NCBI RefSeq assembly: GCF_000421605.1
Contig: NZ_ATXI01000014.1
Location: 1-50,139, forward strand
Direction: 5' to 3'
Source: Thermodesulfobacterium thermophilum DSM 1276
Lineage (GTDB): Bacteria > Desulfobacterota > Thermodesulfobacteria > Thermodesulfobacteriales > Thermodesulfobacteriaceae
Length of the DNA stretch: 50,139 nt
Each line of letters begins with the position of its first letter. Positions within the stretch are counted from its first letter, which is position 1. The position numbers and the translations under genes were made by a program. Shown piece by piece: positions 1-50,139 of the stretch. The notes below the pieces were generated by a model that saw only the letters and a program-made list of their open reading frames with translations, ran no database searches and was not told the origin of the DNA.

Positions 1-38
1 AAGAGGTTCCTGAGGTAACAGAAGTAGTAGCTGTTTAG
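1..38 (+). CDS. C-terminal tail of an unknown protein (partial)
   Basis: Frame 3 is open from the window edge and reads EVPEVTEVVAV before a TAG at 36-38. It lies on the same strand as rpoZ, 48 bases upstream of it. The acidic, Val-rich tail is too short to identify. It may equally be a chance open frame, so this is only a flag that an upstream gene probably ends here. Confidence 0.35.
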   Translation, partial: EVPEVTEVVAV

Positions 39-66
39 TTGCTTTATTAAGAAAAGATTATATAAA
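39..66 (+). promoter_or_regulatory. Possible sigma-70 promoter for rpoZ-dnaJ
   Basis: TTGCTT (39-44) and TATAAA (61-66) are separated by 16 bases, and the predicted start is about 14 bases before the rpoZ ATG. The region is AT-rich, so a chance match is possible. Confidence 0.35.
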
Positions 67-86
67 ACTAAAAGGGGTATAAAGGT

Positions 87-353
87 ATGGCCAGGGTTAC
101 GATAGAAGATTGTTTAAAAAAAGTACCAAGTAGGTTTAGATTGGTACATTTAGCCATAGAAAGGGTTAAACAATTAAAAGAAGGGGCTGAACCTCTTGTA
201 CAGGCAGACAACAAAGAAATTGTGTTAGCTCTTAGAGAAATTGCCGCGGGATTAGTTACCACTGAAAACATAAAACATCTTGGTAAAAAAGAGAAAACCT
301 CCTCTCCTTACGAACTAACCGAGATCTTAAAACAAAAAAGTTCCTCTAAATAA
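87..353 (+). CDS. rpoZ: DNA-directed RNA polymerase omega subunit
   Basis: 88 aa, normal length for omega, the small subunit that folds and stabilises beta-prime in RNA polymerase. The N-terminus [17 protein letters not shown] and the later stretch ending in REIAAGLV match the family signature: a DCL..V.NRF-like helix, then an ALREIA.G helix. The ATG at 87 follows an AAAGG ribosome site. The C-terminal 30 residues are Lys/Ser-rich and variable, as is usual. It is followed 8 bases later by dnaJ, so the two are probably co-transcribed. Confidence comes from the conserved N-terminal helices. Confidence 0.9.
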
Positions 354-361
354 AGGATAGG

Positions 362-1507
362 ATGTCTTACAAAGATTTTTATGAAATTTTAGGGGTCCCA
401 AGAAACGCCTCTCAAGAAGAAATAAAAAGAGCTTATAGAAGACTTGCGCTCAAATATCATCCTGATAAAAACCCAGGTAATAAAGAGGCTGAGGAAAAAT
501 TTAAGGAAATTTCTGAAGCCTATCAAGTGCTTTCTGACCCTGAAAAAAGAGCTATCTATGATACTTACGGTTATTCAGGGCTTACTTCTTCTGGTCATAG
601 AAGGTTTGAAGATATAGGAGATATTTTCAAAACCTTTTCTGACATTTTTGAAGAATTTTTTGGGTTTACCTTTGAAGAAAAAAGTCATACCAGACCACGA
701 GATGGAGCTGACCTTTCATATGAAGTAGCAGTAGACTTAGAGGACCTTTTTACAGATAAAGAAATTACGCTTGACATAGAAAAATTGGACCTATGTGAAG
801 ATTGTGGGGGATTAGGCTATAATCCTGATAAAGGTTTAAAGATTTGTGAAACCTGTAATGGTAAAGGGAAAATTGTCTACACCGAAGGATTTTTTAGAAT
901 TGCTTATGCTTGTCCAGACTGCAGAGGTAGAGGTTCTACTTATGTAGAAATCTGTAAGACATGCAACGGCTCGGGCAGGGCTTGGAAGAAAAAACAGATA
1001 AAGCTAGTTATTCCTGCTGGGGTAGAAGATGGGACTATTTTACGGATCCCCGGAGAAGGAGAAGCCGGGCTTTATGGAGGTAGGCCAGGAGACCTATACA
1101 TCAGAGTAAAAGTCAAACCACATTCCCTCTTTTACAGAGAAAAATCTAATCTTATAGGAAATTTAAAGATAAACTTTGTTTCTGCAATTTTAGGAGATGA
1201 AGTTAAAGTACCCTTTTTTAAAGAAACCCTATCTGTAAAAATACCCCCAGGGTCTCAACCAGGGGATGAACTTGTTATAAAAAATAAAGGACTTCCTGAC
1301 CCTAAAACCAAGAAAAGAGGAGACCTTATCCTAAGATTACAGGTAGAGCTTCCCCATAACGTTAGCGAAGAAACAAAAAAACTTTTACAAAAGATAGCTG
1401 AAAAAGAAAAAATCGACGGTTCAACCAACAGATTAGAACCATATCAACAGGAGAAAAAAAAGAAAAAAGAAAGTTTTTGGAAAAAGTTTATTTTTGGAAG
1501 TAGATAA
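362..1507 (+). CDS. dnaJ: Chaperone DnaJ (Hsp40)
   Basis: 381 aa type I Hsp40, the co-chaperone that stimulates DnaK ATP hydrolysis and delivers substrates. Residues 1-70 are a J domain with the essential HPD (YHPDKNPG). A short Gly/Phe-poor linker region follows. Residues about 145-205 hold four CxxCxGxG zinc-binding repeats ([32 protein letters not shown]). The C-terminal substrate-binding domains contain [12 protein letters not shown] and [13 protein letters not shown]. The tail is Lys-rich. No dnaK or grpE is adjacent; the neighbours are rpoZ and moaC. The stop codon overlaps the moaC start by one base (TAATG). A CbpA-type paralogue is unlikely because all four zinc repeats are present. 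Confidence 0.95.
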
Positions 1508-2007
1508 TGGCTGGTTTTACCCATTTAGACTCCCAAGGCAATCTTTTTATGGTAGATGTAGGAGGCAAACCTGCGACTGAGAGGATAGCCATCGCTAAGG
1601 CTGAGGTAGTCTTTCCTGAAGAAATCTACCCTAAGATAATATCTCAAGATATCCCTAAGGGAGATTTCTTAGCCTGTGCTAAGGTAGCAGGAATTTTAGG
1701 GGCTAAAAAGACTTCTGAGCTTATTCCTCTTTGTCATCCTCTACCTATCTCTAAGATTGACCTCAATTTTAGGTTTATTCCTGAAAGGTATGTGCTTGAA
1801 ATCGAGGGTATGGTAAAGACTGTAGGGCAAACCGGGGTAGAGATGGAGGCCTTAACTGCAGTAAGCATTGCTGCTCTTACCGTTTATGATATGTGTAAAG
1901 CCCTTGATAAGCGTATCAAAATCACCAACATCAGGTTGGTTTATAAAACTGGTGGAAAAAGTGGTGAAGTAGTATTAGAAGAACAACCTGGAAAGGAGGA
2001 TTTTTGA
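1507..2007 (+). CDS. moaC: Cyclic pyranopterin monophosphate synthase MoaC
   Basis: 166 aa, normal length. With MoaA, MoaC converts GTP to cyclic pyranopterin monophosphate, the first committed intermediate of molybdenum/tungsten cofactor synthesis. Visible hallmarks are FTHLD at the N-terminus, KTSELIPLCHPLPI around residue 75, and the GVEMEALTAVSIAALTVYDMCKA helix around residues 115-137. It is separate from other moa genes and sits between dnaJ and a DksA-like gene. The stop overlaps the next start (TGATG). The cofactor made here would serve pterin enzymes such as the tungsten-type oxidoreductase at 24.4 kb; that link is inferred. Confidence 0.95.
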   Translation: MAGFTHLDSQGNLFMVDVGGKPATERIAIAKAEVVFPEEIYPKIISQDIPKGDFLACAKVAGILGAKKTSELIPLCHPLPISKIDLNFRFIPERYVLEIEGMVKTVGQTGVEMEALTAVSIAALTVYDMCKALDKRIKITNIRLVYKTGGKSGEVVLEEQPGKEDF

Positions 2008-2369
2008 TGGATAAGGAAAAATTAGCCATGTTCAAAGAACTTTTGCTTAAACGCCGCGAAGAAATTCTAAAGGATGTTTTAGAAACCAAAAAAGAGTTGG
2101 TGGAAGAGTATGAACCTTTAGCAGACGCCATCGATCAGGCTACACGTGAGAGTAATCTGGCTTTTGAGTTAAGACTAAGAGACAGAGAACAAAAACTGTT
2201 AAAAAAGATAGACAAAGCCCTAAAAAAAATAGAAGATGGGACCTATGGAATATGTGAAGCCTGCGGAGAAGAAATAGACGAAAAAAGGCTTCTTGCAAGA
2301 CCTGAGGCCACCCTTTGTATTGAATGTAAAAAAGCCCAGGAAAGGATGGAAAAAATCAGAGGAGAATAA
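2007..2369 (+). CDS. DksA/TraR-family zinc-finger transcription factor
   Basis: 120 aa from the ATG at 2007, chosen because GGAGGA (1995-2000) lies 6 bases upstream; a TTG one codon earlier is less likely. The N-terminal two thirds form a long charged coiled-coil hairpin. Its tip carries DAIDQA, matching the DxxDxA motif that DksA inserts into the RNA polymerase secondary channel. The C-terminus has a four-Cys zinc finger (CEACGEEI, then CIEC) typical of the family. The likely role is (p)ppGpp-linked control of transcription initiation. It could be a DksA orthologue or a shorter TraR/YocK-like member; length and motif favour a DksA-like function. Confidence 0.85.
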   Translation: MDKEKLAMFKELLLKRREEILKDVLETKKELVEEYEPLADAIDQATRESNLAFELRLRDREQKLLKKIDKALKKIEDGTYGICEACGEEIDEKRLLARPEATLCIECKKAQERMEKIRGE

Positions 2370-2385
2370 ATAATCTAAAAACTTC

Positions 2386-5300
2386 GTGAGGAATCAAGAT
2401 AGATTTATCGAAATTCTTGAGGTTACACAGAATAACCTCAAGGGATTTAGTTTAAAACTTCCTTTTTATCATCTGATAGCAGTTACCGGTGTTTCTGGGG
2501 CTGGAAAATCGAGTTTAGTTTTTGACACCCTTTTTGCCGAAGGCCAGAGACGTTATATAGAAACCTTTTCTTCGTATGTAAGACAGTTTTTCGAAAAACT
2601 CCCCAGACCTAAGGTTAAAGCTATCTTAAACATCCCCCCAGCTTTAGCCTTTCCTCAAGGAAATAGCATCAAAACTTCACGTTCTACGGTAGCTACCCTT
2701 ACTGAAATTAGCCATTTTACCAAGATGCTTTATTATTACAACGGGGTCCCTTTTTGTCCTAACTGTAAAAAATACCTTCTACCTCAAACCCCACAGTCTA
2801 TAGCCAAAGAGATTATCGAAAAATTTTATCAGGTACCACTCTACCTCATAGTTCCTCAAAAACCACAAGAAAGCTTTGAGCACCTCAAAGAAGGTCTACT
2901 TGCTGCAGGATTTTCAAGGGTCTTTTTAGATGGAAAGATATGTGAAATAGACGAGATAGAAAAAGTCCCTGAAGAAATAGAATTAATCATACATAGACTT
3001 AAGCCTACGGAAAAAGACCTCTTTGATCTTATATCCTCTTTAGAACTCGGTTTTAAACTTTCTCCCTGGATCAAGGTTAGAACTATTTATGGAGAAGAGG
3101 TATATTATACCCAAGAAAAAAACTGTCCTCAGTGTGGTTTTAAAATACCCGAAAAAACCCCCAATTTATTCTCGTTTAACAGCTCGTTAGGGGCTTGCCC
3201 TGAGTGCAAAGGTTTTGGCAACCTGTTGGTGGTAGATTTTGAGGCCTTGGTAAAATATCCAGAAAAGCCAGCAACCAAAGGGGCTATCCCTATCCTTGAT
3301 TTTCCTTTTTTGTTTGAGGTTAAGCTGGACTTAGTAGAGTTTTTAAGGACTAAAAACATAAACTTAAACCTTCCCTTTAAAGACCTCCCTGAAGAAATTA
3401 AGCAAAAAATCTTTTGGGGCGAAGGGGATTGGTATGGACTGAAAGAGCTTATAGACTGGCTCGAAAGTAAACGTTATAAACCCCATATAAGGATCCTTCT
3501 TTCAAAGCTAAGAAGAGAAGTAAGCTGTCCTGTCTGTAAAGGAACCAGGTTTAACCCTCAAGCTTTGATGTTTTATGTCAACGGGTTAAACATCGGAGAT
3601 TTTTACGGTTTAGAAATTAAAGAAGCAGTTAAATTTATTCAAAACTTTTTAGAACAAAAACCTCAGCCTGCAGAAGAAAGGCTAGCTAAGGAAATATTAA
3701 AACGTCTTTCCTATCTTGAAGAAGTAGAGCTTTCCTACCTTACCCTTAACCGTGCAAGTAAAACCCTTTCTGGAGGAGAAACCAGTAGATGTCTTCTAAC
3801 AAGAGCTCTTTCCTCTAACTTGGTAGAAACCCTTTATTTGATAGATGAGCCAACCACTGGACTTCATCCCAGAGATACCCAAAAAGTATTAAAACTTCTT
3901 GAAAGATTGGTTTCTCAAAAAAATACAGTGGTGGTGGTAGAACATGATCCTGAGATCATTACCCAAGCGGACCTTTTGATAGACTTAGGTCCAGAGGGAG
4001 GGGAAAAAGGAGGTCATCTCTTATTTTTTGGACCTCCAAAAAATATTTTTAACACAAATACTCCTACAGCTGAAGCTTTAACCGAGATAAGCCAAAAAAG
4101 AACCTATTCTTTAACCGACTTTCAACCCTCAGGTTTTATCAGATTTTATGGAGCTAAGAAAAACAATCTAAAAGGATTCTCTTTTTCTCTTCCGCTAAAA
4201 GCGATTACCTGCATAGTAGGGGTATCAGGGTCTGGTAAGTCTACCCTTTTAGAAGATATAATTTATCAAGGCCTGGTCGACGCAAAGAATAAACATCCTT
4301 TAAAAACCTGTGAAAAGATCGAGGGAGTCAACCGGATCGACCAGGTGTTATACCTTACTCAGGAACCACTGGCTCGGTCCCCTCGCTCGGTGGTAGCAAC
4401 CTATTTAGACATCATGGTATATTTAAGGAAGCTTCTTGCAAGTACTAATACCGCAAAAAGTTTGGGATATACCGAAAACTGGTTTTCTTTTAACTCAGAA
4501 CATGCCCAGTGTCCTGCATGCAAAGGTCTTGGTTTTGAGATAATAGAGATGCAATTTTTATCAGACCTAACCATCCCCTGTGAGGTTTGTAAGGGGACCC
4601 GATTTAGGGAAGAGATTTTAGAAGTCAGATGGAGAGGGAAAAACATCGCTGAAATGTTAGACCTTACCGTAGAACAGGCTTTAGAGTTCTTCTCAGGACA
4701 TACACCTCTCAAAAAAACCCTCACCCTCTTAAAAAATCTTGGGATAGGATATCTCAAACTGGGGCAACCCCTTTCTACTCTCTCTGGAGGTGAAGCCCAG
4801 AGGCTAAAAATAGCAGAGTTACTCTCTAAAATAAAAGGGGAGAAATGTCTAATCCTTCTTGACGAACCTACAGTTGGCCTTCATCTAAAAGACATAGAAA
4901 AACTGATTTCTTCTTTAAACTATCTAAAAAGCTTAGGACACACGGTGGTAATAGTAGAACATCATCCTGAGGTTATCTTAAACTCTGATTGGATACTTGA
5001 GCTTGGTCCTGGGGGCGGAGAAGAGGGAGGAGAACTTCTTTTCCAAGGGCCCTTTTCTGAGTTTATCAAAAATCCAGAGGTGCAGACTCAAACCTCTGTT
5101 TATCTAACAGAATATCTCGATGGCCTAAACCTTAAAGATAAAGCCGAAGCCCCCAAAAACTATCGCTACGACGAAGATCTTATAAAACTTAGAGGAATCA
5201 GGCATCATAACTTAAAAAACATAGACTTAAACCTACCAAGGAAACAGTTGATAGTAATCACCGGGGTTTCTGGTTCAGGAAAATCTACCCTTGCGTTTGA

Positions 5301-7635
5301 TGTGGTGTTTGCCGAAGGGCAAAGAAGGTTTTTAGAAACTTTACCCACTTATTTGAAACAGTTTTTTAAGCTTTATGAAGAGATAGATTATGACCTTATT
5401 TCAGGGATACCACCTACGGTTGCATTAGAACAGCGGTCAGGAGAACTTTCTCCCAAATCTACGGTAGGGACTATTACCGAGATCCTTCCTTATCTTAGGC
5501 TTCTTTATTCTAAGGTTAGCAAGGCCTATTGTCCTAAATGTGAAAGGGAGCTAAAACCTCATGAACCAAAGGAGTTGTTTGACTTAGCTTTAGAGTTTTT
5601 AAAAGGAGAAAAGGCGTCAAGCATTACCCTTCTTGCTCCTTTGGTAAAACACAGAAAAGGAATCTACAAAAATCTGTTTGATAAACTGCTTGCCAACCTG
5701 TATCACAAGGTCAGAATAAACGGAGAATTCTACTACATTCCTCCTATCCCTGTTCTTTCAAGGTTTAAAGAATATACGATTGAGGTGGTGTTAGCTCAAG
5801 AAATAGATTGGCAAGAAGAGTGGTTTGAAAAGATTTTTTACAAAGGCCTTGAACTTGGAAAAGGAGAGGTTTTGATAAAAACCGATAAAAAGGAGGTACT
5901 TTTTAGTCAAAAAAGAACCTGCTCTTTATGTGGAATAAGTCTTCCTGAACCAGATCCGTTGCTTTTTGCCTTTAATTCAAAGGTAGGAGCTTGTCCTACT
6001 TGTGGAGGACTTGGTAGACTTGAAGAAAAACCATGTCCTGATTGTAACGGTTCAAGATATCGTAAAGAGGTTTTTTCTTATAAAATTAACGGAATTTCTT
6101 TGCCTGAATTGTCTAACTTAAGTCTCTACGAAGTAAAAAAATTTTTGGAGGGACTTAAATTTGAAGGTATACAACAAAAAATAGCCGAAGAACTAATTTC
6201 TGAAACTCTCTCAAGACTTAATTATTTAATAGATCTAGGTGTAGGATATCTTACCTTAGGTAGGTCTGCAGACACCCTATCTTCAGGAGAAGCCAAAAGG
6301 GTAAGAGTTTCAGCAGAAATAGGTAGCAATCTCACAGGGGTAGCCTATATCCTCGATGAACCTACCATCGGGCTTCATCCTAAGGATACACAAAAATTAA
6401 TAAAGGTGTTAAAAAAACTCAGGGATAAAGGAAATACCTTGATAGTGGTTGAACATGACGAAGATACAATTTTGGCAAGCGACTTTATAGTAGACTTGGG
6501 ACCAGGAGGAGGAAAAAGAGGAGGACAGGTACTTTTTAGCGGACCTTCTAAAGAATTTTTAAGATCTTCCTCACCTACAGCTGAAGTAATTAAAGATCCA
6601 AACAGAAAAACCCTGAAAAGTTTTAAGCGCAATCCTAAGGAATTCTTAGTACTTAAAGAGGCTTCTCTAAGAAACCTTAAAAATATCAACGTTTCTTTTC
6701 CCTTAAACGCTCTTACAGTGGTAGTAGGAGTTTCAGGCTCAGGGAAGTCTACTTTATTAGAGGAATGCCTTTACGAAAATCTAAAAAGACTATTAGAAAA
6801 AGAAAAAAATGTTCTTTACGGGGTAAAAAGTATAGAAAACTGGGAAAAAATCAAAAGGGTATATTTAGTAGACCACCAACCTATAGGAAACACCCCAAAA
6901 TCTACCCCTGCTACCTATGTAGGAGTTTTTACCGACATCAGAAAGGCCTTTGCCAACACTTTATTGGCTAAACAACGAGGTTACAAAGAAGGCAGATTTT
7001 CCTTTAATACCAAAGAAGGACAGTGTCCTTATTGCAATGGACAGGGATATGAAAAGATAGAGATTAAATTTTTACCTGCAGTTTATCAAAAATGTGAATA
7101 CTGTGGAGGTAAACGGTATAATCCAGAAACCTTGGAAGTTTTGTTAAAAAATAAAAACATCGCAGAGGTCCTTGAGATGGACTTTGCTGAAGCTGTAGAA
7201 TTTTTCAGCAACTACCCCTCGATCCAACATAAGCTTAAAATCCTTTGTGATATTGGCCTTGATTATCTAACCTTAGGTCAGCCCAGTCCCACCTTATCTG
7301 GAGGAGAAGCTCAAAGGATAAAACTTGCCAAAGAGTTTATCAAGTCTTCTCAACCTGGAAATCTTTATCTTCTTGATGAGCCTACCACAGGACTTCACAT
7401 AAAAGACGTAGAAAAATTAGCAGAACTCTTACAAGGTTTAATCCAGAAAGGCCATACGGTAATCGTGATAGAACATAACCTTGAACTTATCAAATGGGCA
7501 GACTGGGTGGTAGAACTCGGACCTGAAGGAGGAAAAAAAGGAGGAGAACTCCTTTTTCAGGGTCCGATAGAAGATTTCTTAAAAGCCTATACCCCTACCT
7601 CTAAAATCCTTAAAAAATATCTTAAGTTGACCTAA
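2386..7635 (+). CDS. uvrA: Giant UvrA-like excision repair ATPase (two fused UvrA units, four ABC domains)
   Basis: 1749 aa, nearly twice normal UvrA length (about 940). Four Walker A motifs of the GVSG(A/S)GKS type lie near residues 35, 611, 959 and 1447. Four signature motifs lie near 460 (LSGGE), 798 (LSGGE), 1297 (variant LSSGE) and 1636 (LSGGE), each followed by a Walker B of the type DEPTxGLH. Each half also has the UvrA zinc-finger Cys pairs (for example CPQC...CPEC and CPAC...CEVC). The protein is therefore two complete UvrA proteins in tandem, acting like a covalent dimer. UvrA loads UvrB at DNA lesions. The start is GTG at 2386 with no clear Shine-Dalgarno; an in-frame stop just upstream leaves no other choice. 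Fused double UvrAs are known in Chlamydia. No uvrB or uvrC is nearby. Confidence 0.92.
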   Translation: MRNQDRFIEILEVTQNNLKGFSLKLPFYHLIAVTGVSGAGKSSLVFDTLFAEGQRRYIETFSSYVRQFFEKLPRPKVKAILNIPPALAFPQGNSIKTSRSTVATLTEISHFTKMLYYYNGVPFCPNCKKYLLPQTPQSIAKEIIEKFYQVPLYLIVPQKPQESFEHLKEGLLAAGFSRVFLDGKICEIDEIEKVPEEIELIIHRLKPTEKDLFDLISSLELGFKLSPWIKVRTIYGEEVYYTQEKNCPQCGFKIPEKTPNLFSFNSSLGACPECKGFGNLLVVDFEALVKYPEKPATKGAIPILDFPFLFEVKLDLVEFLRTKNINLNLPFKDLPEEIKQKIFWGEGDWYGLKELIDWLESKRYKPHIRILLSKLRREVSCPVCKGTRFNPQALMFYVNGLNIGDFYGLEIKEAVKFIQNFLEQKPQPAEERLAKEILKRLSYLEEVELSYLTLNRASKTLSGGETSRCLLTRALSSNLVETLYLIDEPTTGLHPRDTQKVLKLLERLVSQKNTVVVVEHDPEIITQADLLIDLGPEGGEKGGHLLFFGPPKNIFNTNTPTAEALTEISQKRTYSLTDFQPSGFIRFYGAKKNNLKGFSFSLPLKAITCIVGVSGSGKSTLLEDIIYQGLVDAKNKHPLKTCEKIEGVNRIDQVLYLTQEPLARSPRSVVATYLDIMVYLRKLLASTNTAKSLGYTENWFSFNSEHAQCPACKGLGFEIIEMQFLSDLTIPCEVCKGTRFREEILEVRWRGKNIAEMLDLTVEQALEFFSGHTPLKKTLTLLKNLGIGYLKLGQPLSTLSGGEAQRLKIAELLSKIKGEKCLILLDEPTVGLHLKDIEKLISSLNYLKSLGHTVVIVEHHPEVILNSDWILELGPGGGEEGGELLFQGPFSEFIKNPEVQTQTSVYLTEYLDGLNLKDKAEAPKNYRYDEDLIKLRGIRHHNLKNIDLNLPRKQLIVITGVSGSGKSTLAFDVVFAEGQRRFLETLPTYLKQFFKLYEEIDYDLISGIPPTVALEQRSGELSPKSTVGTITEILPYLRLLYSKVSKAYCPKCERELKPHEPKELFDLALEFLKGEKASSITLLAPLVKHRKGIYKNLFDKLLANLYHKVRINGEFYYIPPIPVLSRFKEYTIEVVLAQEIDWQEEWFEKIFYKGLELGKGEVLIKTDKKEVLFSQKRTCSLCGISLPEPDPLLFAFNSKVGACPTCGGLGRLEEKPCPDCNGSRYRKEVFSYKINGISLPELSNLSLYEVKKFLEGLKFEGIQQKIAEELISETLSRLNYLIDLGVGYLTLGRSADTLSSGEAKRVRVSAEIGSNLTGVAYILDEPTIGLHPKDTQKLIKVLKKLRDKGNTLIVVEHDEDTILASDFIVDLGPGGGKRGGQVLFSGPSKEFLRSSSPTAEVIKDPNRKTLKSFKRNPKEFLVLKEASLRNLKNINVSFPLNALTVVVGVSGSGKSTLLEECLYENLKRLLEKEKNVLYGVKSIENWEKIKRVYLVDHQPIGNTPKSTPATYVGVFTDIRKAFANTLLAKQRGYKEGRFSFNTKEGQCPYCNGQGYEKIEIKFLPAVYQKCEYCGGKRYNPETLEVLLKNKNIAEVLEMDFAEAVEFFSNYPSIQHKLKILCDIGLDYLTLGQPSPTLSGGEAQRIKLAKEFIKSSQPGNLYLLDEPTTGLHIKDVEKLAELLQGLIQKGHTVIVIEHNLELIKWADWVVELGPEGGKKGGELLFQGPIEDFLKAYTPTSKILKKYLKLT

Positions 7636-7661
7636 ATCAAGGTTTTTTTTTATTTAGGTCA
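7628..7661 (+). terminator. Possible hairpin terminator at the uvrA 3' end
   Basis: TGACCTAAAT (7628-7637) and ATTTAGGTCA (7652-7661) are perfect 10-bp inverted arms overlapping the uvrA stop codon, with a T-rich loop. A T tract lies inside the loop rather than after the stem, so it is not a classical terminator. The same bases offer TTGACC...TATTTA, a possible promoter for the next gene. Confidence 0.35.
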
Positions 7662-7711
7662 GTTTATATTTTAACTAAACTTATAAAAAATAAAAAGGAG
7701 GGCATATATCG

Positions 7712-8380
7712 ATGAAAGCCTCTAAGATTATAGAAATAGACGAGGAACTCTGCAATGGATGTGGTCAGTGTGTGATTGCCTGCCACGAAGGGGCGATAGC
7801 TATCGTCAATGGCAAGGCTAAGCTTGTAGCAGAAGAGGTATGTGACGGACTTGGGGCTTGCATAGGTGAATGTCCTACAGGTGCTATAAAACTTATAGAA
7901 AAAAAGAGTCAGCCTTTCCCTTTTTTACCTTGTGGATGTCCTTCTCATCAGGTAAAAGAGTTTATCCCTAAAAACCAACCTACTGTTGCAAACGAAATAC
8001 CTTCTGCCCTCTCTCACTGGCCAGTTAAACTTAGATTAGTCCCTCCTTCTGCTAAATTTTTAAAGGGGGCTAATCTATTGATTTGTGCAGACTGTGTAGC
8101 CGTAGCCTATCCCCAGCTTCATACCCATCTTCTCCCTGGCAAGAAAATCCTAACAGGATGTCCTAAGTTTGACCCACCCGAGTTATACTGGGAAAAATTA
8201 TCTGAGATTTTACATCAAGCCCAACCAAATGGTTTAGAAATAGCCATCATGGAAGTGCCTTGTTGCAAAAATTTGGTTAAACTGTTTTTAGACGTAAGAA
8301 AAACTTTAAGCCAAAAACTTCCCTTTAAGGTCTACACCATTGGTATAGACGGAAGTCTTAAAGATATAGAGGAGGTTTAA
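7712..8380 (+). CDS. Ferredoxin-domain Fe-S protein with Cys-rich C-terminal region
   Basis: 222 aa, cytoplasmic. Residues 10-60 form a ferredoxin fold. One cluster motif is complete (C14, C17, C20, C24). The second reads CDGLGACIGEC (C44, Leu47, C50, C54), so its second Cys is replaced by Leu and it may hold a [3Fe-4S] or incomplete cluster. The rest has further conserved-looking Cys motifs: PCGCPSH, CADCVA, GCPKFDPPE and VPCCKNL. This architecture is common in strict anaerobes, but I know of no established reaction for it. A GGAGGG ribosome site precedes the ATG. The next gene starts 3 bases after its stop, so the two Fe-S proteins probably act together in electron transfer or redox sensing (inference). 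Confidence 0.75.
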   Translation: MKASKIIEIDEELCNGCGQCVIACHEGAIAIVNGKAKLVAEEVCDGLGACIGECPTGAIKLIEKKSQPFPFLPCGCPSHQVKEFIPKNQPTVANEIPSALSHWPVKLRLVPPSAKFLKGANLLICADCVAVAYPQLHTHLLPGKKILTGCPKFDPPELYWEKLSEILHQAQPNGLEIAIMEVPCCKNLVKLFLDVRKTLSQKLPFKVYTIGIDGSLKDIEEV

Positions 8381-8383
8381 AGG

Positions 8384-9049
8384 ATGAAACAAGATATGGT
8401 TATGCCCTATGGAATTTCATCTGTAGCTTACGAGATTATTACCTGCTTTGGTCCAAAAGGATGTCCTAACGCTATAAACCGTTCTCTCGAGCTTATAAAA
8501 ACCCTTGAAGATGTACTTAAAAACTCTCAACTGGATGATTTTATAAAAAATAAGCTAAAAGGCCAACCTTTAAGACCCCATCACCGGTTTAAAGTCTCCA
8601 TTTCAGACTGTCCGAACGGGTGTTCCCAGCTTTATATCGCTGACTTTGGAATCCATAGTTTTGTTAAAATAAAACACGATGATAGTTTGTGCACTCTATG
8701 TGACAATTGTGTAAATTCTTGCGAGGAAGGGGCGATTAAAGAAGTCGATCAAAAAATTGTAATAGACAATAAAAAATGTATAGGATGTGGTGGATGTATA
8801 AAAGCTTGTCCTGAAGGTGCTATAAAAGAAACCTACAGAGGTTATAAAATCTACGTCGGAGGGAAACTTGGGAGACATCCAAGACTGGCTTCCTTTTTAA
8901 CCAAGGCCTCACCTGAAGAACTCACGGTTTATCTAAAAAATTTGATACAGTTTTACCAAAACTACAACGAAAAAGGAGAAAGAATGGGGGCTATGATACA
9001 AAAGATGGGATGGCAAAAGGTAAAAAAACTTTTAAACCAAAAATCCTAA
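8384..9049 (+). CDS. Small sulfite/nitrite reductase-like siroheme Fe-S protein with 2x[4Fe-4S] ferredoxin
   Basis: 221 aa. The N-terminal part has the siroheme-[4Fe-4S] ligand pattern of sulfite/nitrite reductases: C21-x5-C27 (CFGPKGC) and C76-x3-C80 (CPNGC). Two complete ferredoxin motifs follow (C103/106/109/113 and C132/135/138/142). Normal reductases have two ferredoxin-like half domains and exceed 400 aa. This is a single-module form resembling the small anaerobic AsrC/Fsr-like proteins. It may bind siroheme and reduce sulfite or nitrite, or act as an electron carrier; the sequence cannot decide. Its ribosome site is GGAGGT at the end of the preceding Fe-S gene. It ends 7 bases before the convergent pseudouridine synthase gene. 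Confidence 0.78.
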   Translation: MKQDMVMPYGISSVAYEIITCFGPKGCPNAINRSLELIKTLEDVLKNSQLDDFIKNKLKGQPLRPHHRFKVSISDCPNGCSQLYIADFGIHSFVKIKHDDSLCTLCDNCVNSCEEGAIKEVDQKIVIDNKKCIGCGGCIKACPEGAIKETYRGYKIYVGGKLGRHPRLASFLTKASPEELTVYLKNLIQFYQNYNEKGERMGAMIQKMGWQKVKKLLNQKS

Positions 9050-9056
9050 AACTAAT

Positions 9057-9770
9057 TTATAAACCAACTGCCTTTTTTAAAAGTTTAACTTCTTCTTCAG
9101 AAAGAGGAACTATTTCTGATGGTTTGAGTCCTTCTAATTCAACAGGACCTATCGCTATCCTTTTTAAACCTACAACCTTATAGCCTAAGCTTCCAAACAT
9201 TCTTTTTATCAAATGATATCTCCCTTCCCTAACCTCTATCTTTATCCACCTTTTAGTCTCATCTAAAAAAGAAGCTGTACACGGTAAGGTCTTGCCGTCA
9301 GAAAGCTCAACCCCTTGTTCTATCTTTTTCAGGTCTAATTCAGTTATTTCTTTATCCAGCCAAACCTGATAGGTCTTAACAAGCTTCCATTTAGGATGCA
9401 TCATCCTATGGGCAAGAACACCATCATCAGTAAAGATTAGCAGTCCTTCCGCATCCTTATCAAGTCTTCCCACAGGAAAAATCCTGTTTAATCCTGGCAG
9501 ATCCTTAGGAAGAAAATCCATTACCGTAAGGTCCTTGTCTGACTTAGAGGTAACACACCCTCTGGGTTTATAGAATTTATAATAAAAACCTTCTACCTTA
9601 CCCCTAACTTCTTTTCCGTCGATCTGAACCACATCCTTTTCAAGGTTAACCTTTACCCCTGGGTCTGTTACCTTTATACCGTTAATCGTAACTCTACCCT
9701 TCTTAATTATAAGGGTTACCTCTTTTCTTGAACCTATCCCAAGGTTAGAAAGAAATTTATCTAAGCGCAT
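9057..9770 (-). CDS. RsuA/RluB/E/F-family rRNA pseudouridine synthase
   Basis: 237 aa from the ATG at 9770. That start gives MRLDKFLSNLGIGSRKE, the canonical S4 RNA-binding domain start, 7 bases after the polA stop; a longer open frame upstream would run into polA. Residues 1-60 are the S4 domain. The catalytic domain carries GRLDKDAEGLL near residue 100, with the catalytic Asp. The enzyme isomerises a specific uridine in 16S or 23S rRNA. Which rRNA position it modifies cannot be told from the sequence, so no symbol is given. It is probably co-transcribed with polA. Confidence 0.9.
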   Translation of the reverse strand: MRLDKFLSNLGIGSRKEVTLIIKKGRVTINGIKVTDPGVKVNLEKDVVQIDGKEVRGKVEGFYYKFYKPRGCVTSKSDKDLTVMDFLPKDLPGLNRIFPVGRLDKDAEGLLIFTDDGVLAHRMMHPKWKLVKTYQVWLDKEITELDLKKIEQGVELSDGKTLPCTASFLDETKRWIKIEVREGRYHLIKRMFGSLGYKVVGLKRIAIGPVELEGLKPSEIVPLSEEEVKLLKKAVGL

Positions 9771-9777
9771 ATCTAAC

Positions 9778-12375
9778 CTATTTACATTCAGCCCAAGACT
9801 TACCAAAGGCAAAATTAACCTTAATAGGTACTTTCAGAACATAATCAAGGCCTAAAAAACTGAAAGGGGCTTCCATCACCGAAGGAGCTATATCTTTTAT
9901 CACCTCTACTTCTTCTTCTGGCACCTCAAGAAGAAGTTCGTCGTGAATTTGTAAAAGAAGACGGGACTTTAGCTTTTTCTGTTTAATTTGCCTATAAAGG
10001 GCTACCATAGCTACCTTGATAAGGTCTGCGGCAGAGCCTTGTATCGGGGTGTTTACTGCCATGCGAAACCCTAAGTCTCTTACAGTTTTATCAGAACTAA
10101 ACACCTCAGGAATATAACGTTTTCTCCCGGCTAAGGTCTTAACATACCCATGGTTTTTAACAAATTCTATCGTTTCTTCTATGTATTTTTTTACCCCAGG
10201 ATACCGCTGGAAATACCTTGTTATGATCTCTTCTGCCTCTTTTACCGAAATTCTAAGCTCTTTACTTAGGCCGTAAGGACTCATCCCATAGGCAATCCCA
10301 AAGTTTATAGCCTTGCTAACCCTTCTCATTTCAGGGGTTACTTTATCAGGAGTTACCCCAAATACCTCACAGGCTGTAAAGGTATGGATGTCCTGCCCTT
10401 CATTAAAGGCCCTTATAAGATTTTCGTCTTCAGAAAAATGAGCTAAAATCCTGAGTTCTATTTGTGAGTAGTCTAAACTACAAAGCCACCAGCCTTCTTC
10501 TGCTATAAATACCCTGCGAATTTCTAAACCTTCTTCTCCTTTTATGGGAATGTTTTGTAGGTTTGGATTTTGCGAACTAATCCTACCTGTGGCTGTTCCT
10601 GTTTGGTTAAACTCTGTGTGGATACGAGAAGTAAGTGGTCTGGTATACTTTAAAAAAGGCTCAAGGTAGGTGCTCAATATTTTCTGAGTAGTACGATATT
10701 GCAGAAGAAGTCTGGCAAAGGGATGTAAAGGAGCCAGTTCTTCAAGGACCTCTGCATCGGTAGAAGGAGCCGAACTTTTAGGGGTCCTTTTTATAGAAGG
10801 AAGGTTCAGTTTATTAAAAAGGATGTCGCCCACCTCTCTTGAAGAACGAGGATTAAATCTTTTCCCTGCCAGCTTAAAAAGTTCTTCTTCAATTTTTTTT
10901 ATTTTCTCTCGATATTGTTGTACCAAGGTTTTAACATAGACCAGATCAATCTTTACCCCAGCTTGTTCCATCTCGTTTAAAACCTCACTTAAAGGTGCCT
11001 CTACCTTAAACAACCAGGAAGAAAGCCCCTCCTCTTCTAACTTTGCTAAAAGCTCTTTACCTAACCTTCTTAAACTGACTACCTTTATCCCTGATAATTC
11101 TTCAGAAACCCTGTTTATTCCGTTAAGATTTAGGTCTAAGTATTCCTGAAATAAAAAGTTTAAATCATAAGCCTTTAATCCGGGATTTAAAAGATAAGCA
11201 GCTAACTTTACGTCTAAGGGATGAGAAAAGGGAATCTTATAGTTTTTAAGCCAGTTTTTATAGTCATAAACCACGTAAATACCTTGTTCCTCAGCCAATC
11301 TTTTACACTCTTCTAAAGTTAGCCTATAGACCTCTTCCTCAGAAAGGGCAACTAGAAATTCTGTAGGCTGCAAATTGCCAAAAAGGCCTTTATTTAGATT
11401 TTCAGGCAAAACAGCTATTACCGATTCTTTTTTTATTTTATTAAGTAAATCTGGAGGGTTTTTTCTTATCTTTGGTGGTTTAGGTAAAGTTTCCTGGGGT
11501 AAAGAAAGCTCTGAGAGAAGTTTCCTAAACTCAAGTTCTTTAAAAAGGGCTTTAAGTGTAAGATAGTCAGGATCTTTTCTTCGATAAAATTCAAGGTCCT
11601 CTGAAGGAAGAGGAGATTCCAGATTGAGACGAATAAGATCAAGGTTGTTAAACACCTGTTCTCGATATTTTTCCAAATTTTCTCTTATTTTTTTAGAAGA
11701 AATTAAAGAAAGATTGTCGTAAATGCCTGTCAAGGTTTTAAATCTTATGAGCAACTCTTTAGCAGTTTTTTCTCCTATCCCTGGGACTCCAGGTATGTTA
11801 TCGCTTTTATCCCCTACTAAGGCTCTGAATTCAGGGAAAACCTCCGGAGAAAACCCGTATTTTTTGATAAAACTTTCTTTATCTAAAAAAGCTTCCTTTA
11901 TAGGGTCATAAAGTCTTACCCTATCAGAAACCAGGGCATACAGGTCTTTATCTCCAGCCACTATAACAGCCTTATAGAAAGTTTCTGTGGCTGGAGACAA
12001 GATAAATTTTTTGACAAAACTTGCTATCAAGTCGTCTGCCTCATATCCAGGAGCTGAAATTAAGGGAATTCCTAAAGCAGGAATGATTTTTTTTATGTAA
12101 GGTATTTGGATCTTTAGGTCATCAGGCATTGGAGGCCGAGTAGCCTTATATCCTTCATAAGCCTTATGCCTAAAAGTTGGCTCTTTTTCATCCATAAACC
12201 AGATTATATACTCAGGGTTCCACTCTTTTAAAATTTTAAGCACCATCTGGGTTACACCGAAAACAGCTTTGGTAGGTAGACCTTTAGAGGTAGCTAAATA
12301 TCCAGGGATGGCAAAATAAGCTCTATAAATAAAAGAAGCCCCATCTATAAGGACTATATCTTTTTTATCTACCAT
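9778..12375 (-). CDS. polA: DNA polymerase I
   Basis: 865 aa. Residues 1-290 form the 5'-3' flap nuclease, including EADDLIASF and the GDKSDNIPGVPGIGEKTA helix-hairpin-helix. Residues about 300-460 are a degenerate 3'-5' exonuclease domain: the metal-binding DxE of the first exo motif is replaced (IAVLPEN), so proofreading is probably lost. The polymerase domain is intact, with motif A DYSQIELRILAH, motif B RRVSKAINFGIAYG and motif C QIHDELLLEVP. The enzyme fills gaps in repair and removes RNA primers. The start is ATG at 12375, with AGGAGGT just upstream. Exo-deficient PolA is also known from Thermus and Bacillus lineages. Confidence 0.96.
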   Translation of the reverse strand: MVDKKDIVLIDGASFIYRAYFAIPGYLATSKGLPTKAVFGVTQMVLKILKEWNPEYIIWFMDEKEPTFRHKAYEGYKATRPPMPDDLKIQIPYIKKIIPALGIPLISAPGYEADDLIASFVKKFILSPATETFYKAVIVAGDKDLYALVSDRVRLYDPIKEAFLDKESFIKKYGFSPEVFPEFRALVGDKSDNIPGVPGIGEKTAKELLIRFKTLTGIYDNLSLISSKKIRENLEKYREQVFNNLDLIRLNLESPLPSEDLEFYRRKDPDYLTLKALFKELEFRKLLSELSLPQETLPKPPKIRKNPPDLLNKIKKESVIAVLPENLNKGLFGNLQPTEFLVALSEEEVYRLTLEECKRLAEEQGIYVVYDYKNWLKNYKIPFSHPLDVKLAAYLLNPGLKAYDLNFLFQEYLDLNLNGINRVSEELSGIKVVSLRRLGKELLAKLEEEGLSSWLFKVEAPLSEVLNEMEQAGVKIDLVYVKTLVQQYREKIKKIEEELFKLAGKRFNPRSSREVGDILFNKLNLPSIKRTPKSSAPSTDAEVLEELAPLHPFARLLLQYRTTQKILSTYLEPFLKYTRPLTSRIHTEFNQTGTATGRISSQNPNLQNIPIKGEEGLEIRRVFIAEEGWWLCSLDYSQIELRILAHFSEDENLIRAFNEGQDIHTFTACEVFGVTPDKVTPEMRRVSKAINFGIAYGMSPYGLSKELRISVKEAEEIITRYFQRYPGVKKYIEETIEFVKNHGYVKTLAGRKRYIPEVFSSDKTVRDLGFRMAVNTPIQGSAADLIKVAMVALYRQIKQKKLKSRLLLQIHDELLLEVPEEEVEVIKDIAPSVMEAPFSFLGLDYVLKVPIKVNFAFGKSWAECK

Positions 12376-12466
12376 GTAGTCTTACCACCTCCTGTATTTA
12401 AGTACCTTAAAATTTAACCTATTTTATCGAAAATAAAACTTAAAAAAGAGAACGCACTTCTTTAGT

Positions 12467-12494
12467 TTGGATATTTATTTTTTTATGGTATATT
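12467..12494 (+). promoter_or_regulatory. Predicted promoter for the CBS-DUF39-secG-dxr operon
   Basis: TTGGAT (12467-12472), a 16-base spacer and an extended -10, TGgTATATT (12486-12494). The predicted start lies about 25 bases before the ATG at 12524. It is in the 148-base divergent gap between polA and the CBS gene, where a promoter is needed on each side. Confidence 0.5.
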
Positions 12495-12523
12495 TAATTA
12501 AAAATTTTATTTAAGGGAAAGAG

Positions 12524-13123
12524 ATGAAGGTTAAAAACTGGATGATTACTGACGTGGTGGTTGCCTTTCCTGACGATACAGTAGAAAAGGCTATTCAGCT
12601 GATGAAAAAACACTCTATCAGGCACCTTCCTGTAGTAGACAAAGAAAAAGAGAGGTTGATAGGGTTGGTGACTGAAAGTGAGTTAAGAGCCTATCTTAGT
12701 CCAGAAAAGCTTAAACTTTCTCTTAAAGAGGTTATGATCTTAAACCCAATTACCGTAGATCCCGATACTTACATAGACGAGGCAGCTAAGCTTATTTATA
12801 AGTATAAAATCGGTGGGCTGCCTGTGGTTAGCCAAGGCAAATTAGTGGGTATCATAACCGTTACCGATATTTTAGAGTCTTTTATAGAACTTATGGGGAT
12901 TTTAAGGGCCTCTTCTCGCTTAGACGTTATTCCTAAAAATGGCAACTTAGACGATGTGTTAGAGACCATCAGAAAAAACGGAGGCAAGGTTATTTCGATA
13001 GGAATGGACGTTAACTTTGAAGGAGAAAGGGTTTATTTTATAAGATTAGAAAAAATTTCCTTAGATAAAATAGCTTCTGAGCTTGAAGTAGCAGGTCATA
13101 AAATAATATCCATTATCGATTAG
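12524..13123 (+). CDS. CBS-domain pair protein with C-terminal ACT-like region
   Basis: 199 aa soluble protein. Residues 1-60 and 68-122 are two CBS motifs (VKNWMITDVVVAFPDDT and LKEVMILNPITVDPDTY, each followed by a hydrophobic strand and an (V/I)T(E/D) end). Such a Bateman module normally binds an adenine nucleotide or SAM. Residues 130-199 resemble an ACT-like domain, as in AcuB-type proteins. It begins a run of same-strand genes. The next gene (DUF39) starts 10 bases after its stop, and CBS domains are fused to DUF39 in some archaeal proteins, so this may be its ligand-sensing partner (inference). An independent AcuB-like role is the alternative. Confidence 0.8.
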   Translation: MKVKNWMITDVVVAFPDDTVEKAIQLMKKHSIRHLPVVDKEKERLIGLVTESELRAYLSPEKLKLSLKEVMILNPITVDPDTYIDEAAKLIYKYKIGGLPVVSQGKLVGIITVTDILESFIELMGILRASSRLDVIPKNGNLDDVLETIRKNGGKVISIGMDVNFEGERVYFIRLEKISLDKIASELEVAGHKIISIID

Positions 13124-13133
13124 GAGGTCTCCT

Positions 13134-14324
13134 ATGGAAGGAGAATTCAAAGTTAAGAAGACCATAGAAGATATCAATAAAAAGATTGAAAAAGGAGAGG
13201 CTGTAGTTCTTACAGCTGAGGAGTTTGTCAGTTTGGTTAAAGAGGTAGGACCTGTTACTGCGGCTAAAGAGGTAGATGTAGTCACCACCGGGACCTTTTC
13301 TCCGATGTGTTCTTCTGGAGCTTTTATAAACTTCGGCCATCCCTCTCCTACGATAAAAGCTTATAGGGTTTGGTTAAACGATGTGCCAGCCTATGGGGGA
13401 CTTGCGGCTGTAGACCTTTACATAGGAGCCACTGAACCCAGAGAAGATGACCCTCTTAACAAAGTTTTTCCAGGTCAGTTTTTATACGGTGGTGGTCATG
13501 TTATCCACGACTTAGTTGCAGGAAAAAAAATCTATCTAAGGGCCTTAGGTTATGGGACCCATTGTTATCCTAGAAAATCTTTTGAAAAAGAGTTCACCAT
13601 TCATGAGTTAGTAGATGCCGTTCTTTGCAACCCAAGAAATGCTTATCAAAATTATAATTGCGCCATCAACCTTTCAAACAAAATACTTTATACCTACATG
13701 GGGGTGTTAAAACCTAACCTTGGTAACGCCAACTATGCGACCGCAGGATGTCTTTCTCCCTTGCTAAAAGACCCTTATCTAAAAACCATAGGGATAGGGA
13801 CAAGGATTTTCTTAGGAGGAGCCAAAGGATATGTGATCTGGGCTGGAACTCAGCATAAAACCGAAGTTAAAAGAACCCCTAAAGGGGCACCCATGCAACC
13901 TGCAGCTACCCTTATGGTTATCGGAAACCTGAAAGAAATGTCCCCAGAATGGTTGGTAGGAACAAGTCATATAGGCTATGGATGTTCTTTGGCAGTAGGC
14001 ATAGGTATACCTATTCCTATCCTGAATGAACAAGTGGCTGAATGGGCAGGACTCTCTGACGAAGAACTCTTTACTCAGGTAATAGACTACTCCTATGACT
14101 ATCCTAACGGAATAAAAAGAAACTACGGGATCGTAAGTTATGCAGAATTAAAAAGTGGAAAAATAACCGTTTTAGGAAAAGAGGTCCCCACCTTTCCTAT
14201 TTCAAGCCTTCCTAAAGCCAGAAAAATCGCTGAAATACTTAAAAACTGGATTAAACAGGGAGAGATGTTGTTAACAGAACCGGTTAACCCCTTACCAGGA
14301 ACTAAACTTTTTCCGATGAGATAA
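13134..14324 (+). CDS. DUF39 (COG1900) homocysteine-biosynthesis protein
   Basis: 396 aa. The whole length matches the DUF39/HcyBio family. In methanogens the family member works with a NIL-ferredoxin protein to turn aspartate semialdehyde plus sulfide into homocysteine. Two Cys are candidates for the conserved reactive pair: C59 (TGTFSPMCSSG) and C144 (GYGTHCYPRK). A Gly-rich motif, GGGHVIHDLVAGK, lies between them. The ATG at 13134 follows AGGAGGT, which overlaps the preceding stop. The usual ferredoxin partner is not adjacent; the nearest Fe-S proteins are at 7.7-9.0 kb. The assignment to homocysteine synthesis rests on the family, not on anything tested here. Confidence 0.88.
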   Translation: MEGEFKVKKTIEDINKKIEKGEAVVLTAEEFVSLVKEVGPVTAAKEVDVVTTGTFSPMCSSGAFINFGHPSPTIKAYRVWLNDVPAYGGLAAVDLYIGATEPREDDPLNKVFPGQFLYGGGHVIHDLVAGKKIYLRALGYGTHCYPRKSFEKEFTIHELVDAVLCNPRNAYQNYNCAINLSNKILYTYMGVLKPNLGNANYATAGCLSPLLKDPYLKTIGIGTRIFLGGAKGYVIWAGTQHKTEVKRTPKGAPMQPAATLMVIGNLKEMSPEWLVGTSHIGYGCSLAVGIGIPIPILNEQVAEWAGLSDEELFTQVIDYSYDYPNGIKRNYGIVSYAELKSGKITVLGKEVPTFPISSLPKARKIAEILKNWIKQGEMLLTEPVNPLPGTKLFPMR

Positions 14325-14346
14325 AGTCTAAAAAGGAGGATTTTCG

Positions 14347-14712
14347 ATGGAAACTATTTTAACGGTTTTACAGTTAATAGTAGCCATATTGATAGTTTTG
14401 ATTGTTTTGATAAACGTAACCAAAGGTTCAGAATATGGTGCGGTGTTTAGAGGGGCTGAGGCCATCTTTGGTGGTGCAGGACCAACCAACTTCTTAAACA
14501 AAGTGACGATGATTTTGGTGTTGGTGTTTTTTTTAAACTCTATCTTGCTTACTAAAATCCACACCAGCAAAAATAAAACAGAAATTCCTGTCGTCCCTAC
14601 CCCTCAAACTCAAACACCCTCTCCTTCTACCATCCCTACCCCAACTACCCCTCAAAATATTCCCGTACCTCCCCAAATTCCTTCTTCTACCTCAGAAAAA
14701 CCTAAAAACTAA
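14347..14712 (+). CDS. secG: Protein-export membrane protein SecG
   Basis: 121 aa inner-membrane subunit of the SecYEG translocon. Residues 3-23 and about 54-70 are the two membrane helices. The central loop has the family's Gly-rich segment (AEAIFGGAGPTNFLNK). The C-terminal 45 residues form a Pro/Thr/Ser-rich tail (PTPQTQTPSPSTIPTP), longer and more repetitive than usual and probably disordered. AAAAAGGAGGA precedes the ATG. It is followed 8 bases later by dxr. Confidence 0.88.
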   Translation: METILTVLQLIVAILIVLIVLINVTKGSEYGAVFRGAEAIFGGAGPTNFLNKVTMILVLVFFLNSILLTKIHTSKNKTEIPVVPTPQTQTPSPSTIPTPTTPQNIPVPPQIPSSTSEKPKN

Positions 14713-14720
14713 TTTTAAAA

Positions 14721-15893
14721 ATGAAAAATTTAGTAATACTTGGTGTTACAGGTTCTATAGGAAATTCTACGCTTAAGGTGGTTCAAGCCTATCCAGAAAG
14801 GTTTAGAATTTTAGGAGCCTCTTGTCGTAGCAAGATTGAGGCCTTAGAAAAAATTGCCAAATCATTTAAAATTCCCTATTTGGTAGTAGAAGATTTTTCT
14901 TCAGCTGAAGCGTTAAAGCAGTCTCTTGATTATAAAGCTGAGGTCTTGGTCGGAGAAGAAGGGCTTAAAACCTTAGTCCAATTAGATGAGGCTCACATAA
15001 TAGTCATAGGAATTTCTGGGATAAAAGCTCTTTTACCCACCTATTATGCTTTAAAGGCAGGCAAACGAGTAGCCATAGCTAACAAAGAAAGTTTGATCGT
15101 GGCTGGAGAAATTTTAAAGGAAGTAGCTAAAAAATCTAAAGCAGAACTTTTGCCGGTTGACAGCGAGCATTCTTCGATTTTTCAGCTTTTACAAAAAGAA
15201 AAAAAAGAACAGGTTAAGAGAATTATCCTTACAGCCTCAGGTGGGCCTTTTTATCGTCTACCTTTAGAGGAGTTTGTTAAAATTACCCCAGAGATGGCGG
15301 TGAAACACCCGAACTGGAAGATGGGAGCCAAAATATCGGTAGATTCTGCTACCCTTATGAATAAGGGTTTTGAAGTTCTTGAAGCTAAGGTCCTTTTTGA
15401 CTTTCCCTTGGAAAAGATAGAGGTACTTATCCATCCTCAAAGTTTAGTCCATGGTTTGGTTGAGTTGATAGACGGAAGTATTTTAATGCACCTTAGCTTT
15501 CCTGACATGCAACTACCTATTTCTTATGCCTTAAACTACCCTGAAAGGGTTGAACTTCAGGTACCTAAGGTTCAACTGGAGAAAATTGGCAGTTTAGTTT
15601 TTGAGGCTCCTGACCTTGAGAAATTCCCCTGCCTTAAGCTTGCTTATGAAGCAGGACAAAAAGGAGGGGTTTATCCTCTTATCCTTGAGGCAGCTGATGA
15701 GGTGGTGGTAGAGGCTTTCTTACAAAAAAGAATTACCTTTGATAAAATCCCTTATTTTCTTGCAAAAACACTCGATGGGTTTAAAATACCAGAGATGCCT
15801 TCCTGTAAAGAAGATTTATCCTTTCTTTTAAAATTGCATAAAGAAGTTTGTCTTTATACAGAAAATCTGATAAAAGGAAATAAAACATGCTAA
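14721..15893 (+). CDS. dxr: 1-Deoxy-D-xylulose 5-phosphate reductoisomerase
   Basis: 390 aa. It converts DXP to MEP with NADPH, the second step of the non-mevalonate isoprenoid pathway. Visible motifs are GVTGSIGNSTL (NADPH fold, residues 8-18), ANKESLIVAGE, the metal-binding DSEHSSIFQ, GGPFY, and HPNWKMGAKISVDSATLMNKGFE. Length is normal. No clear Shine-Dalgarno lies before the ATG at 14721, suggesting coupling to secG. It overlaps the next gene by 7 bases. The dxr-rseP-tsaB order resembles the frequent bacterial dxr-rseP pairing. Confidence 0.97.
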   Translation: MKNLVILGVTGSIGNSTLKVVQAYPERFRILGASCRSKIEALEKIAKSFKIPYLVVEDFSSAEALKQSLDYKAEVLVGEEGLKTLVQLDEAHIIVIGISGIKALLPTYYALKAGKRVAIANKESLIVAGEILKEVAKKSKAELLPVDSEHSSIFQLLQKEKKEQVKRIILTASGGPFYRLPLEEFVKITPEMAVKHPNWKMGAKISVDSATLMNKGFEVLEAKVLFDFPLEKIEVLIHPQSLVHGLVELIDGSILMHLSFPDMQLPISYALNYPERVELQVPKVQLEKIGSLVFEAPDLEKFPCLKLAYEAGQKGGVYPLILEAADEVVVEAFLQKRITFDKIPYFLAKTLDGFKIPEMPSCKEDLSFLLKLHKEVCLYTENLIKGNKTC

Positions 15894-16966
15894 CAGTAAT
15901 TATAGCTTTATTGGTAATCGGTATACTTATTTTTGTTCATGAATTAGGTCATTTTATAGCAGCTAAGCTCATGGGGGTCAAAGTAGAGATTTTTTCCTTA
16001 GGGTTTGGGCCCAAAATTATCGGTTTTAAAGCAGGAGAGACTGAATACAGGGTGTCTGCCTTTCCTTTAGGTGGATACGTTAAACTTTATGGGGAACATC
16101 CTGAAACGTTGCCTTCGGTAGTCGAAAAAGACAAAGCTTTTGCCTTTAAAAAGCCTTGGCAAAAAGCGTTTATCGTGGTTGCAGGCCCTTTGGCTAATTT
16201 TATCCTCCCTGTCCTTCTATTTTGGTTTCTTTTTTGGGCCTCTGGTTCTTATCTTCTTTCTACCAAAATAGGAGAGGTTTTACCTGGTTCTCCAGCTGAA
16301 AAAGCAGGACTTGCTCCTGGAGATGAAATCATAGAAGTAAACGGCAAAAAGGTCAAGTCTTTCGACCAGCTTATCCTATATCTAAAAAGCAAGGAGATGG
16401 TAAAAGAAGTTTCCCTTAAGATAAAGAGAAACTCCCAAGAGTTAGAGGTAAAAATCGTTCCTGAAATGAAAGAAGGATACAACATCTTTGGGAAAAAAAC
16501 CCAGGTGCCCTTTATCGGTGTCAAGTCAACCCAAGAGGTAGTTCATCAAAGGCACGGTTTTGGTGAATCCTTTGTCCTTGCTGTAGAAAAGGTGGTAGAC
16601 ATAACTGTCCTTACCTTTGTAGCTATCTTTAAACTCTTTACAGGAGAATTGCCTTTTTCTATGTTAGGAGGTCCTATTACCATCGGGAAAATGGCAGGAG
16701 ATACAGCCAAATTAGGGATTTATCCTCTTATTTCTTTTACCGGACTTCTTTCGATCAACTTAGGGATTATAAACCTTCTCCCTTTACCTATGCTTGACGG
16801 AGGCCATTTAGTCATTTTTGGTATAGAGGCCATCAGAAGAAAACCTTTATCTCTAAAAACCCAAGAGCTTATCTTTAAAATAGGACTTTTTATCATCCTT
16901 GCTCTAAGTATAGCTGTGTTTTACAACGACATCCTTAAACTTCTTAGCGGATGGAAACTCCCTTAG
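15887..16966 (+). CDS. rseP: Site-2 intramembrane zinc metalloprotease RseP/RasP
   Basis: 359 aa membrane protease that cuts within membrane helices, typically of anti-sigma factors or leftover signal peptides. Helix 1 carries the zinc motif HELGH (H18, E19, H22). A single PDZ domain follows, around residues 115-190 (GEVLPGSPAEKAGLAPGDEI). The C-terminal active-site motif NLLPLPMLDGGHL supplies the third zinc ligand. E. coli RseP has two PDZ domains; this has one, like RasP-type members. It overlaps dxr by 7 bases and tsaB by 16 bases. Confidence 0.93.
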   Translation: MLTVIIALLVIGILIFVHELGHFIAAKLMGVKVEIFSLGFGPKIIGFKAGETEYRVSAFPLGGYVKLYGEHPETLPSVVEKDKAFAFKKPWQKAFIVVAGPLANFILPVLLFWFLFWASGSYLLSTKIGEVLPGSPAEKAGLAPGDEIIEVNGKKVKSFDQLILYLKSKEMVKEVSLKIKRNSQELEVKIVPEMKEGYNIFGKKTQVPFIGVKSTQEVVHQRHGFGESFVLAVEKVVDITVLTFVAIFKLFTGELPFSMLGGPITIGKMAGDTAKLGIYPLISFTGLLSINLGIINLLPLPMLDGGHLVIFGIEAIRRKPLSLKTQELIFKIGLFIILALSIAVFYNDILKLLSGWKLP

Positions 16967-17649
16967 TTTTAGCTATAGAAACAGCAGGGAAGTCTGGAGG
17001 AATAGCCCTTATAAAAGATAAAATATTAGGGGCTGTTACCTTAAGGTCCTCTCAGTCTTATTCTCAGATTATTTTCCAATGCCTAACTTTTTTTGAAAAA
17101 ACCTTAGGTTTAGACCTAAAGACCATAGACTACTATGCCATAGACCTTGGTCCAGGCAGTTTTACTGGACTAAGAGTTGGGCTTTCGGTGCTAAAGGGAT
17201 TAAGCTTAGCCTTCCCTAAACCTGTGATACCTTTTGTTAGCCTTGAAGTGCTTGCGGTAGAAACCTTTCCAACAAACTTACCTGTGGTATCTCTGATAGA
17301 TGCCTATAGCCAAGAAGTTTTTTTAGGTGTCTATAGATGGGAGGAAAATAACCTAAAAACAAAGATTTCTCCTGTTTGCGTCTCAGTCAGAAATATACCT
17401 GATTTGATAAAAGAACCTACCTGGTTTGTTGGTGAAACCTTAGAAAAATGGGAAACCTATCTGAAAGAGAGGTTAGGTCCTAATTTTTTAAGATGGCCTT
17501 TTACGATAGGTCTTACCTTGGAAAATGTGGCCAAACTGGTTTATTTAAAGCTAAGGAATAACGATTTTGAACTGAAATCTGCAGAAGATTTACTTCCTTT
17601 GTATTTAAAACCATCTGAAGCTGAAAGAAAAAGAGGCGACAAAAGATGA
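16951..17649 (+). CDS. tsaB: tRNA threonylcarbamoyladenosine complex subunit TsaB
   Basis: 232 aa ASKHA-fold protein, the partner of TsaD and TsaE in adding t6A at position 37 of ANN-decoding tRNAs. The N-terminus VLAIETAGKSGGIAL and the DLGPGSFTGLRVGLS motif near residue 70 are diagnostic of TsaB/YeaZ. The C-terminal half diverges, as is normal for the family. Its start lies inside the end of rseP, and its stop overlaps the next start (ATGA). An ancillary TsaD paralogue is excluded by the short length and lack of metal-binding His motifs. Confidence 0.9.
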   Translation: METPLVLAIETAGKSGGIALIKDKILGAVTLRSSQSYSQIIFQCLTFFEKTLGLDLKTIDYYAIDLGPGSFTGLRVGLSVLKGLSLAFPKPVIPFVSLEVLAVETFPTNLPVVSLIDAYSQEVFLGVYRWEENNLKTKISPVCVSVRNIPDLIKEPTWFVGETLEKWETYLKERLGPNFLRWPFTIGLTLENVAKLVYLKLRNNDFELKSAEDLLPLYLKPSEAERKRGDKR

Positions 17650-18632
17650 TCTCTTTTTTACTAAAGAGATTTTTGGTGTTTTTGATAACCCTTTTTGGGA
17701 TTACTGTCATTAGTTTTTCAGTCATTCATTTAGCCCCAGGAGGCCCTTTAAGTCCTATTACTGACTTCAACCCTAAGATTACCCCAGAATATCGAGAAAG
17801 ATTGGTCAAAATGTACGGTCTTGACAAACCACTTTATGTTCAATACTGGGAATGGCTAAAAAAAGCTGCCAAGCTTGATTTTGGACGTTCTTTTTCCCCA
17901 GATCAAAGGCCGGTATGGGATAAAATCAAGGAAAGACTTCCGATTACCTTACTTTTAAACTTTCTTTCTTTAATTTTAATCTTTATGATCTCGATACCTT
18001 TAGGAGTTTTGGGAGCTGTAAAAGCTGGAAGTTGGGTTGATCGAATACTAACCATAGTAGTATTTGTGGGTTATGCTATGCCCAGTTTTTGGCTGGCTAT
18101 CATTCTTATGATGATTTTTGGGGTAAAACTTCAATGGCTTCCTATTTCGGGGCTACATTCCACTTTAGGTTATGAAGAAATGACGTTCTTTGAAAAATTA
18201 TGGGACTGGGCCAAACACCTGATTTGTCCCCTTTTTGTGGCCACCTTCGGAGGGATTGCGGGAATTTCAAGATATGTAAGAAATTCTATGATAGAAGTAC
18301 TAAAAGCCGACTATATTCTTTTCGCCAGGGCTAAAGGAATTTCAGAAAAAGAAGTAATCTATAAACATGCCCTAAGAAACGCCCTTTTACCCCTTATTAC
18401 CATCTTAGGTCTTTCTTTACCTGGGCTGGTAGGAGGGAGTGTTATCTTTGAAACCATTTTTGGTATACCTGGAGTAGGGCAGCTGATGTGGCAAGCGGTG
18501 ATGGCAAGGGATTATCCCGTGATTATGGCAAACCTTTTCCTGGTAGCTGTGCTTACTTTGATAGGGAACTTTTTAGCAGACATAGGATATGCTCTGGCAG
18601 ACCCAAGAATAAGGCTTGGAGATAAACATTAA
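17646..18632 (+). CDS. ABC transporter permease, DppB/OppB/AppB type
   Basis: 328 aa, about six membrane helices. The N-terminus (LLKRFLVFLITLFGITVISF...HLAPGGP) and the permease EAA loop (RYVRNSMIEVLKADYILFARAKG) identify the peptide/nickel permease family. It pairs with the DppC-type permease that follows 2 bases later. The substrate-binding protein and ATPases of the transporter are not in the window. Nickel (NikB) is possible given the hydrogenase elsewhere, but the APGGP motif and length fit oligopeptide permeases better. Starts within the tsaB stop codon. Confidence 0.88.
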   Translation: MISFLLKRFLVFLITLFGITVISFSVIHLAPGGPLSPITDFNPKITPEYRERLVKMYGLDKPLYVQYWEWLKKAAKLDFGRSFSPDQRPVWDKIKERLPITLLLNFLSLILIFMISIPLGVLGAVKAGSWVDRILTIVVFVGYAMPSFWLAIILMMIFGVKLQWLPISGLHSTLGYEEMTFFEKLWDWAKHLICPLFVATFGGIAGISRYVRNSMIEVLKADYILFARAKGISEKEVIYKHALRNALLPLITILGLSLPGLVGGSVIFETIFGIPGVGQLMWQAVMARDYPVIMANLFLVAVLTLIGNFLADIGYALADPRIRLGDKH

Positions 18633-18634
18633 TA

Positions 18635-19465
18635 ATGTCTTTAATAAAAGAGTTGTTAAAACATCGTTTAGGAACGGCTTCTTTAATAATCATTTTATTT
18701 TTAGCTATTTTGGCTGTTTTTGCTCCTTACATAGCCCCTTATGACCCTTTGGAAATAAACGTAGACAACATACTTCAACCACCTTCCTTAGCCCATCCCT
18801 TAGGAACTGACCTTTTAGGAAGAGACGTGTTGAGTCGGATGATCTATGCCTCTCGGATCTCACTTGAGGTAAGCTTGGTGGCAGTAGGATTATCTCTGAT
18901 GATAGGGGTGGTCTTAGGAGCTATAGCTGGCTACTTTGGAGGGTTGGTTGACCTGATTATTTGCAGGTTTATTGACATCATGCTTTGTTTCCCCACCATA
19001 TTTTTGGTTTTAGCTATGGTAGCTTATTTAGAACCATCTATCGTTACCATCATGGTGGTAATAGGTGCTACCAGCTGGATGGGATTAGCTCGTTTAGTAA
19101 GAGCTGAAATTTTATCCTTAAAAGAAAGAGACTTTGTGTTGATAGCTAAAACCTATGGGGCATCATCTTTAAGGATCTTATTTAAACATCTCATACCTAA
19201 TGCCCTACCACCTATTTTGGTCTCTGCTTCCTTAGGACTTGGACAAGCCATTTTGATAGAATCTGCCCTTTCCTTTCTTGGTATAGGGGTACAGCCTCCC
19301 ATCCCTTCCTGGGGGAATATGTTGATAGAAGGCAAAGAGACCTTAGAAGTAGCCTGGTGGCTTTCCTTTTATCCAGGAATGGCTATCTTGATAACAGTTC
19401 TTGCGTTTACCATACTCGGAGAAACTCTACAAGAAATCTTAAATCCTAAAAGGAAAGAAAGATGA
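18635..19465 (+). CDS. ABC transporter permease, DppC/OppC type
   Basis: 276 aa with about six helices. The N-terminal region has the family pattern APYDPLEI followed by HPLGTDLLGRDVLSR. The cytoplasmic loop RAEILSLKERDFVLIAKTYG contacts the ATPase. The C-terminal part includes ESALSFLGIGVQPPIPSWGNM. It would form a heterodimeric channel with the preceding permease. No terminator is obvious after its stop, which lies 17 bases from the 3' end of an oppositely oriented tRNA gene. Confidence 0.88.
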   Translation: MSLIKELLKHRLGTASLIIILFLAILAVFAPYIAPYDPLEINVDNILQPPSLAHPLGTDLLGRDVLSRMIYASRISLEVSLVAVGLSLMIGVVLGAIAGYFGGLVDLIICRFIDIMLCFPTIFLVLAMVAYLEPSIVTIMVVIGATSWMGLARLVRAEILSLKERDFVLIAKTYGASSLRILFKHLIPNALPPILVSASLGLGQAILIESALSFLGIGVQPPIPSWGNMLIEGKETLEVAWWLSFYPGMAILITVLAFTILGETLQEILNPKRKER

Positions 19466-19482
19466 AAAGAAAAGAACATAGA

Positions 19483-19569
19483 TGGTGCCGAGGGCGGGAC
19501 TCGAACCCGCACGGACCGACGTCCACTAGCCCCTCAAGCCAGCGCGTCTACCAATTCCGCCACCTCGGC
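19483..19569 (-). tRNA. tRNA-Leu (anticodon GAG)
   Basis: 87 bases with the CCA encoded (19483-19485 on the + strand reads TGG). The acceptor GCCGAGG pairs with CCTCGGC. The anticodon stem CTGGC/GCTAG encloses loop TTGAGGG, giving anticodon GAG. A long variable arm is present, as in all leucine tRNAs, and the T arm has GGTTCGAGTCC. Decodes CUC and CUU. Confidence 0.95.
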
Positions 19570-19581
19570 GTATTGAGTAAT

Positions 19582-19610
19582 AATATATTATCCTTTTTTT
19601 GGTTTGTCAA
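19582..19610 (-). promoter_or_regulatory. Promoter of tRNA-Leu
   Basis: On the minus strand there is a perfect TTGACA (19605-19610), a 17-base spacer and TATATT (19582-19587), about 12 bases upstream of the mature tRNA 5' end. This is one of the best sigma-70 promoters in the window. Confidence 0.75.
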
Positions 19611-19703
19611 GACGGATTAAACCCTTTGTTTAAGTAATTTTTTATATGATTTAATTTAACTCTTTAAAACTTATACTTTTAAAAAAGGTTAGGAGGACCT
19701 TTT

Positions 19704-20321
19704 ATGGAATTTTTAAAAGATTTTGTGCAATATTTTTTACTTTTTTTTGAAAAAAGTAGTTATTTAGGTGTATTTTTTTTGATGACCCTTGAGTCTACTT
19801 TAATTCCTATCCCAAGTGAAGTAATCATACCTCCTGCGGCTTACCTTGCCTATCAGGGCAAACTTTCTCTTTGGGGTGTGATCTTTTCTGGTACATTAGG
19901 GAGTTGGGCTGGAGCTCTTATCAATTATTTTTTAGCCCTTAAGTTTGGTCGCCCGATGTTTTTAAGGTTTATCAGACGATATGGTAAGTATATACTCCTA
20001 ACCGAATACTCCTTTCAAAAAATGGAAAGATTTTGGGATCAACACGGGCATATCAGTACCTTCATAGGAAGGCTTCTTCCAGGACTTAGACATGTCATTT
20101 CTATCCCAGCAGGGTTTGCTAGGATGGGACTTTTTCTGTTTTCTCTTTATACCCTTTTAGGTGCGTTACTTTGGTGTAGCTTCCTCGGGTTTTGTGGTTA
20201 TTTTTTTGGGAAAAACGAGGCCCTTTTAAAAACTTATTTAGAACGCGGCTCTATAGGAATAATAATCTTTTGTGGGGTGATTTTGGGACTTTATATCTGG
20301 TTCAAACTAAAAAGAAAATAG
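19704..20321 (+). CDS. DedA/SNARE-associated family membrane protein
   Basis: 205 aa inner-membrane protein with four to five hydrophobic stretches. Family motifs are ESTLIPIPSEVIIPPA (residues about 29-44) and FIGRLLPGLRHVISIPAGFARM (about 113-134), which form the re-entrant loops. DedA proteins act as undecaprenyl-phosphate or phospholipid scramblases/flippases in other bacteria; the substrate here is unknown. AGGAGG lies 7 bases before the ATG. It is a single gene, convergent with lolA with only 5 bases between stops. Confidence 0.88.
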   Translation: MEFLKDFVQYFLLFFEKSSYLGVFFLMTLESTLIPIPSEVIIPPAAYLAYQGKLSLWGVIFSGTLGSWAGALINYFLALKFGRPMFLRFIRRYGKYILLTEYSFQKMERFWDQHGHISTFIGRLLPGLRHVISIPAGFARMGLFLFSLYTLLGALLWCSFLGFCGYFFGKNEALLKTYLERGSIGIIIFCGVILGLYIWFKLKRK

Positions 20322-20326
20322 ACTTT

Positions 20327-20983
20327 TTAATTACTTTGAGCTTGAATAACTTTTACGTCTTTCGGAGGTGAAAACTGAAAAAGGCTGTCTTTAAGGGCTT
20401 TATTGTATTGTAGGTTGTTAAAAATTATCCTTAAAGTTTCTCCTGAAGCCATGTTTAAAATAACTTCTTTAACCTCTCCAGACTTAGGGTTTACCACCAG
20501 AGAAATCCTTCTTACCTTTTGGTCGTTGTTAGCAGGTAAAAAGTTTAGCTTCCAAAAATCGTTATCTAAGGTCTGAAAACTTTCAACCTTAAGGTCTGTC
20601 TTCACATTTCCTCTTCCGGTCATAAACCCCAGGGCTAATTTAGAGCCAAAGGTTGTACCTGAAGGATACACCAAGGCTTGTTTTTCTTCCGGATAGTAAA
20701 AGTATATACTTTTTCCAGAAGATATGATAAACAATTTTTGGGGCTTGTAGTATTCCCAACGAAATTTGCCAGGTTTTTTAATCCAGAGTCTACCTGAAGA
20801 CACTTCCTTATGTCCTTGAGAGATATAGGCTTCCTGGATAAATTCTGCTTCAAGCGTCTGTATTTTTTGGTAAAAATCTTGGATATAGTCTATAACCTCG
20901 TCTACAGTTTGGGCCTTAAGACTAAAGGGATTTACGAGGACCAATAACAGGGCGAGGACGAACACCATCGCTTGGGCCAACAA
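20327..20983 (-). CDS. lolA: Outer-membrane lipoprotein carrier protein LolA
   Basis: 218 aa periplasmic shuttle that carries lipoproteins from LolCDE to the outer membrane. A signal peptide is visible (hydrophobic VFVLALLLVLV, then a cut near LKAQT). The mature part has the LolA pattern LEAEFIQE, GRLWIKKPGKFRWEY and PEEKQALVY. Start choice: TTG at 20983 (or the adjacent TTG at 20980) is preceded at proper distance by GGAGGAGGAAGG; the ATG at 20968 is too far from it. The gene therefore overlaps the 3' end of ftsK by about 62 bases, an unusually long overlap. Its presence argues for a diderm cell. Confidence 0.87.
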   Translation of the reverse strand: MLAQAMVFVLALLLVLVNPFSLKAQTVDEVIDYIQDFYQKIQTLEAEFIQEAYISQGHKEVSSGRLWIKKPGKFRWEYYKPQKLFIISSGKSIYFYYPEEKQALVYPSGTTFGSKLALGFMTGRGNVKTDLKVESFQTLDNDFWKLNFLPANNDQKVRRISLVVNPKSGEVKEVILNMASGETLRIIFNNLQYNKALKDSLFQFSPPKDVKVIQAQSN

Positions 20984-23042
20984 TACCTTCCTCCTCCATC
21001 CGTTCTACCAACCTTGCAGCTCGGTTGTAACCTATCCTAAGCTTCCTTTGAAGCATCGATACAGAAATTTTACCATACTGATAGGCAATTTTCAAGGCAG
21101 CTTCATACAGTTTGTCATCTTCGTAATCGGTTTCCTCTTCAAAAGAAATAGGTTCTTCGTCTTCTATCTCCTCTAAGTTGGCTAAATACTCAGGTTCTCC
21201 GATAGATTTAAGGTAATCTACCAAAAGTTTCACCTCTTCTTCTGAGACATAAGGGCCATGGATCCTTTGTAGATAAGATGATCCAGGAGGCATAAAAAGC
21301 ATATCTCCTGCCCCTAAAAGCCTTTCTGCTCCCTGGGTATCAAGAATGGTCCTTGAGTCTACCTTAGAGGTAACCTGAAAGGAGATCCTGGCAGGAAAGT
21401 TAACCTTGATTAACCCGGTGATCACATCTACCGAAGGTCTTTGGGTGGCTACCAGTAGATGGATTCCTGCTGCCCTTGCCATCTGAGCCAGTCTGGTAAG
21501 TAAGGTTTCTACCTCTTTAGAAGATACCACCATAAGGTCTGCTAACTCGTCGATAATCATCACTAAATAAGGCAGTTTTTCGTCAAACTGTTCGTTATAA
21601 GACTCAAGGTTTCTTGCCCCTACCTCCTCAAAAAGGCTATACCGTCTTTCCATCTCTCCTACCAACCATCTTAAAGCCTTGGTAGCCATCTTAGGTTCTA
21701 ACACCACAGGGTGTAATAAGTAAGGAATGCCATCGTAAACGGAAAGTTCGATCCTTTTAGGATCAATCATCAAAAATCTTACCTCTTCCGGGGTTGCTTT
21801 ATAGATAAGGCTTAAAATTACGCTGTGTAAAAAGATGCTTTTTCCAGAACCGGTGCTTCCGGCTATCAAAAGATGAGGCATCTTTTTAAGGTCAGCTACC
21901 ACAGGAGCTCCTGAAATGTCCTTACCTAAGGCGATGGTAAGAGGAGACTTAGACCGGATAAAAGCTTCGCTCTGTAAAATGTCCTTAAGATATACCCACT
22001 CTCTTTTAGGGTTTGAAATTTCGATACCTATCACACTTTTACCTGGGATAGGGGCAACTATCCTTACACTTTTAGCAGAAAGCCCCAAGGCTAAGTCATC
22101 TACCAAGCTCTGGATTTTACTGATTTTAATACCGGGAGCTGGTCTAAACTCAAATACAGTAATCACTGGTCCTGGAGAAACACCTACTACCTCACCTTCT
22201 ATACCAAACTCTTTAAGTTTTGAGATCAACACCAAGACACGTTCTTTTAACTCCTCAGGCCTTACTCTGTAAGAAGAAAGGGGAGGATCCCTAAGTAAAT
22301 CTACAGGTGGTGGCAAGGTTTTTTCGAATTCCTTTATCTGTGTCTCTTCTTGAACCTTCTTTTTAGAAATCTTCTCTTTAGTATTATTTTTTGAGTTTAA
22401 AGGTTTAATTTCAAAAGGCAGAGGTTCCTCAACCGGTTGAGAAGATATCTTGGTTGAGGAAATCTTTTCAAATTTTCCTTCAAGTTTTTCTTCTGTTTTT
22501 TTTATGTCTTTTTTATAGCTAAATTTGGTTAAGATAGATTTGAAAGTTTTTGGATTAAAGCCTAACCCTACCAAAAAAGAAACAAAAAGAAAGACAAACA
22601 TTATCATCAAAAAAACAAAATCTCCTACCAAAAGTCTAAAATAACCATTTAATTCCCCTATAAAACCTCCGTTTAAAGGAAAACGTCCAAAAAGTAAAAG
22701 ATTTTGGGATTCTAAAAGGGTTAATGTATAGCCTACTAACATGCAAAGAGATAAAATCAGAAAAGAAAAACTAAACATTAACCTTTTGATAGAAACCCCC
22801 ATCAAATTTAAGAAAAAACTTAAAATAAAAAGAATAGGAATTAGCAAACTTACGATACCAAAGATAAAATAAAAAAGAGAAGCTATATACGCCCCTAAAA
22901 GGCCACCGAAATTGGTAACCTCAGGTGCTCCAGAAACACCTATACCTGGGTCATAAGGATTATAAGAATAGATAGAGATCAACAGAAAAATTGAAAAAAT
23001 AAAAAAGAAAAAATAACTGAAGAAAATTCGTTTATAGGCCAA
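20922..23042 (-). CDS. ftsK: DNA translocase FtsK/SpoIIIE
   Basis: 706 aa. Four membrane helices lie within residues 1-165, followed by a charged linker (about 170-250), then the RecA-like motor. Walker A is AGSTGSGKS; Walker B is LVMIIDELADLM. The C-terminal gamma winged-helix domain is present (LRIGYNRAARLVERMEEEGIVG), so the protein can read polar KOPS-like sequences. It pumps chromosomal DNA through the division septum. The start is TTG: the frame opens just after a TGA and no ATG occurs before the second membrane helix. The divergent neighbour is a GGDEF gene; lolA follows on the same strand. Confidence 0.93.
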   Translation of the reverse strand: MAYKRIFFSYFFFFIFSIFLLISIYSYNPYDPGIGVSGAPEVTNFGGLLGAYIASLFYFIFGIVSLLIPILFILSFFLNLMGVSIKRLMFSFSFLILSLCMLVGYTLTLLESQNLLLFGRFPLNGGFIGELNGYFRLLVGDFVFLMIMFVFLFVSFLVGLGFNPKTFKSILTKFSYKKDIKKTEEKLEGKFEKISSTKISSQPVEEPLPFEIKPLNSKNNTKEKISKKKVQEETQIKEFEKTLPPPVDLLRDPPLSSYRVRPEELKERVLVLISKLKEFGIEGEVVGVSPGPVITVFEFRPAPGIKISKIQSLVDDLALGLSAKSVRIVAPIPGKSVIGIEISNPKREWVYLKDILQSEAFIRSKSPLTIALGKDISGAPVVADLKKMPHLLIAGSTGSGKSIFLHSVILSLIYKATPEEVRFLMIDPKRIELSVYDGIPYLLHPVVLEPKMATKALRWLVGEMERRYSLFEEVGARNLESYNEQFDEKLPYLVMIIDELADLMVVSSKEVETLLTRLAQMARAAGIHLLVATQRPSVDVITGLIKVNFPARISFQVTSKVDSRTILDTQGAERLLGAGDMLFMPPGSSYLQRIHGPYVSEEEVKLLVDYLKSIGEPEYLANLEEIEDEEPISFEEETDYEDDKLYEAALKIAYQYGKISVSMLQRKLRIGYNRAARLVERMEEEGIVGPSDGVRPRPVIGPRKSL

Positions 23043-23080
23043 TTTTCACAATTCTGATTAAATTTTTTATAAATTCGAGC

Positions 23081-23109
23081 TTGACAAGTTTTAATAAAAA
23101 TTATACCAT
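23081..23109 (+). promoter_or_regulatory. Predicted promoter for the Cache-GGDEF gene
   Basis: Perfect TTGACA (23081-23086), a 17-base spacer, then TACCAT (23104-23109). The predicted start is about 40 bases upstream of the ATG at 23155, in the divergent gap with ftsK. Confidence 0.5.
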
Positions 23110-23154
23110 AATTTTCAATAAAAACTATAGTTTTATTTCTGTTGTTATTTGTTT

Positions 23155-24306
23155 ATGAAATATCGTCTGGCTGGATATATTACTCAAATGTTTTTAAATT
23201 CCAGAGCTAAGTTAATTTTATTTTTCACAGGATTATCCATATTTTTAGCTCTTTTAGTAGGTTGGATTTCAGCTCGTTGCACCTACCATCAGGTTTTAGA
23301 AGTAGCTACCTTGCATGTAAAGAAAGACCTAAACATGTTTGAAGTTTTATTAAACCTAAAATATCCTGGGGAATGGCAGGTATTAGATGGTAGGTTGTAT
23401 AAAGGGAAGGTTTTGATCAACGACAACTTTGAGATAGTAGACTTTTTTGAAAAAGCAACAGGAAACACCGCTACTGTGTTTCTAAACGATACAAGGGTCA
23501 CCACTACCATAAGAAATGAATTAGGTGCCCGTATCATAGGAACTAAGGTAAGTCCTCCTGTTGCACAAAGGGTTTTACAACAGGGAAAAGAGTATTATGG
23601 TATCGCAGACATATTAGGAGAAAAATACATCACTGCCTACAAACCTATAAAAGATCCCTCTGGTAAAATTATCGGGATTCTCTATACCGGTATCTCACTT
23701 AAAAAGTTTACCCCTATTCAACAAAAATTCTATCAAAATATAATTATTCCTTATATAGGCTTGGTACTTCTGTTTATCTTGAATGGATTTTTAATCTTTT
23801 TCTGGGCTTGGGCTGTTAATCTTTCTATCATAGACCCTCTTACTAAAGTTTACAACAGAAGATATATAATTCACAAGATCAAACAAGAAATTTTAAAAAA
23901 ACAAACTCAAAAGGATTACGAATTTTCTGCAATCCTTATAGATGTTGACGATTTCAAGAAGATAAATGACACCTACGGACACGCAGAAGGAGATAAAGTT
24001 TTAAAAGAATTGACTAAAATCATTAAGCAAAGAGTAAGAAATCAAGATATCCTTGGTAGATGGGGAGGTGAAGAGTTTATCCTTGTTTGTCCAGAGACTC
24101 CTTTAGAAAAAGCAAAAATATTAGCTGATCATCTAAGAAAGTTAATCGAAAAACATAACTTTGGTGAAAAAAAACTTAAGATTACCGCTTCCTTTGGGGT
24201 TACTTCTTGGAAAGACGAGGATACCTTAGATATCTTTTTAAACAGACTTGATAAAGCTTTATATCAGGGTAAAATCAAAGGTAAAAACCGTATTGTGATC
24301 TTTTAG
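23155..24306 (+). CDS. Membrane diguanylate cyclase with extracytoplasmic Cache sensor
   Basis: 383 aa from the ATG at 23155; a TTG two codons earlier is less likely. One membrane helix lies near residues 20-40, then a periplasmic single-Cache-like domain (about 45-190, with YKPIKDPSGKIIGILYTGI at its end), a second helix (about 195-220) and a GGDEF domain. The active site is GGEEF. An inhibitory RxxD site (RNQD) sits exactly five residues before it, so product inhibition by c-di-GMP is likely. The enzyme should make c-di-GMP from two GTP in response to an external small molecule, which cannot be predicted. No clear ribosome site. GAPOR-like gene follows 50 bases later. Confidence 0.85.
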   Translation: MKYRLAGYITQMFLNSRAKLILFFTGLSIFLALLVGWISARCTYHQVLEVATLHVKKDLNMFEVLLNLKYPGEWQVLDGRLYKGKVLINDNFEIVDFFEKATGNTATVFLNDTRVTTTIRNELGARIIGTKVSPPVAQRVLQQGKEYYGIADILGEKYITAYKPIKDPSGKIIGILYTGISLKKFTPIQQKFYQNIIIPYIGLVLLFILNGFLIFFWAWAVNLSIIDPLTKVYNRRYIIHKIKQEILKKQTQKDYEFSAILIDVDDFKKINDTYGHAEGDKVLKELTKIIKQRVRNQDILGRWGGEEFILVCPETPLEKAKILADHLRKLIEKHNFGEKKLKITASFGVTSWKDEDTLDIFLNRLDKALYQGKIKGKNRIVIF

Positions 24307-24356
24307 GTTTTATCTATACAAGTTCGTTTTACATCAACCGGTTAGAGGGTTTTAAA

Positions 24357-26306
24357 ATGCTTGAATATAAAGTCTTGTGGATAGATGTAAACCAAAAAAC
24401 TTGGGAAATCAAAAATTATCCGATCCCACCTTATTTAGGTCCTGTAGATATAGGAATACGAATACACTTAGAAGAAGTAGAAAGCTTTAAGGAAGAGGTT
24501 TTTTCTGGAGCCAACGTACTTTTTTTAGGGACTGGACCTTTTGCTGGAGGGAAAATTTTTGGTACCCACAGGTTGGTAGCGGTATTTAGGAGTCCAGAAA
24601 GTCTTGGATTACATGTATCAGAAATAGGAGGGGTGGGCTATAAGTTCATAAGGTCTGGAGTTAATGGATTTGCCATTTTTGGTAAAAGTCCTGAACCTGT
24701 CGTTATTTTTGTAGAGGGACGTACTGAAGGGATAAACCTAAGGTTTGAAACAATAGAAAAAGAAAAACTTGAAGAAATTTATGACAACTATCATGGATAT
24801 AAAGGAACTTATGCCCTCACCAAATATCTTTTAGACAATTACTCAGAATTTTTCGTTAAAAATAGAGCAAGGGCTGTAGTAGTTGGGGAAGGAGCTTTTT
24901 CTACTAAACTTGGGGCTTTGGTATCGATAGACGTAAACCCTGAGAAAAAAGATCTTATCCAAGGAAGCGAAGACTTTGCAGGAAGGGCAGGTCCAGGGTC
25001 AGTTTTAGCTCAAGCCCATGGGGTGGTTGGGCTGGTGGTAGGTGGAGAGGCCAGTCCCCAGGTTCCTGAGGTTTTCTCAGATGTTAAAAGATTTGCCAAG
25101 TTTTTTCAAGAAGTTACCTCCAGAGATTATACTTCAGCAGTAAACTCAGCTACCTTAAAGTATAGATTTGACCCTAAAATAGGAGCAGGAGGCACCTTTG
25201 GGTCTAACTATCCTTATTACAAAGAATGGTTGCCTACCTTTTGCTTTAACAGTATATACCTTAAAAGAGAGTTTCGAAAAAAATTAGCTGACCTTATCCT
25301 TTCTTATTATTGGAAACCCTTTAAAGAGCTTACCTTTGAACAAGCTAAAACCTGGAAAACCTGTGGAGAACCCTGTCCGGTAGCTTGTAAAAAGGTATGG
25401 AAAGGGAAAAAGGTAGACTACGAACCTTTTCAAGGGATTGGGCCTTTAATAGGAGTTTTTAACTTAGATTTAGCTTCAAAAATCGTAGACCTGATAGACC
25501 AAAAAGGGCTTGATGCTATAGAAGCAGGACATGTGGTGATGTTTTTACTTGAGGCTATACAAAAAGAACTTCTAACCTGCGAAGAAGTAGGAATTTCAGA
25601 GCCTCCTTGTTTGGATCCCTTTAAACTAAATCCTAAGGCCTGGGAAGTTAACGGGAAATTAGCTATCGAGATTATAGAAGGATTAGTTAGTAAGAAAAAC
25701 AAAATCTTATCGCTTATCGCAGAAAAAGGTCTAAGACAGGCGATTAACTACTTAGAAAATCTCTATGAAGACAGAATTACCTCAGTAGGTCTTTCTTTTA
25801 GGGATTTAGCCCTTTATCAACCTTATGGAGAAGATGGTTATATGACCCCTAATTTTTATTGGACCAAAGGATTCCTTATTCCTATTTTTATAACAGGTAA
25901 GTACTGGACAGATTACTGTTTAGCCTTTACTTCTCCTGAAGAGTTTGCTAAACAGGTCTATCAAAGAGCCATCAAAGAAATTGGCCTTTCCAACGCAGCT
26001 TTTTGCCGTTTCCACAGAGGTTGGGCCGAAAACCTCATTCCATCTCTTTACCAACAATTAGGAATATCTGAATATGAAGAAAAGATGAAAGAGGTTTATC
26101 GAAACATAGGAATCTATAGTCTTAAGGCTAAAGCTTTACCTCAACCGTTAGAAAGTGAAAAAGCCACAGATATATTCTGTACCTTAGCAGAAGAGTTAAG
26201 CCTTTCTAAATGGTACACTAAGTTTACTAAAAATAAAAAAAGAGCCTACTTAGAATGGTTTGAAAGGTTTTATCTTACCTATCTTTCTTTAGTAGGCATT
26301 TCCTAA
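24357..26306 (+). CDS. Tungsten-type oxidoreductase, glyceraldehyde-3-phosphate:ferredoxin oxidoreductase (GAPOR)-like
   Basis: 649 aa of the aldehyde:ferredoxin oxidoreductase family. It appears to belong to the GAPOR branch, which oxidises glyceraldehyde-3-phosphate to 3-phosphoglycerate and reduces ferredoxin, bypassing GAPDH and PGK. The cluster motif is TCGEPCPVACKK, that is C336-x3-C340-x3-C344. AOR and FOR have C-x2-C-x3-C, while the Pyrococcus enzyme, as I recall it, has this wider spacing and similar flanks. The fourth Cys is C550 in FCRFHRGW. Length also fits GAPOR (about 650) better than AOR (about 605). Other family-like blocks are GTFGSNYPYY, DYEPFQGIGPL and ITGKYWTDY. AGAGGG precedes the ATG. 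The substrate is inferred. Confidence 0.8.
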   Translation: MLEYKVLWIDVNQKTWEIKNYPIPPYLGPVDIGIRIHLEEVESFKEEVFSGANVLFLGTGPFAGGKIFGTHRLVAVFRSPESLGLHVSEIGGVGYKFIRSGVNGFAIFGKSPEPVVIFVEGRTEGINLRFETIEKEKLEEIYDNYHGYKGTYALTKYLLDNYSEFFVKNRARAVVVGEGAFSTKLGALVSIDVNPEKKDLIQGSEDFAGRAGPGSVLAQAHGVVGLVVGGEASPQVPEVFSDVKRFAKFFQEVTSRDYTSAVNSATLKYRFDPKIGAGGTFGSNYPYYKEWLPTFCFNSIYLKREFRKKLADLILSYYWKPFKELTFEQAKTWKTCGEPCPVACKKVWKGKKVDYEPFQGIGPLIGVFNLDLASKIVDLIDQKGLDAIEAGHVVMFLLEAIQKELLTCEEVGISEPPCLDPFKLNPKAWEVNGKLAIEIIEGLVSKKNKILSLIAEKGLRQAINYLENLYEDRITSVGLSFRDLALYQPYGEDGYMTPNFYWTKGFLIPIFITGKYWTDYCLAFTSPEEFAKQVYQRAIKEIGLSNAAFCRFHRGWAENLIPSLYQQLGISEYEEKMKEVYRNIGIYSLKAKALPQPLESEKATDIFCTLAEELSLSKWYTKFTKNKKRAYLEWFERFYLTYLSLVGIS

Positions 26307-26352
26307 AAACGTCAAAAAAGCAAGAAATCAAAAGAATTTTATCAAAAAATTT

Positions 26353-26382
26353 TTGTCAAATTTAAATTATTTAATCTATTAT
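26353..26382 (+). promoter_or_regulatory. Predicted promoter of the hydrogenase genes
   Basis: TTGTCA (26353-26358), an 18-base spacer and TATTAT (26377-26382). A second candidate is TTGACT at 26407-26412 with TAATCT at 26430-26435. Either would leave a leader before the ATG at 26473. I see no -24/-12 (sigma-54) promoter. Confidence 0.42.
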
Positions 26383-26472
26383 AAAAAAAAATCTGAAAAA
26401 CTAAAGTTGACTTTTTTCGCAAAAAACTGTAATCTTTTTTAATTAAAGATAATACAAACAGGAGGTATGCGT

Positions 26473-27393
26473 ATGTTTAACCTCAAAGACCTTAGTAGAA
26501 GGGATTTTTTAAAGATATGTACAGTAGTTACCGCTACGATGGGGCTTCCTGTTTCTATGGTAGAAAAAGTAGAAGCAGCCCTGAAAAAGGGTCCTAAACC
26601 TACGGTAGTATGGTTGCACTTTATGGAGTGTACCGGATGTACCGAATCACTTCTCAGGTCTTCACATCCACCTTTAGGAAGGTTTTTGCTTGAAATGGTT
26701 AACCTTGAGTATCATGAAACCTTGATGCCAGCTGCTGGTAAGCAGGCAGAAGAGGTGCTTCATGAAACCATCAAAACCTATAAAGGAGAATACATCTGTG
26801 TGGTAGAAGGAGCTGTTTCTACCAAAGATGGTGGTATTTACTGTAAGGTTGGTGGTAGACCTGTTATAGAGATTTTAAAAGAAGTGGCAAAGGATGCTAA
26901 GCTGGTTATCAACATGGGTACCTGTGCTGCCTTTGGAGGAGTACAAGCAGCTAAACCCAATCCTACAGGTGCGGTAGGTGTGCCTCAGGTTATCGGAAGT
27001 GAAAAGGTAATCAACATCCCTGGTTGTCCTCCTAACCCCTACAACTTCTTTGCTACCATCAGTTATATCCTTACCTTTGGCAAACTTCCTGAATTAGATA
27101 AACTTAGAAGGCCAAAGTTTGCTTATGGTAGGCTTATCCATGACCACTGCGAAAGAAGGCCCCACTTTGATGAAGGTCGTTTTGCTGAAGCCTTTGGTGA
27201 CGAAGGACACAAACAGGGTTATTGTCTCTACAAAGTAGGATGCAGAGGGCCTATTACCTATGCTAACTGTGGTGTGATCAAATTCTGTGATGTAGGTGCC
27301 TGGCCGGTAGGAGCTGGTCACGGATGTATGGGATGTGTTGAACCAGACTTTTGGGATGAAATGTCCCCCTTCTACAAACCTATTATGGAATAA
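26473..27393 (+). CDS. hynA: Periplasmic [NiFe] hydrogenase small subunit (Tat-exported)
   Basis: 306 aa from the ATG at 26473, which sits 7 bases after GGAGG; the ATG at 26467 is only 1 base from it. The twin-arginine signal is LSRRDFLK, followed by a hydrophobic stretch to about residue 32. The proximal cluster has the ordinary ECTGCTES and MGTCAAFGG motifs, not the extra Cys of O2-tolerant enzymes. IPGCPPNPYN and HDHCERRPHF follow, and the medial-cluster end reads PVGAGHGCMGC. An additional Cys (C272, KFCDVG) sits where an Asn is usual. There is no C-terminal membrane anchor, so the enzyme should be soluble in the periplasm, most likely passing electrons to c-type cytochromes. Confidence 0.93.
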   Translation: MFNLKDLSRRDFLKICTVVTATMGLPVSMVEKVEAALKKGPKPTVVWLHFMECTGCTESLLRSSHPPLGRFLLEMVNLEYHETLMPAAGKQAEEVLHETIKTYKGEYICVVEGAVSTKDGGIYCKVGGRPVIEILKEVAKDAKLVINMGTCAAFGGVQAAKPNPTGAVGVPQVIGSEKVINIPGCPPNPYNFFATISYILTFGKLPELDKLRRPKFAYGRLIHDHCERRPHFDEGRFAEAFGDEGHKQGYCLYKVGCRGPITYANCGVIKFCDVGAWPVGAGHGCMGCVEPDFWDEMSPFYKPIME

Positions 27394-27437
27394 AAAAATA
27401 CTAACATCTAAAAAAAGATTACAAAGGAGGTTAACTT

Positions 27438-29135
27438 ATGGCTAAAAGGATTACCATAGACCCCATAACCAGGATAGAGGGACATTTAAGAATAGATGTA
27501 GAGGTGGATGGAGGCAAGGTAGTAAATGCTTGGTCTTCTGGGCAGATGTGGAGAGGTATTGAAATCATCCTCAAAGGAAGAGACCCAAGGGACGCCTGGG
27601 CCTTTACTCAGAGGTTCTGTGGTGTGTGTACAACCGTTCATGCTATGGCCTCTGTTAGGTCAGTAGAAAACGCCTTAGGAATGGAAATTCCTTTAAATGC
27701 TCAGTATGTAAGAAACATCATCCTTTGTGCCCATGCTTTGCATGACCACATGGTCCATTTTTACCATCTATCAGCCCTTGACTGGGTAGATATAGTATCT
27801 GCTTTACAGGCAGATCCCAAAAAAACTGCTGAGCTTGCTCAGAGCCTGTCTCATTGGGAAGGAAACTCTGTTACTTATTTTAAAAAGGTAAAAGAAACCC
27901 TTCAAAAGTTTGTAGAAAAGGGACAGATTGGACCTTTTACCAATGGATACTGGGGACATCCACAGATGAAACTTCCTCCTGAAGTAAACTTACTTGCTGT
28001 AGCTCATTACTTAACTGCCTTAGACTATCAGTTTGACGCTAACAAAGTGGTTGCTATCTTTGGAGGTAAAACCCCTCATATCCAAACGTTGGTAGTAGGT
28101 GGAGTAGCTTTAGCCATCAATCCTGACAACTTAGCTACCCTTAACGCAGAAAGGTTAGATTATGCCCGTGAATTACTCATGAAAGTAAAACATTTTATCC
28201 AAGAGGTTTATCTTAACGACGTGATTGCTGTAGGATGTCTATACAAAGACTGGTTTAAAATCGGAAGAGGAGTTGCTAACTACTTAGCAGTCCCAGACCT
28301 TCCTCTTGACACCAAAGGAACAGTATTTGACCTCCCTGGTGGAACCATCTTTAACGGAGACTTGTCTACTTATACCCCGATCAAAAGCTTTAACGATCCT
28401 TATTTTAGAGACAACGTTACCGAAAGTGTAGCTCATTCCTGGTACAAAGATACTGGACCAAAACATCCCTGGCAGGGCGAAACCGTTCCTAATTATACTG
28501 ACTTCAATCCTAACGGAAAATACAGTTGGTCTAAGGCTCCTCGTTTTAAGGGTGAACCTATGCAGGTTGGACCATTGGCTCAAGTATTGGTGGGTATCGC
28601 TGCCAAACATGAATTAACGATGAAGTGGGTCAACTATGCGGTAGAAAAAGCTAAAGCTTTAGGTGTCAACTTGACGGTGGATGACCTTCACTCCACGATG
28701 GGAAGACATTTAGCCAGAGCCATCAGAGCAGCCATGCTTGCTGACCTTGCCCTCAAACATCTAAACCTTCTTGAGAAAAACATCGCTAAAGGTGACTATG
28801 CTATCTGGAATAAAGTTGAATTTCCTGCCAAAGAGATTAAGGGTGTTGGTTTTCATGAAGCCCCAAGAGGAACGCTTTCTCACTGGGTGGTTATAGAAAA
28901 AGGTAAAATCAAAAACTATCAAGCAGTTGTTCCATCTACCTGGAACATGAGCCCAAGATGTGAAAAAGGAAAACGTGGTCCTTATGAAGAGAGCTTGATC
29001 AATAACCCCGTGGTTGACCCTGAAAAACCACTTGAGGTGTTAAGAACCATCCATTCCTTTGACCCATGCATAGCCTGTGCTGTCCATCTATTAGATGCCA
29101 AAGGTAAGGAAATCAAAAGAGTAAAAGTACTCTAA
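27438..29135 (+). CDS. hynB: Periplasmic [NiFe] hydrogenase large subunit
   Basis: 565 aa catalytic subunit for H2 oxidation or evolution. Both nickel-binding ends are present: RFCGVCTTVH near residue 60 and DPCIACAVH near the C-terminus. The His is followed by a 15-residue tail that the maturation endopeptidase should remove after cofactor insertion. It has no signal of its own and would be co-exported with the small subunit. An AAAGGAGG ribosome site precedes the ATG. The length and motifs fit the uptake group 1 enzymes of sulfate reducers. No protease gene or cytochrome b subunit follows; a terminator does. Confidence 0.95.
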   Translation: MAKRITIDPITRIEGHLRIDVEVDGGKVVNAWSSGQMWRGIEIILKGRDPRDAWAFTQRFCGVCTTVHAMASVRSVENALGMEIPLNAQYVRNIILCAHALHDHMVHFYHLSALDWVDIVSALQADPKKTAELAQSLSHWEGNSVTYFKKVKETLQKFVEKGQIGPFTNGYWGHPQMKLPPEVNLLAVAHYLTALDYQFDANKVVAIFGGKTPHIQTLVVGGVALAINPDNLATLNAERLDYARELLMKVKHFIQEVYLNDVIAVGCLYKDWFKIGRGVANYLAVPDLPLDTKGTVFDLPGGTIFNGDLSTYTPIKSFNDPYFRDNVTESVAHSWYKDTGPKHPWQGETVPNYTDFNPNGKYSWSKAPRFKGEPMQVGPLAQVLVGIAAKHELTMKWVNYAVEKAKALGVNLTVDDLHSTMGRHLARAIRAAMLADLALKHLNLLEKNIAKGDYAIWNKVEFPAKEIKGVGFHEAPRGTLSHWVVIEKGKIKNYQAVVPSTWNMSPRCEKGKRGPYEESLINNPVVDPEKPLEVLRTIHSFDPCIACAVHLLDAKGKEIKRVKVL

Positions 29136-29155
29136 GTTTTCAAATTTTAACCAAT

Positions 29156-29187
29156 AAAAAAGGGAGCCTTTAAAGGCTCCCTTTTTT
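29156..29187. terminator. Bidirectional intrinsic terminator between hydrogenase and hypD
   Basis: GGGAGCC (29162-29168) and GGCTCCC (29175-29181) form a perfect stem with a 6-base loop, flanked by an A tract on one side and a T tract on the other. It therefore works for both convergent genes, the hydrogenase large subunit (+) and hypD (-). Confidence 0.88.
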
Positions 29188-29235
29188 ATTTCTTGGATTA
29201 TAAAAAGGGATTTTTACAATATTTTTGAGTTTTAA

Positions 29236-30363
29236 CTAAACTGTTTTTCTGTATTTAAAATAGGCTAAACAGGCCCCTTCAGAAGAGACCATACAAGGAC
29301 CTACAGGATTTTGAGGGGTGCAGGCTTTACCAAAAAGTTTACAGTCAATAGGCTTGTTAAGCCCTTTTATAACCCTTCCACACAAGCACTGAGGATGTTC
29401 TTTAGAAGAAGGAAGAGATAGATTAAAAAACTTTTCTCCGTCTAAGGATTCATACTTAGGTGCTATGGCATAAGCGCTGTTTGGTATCTCACCTAAACCT
29501 CTCCAAGGGAAAGAATCCCTTATCACAAAAACCTCTTTTAGAAGTTCTTGTGCTTTTAAGTTGCCCTGTTTATCCACCGTACGGGTATACTGAATTTCTA
29601 CCTCACATCTTCCCTCTTTCTTTTGTTTAACTATCAGATAAACCGCCTGCAACAGGTCTAAAGGCTCAAAACCTGAAACCACGATTGGGGTGCCATATTT
29701 TTCCACTATCGGTTGATAGACCTGAACTCCGGTAATGGTACTTACATGTCCTGGACCTATAAAAGCCTCTATAAAAGGTTTTTCTTCACTTTTTAAGAGG
29801 TAGTCAAGGACTTCTAAGGCTAAAATATGATTTGATACTACCCAAAGGTTTGAAATACCTAATTGATGGGCTTGTTTGATAAGAACTGCGGTGTGAGGGG
29901 CGGTGGTTTCAAACCCTATGGCAAAAAACACTACTTTTTTATTAGAAAACTCCTGGGCTATTTTTATGGCTTCCAAACACGAAGAAAGGGGGCGCACCTC
30001 ATAGCCTTCAGCCCTTAAGGTTAAAAGACTAATCTTGTTAGAACCAGGAACTCTCATCAAGTCTCCATAGGTACAGAGGATAACATCAGGTAATTTGGCA
30101 AGTTCAATGGCTAAATCTACTCTTTCTAAAGCAGTTACACATACCGGACAGCCTGGGCCATGTAAAAAATTGATATAACCTTTAAGGAGCTCATCTAAGC
30201 CGTTTTTCAAGATAACATGGGTATGCCCCCCGCAGAACTCCATAATGTTTACGGGGTTACCTAAACTCTCTACCTCTCTTTTAATGAGGTCCGCTAAAAC
30301 TTTTACCCTTTGAGGGTCTTTAAAGCTATTCCACGTTTGGTTGAGTGAGCCTGAGTATTTCAT
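29236..30363 (-). CDS. hypD: Hydrogenase maturation factor HypD
   Basis: 375 aa [4Fe-4S] scaffold on which HypC, HypE and HypF assemble the Fe(CN)2CO group of [NiFe] hydrogenases. Motifs are MEFCGGHTH (residues about 41-49), GPGCPVCV (about 70-77), GFETTAPHTA, and the C-terminal Cys set (CLCGRVIKG, C-x-FGKAC). The start overlaps hypC by 38 bases, so translation is coupled. Other hyp genes (A, B, E, F) are not in the window. Confidence 0.96.
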   Translation of the reverse strand: MKYSGSLNQTWNSFKDPQRVKVLADLIKREVESLGNPVNIMEFCGGHTHVILKNGLDELLKGYINFLHGPGCPVCVTALERVDLAIELAKLPDVILCTYGDLMRVPGSNKISLLTLRAEGYEVRPLSSCLEAIKIAQEFSNKKVVFFAIGFETTAPHTAVLIKQAHQLGISNLWVVSNHILALEVLDYLLKSEEKPFIEAFIGPGHVSTITGVQVYQPIVEKYGTPIVVSGFEPLDLLQAVYLIVKQKKEGRCEVEIQYTRTVDKQGNLKAQELLKEVFVIRDSFPWRGLGEIPNSAYAIAPKYESLDGEKFFNLSLPSSKEHPQCLCGRVIKGLNKPIDCKLFGKACTPQNPVGPCMVSSEGACLAYFKYRKTV

Positions 30364-30565
30364 CCCAGTACCTCAAACTTTCTTGAGCTTCTTCTTCACT
30401 AAGTTTTTTAATGGCAAAACCTACATGCACCAACACCCAATCCCCTTCTTTTACCTTTTCAGGAAGAAGATGAAGGGCTACTTCAGTTTTTACTCCTTGA
30501 ACTTCAGCAATAGCCGTCCATTCGTCTTTTACTTCTACTATTTTATAAGGATAGGCCAAACACAT
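30326..30565 (-). CDS. hypC: Hydrogenase maturation chaperone HypC
   Basis: 79 aa. It starts with the essential MCLA, whose Cys2 binds the iron centre and the large-subunit precursor. The rest follows the HypC beta-barrel pattern (GDWVLVHVGFAIKKLSEEEA). It sits directly upstream of, and overlaps, hypD, and starts 3 bases after the CDP-alcohol transferase gene, forming one transcription unit. HypC and HypD cooperate in CO/CN ligand assembly. Confidence 0.95.
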   Translation of the reverse strand: MCLAYPYKIVEVKDEWTAIAEVQGVKTEVALHLLPEKVKEGDWVLVHVGFAIKKLSEEEAQESLRYWDEILRLTQPNVE

Positions 30566-30568
30566 CTT

Positions 30569-31162
30569 TTAACTCCTTTTTTGATTTTTGTATACATACA
30601 AAATCCTTTGTATGGCAGTTAAATGTGTAAAAACTGAAATTACCACCAAAAACAACGTAATTAGATCAAAAATAAGGGCTATAATCAAAAAGGTGATCCT
30701 TTCAAACCTGGTAAACATTCCGATTTTACATTCAAACCCTACCCCTTCTGCCCTTGCTCGGGCATAGCTTACCATCAAAGACCCTGTAATCCCTAAAAAA
30801 CTCAAAAGAGCCTGATAAGGTTGATTATAGGCAATAAAGTAATAACAAAAACCAAGAAATATAAATATTTCTCCATAACGATCTAAAGTTGAGTCTAAAA
30901 AAGCCCCAAAAGGTGAGACTTTGTTGGTAAACCTGGCTAAAGCACCATCTAAGGCATCAAGAGGAGCAAAAAGAAGTAGCAGAATACCAGCTACCACAAA
31001 CTCTCCATAGGCTATAAAAAAGGAACTTAAAACAAACCCCAAAAAACAAAGGATGGTGATAGCATTGGGGTGGACGTTAAGACCAGAGAGTACTTTTACC
31101 AAAGGAAGCAATATTGGTTGAGCTAAATTTCTGGCAGTCTCGCTTAAGTTTATCTTTGACAT
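30569..31162 (-). CDS. CDP-alcohol phosphatidyltransferase, inositol-phosphate-synthase-like
   Basis: 197 aa with about six membrane helices. The family signature is complete: DALDGALARF, then G and D-x3-D (residues about 68-94), which binds CDP-lipid and metal. The downstream segment SYARARAEGVGF with FTRFER is like bacterial and archaeal phosphatidyl/archaetidylinositol-phosphate synthases rather than PgsA. It probably transfers a CDP-diradyl or CDP-dialkyl lipid to inositol phosphate or a related polyol, but the alcohol acceptor is inferred. Located ahead of hypC-hypD on the same strand. Confidence 0.8.
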   Translation of the reverse strand: MSKINLSETARNLAQPILLPLVKVLSGLNVHPNAITILCFLGFVLSSFFIAYGEFVVAGILLLLFAPLDALDGALARFTNKVSPFGAFLDSTLDRYGEIFIFLGFCYYFIAYNQPYQALLSFLGITGSLMVSYARARAEGVGFECKIGMFTRFERITFLIIALIFDLITLFLVVISVFTHLTAIQRILYVYKNQKRS

Positions 31163-31190
31163 GTTAAAACCTTGTTAACTTTTAGTTCTT

Positions 31191-31220
31191 ATATTATTTC
31201 ACATTCTCGTAAATCTTCAA
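31191..31220 (-). promoter_or_regulatory. Possible promoter for CDP-alcohol transferase-hypC-hypD
   Basis: On the minus strand TTGAAG (31215-31220), an 18-base spacer and TAATAT (31191-31196). The predicted start is about 22 bases before the ATG at 31162. The match is moderate. Confidence 0.38.
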
Positions 31221-31253
31221 TAGCAAGAAAGTTGTACTACCATTACTTACATC

Positions 31254-32045
31254 TTATCCCAAAGTTTGTCTCTCCCTTATTCTATCAAGAAACTCTAAGG
31301 ATAACTCTTTAAACGCAAGTGAAACCCTGTTTTGTCTATCATAATCAATAACAGGTTTTCCAAAACTCTGTGCTTCACTAACCTTTACACTTCTTGGGAT
31401 GCGAGTCTTAAAAATAATCCATTTAAAATGTTTTTCTGCTTCCTCAGCTACTTCATGAGAAAGACGATTTCTTCCGTCATACATCGTTAAAACCAACCCA
31501 AAGAGCATCAATTCAGGGTTTAAACTTTTTTTAATTCCCTTTATGGTTCTTACCAATAAAGATAGCCCTTCTAAGGCATAATATTCGCACTGAAGAGGAA
31601 TAACTACTCCCTGAGAAGCTGTTAGGATGTTAACGGTTATCAAACCAAGAGAAGGGGGTGAATCGATAAAAATAAAATCGAAAAACTCTTTTATCGGTTG
31701 TTGCAAATAAGTCCCTTTTTCAATAAGGTTTCTAAGCACATATTCTCTTTGAGGATAATCTACCAGCTCTATCTCAAGCCCTACAAGGTCTATCGAAGAA
31801 GGCAAAAGATAGAGACCTGAAAACGGCTGTTTGATAAAAGGCTCTACTTTTTCTTCTATGATTGCCTGATAGATGCTTTGTTGTTTTTTGACCCTAACTC
31901 CTAAACCACTTGAGGCGTTGGCCTGAGGGTCAAAATCTATCACTAAAACCTTAAAACCTTCCAAGGTTAGAGCCCGGGCAAGGTTAACACATACCGTAGT
32001 TTTCCCCACCCCACCTTTTTGGTTGATAAAAGCTAATACCTTCAT
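31254..32045 (-). CDS. parA: ParA/Soj-family chromosome-partitioning ATPase
   Basis: 263 aa. The deviant Walker A is KGGVGKTT (residues 10-17), followed by DFDPQANASSGLG and the Walker B-like FIFIDSPPSLG. Length and motifs fit chromosomal Soj rather than plasmid ParA. It has a role in origin segregation with ParB. No parB gene lies in the window, and this one ends the long minus-strand operon, directly abutting ubiA. It could alternatively position another cargo; nothing in the sequence decides. Confidence 0.88.
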   Translation of the reverse strand: MKVLAFINQKGGVGKTTVCVNLARALTLEGFKVLVIDFDPQANASSGLGVRVKKQQSIYQAIIEEKVEPFIKQPFSGLYLLPSSIDLVGLEIELVDYPQREYVLRNLIEKGTYLQQPIKEFFDFIFIDSPPSLGLITVNILTASQGVVIPLQCEYYALEGLSLLVRTIKGIKKSLNPELMLFGLVLTMYDGRNRLSHEVAEEAEKHFKWIIFKTRIPRSVKVSEAQSFGKPVIDYDRQNRVSLAFKELSLEFLDRIRERQTLG

Positions 32046-32921
32046 CTATCCTTTTAGTCCAAAAGTATAGTACAACTCGTTTAGAACAACCACTAACAAA
32101 AAAACAAAACTGATAAAACCATTTACCGTAAAAAAAGCCTTGTTTATCTTGGAAAGATCCTTTTCGGTTATCAAGCGATGCTCAAAGACCAAAAAAAGGG
32201 TGATCAAAGAGAGGCCTAAATAATAAACCCAGGTAGTCTTAGGATAAACTACTCCTGCTAAAACTAACGAAAAAAAGGTGAGCCCATGAAGAAGTCTGGC
32301 TATTTTAAGAGCCTTGGCTATCCCAAATCTAACAGGAATAGACTTAAGCCCTACATTTTTATCAAACTCATAATCCTGCAGGCTATAAAGCACATCAAAA
32401 CCAGAAACCCAGGACCCCATAGCCAAACCTAACAAAAAGGCAATCAAACTGACCCTTTCGTTTAAGGCTATATCTACGGCTATTGGAATAAGAAAATAAA
32501 CTACCCCAAGGACTAAATGAGGAAAATAGGTTATCCTTTTAGCATAAGGGTAAAACCATAAGAAAAAAATCACAACTGGGCTTAAGGCTAAAGCTAACAG
32601 ATTGATAAAATAACAACTTATCATAAAAACCAACCCACTAATAGAAATAAGAAGTTTTATTTCCCAATCTTTTACCAAGCCGCTTGCATGAGGCCAGATC
32701 TTGGTTCTCGGATTTTTTTCATCAAAGGGTTTATCAACTAACCTGTTTAAAGCCATCCCTAAGGTTCTGGCTGAGATCATAGCTATCAAAATAGCGATGA
32801 TTTTTTTCCAAGAAGGAACTTCTTGATAGAGTAAAAATACACTTGCCAGGCCAAAAGGAAGGGCAAAAACCGTGTGTTCAAACTTTAAAAGGTCTGAATA
32901 AAGTTTAAGCTTGGATAACAA
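32046..32921 (-). CDS. UbiA-family prenyltransferase, probably in quinone biosynthesis
   Basis: 291 aa with eight or nine membrane helices. Two Asp-rich motifs bind the prenyl diphosphate: NRLVDKPFDEKN (about residues 59-70) and YSLQDYEFDKN (about 178-188). A 4-hydroxybenzoate polyprenyltransferase-like enzyme of this kind serves menaquinone synthesis by the futalosine route (MqnP) in many sulfate reducers, so that is the favoured role; ubiquinone is unlikely. The start is TTG at 32921, supported by AGGAGGGAG four bases upstream. It follows yicC by 17 bases. Confidence 0.83.
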   Translation of the reverse strand: MLSKLKLYSDLLKFEHTVFALPFGLASVFLLYQEVPSWKKIIAILIAMISARTLGMALNRLVDKPFDEKNPRTKIWPHASGLVKDWEIKLLISISGLVFMISCYFINLLALALSPVVIFFLWFYPYAKRITYFPHLVLGVVYFLIPIAVDIALNERVSLIAFLLGLAMGSWVSGFDVLYSLQDYEFDKNVGLKSIPVRFGIAKALKIARLLHGLTFFSLVLAGVVYPKTTWVYYLGLSLITLFLVFEHRLITEKDLSKINKAFFTVNGFISFVFLLVVVLNELYYTFGLKG

Positions 32922-32938
32922 TTTCTCCCTCCTAAAAA

Positions 32939-33820
32939 TTAAGCTATGTTTTGAACCTGTTCTCTCAGTTTTTCTATCAAATCTTTTATCCTTACCGCCA
33001 CCAAAGAAATGGCAGAGGACTGTGCTTTGTTAGACAAAGTATTAATCTCTCTAAACATTTCCTGACATAAAAAGTCAAGCTTTTTCCCTGGGAAATCCTC
33101 TTCTAAGGTCTCTTCAAAATGTTTAAGATGAACCTTTAGTCTGTTTAGTTCTTCGGTAAAATCTATCTTATCAAGAAGATATACCAGTTCCTGATAAAAT
33201 CTGTTTTCGTCTAAATCTCTAACTTCTATCTCTTCTGCAAGTTTCTGAAGCCTAAGTCTTAATTTTTCGGTGTTCTCTTGGACTACCTGAGGTTTTAAGG
33301 TTTCGATTTCAGTTATCTGTTTCTTTAGGTCTTCTAAGTGTTTTTTTAACACCTCCTTTAAATACGTCCCCTCTTTTAGCCTTGAGGCCTTAAGTTGTTC
33401 TAAAGCTTCCTTTAAAGGTGGGTAAACCTCTTCCCAAAGTTTATCAACCTCCTCTTCTTTATCCTCTAACATAAGATATTCTCTAAACCTCAAAAAATCA
33501 GAAAGGGTTAATCCCTCTTCAAAATCTAAGGTTTCTTTTAATCTTTCCAAGGCCTGTTTAAGGTTTAAAGCTGTCTGAAGGTCTAAAAAGACTTCTCTTC
33601 CATCAGAAGGAATTCCTGTATGCTTTATCTGAACTTCCACTTTCCCACGAGAAACTTGCTCTATTATTAGTTTTCTTATCTTTTCTTCTAAAAAAGTATA
33701 CCTTTTTGGTAATTTTAAAGAAAGGTCTAAATATTTCGAATTTACACTTTTTATATACACCGTAACCTTAAAACTATCTATCTGAAAACTGGCCTTACCA
33801 AAACCTGTCATGCTTTCCAT
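32939..33820 (-). CDS. yicC: YicC-family endoribonuclease
   Basis: 293 aa from the ATG at 33820, which gives MESMTGFGKASF, the family's invariant start. The open frame extends further but only into miaA. GAGG lies 7 bases upstream of this ATG. The N-terminal domain includes SVNSKYLDLSLKLP; the C-terminal domain ends with the conserved LDFLCQEMFREINTLSNKA. YicC proteins are ring-forming RNA endonucleases in E. coli; the targets here are unknown. It overlaps miaA by 13 bases. Confidence 0.92.
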   Translation of the reverse strand: MESMTGFGKASFQIDSFKVTVYIKSVNSKYLDLSLKLPKRYTFLEEKIRKLIIEQVSRGKVEVQIKHTGIPSDGREVFLDLQTALNLKQALERLKETLDFEEGLTLSDFLRFREYLMLEDKEEEVDKLWEEVYPPLKEALEQLKASRLKEGTYLKEVLKKHLEDLKKQITEIETLKPQVVQENTEKLRLRLQKLAEEIEVRDLDENRFYQELVYLLDKIDFTEELNRLKVHLKHFEETLEEDFPGKKLDFLCQEMFREINTLSNKAQSSAISLVAVRIKDLIEKLREQVQNIA

Positions 33821-34728
33821 GATAACCTCTCTTTTACCGAGTTTAAGATTTTTTCTTTCTCTTCGGGCGAAAACCAAACTACATCCGGTTCTTTTTTAAA
33901 CCAGGTAATCTGTCTTTTGGCATAACGTCTTGTATCTCTTTGAATAAGGGTTATTGCTTCATCTAAGCTAATCTCTCCCTCTAAATATTTTATCAAGTAT
34001 CCATAACCTATCGCTTTAAACACCTTCAAGTAAGGACCAAAACCTCTTTCCAAAAGCCTTTTAACCTCCTCTATCCACCCTGCCTCAATCATCTTGAGAA
34101 CTCGTTGATTTATCCGTTGATAAAGCTCTTTTCTGGGTAAAAGCAAACCTATTTTGAGAAAATTATACCGCTTTTTATGAAAAAAAGGATTTTCCTTATG
34201 AAAAGAAGAAAAAGGCTTTCCGGTGGTATAAAAGACCTCCATAGCCCTGGTAATCCTCACTTTATCTCTACGCGAAATTTTGTGGGCATATTCAGGGTCA
34301 ACCTTCTTAAGCTCTTCATATAATTCCTCTAAATTTTGTTCTGCCTTTTTTTGGACTTCTTTTCTGATGTCCTCAGGTATTTCTACTGGAAAAAGGCCAT
34401 ACTCTAACGCCCTAAGATAAAGTCCTGTACCACCAACTAAGATAGGGAGTTTCCTCCTGGTCAGTATCTCAGCTATAACTTTATCAGCTAACTCTACAAA
34501 CCTTGCGGCGTTAAACTCTTCTTCTAAGTCTAAAACATCATAAAGATGATGAGGGACCTCTTTTTTTTCTTTTTCTGTAGGTTTAGCTGTACCTATGTTC
34601 AACTCTTTATAAAACTGTAGAGAATCAAAGTTTATGATTTCTCCGTCTAAATGTTTGGCTAAAAACAATCCTACCTCAGACTTCCCTACTCCAGTGGGTC
34701 CTAAGACCACCAATCCCTGTATCTTCAT
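33808..34728 (-). CDS. miaA: tRNA dimethylallyltransferase
   Basis: 306 aa. It adds a dimethylallyl group to A37 of UNN-decoding tRNAs. The P-loop is LGPTGVGKSEVG (residues 9-20). Family motifs INFDSLQFYKELNIGTAKP and PILVGGTGLYLRALEYG follow, and the C-terminal half has the tRNA-contacting AIGYGYLIKYLEG and RYAKRQITWF. The ATG overlaps the mutL stop (ATGA). The mutL-miaA neighbourhood is widespread in bacteria. Confidence 0.97.
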   Translation of the reverse strand: MKIQGLVVLGPTGVGKSEVGLFLAKHLDGEIINFDSLQFYKELNIGTAKPTEKEKKEVPHHLYDVLDLEEEFNAARFVELADKVIAEILTRRKLPILVGGTGLYLRALEYGLFPVEIPEDIRKEVQKKAEQNLEELYEELKKVDPEYAHKISRRDKVRITRAMEVFYTTGKPFSSFHKENPFFHKKRYNFLKIGLLLPRKELYQRINQRVLKMIEAGWIEEVKRLLERGFGPYLKVFKAIGYGYLIKYLEGEISLDEAITLIQRDTRRYAKRQITWFKKEPDVVWFSPEEKEKILNSVKERLSWKA

Positions 34729-36410
34729 AGCTTACGCTTCAACCTTTTTTCTATTTCAGAGGCTTCGATCATCCAATAAAGAGGACGCCCATGAGGACAG
34801 GTTTGAAGTTTGTCTTCAAAAAACTTCTCTAATAACTGATACACCTCAGCTTCATGCAGAAAGTCTCCTTTTTTCTTAGCAAGCCTGCAAGCATAACCTG
34901 CCAAAACCTCATCCAATAAAACCTTAGGATCCCCAAAATCATTTTCTAAAAGGTCTTCTAACACCTCTCTCACTTCCTCATCAAAACCTGCAGGGACTTT
35001 AGTTAAAAAAACTTTATCCTCAGGCACTTCAAAACCAAACCCCATCTCTTCTAAAGCTTCCTTTTTATTCTTAAAATTAACTAATCCCTCTTGGGTCAAC
35101 CTTAAAGATAAAGGAAACAGACATTCTTGACAAGCTCCCTTCTTATATCGCCTCTTTAATTCTTCAAACATCAAGCGTTCTGAAAGGGCATGCTGGTCTA
35201 TCAAGTAAAGTTTATCTCCTCTTTCTACCAACAGATAGGTTTGCAAAAAACTTCCTAAGTATTTAAAATCCCTGGTTTTAAACGTTGATAGTTGAAACTC
35301 AGAGGCGGAAAAAGATCCTTTTCTTGAAGAAACCAAAGGTTGCCAATCCTTTTTATAGTCCAAAATGTCTTCTTTAGTCTTTAAGCTTTCCTCTGAGAAA
35401 GGTTGTGGGTAATAAAATTTTTTCTCAGCAAAAATCTTTTCTATAGCCGAATTAAATAAACGATGTAAAGCTTTTTCATCTCTAAACCTTACCTCCCATT
35501 TAGCAGGATGTACGTTTACATCTATCAGATGATAGGGAGCTTTAATAAATACAACTCCTGCCGGAAAACCAAGATTTCCATAAAACGGTTTTAACGCAGT
35601 AAGAAGGATCTTAACTATTTTTTCGTCTTTTATCCATCTTTGATTTACGAATATCCAGATATATTTCGTATGAGGAATGGTATAAGAGGTATCAGTAAGG
35701 ATTAAGTCTATGATATAAGGTGGATTTTCTAATCGAACCTCTTTAAAAGATTTCTGATCGATTCCTGTTAGTTTTTGTAAAAGACTTGGTAAAGTCCCCC
35801 CTTCCCATGAAAAAAGTATCTTTTCTTTTTCGTCCTGGGCTTTAAGCTCAAACCTGATTTCAGGATGAGAAAGACTTAATCCCTTAACCACCTCGGTTAT
35901 TTTTAAAGTTTCTGTTTTAGGAGATTTAAGGAAGGCTTTTCTTGCAGGTAGGTTAAAAAAGAGATCTCTTACCACTACCAAAGTCCCTTTTTTAAGGTTA
36001 ACAGGCTTTATGTTTAACTCTCGACCTCCTTCAACCTCTATCTGATAGGCTATATCTTGTCCCTCTCTTCGGCTTGCTATAGACATCCTTGAAACTTGGG
36101 CAATACTGGCAAGAGCTTCGCCCCTAAATCCATAGGTAACTATCTTAAAAACATCAGCAAGATTTTTTATCTTACTGGTAGCAAAATGGTGATAACAAAG
36201 CTTTAGATCTTCTAAATCCATCCCTTCTCCGTCGTCATAAACAGAAATCTCTTTTAACCCTCCTTCCTTTAGTATCACCCTGATATAAGAAGCTTGAGCA
36301 TCAAAAGAGTTTTCTACCAATTCTTTTACCACGGAAGCAGGTCTTTCTACCACCTCTCCCGCGGCTATTTTTCCTCTTATCTCTTCTGGTAAAATCGAAA
36401 TTTTAGGCAT
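34725..36410 (-). CDS. mutL: DNA mismatch repair endonuclease MutL
   Basis: 561 aa. The N-terminal GHKL ATPase has IAAGEVVERPASVVKELVENS and the DDGEGM and GFRGEAL lids. The C-terminal domain carries the nicking-endonuclease signature DQHALSERLMFEE, i.e. DQHA-x2-E-x4-E, plus ACR and CPHGRP, so this MutL should nick DNA itself, as in bacteria without MutH. No mutS gene is visible in the window. It overlaps the PIN-TRAM gene by 8 bases. Confidence 0.95.
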   Translation of the reverse strand: MPKISILPEEIRGKIAAGEVVERPASVVKELVENSFDAQASYIRVILKEGGLKEISVYDDGEGMDLEDLKLCYHHFATSKIKNLADVFKIVTYGFRGEALASIAQVSRMSIASRREGQDIAYQIEVEGGRELNIKPVNLKKGTLVVVRDLFFNLPARKAFLKSPKTETLKITEVVKGLSLSHPEIRFELKAQDEKEKILFSWEGGTLPSLLQKLTGIDQKSFKEVRLENPPYIIDLILTDTSYTIPHTKYIWIFVNQRWIKDEKIVKILLTALKPFYGNLGFPAGVVFIKAPYHLIDVNVHPAKWEVRFRDEKALHRLFNSAIEKIFAEKKFYYPQPFSEESLKTKEDILDYKKDWQPLVSSRKGSFSASEFQLSTFKTRDFKYLGSFLQTYLLVERGDKLYLIDQHALSERLMFEELKRRYKKGACQECLFPLSLRLTQEGLVNFKNKKEALEEMGFGFEVPEDKVFLTKVPAGFDEEVREVLEDLLENDFGDPKVLLDEVLAGYACRLAKKKGDFLHEAEVYQLLEKFFEDKLQTCPHGRPLYWMIEASEIEKRLKRKL

Positions 36411-37482
36411 GTTTTTTTATCTGAGTAAAAATTATCCTTCCGCTTGAAGAATGTAAAAGGTTGGTTACCACCACCTCTACCTCTTTTCCTATAAGAGCCC
36501 TTCCATTTTCTACTACCACCATGCTTCCGTCTTCAAGATAACCTACTCCCTGTCCTTTTTCTTTACCTTCTTTTAGTATATAAATTTTAAGTACATCACC
36601 TGGATGTACCGGAAGTCTTAAGGCCAAGAATAGGTCGTTTATGTTAAGTACCTCTATCTTTTCTAACTGACAGATTTTATTTAAGTTATAATCTGTGGTA
36701 ATTAGTTTAGCCCCTGTTTCTTTACAAAACTTGATAAGTTTTTCATCGGTAGACATTTTAGGATAGTTAGTTTCCACGATTGCTAAGTCTACTTTAGGAA
36801 GATTTTTTAATTCGTTTAGTAAATCTAAAGCCCTTTGTCCCCTTTCTCTTTTGATAGGATCGGTGCTGTCTGATAAAAATTGAATCTCCTCTAAGATAAA
36901 CTTGGGTACTATAAGTTTACCCTCAACCCACCCTACTTTTGCTACATCTACAATTCTACCATCTATTATAGCACTGGTGTCAAGCACCTTTAAATTTTCT
37001 TTAAGCCAATCCCTTTGAGAATCCTTTTTAGCTAATTTTTTAGAAACGGTGGAAATTGGAGTAAGAGCTTTAGTAACTATCTTTTCTAAAATCTTTTCTA
37101 TCATGTCAGAAACTTTTAATTCTTGAAATTTTTTACCTCCAAGAACAAGACCTAAATATCCTAATCCTAACATACTCATGATATAAAGAAAAATCTCCCA
37201 AACCGTGTTGCCTAAAACCTGATGGAATACAGAAGAAAAAAGTTTAGCAACCCCTAATCCTACCAGCAAACCAATGGAGCTCCCTAACAACTGTAGAAAA
37301 GGTAGATCTCTTATCCTTTTTTCTATAAAAATAACCAATACACCAAGAAAAAAACCTGCAGCCCCACCTAATAACGGAAAAACGTAGCCTTTTTCAGGAT
37401 AAAAATAAAACAAAATGCCACCACCCAAAATAGTACAAACAGCTATAAAGATGATTTGGAAAAGATGCTTACCACCTAGCAT
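36403..37482 (-). CDS. Membrane-anchored PIN/TRAM-domain protein (YacL-like)
   Basis: 359 aa from the ATG at 37482, which has AGGAGGTGCA directly upstream; a longer frame would run into mdh. Three or four membrane helices lie in residues 1-125. A PIN nuclease domain follows from about residue 165 (LDTSAIIDGRIVDV, with acidic residues, then STDEKLIKF and LITTDYNLNKI). The last 70 residues form a TRAM RNA-binding domain (GDVLKIYILKEGKEKGQGVG). This is the YacL/PIN-TRAM family, a presumed membrane-bound RNase of unknown target. Confidence 0.9.
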   Translation of the reverse strand: MLGGKHLFQIIFIAVCTILGGGILFYFYPEKGYVFPLLGGAAGFFLGVLVIFIEKRIRDLPFLQLLGSSIGLLVGLGVAKLFSSVFHQVLGNTVWEIFLYIMSMLGLGYLGLVLGGKKFQELKVSDMIEKILEKIVTKALTPISTVSKKLAKKDSQRDWLKENLKVLDTSAIIDGRIVDVAKVGWVEGKLIVPKFILEEIQFLSDSTDPIKRERGQRALDLLNELKNLPKVDLAIVETNYPKMSTDEKLIKFCKETGAKLITTDYNLNKICQLEKIEVLNINDLFLALRLPVHPGDVLKIYILKEGKEKGQGVGYLEDGSMVVVENGRALIGKEVEVVVTNLLHSSSGRIIFTQIKKHA

Positions 37483-37492
37483 TGCACCTCCT

Positions 37493-38422
37493 TTACTTAA
37501 TAGACAAATACGAAAGCAGTTCTTTACAGTGTTCGGCACACCTTTTTAAAGCCTCTTGTTCTTCAGGCAAGAGTTTGAATTCTATCACCCTTTCTACCCC
37601 TTTTCTTCCTAAAACCACAGGTACTCCCAAAAAAACCCCTTCGATTCCATATTCCCCTTCTAAGTAAACAGAGCAGGTTAACACCCGTTTTTCATCTTTT
37701 AAAATACTTTCAACCATTTCTATCACAGAAAGGCCTGGTGTGGTGAAAGCACTACCTGTTTTAAGGTAAGAAACAATTTCTCCTCCACCAAACTTAGTCC
37801 TATAAACTATCTCTTCTATTTTTTCCTTAGGAAGAAGTTCGGTAACAGGAATCCCAGACACATTGGCCAATCTCACCAAAGGAAGCATCAGATCTCCATG
37901 AATTCCCATCACCAGGGCTTGAACGTCCTTAGGACTTACCCCTAAAGCCTCTGCTAAAAAATAACGATAACGAGCTGAATCAAGCACTCCTGCCATTCCG
38001 ATAACCCTCTCCTTAGGGAACCCAGTTACTTTAAAAGCTACATAAACCATCGCATCAAGAGGATTAGAAACTACGATTACTATGCTTTGAGGAGCATATT
38101 TTTTAACATTTTCTGCGCAAGAACTTACTATTTTTTCGTTAATGCTTATCAGATCTTCCCTTGACATCCCTGGTTGTCTTGGCTTACCAGCAGTTATCAC
38201 CACTACGTCTGCCCCTTCAAGGGCTGAAAAATCCTCTGTACCCCATATTTTTCCTGAAAATCCAAAAAGGGGAGAACTTTGCACCAAATCTAAAGCTTTA
38301 CCTTTAGCAAGGTCTGGGATTATATCGATAAGTACAATCTCACGGGCAGTATTTTTAACCATCGCCCAATGGGCACAACTTGTCCCAACTGCACCTGCTC
38401 CAATGATAGCCAACTTACTCAT
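37493..38422 (-). CDS. mdh: Malate dehydrogenase (LDH-like)
   Basis: 309 aa NAD-dependent dehydrogenase. The Rossmann motif is GAGAVGTS. The substrate loop GKPRQPGMSREDL carries the Arg that marks malate rather than lactate dehydrogenases. The catalytic pair is in SNPLDAM and GIHGDLMLPL. It interconverts malate and oxaloacetate. Its stop lies 11 bases before the PIN-TRAM start, and its start overlaps the HD gene (ATGA). Location in a DNA-repair/RNA operon rather than with other TCA genes is unusual but may be only operon packing. Confidence 0.94.
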   Translation of the reverse strand: MSKLAIIGAGAVGTSCAHWAMVKNTAREIVLIDIIPDLAKGKALDLVQSSPLFGFSGKIWGTEDFSALEGADVVVITAGKPRQPGMSREDLISINEKIVSSCAENVKKYAPQSIVIVVSNPLDAMVYVAFKVTGFPKERVIGMAGVLDSARYRYFLAEALGVSPKDVQALVMGIHGDLMLPLVRLANVSGIPVTELLPKEKIEEIVYRTKFGGGEIVSYLKTGSAFTTPGLSVIEMVESILKDEKRVLTCSVYLEGEYGIEGVFLGVPVVLGRKGVERVIEFKLLPEEQEALKRCAEHCKELLSYLSIK

Positions 38423-38973
38423 AAACTCCCCTCCCTGTTAAAAAATTCTTTATACCAAGTTTCAAAGATACGAACCTTCTCTTCTCCGTACTTCCTAAGT
38501 TCACTTTTAATCTCCTCTACCGACTTTTCTTTATCCACCCTTTCAGGAATTTTAGAAAAAAATTTGTCTGCAAAGGCTACGATTTTTTCTTCTAAGGCTT
38601 GCGGTACCATATCTCTCGGGGGAAGAGGAAGTTTTTTTTCTATGATCTCTTGCTTGGTAATACCCACCCCTATATGTCTTTCACAAACCAAAGCAAGGTC
38701 TAAATATCCCTCTTTCTCAAGAATATCCCTACCTATCACTCCATGCTTAATATAAGGCTCTGTAGCTTTTTCATTAAACTTAGGGAAATAAGTAAAAAAA
38801 CAGCCTATATCATGCAACATTGCTCCTCTATAAACAAAATCTAAGTTTACTTGGGGAAATTTTTTGGCTATTTCCAGAGCCTTTTTAGCAACTGCCTGAG
38901 AGTGTTTAACGATAAGATTTAAAAACTCAGGGTTATCTCTGCCGTATTTTTCAAGCAAACTTAAAGGATCCAT
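38419..38973 (-). CDS. HD-domain phosphohydrolase-like protein
   Basis: 184 aa. Metal-binding residues of an HD domain are visible: KHSQAV, GAMLHDIG (the HD pair, residues about 54-55), RHIGVG and FADKFF. The HDIG form suggests a phosphohydrolase of nucleotides or small phosphates. It is the first gene of the eight-gene minus-strand run, and its start is 14 bases downstream of a good promoter's predicted start. The substrate is unknown. Confidence 0.8.
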   Translation of the reverse strand: MDPLSLLEKYGRDNPEFLNLIVKHSQAVAKKALEIAKKFPQVNLDFVYRGAMLHDIGCFFTYFPKFNEKATEPYIKHGVIGRDILEKEGYLDLALVCERHIGVGITKQEIIEKKLPLPPRDMVPQALEEKIVAFADKFFSKIPERVDKEKSVEEIKSELRKYGEEKVRIFETWYKEFFNREGSL

Positions 38974-38993
38974 AGGATCGACCTAATATTTAA

Positions 38994-39021
38994 ATTATAA
39001 TCCCATCTATCACGTTGTAAA
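38994..39021 (-). promoter_or_regulatory. Promoter of the HD-mdh-mutL-miaA-yicC-ubiA-parA operon
   Basis: On the minus strand TTTACA (39016-39021), a 16-base spacer and consensus TATAAT (38994-38999). It lies 20 bases upstream of the ATG at 38973. No other promoter of this quality interrupts the eight genes that follow. Confidence 0.62.
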
Positions 39022-39038
39022 CCGAAGTTATCATAAAC

Positions 39039-40358
39039 CTAAAAACCTATTATTAGTTTAACTATAAAAAACAAGGCTATCAAAAAGGTAGGGATAGGAA
39101 CTTCTCTTCTTTTACCAGATAAAAGCTTCAAAAAGACATAGCTTAATACTCCGATGATTATGCCGTTTACTATGCTAAAAGTTAAAGGCATGAACATGAT
39201 GGTTAAAAAGGCAGGCAATCCTTCGGTGTAATCTTCAAAATCTATTTCCTTGATGGCGGTTAACATAAAAAGCCCTACCAACACCAAAGCAGGAGTTATA
39301 GCAGCAAGAGGAATTAATAAAAAAAGAGAAGAAAAAAACAAAGCTAAAGAGAAAAAGAAAGCAGTGAAAACAGAAGTAAGTCCTGTCCTTCCACCTTCTG
39401 TAACTCCTGAAGCACTTTCTATGTAAGCAGTAACTGTCGAAACCCCTAAAATAGCCCCTAAGGTTGTGCTTATAGCATCTACCAAAAGTCCTCGTTTAAA
39501 GCTTATACTTTCTTCAAATCTTTCTTCAAGTCTTGCTTTAGTAGAAACTCCTATAAGTGTGCCGATGGTATCAAAAAGATCTATAGAAAGAAAGGTAAGG
39601 ATGACGATTAAAAAATCCCCTGACCAAATGTTATTAAAATCAAACTTAAAAAAAACCGGAGACAAAGAAAAGGGTAAAGACAAAAATTGAAAATCCTCTA
39701 ATCGAGTTACTCCCAAAGGGATACCCAAGACTGCGGTAATAAGAATACCCAAAAGCAAAGCCCCTTTTATCTTAAAGAAAAGTAAAGCCCCTGTAATGAT
39801 TATTCCTAAAAGCCCTAAAAAGGCTTCAGGGTTGGTTAAGTCTCCAAGTTGAACAAGAACATTAGGGTTTTTAACCACAATATGAGCATTTTGAAGCCCT
39901 ATAAAGGCTATAAAAAGTCCTATGCCTACAGAAATTGCTCTTTTCAAATTCTCAGGGATAGCTTTAGCGATAGCAGTCCTGAAGTTAGTGATCGTAAGGA
40001 AGATAAAAATTATGCCCTCTAAAAAAACAGCGGTAAGAGCTGTTTGCCAAGAGTATCCCATCCCTAAAACCACGGTATAAGTAAAAAAGGCACATAACCC
40101 TATCCCAGGGGCTAAAGCAAAAGGTAAATTAGCATAAACTCCCATCAAAAAAGTAGAAAACATACACATCAAAACTACAGAGGTAAAAAGAGGTTCTTTT
40201 GGCATTCCCGTCTTAGAAAGGATAGAAGGTACTACCGCAAGCACATAAGCCATCGTCATGAACGTGGTAAAACCTGCTATAAACTCTGTTTTTACGTCGG
40301 TATTTCTTTGTTTTAACTTAAAGATCCGTTGGACAAAACTTTCTAAATTTTGTAGCAT
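39039..40358 (-). CDS. NCS2-family purine permease (AzgA/PbuG-like)
   Basis: 439 aa, about 13-14 membrane helices. It matches the AzgA/PbuG adenine-hypoxanthine-guanine permeases: TEFIAGFTTFMTMAYVLAV near residue 28, the NAT motif region around DLFDTIGTLIGVSTKA, and a conserved GVSTVTAYIESASGVTEGG. ATG at 40358 is chosen because the extra upstream codons, including a TTG at 40397, overlap a strong promoter's -10 box. It takes up a nucleobase by proton symport; which purine is not determinable. I searched the leader for a purine riboswitch and saw none. Confidence 0.9.
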   Translation of the reverse strand: MLQNLESFVQRIFKLKQRNTDVKTEFIAGFTTFMTMAYVLAVVPSILSKTGMPKEPLFTSVVLMCMFSTFLMGVYANLPFALAPGIGLCAFFTYTVVLGMGYSWQTALTAVFLEGIIFIFLTITNFRTAIAKAIPENLKRAISVGIGLFIAFIGLQNAHIVVKNPNVLVQLGDLTNPEAFLGLLGIIITGALLFFKIKGALLLGILITAVLGIPLGVTRLEDFQFLSLPFSLSPVFFKFDFNNIWSGDFLIVILTFLSIDLFDTIGTLIGVSTKARLEERFEESISFKRGLLVDAISTTLGAILGVSTVTAYIESASGVTEGGRTGLTSVFTAFFFSLALFFSSLFLLIPLAAITPALVLVGLFMLTAIKEIDFEDYTEGLPAFLTIMFMPLTFSIVNGIIIGVLSYVFLKLLSGKRREVPIPTFLIALFFIVKLIIGF

Positions 40359-40396
40359 ATCTCCTAAACCTTTAATTTTTTTGAAAATATAATGCA

Positions 40397-40425
40397 AATA
40401 TATTAATAAAACTTCTTTTCGTCAA
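40397..40425 (-). promoter_or_regulatory. Promoter of the NCS2 permease gene
   Basis: Minus strand TTGACG (40420-40425), a 17-base spacer and TATATT (40397-40402). The predicted start is about 30 bases upstream of the ATG at 40358. It rules out the TTG at 40397 as the start codon. Confidence 0.65.
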
Positions 40426-40547
40426 CTTGAAGTTTTAATTTTTTAATACCATAAGACGAAACTTTCTAAATCAATCTAATCATGGTTGGTGTGTTCAGGT
40501 TTACTACTCTTTTGTTTTTTCGTTTTAGTGGATAAACCTGTTTAGTA

Positions 40548-40556
40548 TGTTATAAT
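40548..40556 (+). promoter_or_regulatory. Extended -10 promoter for lipoprotein-hisA-RNase
   Basis: TGTTATAAT, an extended -10 with a perfect TATAAT (40551-40556), 36 bases before the lipoprotein ATG. There is no clear -35. It places the ATG at 40559 upstream of the transcript start. Confidence 0.42.
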
Positions 40557-40591
40557 ACATGATAATAATAAAATTAACCACGAGGGTTTTT

Positions 40592-41242
40592 ATGAGAAAT
40601 TTTCTTTTTTGCCTTGGGATATGCTTGGTTTTATTGTTTGGAGGCTGTGCAACTACACCTCCTCAAACCAAACCTAAGACTACCTCTTTTAAGACTATTT
40701 TAGTTCTTCCCTTCGAATATTATAATCCAGAGCAACGAGAAATTTTTATAGTACCTTTTAAAGGATTTATTTCAGGTCCCATCAAGATGTCAGCCTCAGA
40801 AACCCTTAGCCAAGTATTAAAAGAACGCTTACTAACTGCCAACCTTCCTTATCAGTTTAAATTTCTTGTTCCTCAAGAGGCTGAAACTCTGATTTTAGAA
40901 ACACTTGCCGAAAGCCAAAGTTTTCCTGAATTTATTAAAAGGTTAGCCTCTAAAACCGGGGTAGATGCTATCCTTTACGGAAGGATTTATCGCTACCAGG
41001 AAAGACAAGGGAGTGGTTTTTCTGTAAACGAGCCAGCAAGTGTGGCCTTTGTCTTGGTACTTTATGATGGTTCTTCAGGAAAAATTGTCTGGGCAGAAAT
41101 GTTTGACGAGACCCAGAAACCTTTAAGTGAAAACCTATTAAACCTTAAAATCTACAAAAAAATCAAATGGCTTACCGCTAAGGAACTGGCTGAAAATGGA
41201 ATTGAACTTCTTTTACAAAAATTTCCTGGTGCCAAGAGGTAA
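40592..41242 (+). CDS. Outer- or inner-membrane lipoprotein of unknown function
   Basis: 216 aa from the ATG at 40592, preceded by GAGGG; a further ATG 33 bases upstream is probably outside the transcript. It has a lipoprotein signal peptide: MRNFLFCLGICLVLLFGGC with lipobox LFGGC. The mature region starts with a Thr/Pro/Lys linker and a domain that has a GVDAILYGRIYRY strand, as in secreted GNA1162/LptE-like proteins, and a later DGSSGKIVWAEMF. The pattern suggests an envelope protein that forms a ring or accessory of a transport system, but I do not recognise the family. It ends 3 bases before hisA. Confidence 0.7.
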   Translation: MRNFLFCLGICLVLLFGGCATTPPQTKPKTTSFKTILVLPFEYYNPEQREIFIVPFKGFISGPIKMSASETLSQVLKERLLTANLPYQFKFLVPQEAETLILETLAESQSFPEFIKRLASKTGVDAILYGRIYRYQERQGSGFSVNEPASVAFVLVLYDGSSGKIVWAEMFDETQKPLSENLLNLKIYKKIKWLTAKELAENGIELLLQKFPGAKR

Positions 41243-41245
41243 CAA

Positions 41246-41968
41246 ATGTTGGTAATACCGGCTATTGACCTAAGAAATCATAAGGTAGTAAGGCTTTTTC
41301 AGGGAGATTATGAGAAAACTAAAGTATATGGAGAAAACCCTGAAGAATATGCCCGATTTTTTAGACAACAAGGAGCTAAAAGACTTCATATAGTAGACCT
41401 TGATGGTGCCAAGGAGGGGAAACCAGTCCATAAAGACCTGGTAATAAAAATTGCCCAAGGTCTTGACATTCCTGTCCAGGTAGGAGGAGGGATAAGAACA
41501 GAAGAAGATGTAGAGACCTATCTAAAAAATGGGGTCTCTCAGGTCATCTTAGGAACTAAAGCTGTCTCTTCGGTTGATTGGTTAAGAACCTTATGCAATA
41601 AATATCCTCAGAAAATAATCGTAAGTGTAGACGTAAGAGGTGAAAAGATAGCCATAGCAGGATGGTTGGAAACATCAGAAGTAAACTATTTGGATTTTAT
41701 AAGAAATCTAAAGGGTCTTAAACTTTTTGGGATTATTTTAACCCTTATCGAACGAGATGGTACCCAAAAAGGAGTAGAACTGGATAGATTAGAAAAGGCA
41801 CTTCAGGTTTCAGAACATCCTATCATCTTAGCAGGAGGGGTTTCCACCTTAGAAGATATTCAAAAATTAAAACTTTATGAAAATTCAGGGTTGATGGGGG
41901 TTATAACCGGGAGAGCCCTTTATGAAGGCACGTTAAACCTCAGAGAAGCCTTATTACTTGCGGAGTGA
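41246..41968 (+). CDS. hisA: Phosphoribosylformimino-5-aminoimidazole carboxamide ribotide isomerase
   Basis: 240 aa TIM barrel that isomerises ProFAR to PRFAR in histidine synthesis. Motifs: IPAIDLRNHKVVRLFQGDY at the N-terminus, HIVDLDGAKEGKP, VGGGIR, and the C-terminal ILAGGVST plus GVITGRALYEG. Both catalytic Asp positions (in AIDL and in the TLIERDGT stretch) are present. It stands alone, away from other his genes, with an overlapping stop/start (TGATG) to the RNase gene. Confidence 0.95.
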   Translation: MLVIPAIDLRNHKVVRLFQGDYEKTKVYGENPEEYARFFRQQGAKRLHIVDLDGAKEGKPVHKDLVIKIAQGLDIPVQVGGGIRTEEDVETYLKNGVSQVILGTKAVSSVDWLRTLCNKYPQKIIVSVDVRGEKIAIAGWLETSEVNYLDFIRNLKGLKLFGIILTLIERDGTQKGVELDRLEKALQVSEHPIILAGGVSTLEDIQKLKLYENSGLMGVITGRALYEGTLNLREALLLAE

Positions 41969-43959
41969 TGGACCTTAATTTTTTAAAAAATAAGATAGTA
42001 GATATCTTCTCTCGAGAAAAAATAACTACTGCTTATGTTAAAGACGTAAAAGGAAAACGCCTTCATATAGTTTTACCTTCTGGCAAAGAAGAGTCCATCA
42101 ACTACCATGCTTTGGTATCCTTTGAAGAAAAACCAATTTCATCAAAAGACCTAACCCAGGTGGAGACCCTTTTAAGAGAAAAAAATCAAAAAAGAGAAAA
42201 ACTAAAAGATATTTTTAACTTAGAAGAACTTTGGGAAGTGGTAGTTGACGAAGAACAACCCATTTTATTAGCTAAAGACCTGGTAGAACTTTTCCTGGGA
42301 AAAGTACCAGAAGAAGACGAAATCGCAGGGTTTTTACGAAAGGTCTGCGAGGCTAAACTTTATTTTAAATTAAAAGCACCTAACGAAGTAGAAATAATGC
42401 CTCGAGAGGAAGTAGAAAGGGAAATTCATAGGAGAGAAAAAGAACTCGAAAGATTAAAAAAATTAAACCAAGGTATAGAGTTTATAAAATCCTTAAAAGC
42501 AGGATCTATAGAAAAGTTTGACCAAGAAACTATAGACTTCTGGGGAACTGCTTTAAAAGAATATTTTTTATGGGAAGAGCAGAGTCCCTCAGGAAAGATA
42601 ATTAAAGACGTTTTAGAAAAGACAGAAATTAAGGAACAAAATCAGATTTTCGACCTTTTAGTTAAGCTAAACCTGTTTGAGGAAGACGAAAACGTAGAGT
42701 TTTTAAAAACAAAGTTTCCTTTAGACTTTAGTTTGGAAGAAATAAAACAGGCGGAAGAGATTTCTCGTTCCTCATTAGAGGATGAGCCTAGAGAAGACTT
42801 AACACATTTAGAGACTTTTACCATAGACGCTGAAGAGACAGAAGACTTTGATGATGCCTTAAGTTTTGAAGAGACAAAAGAGGGATATTTAATTTATGTT
42901 CATATCGCAGATGTGGCTGGATTTATAAAACCTGGGACCCCTCTTTGGAATGGTGCTTTAGAAAGAACTTTAACCCTTTATCTTCCTGAAAAAATCATTC
43001 CCATGCTACCTTTTTCCCTTTCTCACGAAAAATTTAGTCTAAAACAAGGAGAAATAAGGCCTGCCTTAACCTTTAAGATTTACCTGCAAAAAGACGGAGA
43101 GCTTAAAGAATTTAAAGCCACCTCCTCTCTTATTAAGGTAAAAAAGAGACTTACTTATAAAGAGGTAGACTCATATCTCAGTTCTGGAGAACCTTTCTGG
43201 CAAAAACTTTATCAACTTCTTATGCAGTTTAAACGAAAAAGGGAAGAAAATGGGGCTATCGCTATCTTTTTGCCTGAGGTTGAGGTTAAGGTGTCTGAGG
43301 ATGGGACTATTTCAGTTTTCAAGGTAGAAATGACCCCTGCCAGAATGTTGGTGGCTGAAGCTATGGTTCTTACCAACTACTTAGGAGCCAAACTACTCCA
43401 ACAAAATCAAATTCCTGGAATTTTTCGTTCCCAACCTAAACCCATAGAAGTAATAGAAAACTTTGAAGAAAACCTTTATCTTAAGCTCCTTCAACTGAGA
43501 TATCTTGCGAAATCTGAAATTTCTCTTTTTCCAGAATATCATTCTGGATTAGGACTTGAAGCTTATGCTACCTTGTCTTCTCCGATAAGAAGGTTTGCAG
43601 ACCTGGTAAACCAATATCAGCTAAAGGCTCTTATCGCTGGTACCCCTCCTCTTTCAGAAAAGGAACTCAACCAATTTTTACCAGAATTGCAAACTAACCT
43701 TCAAAGAGCAACCTTTCTTCAAAACAAAAGAGAAAAATATTTTCTACTTAAATACTTGCAAACCCAGGTTAAAGACCAACCTTTACAAGGACTGGTTTTG
43801 CAGGTACAAAACAAAAGGGCCAAAGTATACCTGGTTGATTTTAACCTTACAGGAGACCTGATAGGGTTCAAAGAAAACCTCAATCCTGGGCAAGAAATAA
43901 TCGTTAAAATAGAAAAGGTCAACCCCAGATTAGAAATATTAAGACTGAAACTTGATTAA
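41968..43959 (+). CDS. RNase II/RNB-family 3'-5' exoribonuclease
   Basis: 663 aa from ATG 41968, within the TGATG overlap with hisA; a GTG one codon earlier is less likely. The N-terminal 270 residues are charged and only weakly like cold-shock domains. The RNB catalytic core starts near residue 285: TIDAEETEDFDDAL holds four metal-binding Asp residues, beginning with D287. Later, LSSPIRRFADLVNQYQL is the family's RNA-binding signature. The C-terminal 60 residues may form an S1-like barrel. It degrades single-stranded RNA processively. RNase R and RNase II types cannot be separated with certainty. It overlaps the convergent GGDEF gene by 4 bases. Confidence 0.88.
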   Translation: MDLNFLKNKIVDIFSREKITTAYVKDVKGKRLHIVLPSGKEESINYHALVSFEEKPISSKDLTQVETLLREKNQKREKLKDIFNLEELWEVVVDEEQPILLAKDLVELFLGKVPEEDEIAGFLRKVCEAKLYFKLKAPNEVEIMPREEVEREIHRREKELERLKKLNQGIEFIKSLKAGSIEKFDQETIDFWGTALKEYFLWEEQSPSGKIIKDVLEKTEIKEQNQIFDLLVKLNLFEEDENVEFLKTKFPLDFSLEEIKQAEEISRSSLEDEPREDLTHLETFTIDAEETEDFDDALSFEETKEGYLIYVHIADVAGFIKPGTPLWNGALERTLTLYLPEKIIPMLPFSLSHEKFSLKQGEIRPALTFKIYLQKDGELKEFKATSSLIKVKKRLTYKEVDSYLSSGEPFWQKLYQLLMQFKRKREENGAIAIFLPEVEVKVSEDGTISVFKVEMTPARMLVAEAMVLTNYLGAKLLQQNQIPGIFRSQPKPIEVIENFEENLYLKLLQLRYLAKSEISLFPEYHSGLGLEAYATLSSPIRRFADLVNQYQLKALIAGTPPLSEKELNQFLPELQTNLQRATFLQNKREKYFLLKYLQTQVKDQPLQGLVLQVQNKRAKVYLVDFNLTGDLIGFKENLNPGQEIIVKIEKVNPRLEILRLKLD

Positions 43960-44849
43960 ATTAAATTTTTATTAGCCTTTTTTTCAGAATACATCAAAGC
44001 ATCTGCTGTTGCAAGCATATTTTCTATAGACTTTTCTAAATCCCCCTTATCTTCTAGCTGAGCAATACCAATAGAAATCTTAACATTAGGGATGTTATAT
44101 ATCTCCCAGTTTTTCTTAATCCTTTCAGCTACCTGAACAGCTTGCTCTTTGGTAGTATACGGTAATAAGATAACAAACTCGTCTCCTCCATATCTAAAAA
44201 CCAGGTCTACCCCTGCTCTTACACTATTTAAAAGAGTTTCCCCTACCAGCTTTAGTAAAGCATCACCTTCTTGATGTCCAAGATTATCGTTATACCATTT
44301 AAAATTGTCAAGGTCTAGCATCATTAAACTAAGAGGATGTCTTTGCCTAAGGGCTTTATAGGCTTCTTCTCTTAGTTTTTCTTCAAAGAACCTCCTGTTA
44401 TAAACCCCTGTCAAAGGGTCTTCTATCAAAAAACGCTTTATTTTTTTATCCAGGTAATATTCTTTAAAAAGTTTAGCCAACCTAGCTTTAAGTTCGTTTA
44501 TAGTAAAAGGTTTAAAAACAACTTCATCTGCGCCTAAGTCAAAATAACGTGCTATATCTTCCTCTTTTAAAAAGTTTAAAACCACACACACCTTAGATTC
44601 TTCGTAGAATTCTTTAACTTTGTTTAAAAGAAACGAAAGATCTTCTCCTCCTCTCCCCACCAATACCACCAACTGAAAAAGGTCTTCTTTAGAAAACTCC
44701 AGCCTTTCCACACTTATTATTTCTACCTTATAGGGCTCTAAAATTTCTTCCAAAAAAAAAGTTACTTCTTTTCCCTGATCATAAATTAAAATTTTTGGAT
44801 CCTCTTTAAGCTCTGTCTTTATTAAATTTAACCACTTAGCTAACTTCAC
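43956..44849 (-). CDS. GGDEF diguanylate cyclase with degenerate receiver domain
   Basis: 297 aa soluble protein. Residues 15-130 look like a response-regulator receiver but lack the phosphoacceptor Asp: the third strand ends LVVLVGRGG. The switch Lys (VVFKPF) is kept. Residues 140-295 are GGDEF, with an intact YGGDEF active site. The residue four before the usual I-site Asp is Arg (RAGVD), so the RxxD inhibitory site is not canonical. The start is GTG, overlapping the preceding stop by one base (TAGTG). It is probably active but not phosphorylated in the standard way. Confidence 0.82.
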   Translation of the reverse strand: MKLAKWLNLIKTELKEDPKILIYDQGKEVTFFLEEILEPYKVEIISVERLEFSKEDLFQLVVLVGRGGEDLSFLLNKVKEFYEESKVCVVLNFLKEEDIARYFDLGADEVVFKPFTINELKARLAKLFKEYYLDKKIKRFLIEDPLTGVYNRRFFEEKLREEAYKALRQRHPLSLMMLDLDNFKWYNDNLGHQEGDALLKLVGETLLNSVRAGVDLVFRYGGDEFVILLPYTTKEQAVQVAERIKKNWEIYNIPNVKISIGIAQLEDKGDLEKSIENMLATADALMYSEKKANKNLI

Positions 44850-46054
44850 TAAAATTCCTCTCTTTCTTTTTTTAAAAAATCTCTAAGGATCTGTGCATGG
44901 TCAAAAACTAAAAAATCCCATGGAATTTCTTCTAACTTAAATACTCGAGCCTCTTTAGCATCATCCATTCCTTTAAGCGTCCCTTTACCTTTAGCCACAA
45001 ATACTGTAGAAATAGTATGAAACCTTGGGTCTCTGTCAGGATTTGAATAACAACCAAGAAGATATTCGAGCTCTATGTCTAAATTAGTCTCTTCTTTAGC
45101 CTCTCTTATCGCTGCCTGTTCCAGGGATTCTCCATAGTCTACAAAACCTCCAGGTAATGCCCACCCTTTAGGGTAATTTTTTCTATAGATTAACACGATT
45201 CCATCGCCAAACTTAATGATAATATCTACCGTAGGAAAAGGATTTTTATACGGTTTAAAGGTATCTAGATGGTATTTTGAGGTTATCTCTATCATAGCTT
45301 GATGAATATGACTGTTTGAAGCCACTATGGTGTTTAGGAAAGGATGGTAAGGGTTACCTAAATAATCTGTAACCTTACCCCCTGCCTCTTCCACAAGAAG
45401 GATTCCAGCTGCGGTATCCCAGGGTTTAAGATAGGGTTCCCAAAAACCTTCATACCTTCCACAGGCAACGTATGCCAAATCAAGAGCAGCAGAACCAAAA
45501 CGTCTAACTCCCTGACATTTTGTCATAAACTCTTTAAATAAAGGGATAAACAAATCAGGACTATCCATGATTTTAGATACAGGAAAACCAGTACATAAAA
45601 GCGAAGATAACAAGTTATCTACCGAAGAAACCCTAATAGGATTCCCGTTTAGGTAGGCCCCTTGACCTCGTACTGCATAAAAAAGCTCTTCTGTCATCGG
45701 ATTATAAACCATCCCTAAAACAGGGGTTTTCCCTTGCATCAAAGCCACAGAAATGGCAAACCAGGGAAGACGATGAGCAAAATTGGTAGTTCCGTCTAAC
45801 GGGTCAACCAACCAAAAAACCTCGGGCAACTCTTTTTCAGGGTGATAGCTTTCTTCAGCTAAAATAGAAGCAGAAGGAAAAATCCGTTTCAAACCTTCTT
45901 TAAGCTTTTCCTCAGACTTAAGGTCAACAGAGGTTACCAGATCTATTTTTCCTTTATGAAAAACCTCAACCGAAGAAAAATAAGACTGTTTTTGAAAACT
46001 GCCAACTTCTAAAACCAAATTTTTGAGAGGGTCTATCAGCTTTATCCAATCCAT
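44849..46054 (-). CDS. Inositol-monophosphatase/Nudix fusion protein
   Basis: 401 aa with two enzymatic domains. Residues 1-255 are an inositol-monophosphatase-family domain: LAEES, the metal site [14 protein letters not shown], and the KPWDTAAG motif. Residues about 268-400 are a Nudix hydrolase with an intact box starting at G302: [20 protein letters not shown], then ET. The Nudix half resembles ADP-ribose pyrophosphatases of archaea. Natural fusions of these two are unusual. A linked step could be hydrolysis of a nucleoside diphosphate derivative followed by dephosphorylation (inference). The ATG has no clear Shine-Dalgarno and a TATAAT is only about 15 bases upstream, suggesting a very short leader. 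Confidence 0.88.
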
Positions 46055-46125
46055 GATAAATAAAGGATATTATAATCTTCCAAAATTACAAGACACTTTG
46101 CTTATTTTTATTAATGATCGACAGG

Positions 46126-46154
46126 TTGACAAAAATAAGTTTTAACTTCAAAAT
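46126..46154 (+). promoter_or_regulatory. Predicted promoter of the secreted SIMPL-like gene
   Basis: Perfect TTGACA (46126-46131), a 17-base spacer and CAAAAT (46149-46154). The predicted start is about 30 bases before the ATG at 46191. Confidence 0.45.
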
Positions 46155-46190
46155 GTTGTAGAAGCTTACTATCAGAAACTGGAGGGCAAC

Positions 46191-46934
46191 ATGGATAACA
46201 AAGGCTTGTCAATGATAATTTTGATGGTAATAGCTTGGGGGACCTTTCTCTTAAACCAGGGATTAGTTTACGCAGAAACCAAAGGTGGTCATCCTAAGAT
46301 CACGACTGTTTCAACCTCACTCAAAGAAAAAAAGGAAATCATACCGAATGTGTTGAAGCTTGCTGTTGAAGCATCTACCCAACCTTTACCTAAGGAGATA
46401 GAAGTCATAAACCTTTTAGGTACGATAGACAAAAAAGTAAAGGCCTTAGAGCTAAAATACCAGGGAGGAAGGTACAATATATACAAAGACTGTCAATGGA
46501 TAAAAGATAAACAGGTATGCTATGGTTATAAAGGCTTCCTTTCTTATGTTTTTGAGCTAAAAGATCCCAACGAACAAACCAAGGTTTACTCTATGTTTGA
46601 AGAGGCTAAAAAGATGTATAGTGATAAACTTGATTTTTCTGTAACCAACACCTACTGGACGATAACAGAAAAAGACCTGGAAACCATTACAGAAGAGTTA
46701 AAATTAACCTTAATAACCAAAGCTATAAAATTTGCCGAAAAAGTTTCTACAACCCTTAATAAATCCTGTCATATCACTACCCTAAACCTTGACCAACGCA
46801 GTGAAAACATCGTCATCCCAAAAGCCTCTTTTATTAGAAGTTTTTCTGAAGAAAAAGCAACGATAGAACCTCCAAGCCCCAAACAAGAACAAACAGTAGA
46901 ACTTTCTGCCTATGTGGTTTTATCCTGTTATTAA
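46191..46934 (+). CDS. Secreted protein resembling SIMPL (DUF541) domain proteins
   Basis: 247 aa. An N-terminal signal peptide is visible (hydrophobic MIILMVIAWGTFLLNQGLV, cut near YAET). The mature region begins with a strand-rich part. A helix at residues 175-195 (LTLITKAIKFAEKVSTTLNK) is like the one that ends SIMPL domains, where it is followed by a short conserved strand. Cys residues at 99, 106 and 193, plus one near the C-terminus, might form disulfides. GGAGGG lies 6 bases before the ATG. SIMPL proteins are periplasmic but no common function is agreed. The assignment is tentative. Confidence 0.5.
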   Translation: MDNKGLSMIILMVIAWGTFLLNQGLVYAETKGGHPKITTVSTSLKEKKEIIPNVLKLAVEASTQPLPKEIEVINLLGTIDKKVKALELKYQGGRYNIYKDCQWIKDKQVCYGYKGFLSYVFELKDPNEQTKVYSMFEEAKKMYSDKLDFSVTNTYWTITEKDLETITEELKLTLITKAIKFAEKVSTTLNKSCHITTLNLDQRSENIVIPKASFIRSFSEEKATIEPPSPKQEQTVELSAYVVLSCY

Positions 46935-46979
46935 CCCTCAAATGATTGAAAAATTTTAACATTAGCCCTCTTAAGGGCC

Positions 46980-47007
46980 TTGACAAAATATGATTTTAAT
47001 TTATTTT
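46980..47007 (+). promoter_or_regulatory. Predicted promoter of tRNA-Asn
   Basis: Perfect TTGACA (46980-46985), a 16-base spacer and TATTTT (47002-47007), about 22 bases before the mature tRNA. A short inverted repeat, GCCCT (46965-46969) with AGGGC (46974-46978), lies just upstream and may end the preceding gene's transcript, though it has no T tract. Confidence 0.5.
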
Positions 47008-47028
47008 TATGAATATCTCATGAAGTAT

Positions 47029-47101
47029 TCCCCGGTAGCTCAATCGGCAGAGCGGTGGGCTGTTAACCCATAGGCTGCAGGTTCGAGTCCTGCCCGGGGA
47101 G
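47029..47101 (+). tRNA. tRNA-Asn (anticodon GTT)
   Basis: 73 bases. Acceptor TCCCCGG pairs with CCGGGGA, discriminator G at 47101. The anticodon loop CTGTTAA contains GTT, and the T arm has GGTTCGAGTCC. The CCA end is not encoded, unlike in the tRNA-Leu of this window, so CCA-adding enzyme is needed. Confidence 0.95.
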
Positions 47102-47223
47102 CTTATTTTTAATTTTTTAACTTGTGAGAATCTATCTTTGAATTAATCTAAAAATTCCACCATTAGGTTTCTTTAGATGTCTAAAAAATTTTTGTCTAAA
47201 AATTAAATCAAAGGAGTTTGCCA

Positions 47224-48558
47224 ATGGAAGAAATCCAAAAAGGAAAAAGTATCGTTCCTTCAGAAGACAGTGTAGAGAAAGTTCTTGAAGAATTAGGTAG
47301 CCCAATCTATCTTTCAGAACTTAGGAGAAAAAACCTTACGGAGCTTTATTCTATAGGAGAACAATTAAACATAGAAAACATCTATAACTACTATAAAAAA
47401 TCCGATGTAATCTACAACATCATAAGTACCTTGCTTAATAAAGGTGTAGAAATCATCGTAGAAGGCGTCTTAGAAGTTTTACCAGAAGGCTTTGGCTTTT
47501 TGCGGTTTAACGACTACAATTATCTTCCAAGTTCAGAAGACATATACGTTTCTCCTCCACAAATAAGAAAGTTTGGTCTAAAAACTGGAGATACGATCTT
47601 TGGTTACATCAGACAACCTAAAGAAGGAGAAAAGTATTTCGCCTTAGCCAAGGTGGAGAAAGTCAACTATCTTTCACCAGAAATAGTTAGAACCAGAACC
47701 CCTTTTGACCATCTTACCCCTATCCATCCTAACCAATGGCTTAGGTTAGAAAACACCCCCGATAATCTTTCAACCAGGATTATAGACTTATTTGTTCCTA
47801 TCGGAAAAGGACAAAGAGGTCTTATCGTTGCACCTCCGAGAACAGGAAAAACGGTTTTGTTGCAGAATATCGCCAACGGAATAGTAACTAATTATCCAGA
47901 TGTGCATTTAATCATCCTTTTGATAGACGAAAGACCTGAAGAAGTAACAGAAATGCAGAGAATAGTTCCCAAGGCTGAGATCGTAAGCTCTACCTTTGAT
48001 GAACCACCTCAAAAGCACACCCAAGTAGCAGAAATTGTTATAGAAAAGGCCAAAAGATTGGTTGAATGTAAATATGACGTGGTAATCTTACTTGACAGTC
48101 TTACCCGTTTAACTAGGGCTTATAACGTGGTAGTTCCTTCAAGCGGAAAACTTCTTTCAGGAGGAATTGATGCCAACGCCTTACACAAGCCCAAAAGGTT
48201 CTTTGGAGCTGCAAGAAACATAGAAGAAGGAGGCAGCCTTACTATCATTGCCACCTGTCTTATAGATACAGGAAGCCGTATGGATGAAGTAATCTTCGAA
48301 GAGTTTAAAGGTACAGGCAACATGGAAATAGTCTTAGATAGGCGCTTGGCTGATAGAAGGATCTGGCCTGCCATAGACATCCATCTTAGTGGTACAAGAA
48401 AAGAAGAACTTTTATTACCTCCTGATATTCTTCATAAAGTCTGGTTATTAAGGAAGGTTCTCTCGCCTCTCTCTTCAGTAGAATGTATGGAGTTCCTTAT
48501 CGAAAAAATGAAAGACACCTCAAGCAACCAAGACTTTTTAAGCAAAATGAATCAGTAA
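47224..48558 (+). CDS. rho: Transcription termination factor Rho
   Basis: 444 aa from ATG 47224, 7 bases after AAGGAG; a TTG two codons earlier is less likely. Residues 25-70 form the N-terminal helical domain ([19 protein letters not shown]) and 75-145 the cold-shock RNA-binding domain ([19 protein letters not shown]). The ATPase core has P-loop [23 protein letters not shown], Walker [12 protein letters not shown], and the R-loop [32 protein letters not shown]. It is a hexameric helicase that ends transcription. A dyad (47172-47185) lies in its leader, and hairpins follow its stop. Confidence 0.97.
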
Positions 48559-48568
48559 ATCGACAGAA

Positions 48569-48597
48569 AGCCTTGGTCAGGACCACCTACCAAGGCT
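48569..48597 (+). terminator. Hairpin downstream of rho (possible terminator or attenuator)
   Basis: AGCCTTGGT (48569-48577) pairs perfectly with ACCAAGGCT (48589-48597), loop of 11 bases. There is no T tract right after. The 9-base CTACCAAGG recurs at 48598-48606, so a second, alternative 3' arm can pair with CCTTGG. Confidence 0.4.
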
Positions 48598-48749
48598 CTA
48601 CCAAGGTTTCCTATTTTAAACCTTTCCTCGACTTTAGAAAAAATGTAAGATAGGCATCAGATTTAATACTACCAATCCTCTCAGAAAAAAGAAAAGCCTC
48701 TCTGCATTTTGTAGAGCGATATTTTTGCCCTAACATGTAATATAAAAAT

Positions 48750-48777
48750 TAGACAATCTTTATAAACTTTATATAAT
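48750..48777 (+). promoter_or_regulatory. Predicted promoter of the tandem-domain Trp-rich gene
   Basis: TAGACA (48750-48755), a 16-base spacer and a perfect TATAAT (48772-48777), with the predicted start about 36 bases before the ATG at 48820. Apart from the hairpin above, I see nothing else in the 261-base gap after rho. Confidence 0.5.
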
Positions 48778-48819
48778 AATTCAAAGATACATAAAGCTAT
48801 TATTCAATAGGAAGGAAAC

Positions 48820-49503
48820 ATGAAAAACAAGCTTATTAACGAGTGGTGTCTGTTATGTGAACCTCCTTGTTTTAAATTTCGATATCATGCTACTGATTTA
48901 GATCTTTTTATGATTCGAGAAAAAATCCATCAACAAGAGCTTGATAGTGAAGCAAAGGTGAAAAAGGCAGATTTAAACCTTATTACAACTTTGCTTAGAA
49001 AGGGAAAAGGGTTGATAGAGTATTTTGATGAGCCGATGCAGTATCCTCAAGACCACTGGTGGTGGCATTTAGATAAAATTGTTGAAAAATCCTATCCCCA
49101 AGAACTCCTTCCTGAATATCTTAGAGTAGTTTACGAAAAAGCTTTAAAAGGTGAGATCAGGTTAATCTACGATTCTTATCAAAGTGAATTAATAAAAAGT
49201 TGGGTTTTATTTTGTGAATTTCCTGACGATCTGCGTTATTATGCTTCTGCACCTGCCCTTTTAGAGACAAGAGAAGAAATTCATCAACAAGGTCTTGATG
49301 AGGAAGAGGACGTAAAAATCGCTGATCTTATGTTAATAGAAGTCGTATTACAAAAAGGGGCAGATCCTTCTGACTTATTTGATGATCCTCAAAAGTATCC
49401 TTTTGACCACTGGTGGTGGCATTTAGATAAAATTGGAGAGAAAACTTATCCTGTTCAACTTCTACCGGAATATTTGAGAAATATTTATTTAAAAAATAAA
49501 TAA
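48820..49503 (+). CDS. Unrecognised protein of two tandem Trp-rich domains (HWWWH repeat)
   Basis: 227 aa, no signal peptide or membrane helix, acidic. It consists of two copies of one ~100-residue domain: residues 5-105 and 124-223. Each has a Cys-aromatic start (LINEWCLLCE / LIKSWVLFCE), a middle (R-E-(K/E)-I-H-Q-Q, then L-D), and an invariant end DHWWWHLDKI followed by YP, then LLPEYLR. The 31-base DNA coding for the end motif is identical in both copies. The His-Trp3-His motif could bind metal or aromatic ligands. I do not recognise the family. GGAAGGAAAC precedes the ATG, and a strong terminator follows the stop. The neighbour downstream is a CRISPR array; a role there is speculation. 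Confidence 0.72.
   Translation: MKNKLINEWCLLCEPPCFKFRYHATDLDLFMIREKIHQQELDSEAKVKKADLNLITTLLRKGKGLIEYFDEPMQYPQDHWWWHLDKIVEKSYPQELLPEYLRVVYEKALKGEIRLIYDSYQSELIKSWVLFCEFPDDLRYYASAPALLETREEIHQQGLDEEEDVKIADLMLIEVVLQKGADPSDLFDDPQKYPFDHWWWHLDKIGEKTYPVQLLPEYLRNIYLKNK
49051..49435 (+). repeat. 31-base exact direct repeat inside the tandem-domain gene
   Basis: Bases 49051-49081 and 49405-49435 are identical, 354 bases (118 codons) apart. They encode DHWWWHLDKI in both copies. Elsewhere the two copies differ at the DNA level, so this block is either under unusually strong constraint or has been homogenised by gene conversion. Confidence 0.85.
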
Positions 49504-49508
49504 AAATA

Positions 49509-49724
49509 TTAAGGGAGATATTTAAGTTTTTCTTTAAGAAGCCTTCTTAAATATCTCCTTTTTTTCTTTTTTATAAGATAAGGAATCAAATAGGCTTCTA
49601 CTAAATTTTTTAAAAACACAACAACTAAAAAAACAACTAAAAATGTAATAAAAAATAAAACCATCAAAGGACCGATGAGAAGACCTATGATAGACTTTAA
49701 AGACAAACTCAACATAGCAGGCAT
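49509..49724 (-). CDS. Possible small membrane protein with basic C-terminus
   Basis: 71 aa from the ATG at 49724 (a TTG at 49739 is also possible). One or two hydrophobic helices (SIIGLLIGPLMVLFFITFLV, then FLVVVFLK) and a strongly basic tail, KKKKRRYLRRLLKEKLKYLP. No Shine-Dalgarno is visible, but a promoter-like pair lies upstream. The last codons overlap the terminator hairpin of the preceding gene. AT-rich DNA can mimic hydrophobic proteins, so this is uncertain. The basic tail would suit an inner-membrane topology with the C-terminus inside. Confidence 0.38.
   Translation of the reverse strand: MPAMLSLSLKSIIGLLIGPLMVLFFITFLVVFLVVVFLKNLVEAYLIPYLIKKKKRRYLRRLLKEKLKYLP
49511..49567 (+). 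terminator. Intrinsic terminator after the tandem-domain gene
   Basis: GGAGATATTTAAG (49514-49526) and CTTAAATATCTCC (49546-49558) form a perfect 13-bp stem, followed by seven T's. It starts 11 bases after the stop at 49503. Confidence 0.75.
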
Positions 49725-49739
49725 ACGAATGTATTCCAA

Positions 49740-49828
49740 AGTTAAAAGAATACATTAACTAAAGTATACTACTAATTTCTAAAGAAACAAAATATATTTC
49801 TAACATTGCCAATTGATTTGGGAGTTCC
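49740..49828 (+). other. CRISPR leader-side sequence
   Basis: An 89-base AT-rich stretch immediately before the first repeat. The repeats end in GAAAC on this strand, which in most type I and III arrays means transcription runs left to right, so this would be the leader end where new spacers enter. No conserved motif was identified. Confidence 0.42.
49763..49790 (-). promoter_or_regulatory. Possible promoter for the small membrane protein
   Basis: Minus strand TTGTTT (49785-49790), a 16-base spacer and TATACT (49763-49768). It lies in the region that is also the leader side of the CRISPR array, so other roles are possible. Confidence 0.33.
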
Positions 49829-50139
49829 CTTTATATCCCACATGGTTCAGATGAAACTATCCGATATGGAGAAACGAGGACTGTATGTACAAACTTTATA
49901 TCCCACATGGTTCAGATGAAACTATTGTAAATTTACGAATAAAAGCTTTATAATTGTCCTTTATATCCCACATGGTTCAGATGAAACCTTCAATTTCTTA
50001 AAAGAAAAGAATGTAGTGTTTTACTTTATATCCCACATGGTTCAGATGAAACTACCTTTCCATGTACTACAGAAATTTATCTTCTTTTCTTTATATCCCA
50101 CATGGTTCAGATGAAACAATCCTATAAAGATGCTTTTTT
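49829..50139 (+). CRISPR. CRISPR array, five repeats visible, cut by the window edge
   Basis: 29-base repeats start with CTTTATATCCCACATGG and end with CAGATGAAAC. They begin at 49829, 49894, 49959, 50024 and 50089. All five are identical. The four complete spacers are each exactly 36 bases, so the period is a constant 65. The spacers share no sequence with each other. The fifth spacer is truncated. The GAAAC end fits type I-B or III families, but no cas gene is in the window to settle the type. The full array length is unknown. Confidence 0.97.

Follow-up and report, generated by a model that had tools for sequence, protein, structure and literature searches.

The gene and its product

An ORF on the forward strand of the window (the whole stretch of DNA analysed, 50,139 nucleotides of Thermodesulfobacterium thermophilum DSM 1276) runs from ATG to stop and specifies a protein of 649 amino acids (Table 1). 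It is situated between a GGDEF diguanylate cyclase gene and the genes for the small and large subunits of a [NiFe]-hydrogenase (26467-29135), which are followed on the opposite strand by hypD; a malate dehydrogenase gene lies farther along. A first-pass annotation, made from the letters of this DNA, had remarked upon a length of about 649 residues and upon the nearby mdh and hydrogenase, and had likened the product to glyceraldehyde-3-phosphate:ferredoxin oxidoreductase (GAPOR) rather than to AOR or FOR. Our results agree with it on each of these points. A promoter scan gave a signal no higher than in shuffled sequence.

Table 1. Features of the window and the GAPDH genes discussed in the text
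Feature	Position	Strand	Basis
GGDEF diguanylate cyclase, upstream of GAPOR	23149..24306	+	profile search; synteny
GAPOR-clade tungsten-type oxidoreductase, 649 aa	24357..26306	+	NF040818, AFOR_N + AFOR_C, tree
First three [4Fe-4S] cysteines, CGEPCPVAC, residues 336-344, with the GAPOR-clade one-residue insertion	25362..25388	+	alignment
Fourth cluster cysteine within CRFHRGW, residues 550-556	26004..26024	+	alignments
[NiFe]-hydrogenase small subunit with Tat signal	26467..27393	+	TIGR00391, TIGR01409; synteny
[NiFe]-hydrogenase large subunit, Hyb-type	27438..29135	+	profile + family search
HypD hydrogenase maturation protein	29236..30363	-	TIGR00075
Malate dehydrogenase	37493-38422	-	
Long type I GAPDH with insertions, 407 aa	L135 9788-11011 (window's genome, C9)		
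Altered gap1	L139 11699-12700 (G100)		
Altered gap1	L141 12085-13086 (G327)		

Three of the cluster cysteines are spaced C336-x3-C340-x3-C344 and the fourth, C550, lies in FCRFHRGW, just as they had been read in the first-pass annotation. In an alignment of 47 proteins (39 GAPOR-clade rows, including the window protein, and 8 of the AOR/FOR/WOR type) the four [4Fe-4S] cysteine columns are kept in 39/39 and 8/8 rows, respectively. Only the GAPOR-clade rows show the CGEPC insertion and CRFHR; the spacing in the AOR-type rows is C-x2-C-x3-C. Certain Thermoproteota GAPORs (L088, L089, L092 and L094) carry CGDFGCxxxC, that is C-x4-C-x3-C, which is one residue wider still.

Pfam motifs PF02730 [AFOR_N, E 3e-27] and PF01314 [AFOR_C, E 4e-13] were both identified above cut-off; the same AFOR domains occur in GAPOR and AOR, and Pfam was dropped as the sole discriminator. 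NCBIfam NF040818 [GAPOR_Arch] matched the protein at 469 bits over its full length (E 2.1e-140, profile positions 2-650 of 654), which excludes a chance resemblance. The curated cut-off of this profile, 1300 bits, set for closer relatives, is not reached by the window protein. All 54 Thermoproteota genomes in which the profile found a match likewise fall short of it, as do the Pyrobaculum oguniense orthologue, at 460 bits, and M. jannaschii, and for this reason we did not treat it as clade-defining; it marks a subfamily narrower than the GAPOR clade. The genome's own AOR scores only 64 bits against GAPOR_Arch, and at its N-terminus alone. This second AFOR enzyme (599 aa, L001 313-3318) shares the AFOR domains but differs in having C-x2-C-x3-C and in keeping Tyr427 and His448. 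It adjoins a cytochrome bd oxidase subunit II-like gene, in a sulfate reducer.

Glu356, a second-shell residue, is conserved in 39/39 GAPOR-clade rows, while the position of AOR His448 is a gap in all 39. Thr280 is invariant within the clade, and the alignment places it one column off AOR Thr243. The retained Glu356 and missing His448 agree with the pattern given for GAPOR in a 2025 review, in which the Glu is kept and the AOR Tyr/His region replaced (PMC12096430). Because AFOR domains and fold are held in common, one might suppose that a broad-range AOR/FOR/WOR-type enzyme, or a member of the bacterial GOR clade of Caldicellulosiruptor, had been misread as GAPOR. The GOR of C. bescii (clade 20) resembles our protein in being a bacterial enzyme proposed to oxidise glyceraldehyde-3-phosphate with ferredoxin, yet it belongs to an unrelated clade, has a WorS small subunit and retains all four AOR second-shell residues (PMC13328260, PMC12096430). 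That complete second shell does not occur in the window protein, which lacks the His448 position; no gene for a WorS ferredoxin-like small subunit lies beside it, the neighbours being the GGDEF protein and the hydrogenase small subunit; and a fully supported long branch divides it from the AOR-type proteins. A misreading of this kind is extremely improbable.

An AlphaFold model (mean pLDDT 73) has the AFOR fold, with VIA-align Z scores of 29-32 to AOR, FOR and WOR5 over 350-379 residues; the surroundings of the cofactor are modelled with low confidence (pLDDT below 50 at residues 264-304, 328-347 and 484-523). A PDB sequence search gave weak matches to WOR5, FOR and AOR, with no GAPOR chain among them. 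With the archaeal GAPORs (P. furiosus PF0464, clade 23; P. aerophilum; M. maripaludis MMP0945) the protein shares full-length similarity, CGEPCxxxC, CRFHRGW, the missing AOR histidine, and the occurrence of the large subunit alone, without an adjoining gene for a small one. It differs from them in its host, a bacterial sulfate reducer, and in its position beside a [NiFe]-hydrogenase which, from its sequence, should be periplasmic.

Distribution, phylogeny and the hydrogenase neighbourhood

The bacterial host assumed in the first-pass annotation is Thermodesulfobacterium, in a genus group with five further genomes carrying the same locus. The closest protein is that of T. hveragerdense (96% identical), the remaining named members of the genus showing 65-67% identity, and the first matches beyond it are to Ignisphaera (53%) and Thermoproteus/Pyrobaculum (43-48%). 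Among 395 genomes searched, GAPOR was present in 6/6 of Thermodesulfobacterium and was not found in other genera of the family (0/6 genomes) or in the rest of the order (0/5). A second GAPOR-like group (L025-L039) occurs in 15 other Desulfobacterota genomes among the 395, all outside the order; it had been missed by a contig search which used one protein as query and returned close relatives only. These proteins resemble the GAPORs in their GAPOR_Arch scores (295-364 bits), CGEPCxxxC and CRFHR, and differ in forming a separate long branch (stem 1.16-1.38) adjoining other archaeal proteins, L065-L067, and in having been acquired independently. Some have CRFHRQW, CRFHRNW, CRFHRAW or CRFHRMW in place of CRFHRGW. 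The first-pass annotation had associated GAPOR with Thermococcales and methanogens; it does belong to these, but is not confined there, being common also in Thermoproteota (54 genomes with matches). In two of the latter (L014, L015; Pyrobaculum sp. WP30 and Thermoproteus sp. AZ2) the GAPOR frame is broken by a frameshift, a stop or an assembly error.

Our GAPOR trees, which were built without Thermococcales and methanogen GAPORs and bacterial GOR, place the protein beside the Ignisphaera-type and Pyrobaculum/Thermoproteus GAPORs, at a great distance from the AOR/FOR/WOR-type proteins, an outcome in keeping with the first-pass assignment. When the tree is rooted by AOR-type proteins the GAPOR clade stands separate (SH-aLRT 100, intervening branch 1.94). 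In the more careful tree the Thermodesulfobacterium proteins group together (100/100) and join an Ignisphaera-containing archaeal group (100/99); these 6 bacterial and 5 archaeal rows then join the Pyrobaculum/Thermoproteus group (100/99). The Thermodesulfobacterium rows thus nest inside Thermoproteota, and this nesting is best explained by transfer from archaea; the genus apparently gained its GAPOR from them. A constraint setting all archaea apart from bacteria was rejected (delta lnL 93.7, p-AU 1.2e-38), as was a single bacterial clade (p 9.7e-39), from which it follows that bacteria acquired the gene at least twice, once in Thermodesulfobacterium and once in other Desulfobacterota. An unrooted GAPOR tree alone would leave the direction unfixed, so that the bacterial clade might be ancestral or have been the donor to archaea. 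With the AOR-type outgroup, however, the bacterial rows fall within the archaea, and among the genomes searched the gene occurs in one genus of its order; we consider this direction very improbable.

In every Thermodesulfobacterium genome examined, three complete single-contig genomes among them, GAPOR lies directly upstream of the hydrogenase small and large subunit genes and the opposite-strand hypD. Its upstream flank differs between genomes, the GGDEF gene adjoining it in only part of the genus and so lying outside any conserved unit. Sister genera possess the hydrogenase without GAPOR, which, set against the synteny of the genus, identifies the insertion site. The archaeal affinity of the nearest relatives outside the genus might raise the question of archaeal contamination of a bacterial assembly, but the flanking genes are bacterial, and a synteny common to the genus at 65-96% protein identity refutes it; the likelihood is negligible.

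The hydrogenase itself has changed. Its small subunit is 308 aa in the window, about 55 aa shorter than the 364-368 aa of sister genera, and the extra cytochrome-b-like gene which there follows the large subunit is missing in Thermodesulfobacterium. Taken together these differences suggest that the genus has lost the membrane anchor of its hydrogenase. Direct electron exchange between GAPOR and the hydrogenase was set aside as unlikely since the small subunit bears a Tat signal and the hydrogenase would be periplasmic.

Loss and decay of the canonical GAPDH

The first-pass annotation had suggested a search of the rest of the genome for gapdh and pgk. The contents of the assembly (1.79 Mb, 46 contigs) were read from targeted searches, which found PGK and one divergent type I GAPDH of the long form (gap2), below the TIGR01534 cut-off; no counterpart of the sister genera's canonical GAPDH remains. 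In those genera the operon consists of a small acetyltransferase-like gene, gap1 (canonical GAPDH, 334 aa), a PEP-synthase-like gene (~1385 aa), gap2 and a NusB-like gene. Canonical GAPDH above cut-off was found in 12/15 sister-genus genomes, the three without it being 64-89% complete, versus 1/6 in Thermodesulfobacterium, where T. hydrogeniphilum (G180) alone has a normal gap1. In three genomes, the window's own and those of two relatives with complete sequences (G028 and G065), gap1 is cleanly missing, the acetyltransferase-like gene running straight into the PEP-synthase-like gene in an otherwise colinear operon. The long GAPDH is kept in nearly all family genomes, adjoining the PEP-synthase-like protein (~1385-1390 aa).

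Two further members of the genus (G100 and G327) have a gap1 with substitutions at T150, C153, D181, T208 and G209 (classical numbering), residues which are kept in 11/11 other aligned gap1 proteins. Of these, T150, T208 and G209 form part of the inorganic-phosphate site. The shared gap1 stem of these two genomes is 0.38 changes per site versus 0.087 for T. hydrogeniphilum, to which they are 67-68% identical in gap1 and 90-91% in gap2, the latter showing no such jump. The altered proteins retain C149 and H176 and are of canonical size. Their frames are still open and they are 79% identical to each other, and perhaps therefore re-purposed rather than dead.

Judged from the sequences, the gap1 losses are two independent events, both within the genus that gained GAPOR. 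They make a strong circumstantial case for a takeover of the gap1 reaction by GAPOR, and, there being only two events, not a statistical one. Since a second, long GAPDH remains, the loss of the canonical enzyme could be plain redundancy. One might go further and suggest that in bacteria this GAPOR-clade enzyme has shifted to another (phosphorylated) aldehyde, the disappearance of gap1 being coincidental: the stem of the Thermodesulfobacterium GAPOR clade is moderately long (0.39), and the long GAPDH, which in alignment retains its catalytic residues, could serve both directions. Against this, the residues specific to the GAPOR clade are kept across bacterial and archaeal proteins, sister genera without GAPOR keep both GAPDHs, and decay of gap1 coincides on both occasions with possession of GAPOR. 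We regard such a shift as unlikely.

Proposed function and significance

It is highly probable, in our opinion, that this gene encodes a horizontally acquired GAPOR of the archaeal clade which oxidises glyceraldehyde-3-phosphate to 3-phosphoglycerate with ferredoxin, and which has displaced the canonical GAPDH in catabolism. The donor would have been a thermoproteotal archaeon and the recipient the ancestor of Thermodesulfobacterium, where the gene would have come to lie immediately before the [NiFe]-hydrogenase genes, to be inherited vertically thereafter. The enzyme most likely acts upon D-glyceraldehyde-3-phosphate in one direction only, at a putative bis-pyranopterin tungsten centre, with two electrons presumably passing through a single [4Fe-4S] cluster to ferredoxin. 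The catabolic direction apparently moved from canonical GAPDH to GAPOR; one branch of the genus then lost the canonical gene altogether, and in another its product lost the phosphate-binding residues. Gluconeogenesis would be left to the long GAPDH and PGK. P. furiosus displays a split of this type, its GAPOR oxidising to 3-phosphoglycerate with ferredoxin and GAPDH plus PGK being used for gluconeogenesis.

The archaeal tungstate transporter WtpA was searched for in the window's genome and not found. A substrate-binding protein with TupA-like motifs is encoded there in one operon with a permease and an ATPase (motif and gene order); this operon is likely to function in tungstate uptake. Targeted searches also revealed PFK and an alpha-glucan phosphorylase, so that stored glucan can supply triose phosphate. 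To our knowledge Thermodesulfobacterium organisms are not noted for growth on sugars, which makes stored alpha-glucan the likely source of the substrate. The GAPOR of M. maripaludis is thought to act under non-optimal growth (PMC4902934), and by analogy a starvation role would be plausible in Thermodesulfobacterium.

Members of this genus use H2 and do not ferment. One could imagine that GAPOR works mainly in reverse: growing on H2 and CO2 or acetate, the cells would use low-potential ferredoxin to convert 3-phosphoglycerate back into glyceraldehyde-3-phosphate. Were this true, the ATP of the PGK step would be spared, and the fixed position beside an H2-uptake hydrogenase would be meaningful; we nevertheless hold it to be improbable and favour the oxidative direction.

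Current reviews attribute ferredoxin-linked oxidation of glyceraldehyde-3-phosphate to GAPOR in Archaea and to the unrelated GOR in Bacteria (PMC12096430), and no link between Thermodesulfobacterium and GAPOR was found in the open-access literature. Against this clean division, the archaeal GAPOR clade is thus found in bacteria at least twice. A generic aldehyde oxidoreductase annotation would hide a glycolytic step. Thermodesulfobacterium offers a legible record in which the standard GAPDH was apparently deleted or disabled after the arrival of the newcomer, in effect a natural experiment on GAPDH replacement. The physiological role of GAPOR may be tested here in bacteria with differing GAPDH sets, T. 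hydrogeniphilum keeping the canonical enzyme and the close relatives of the window's organism being without it.
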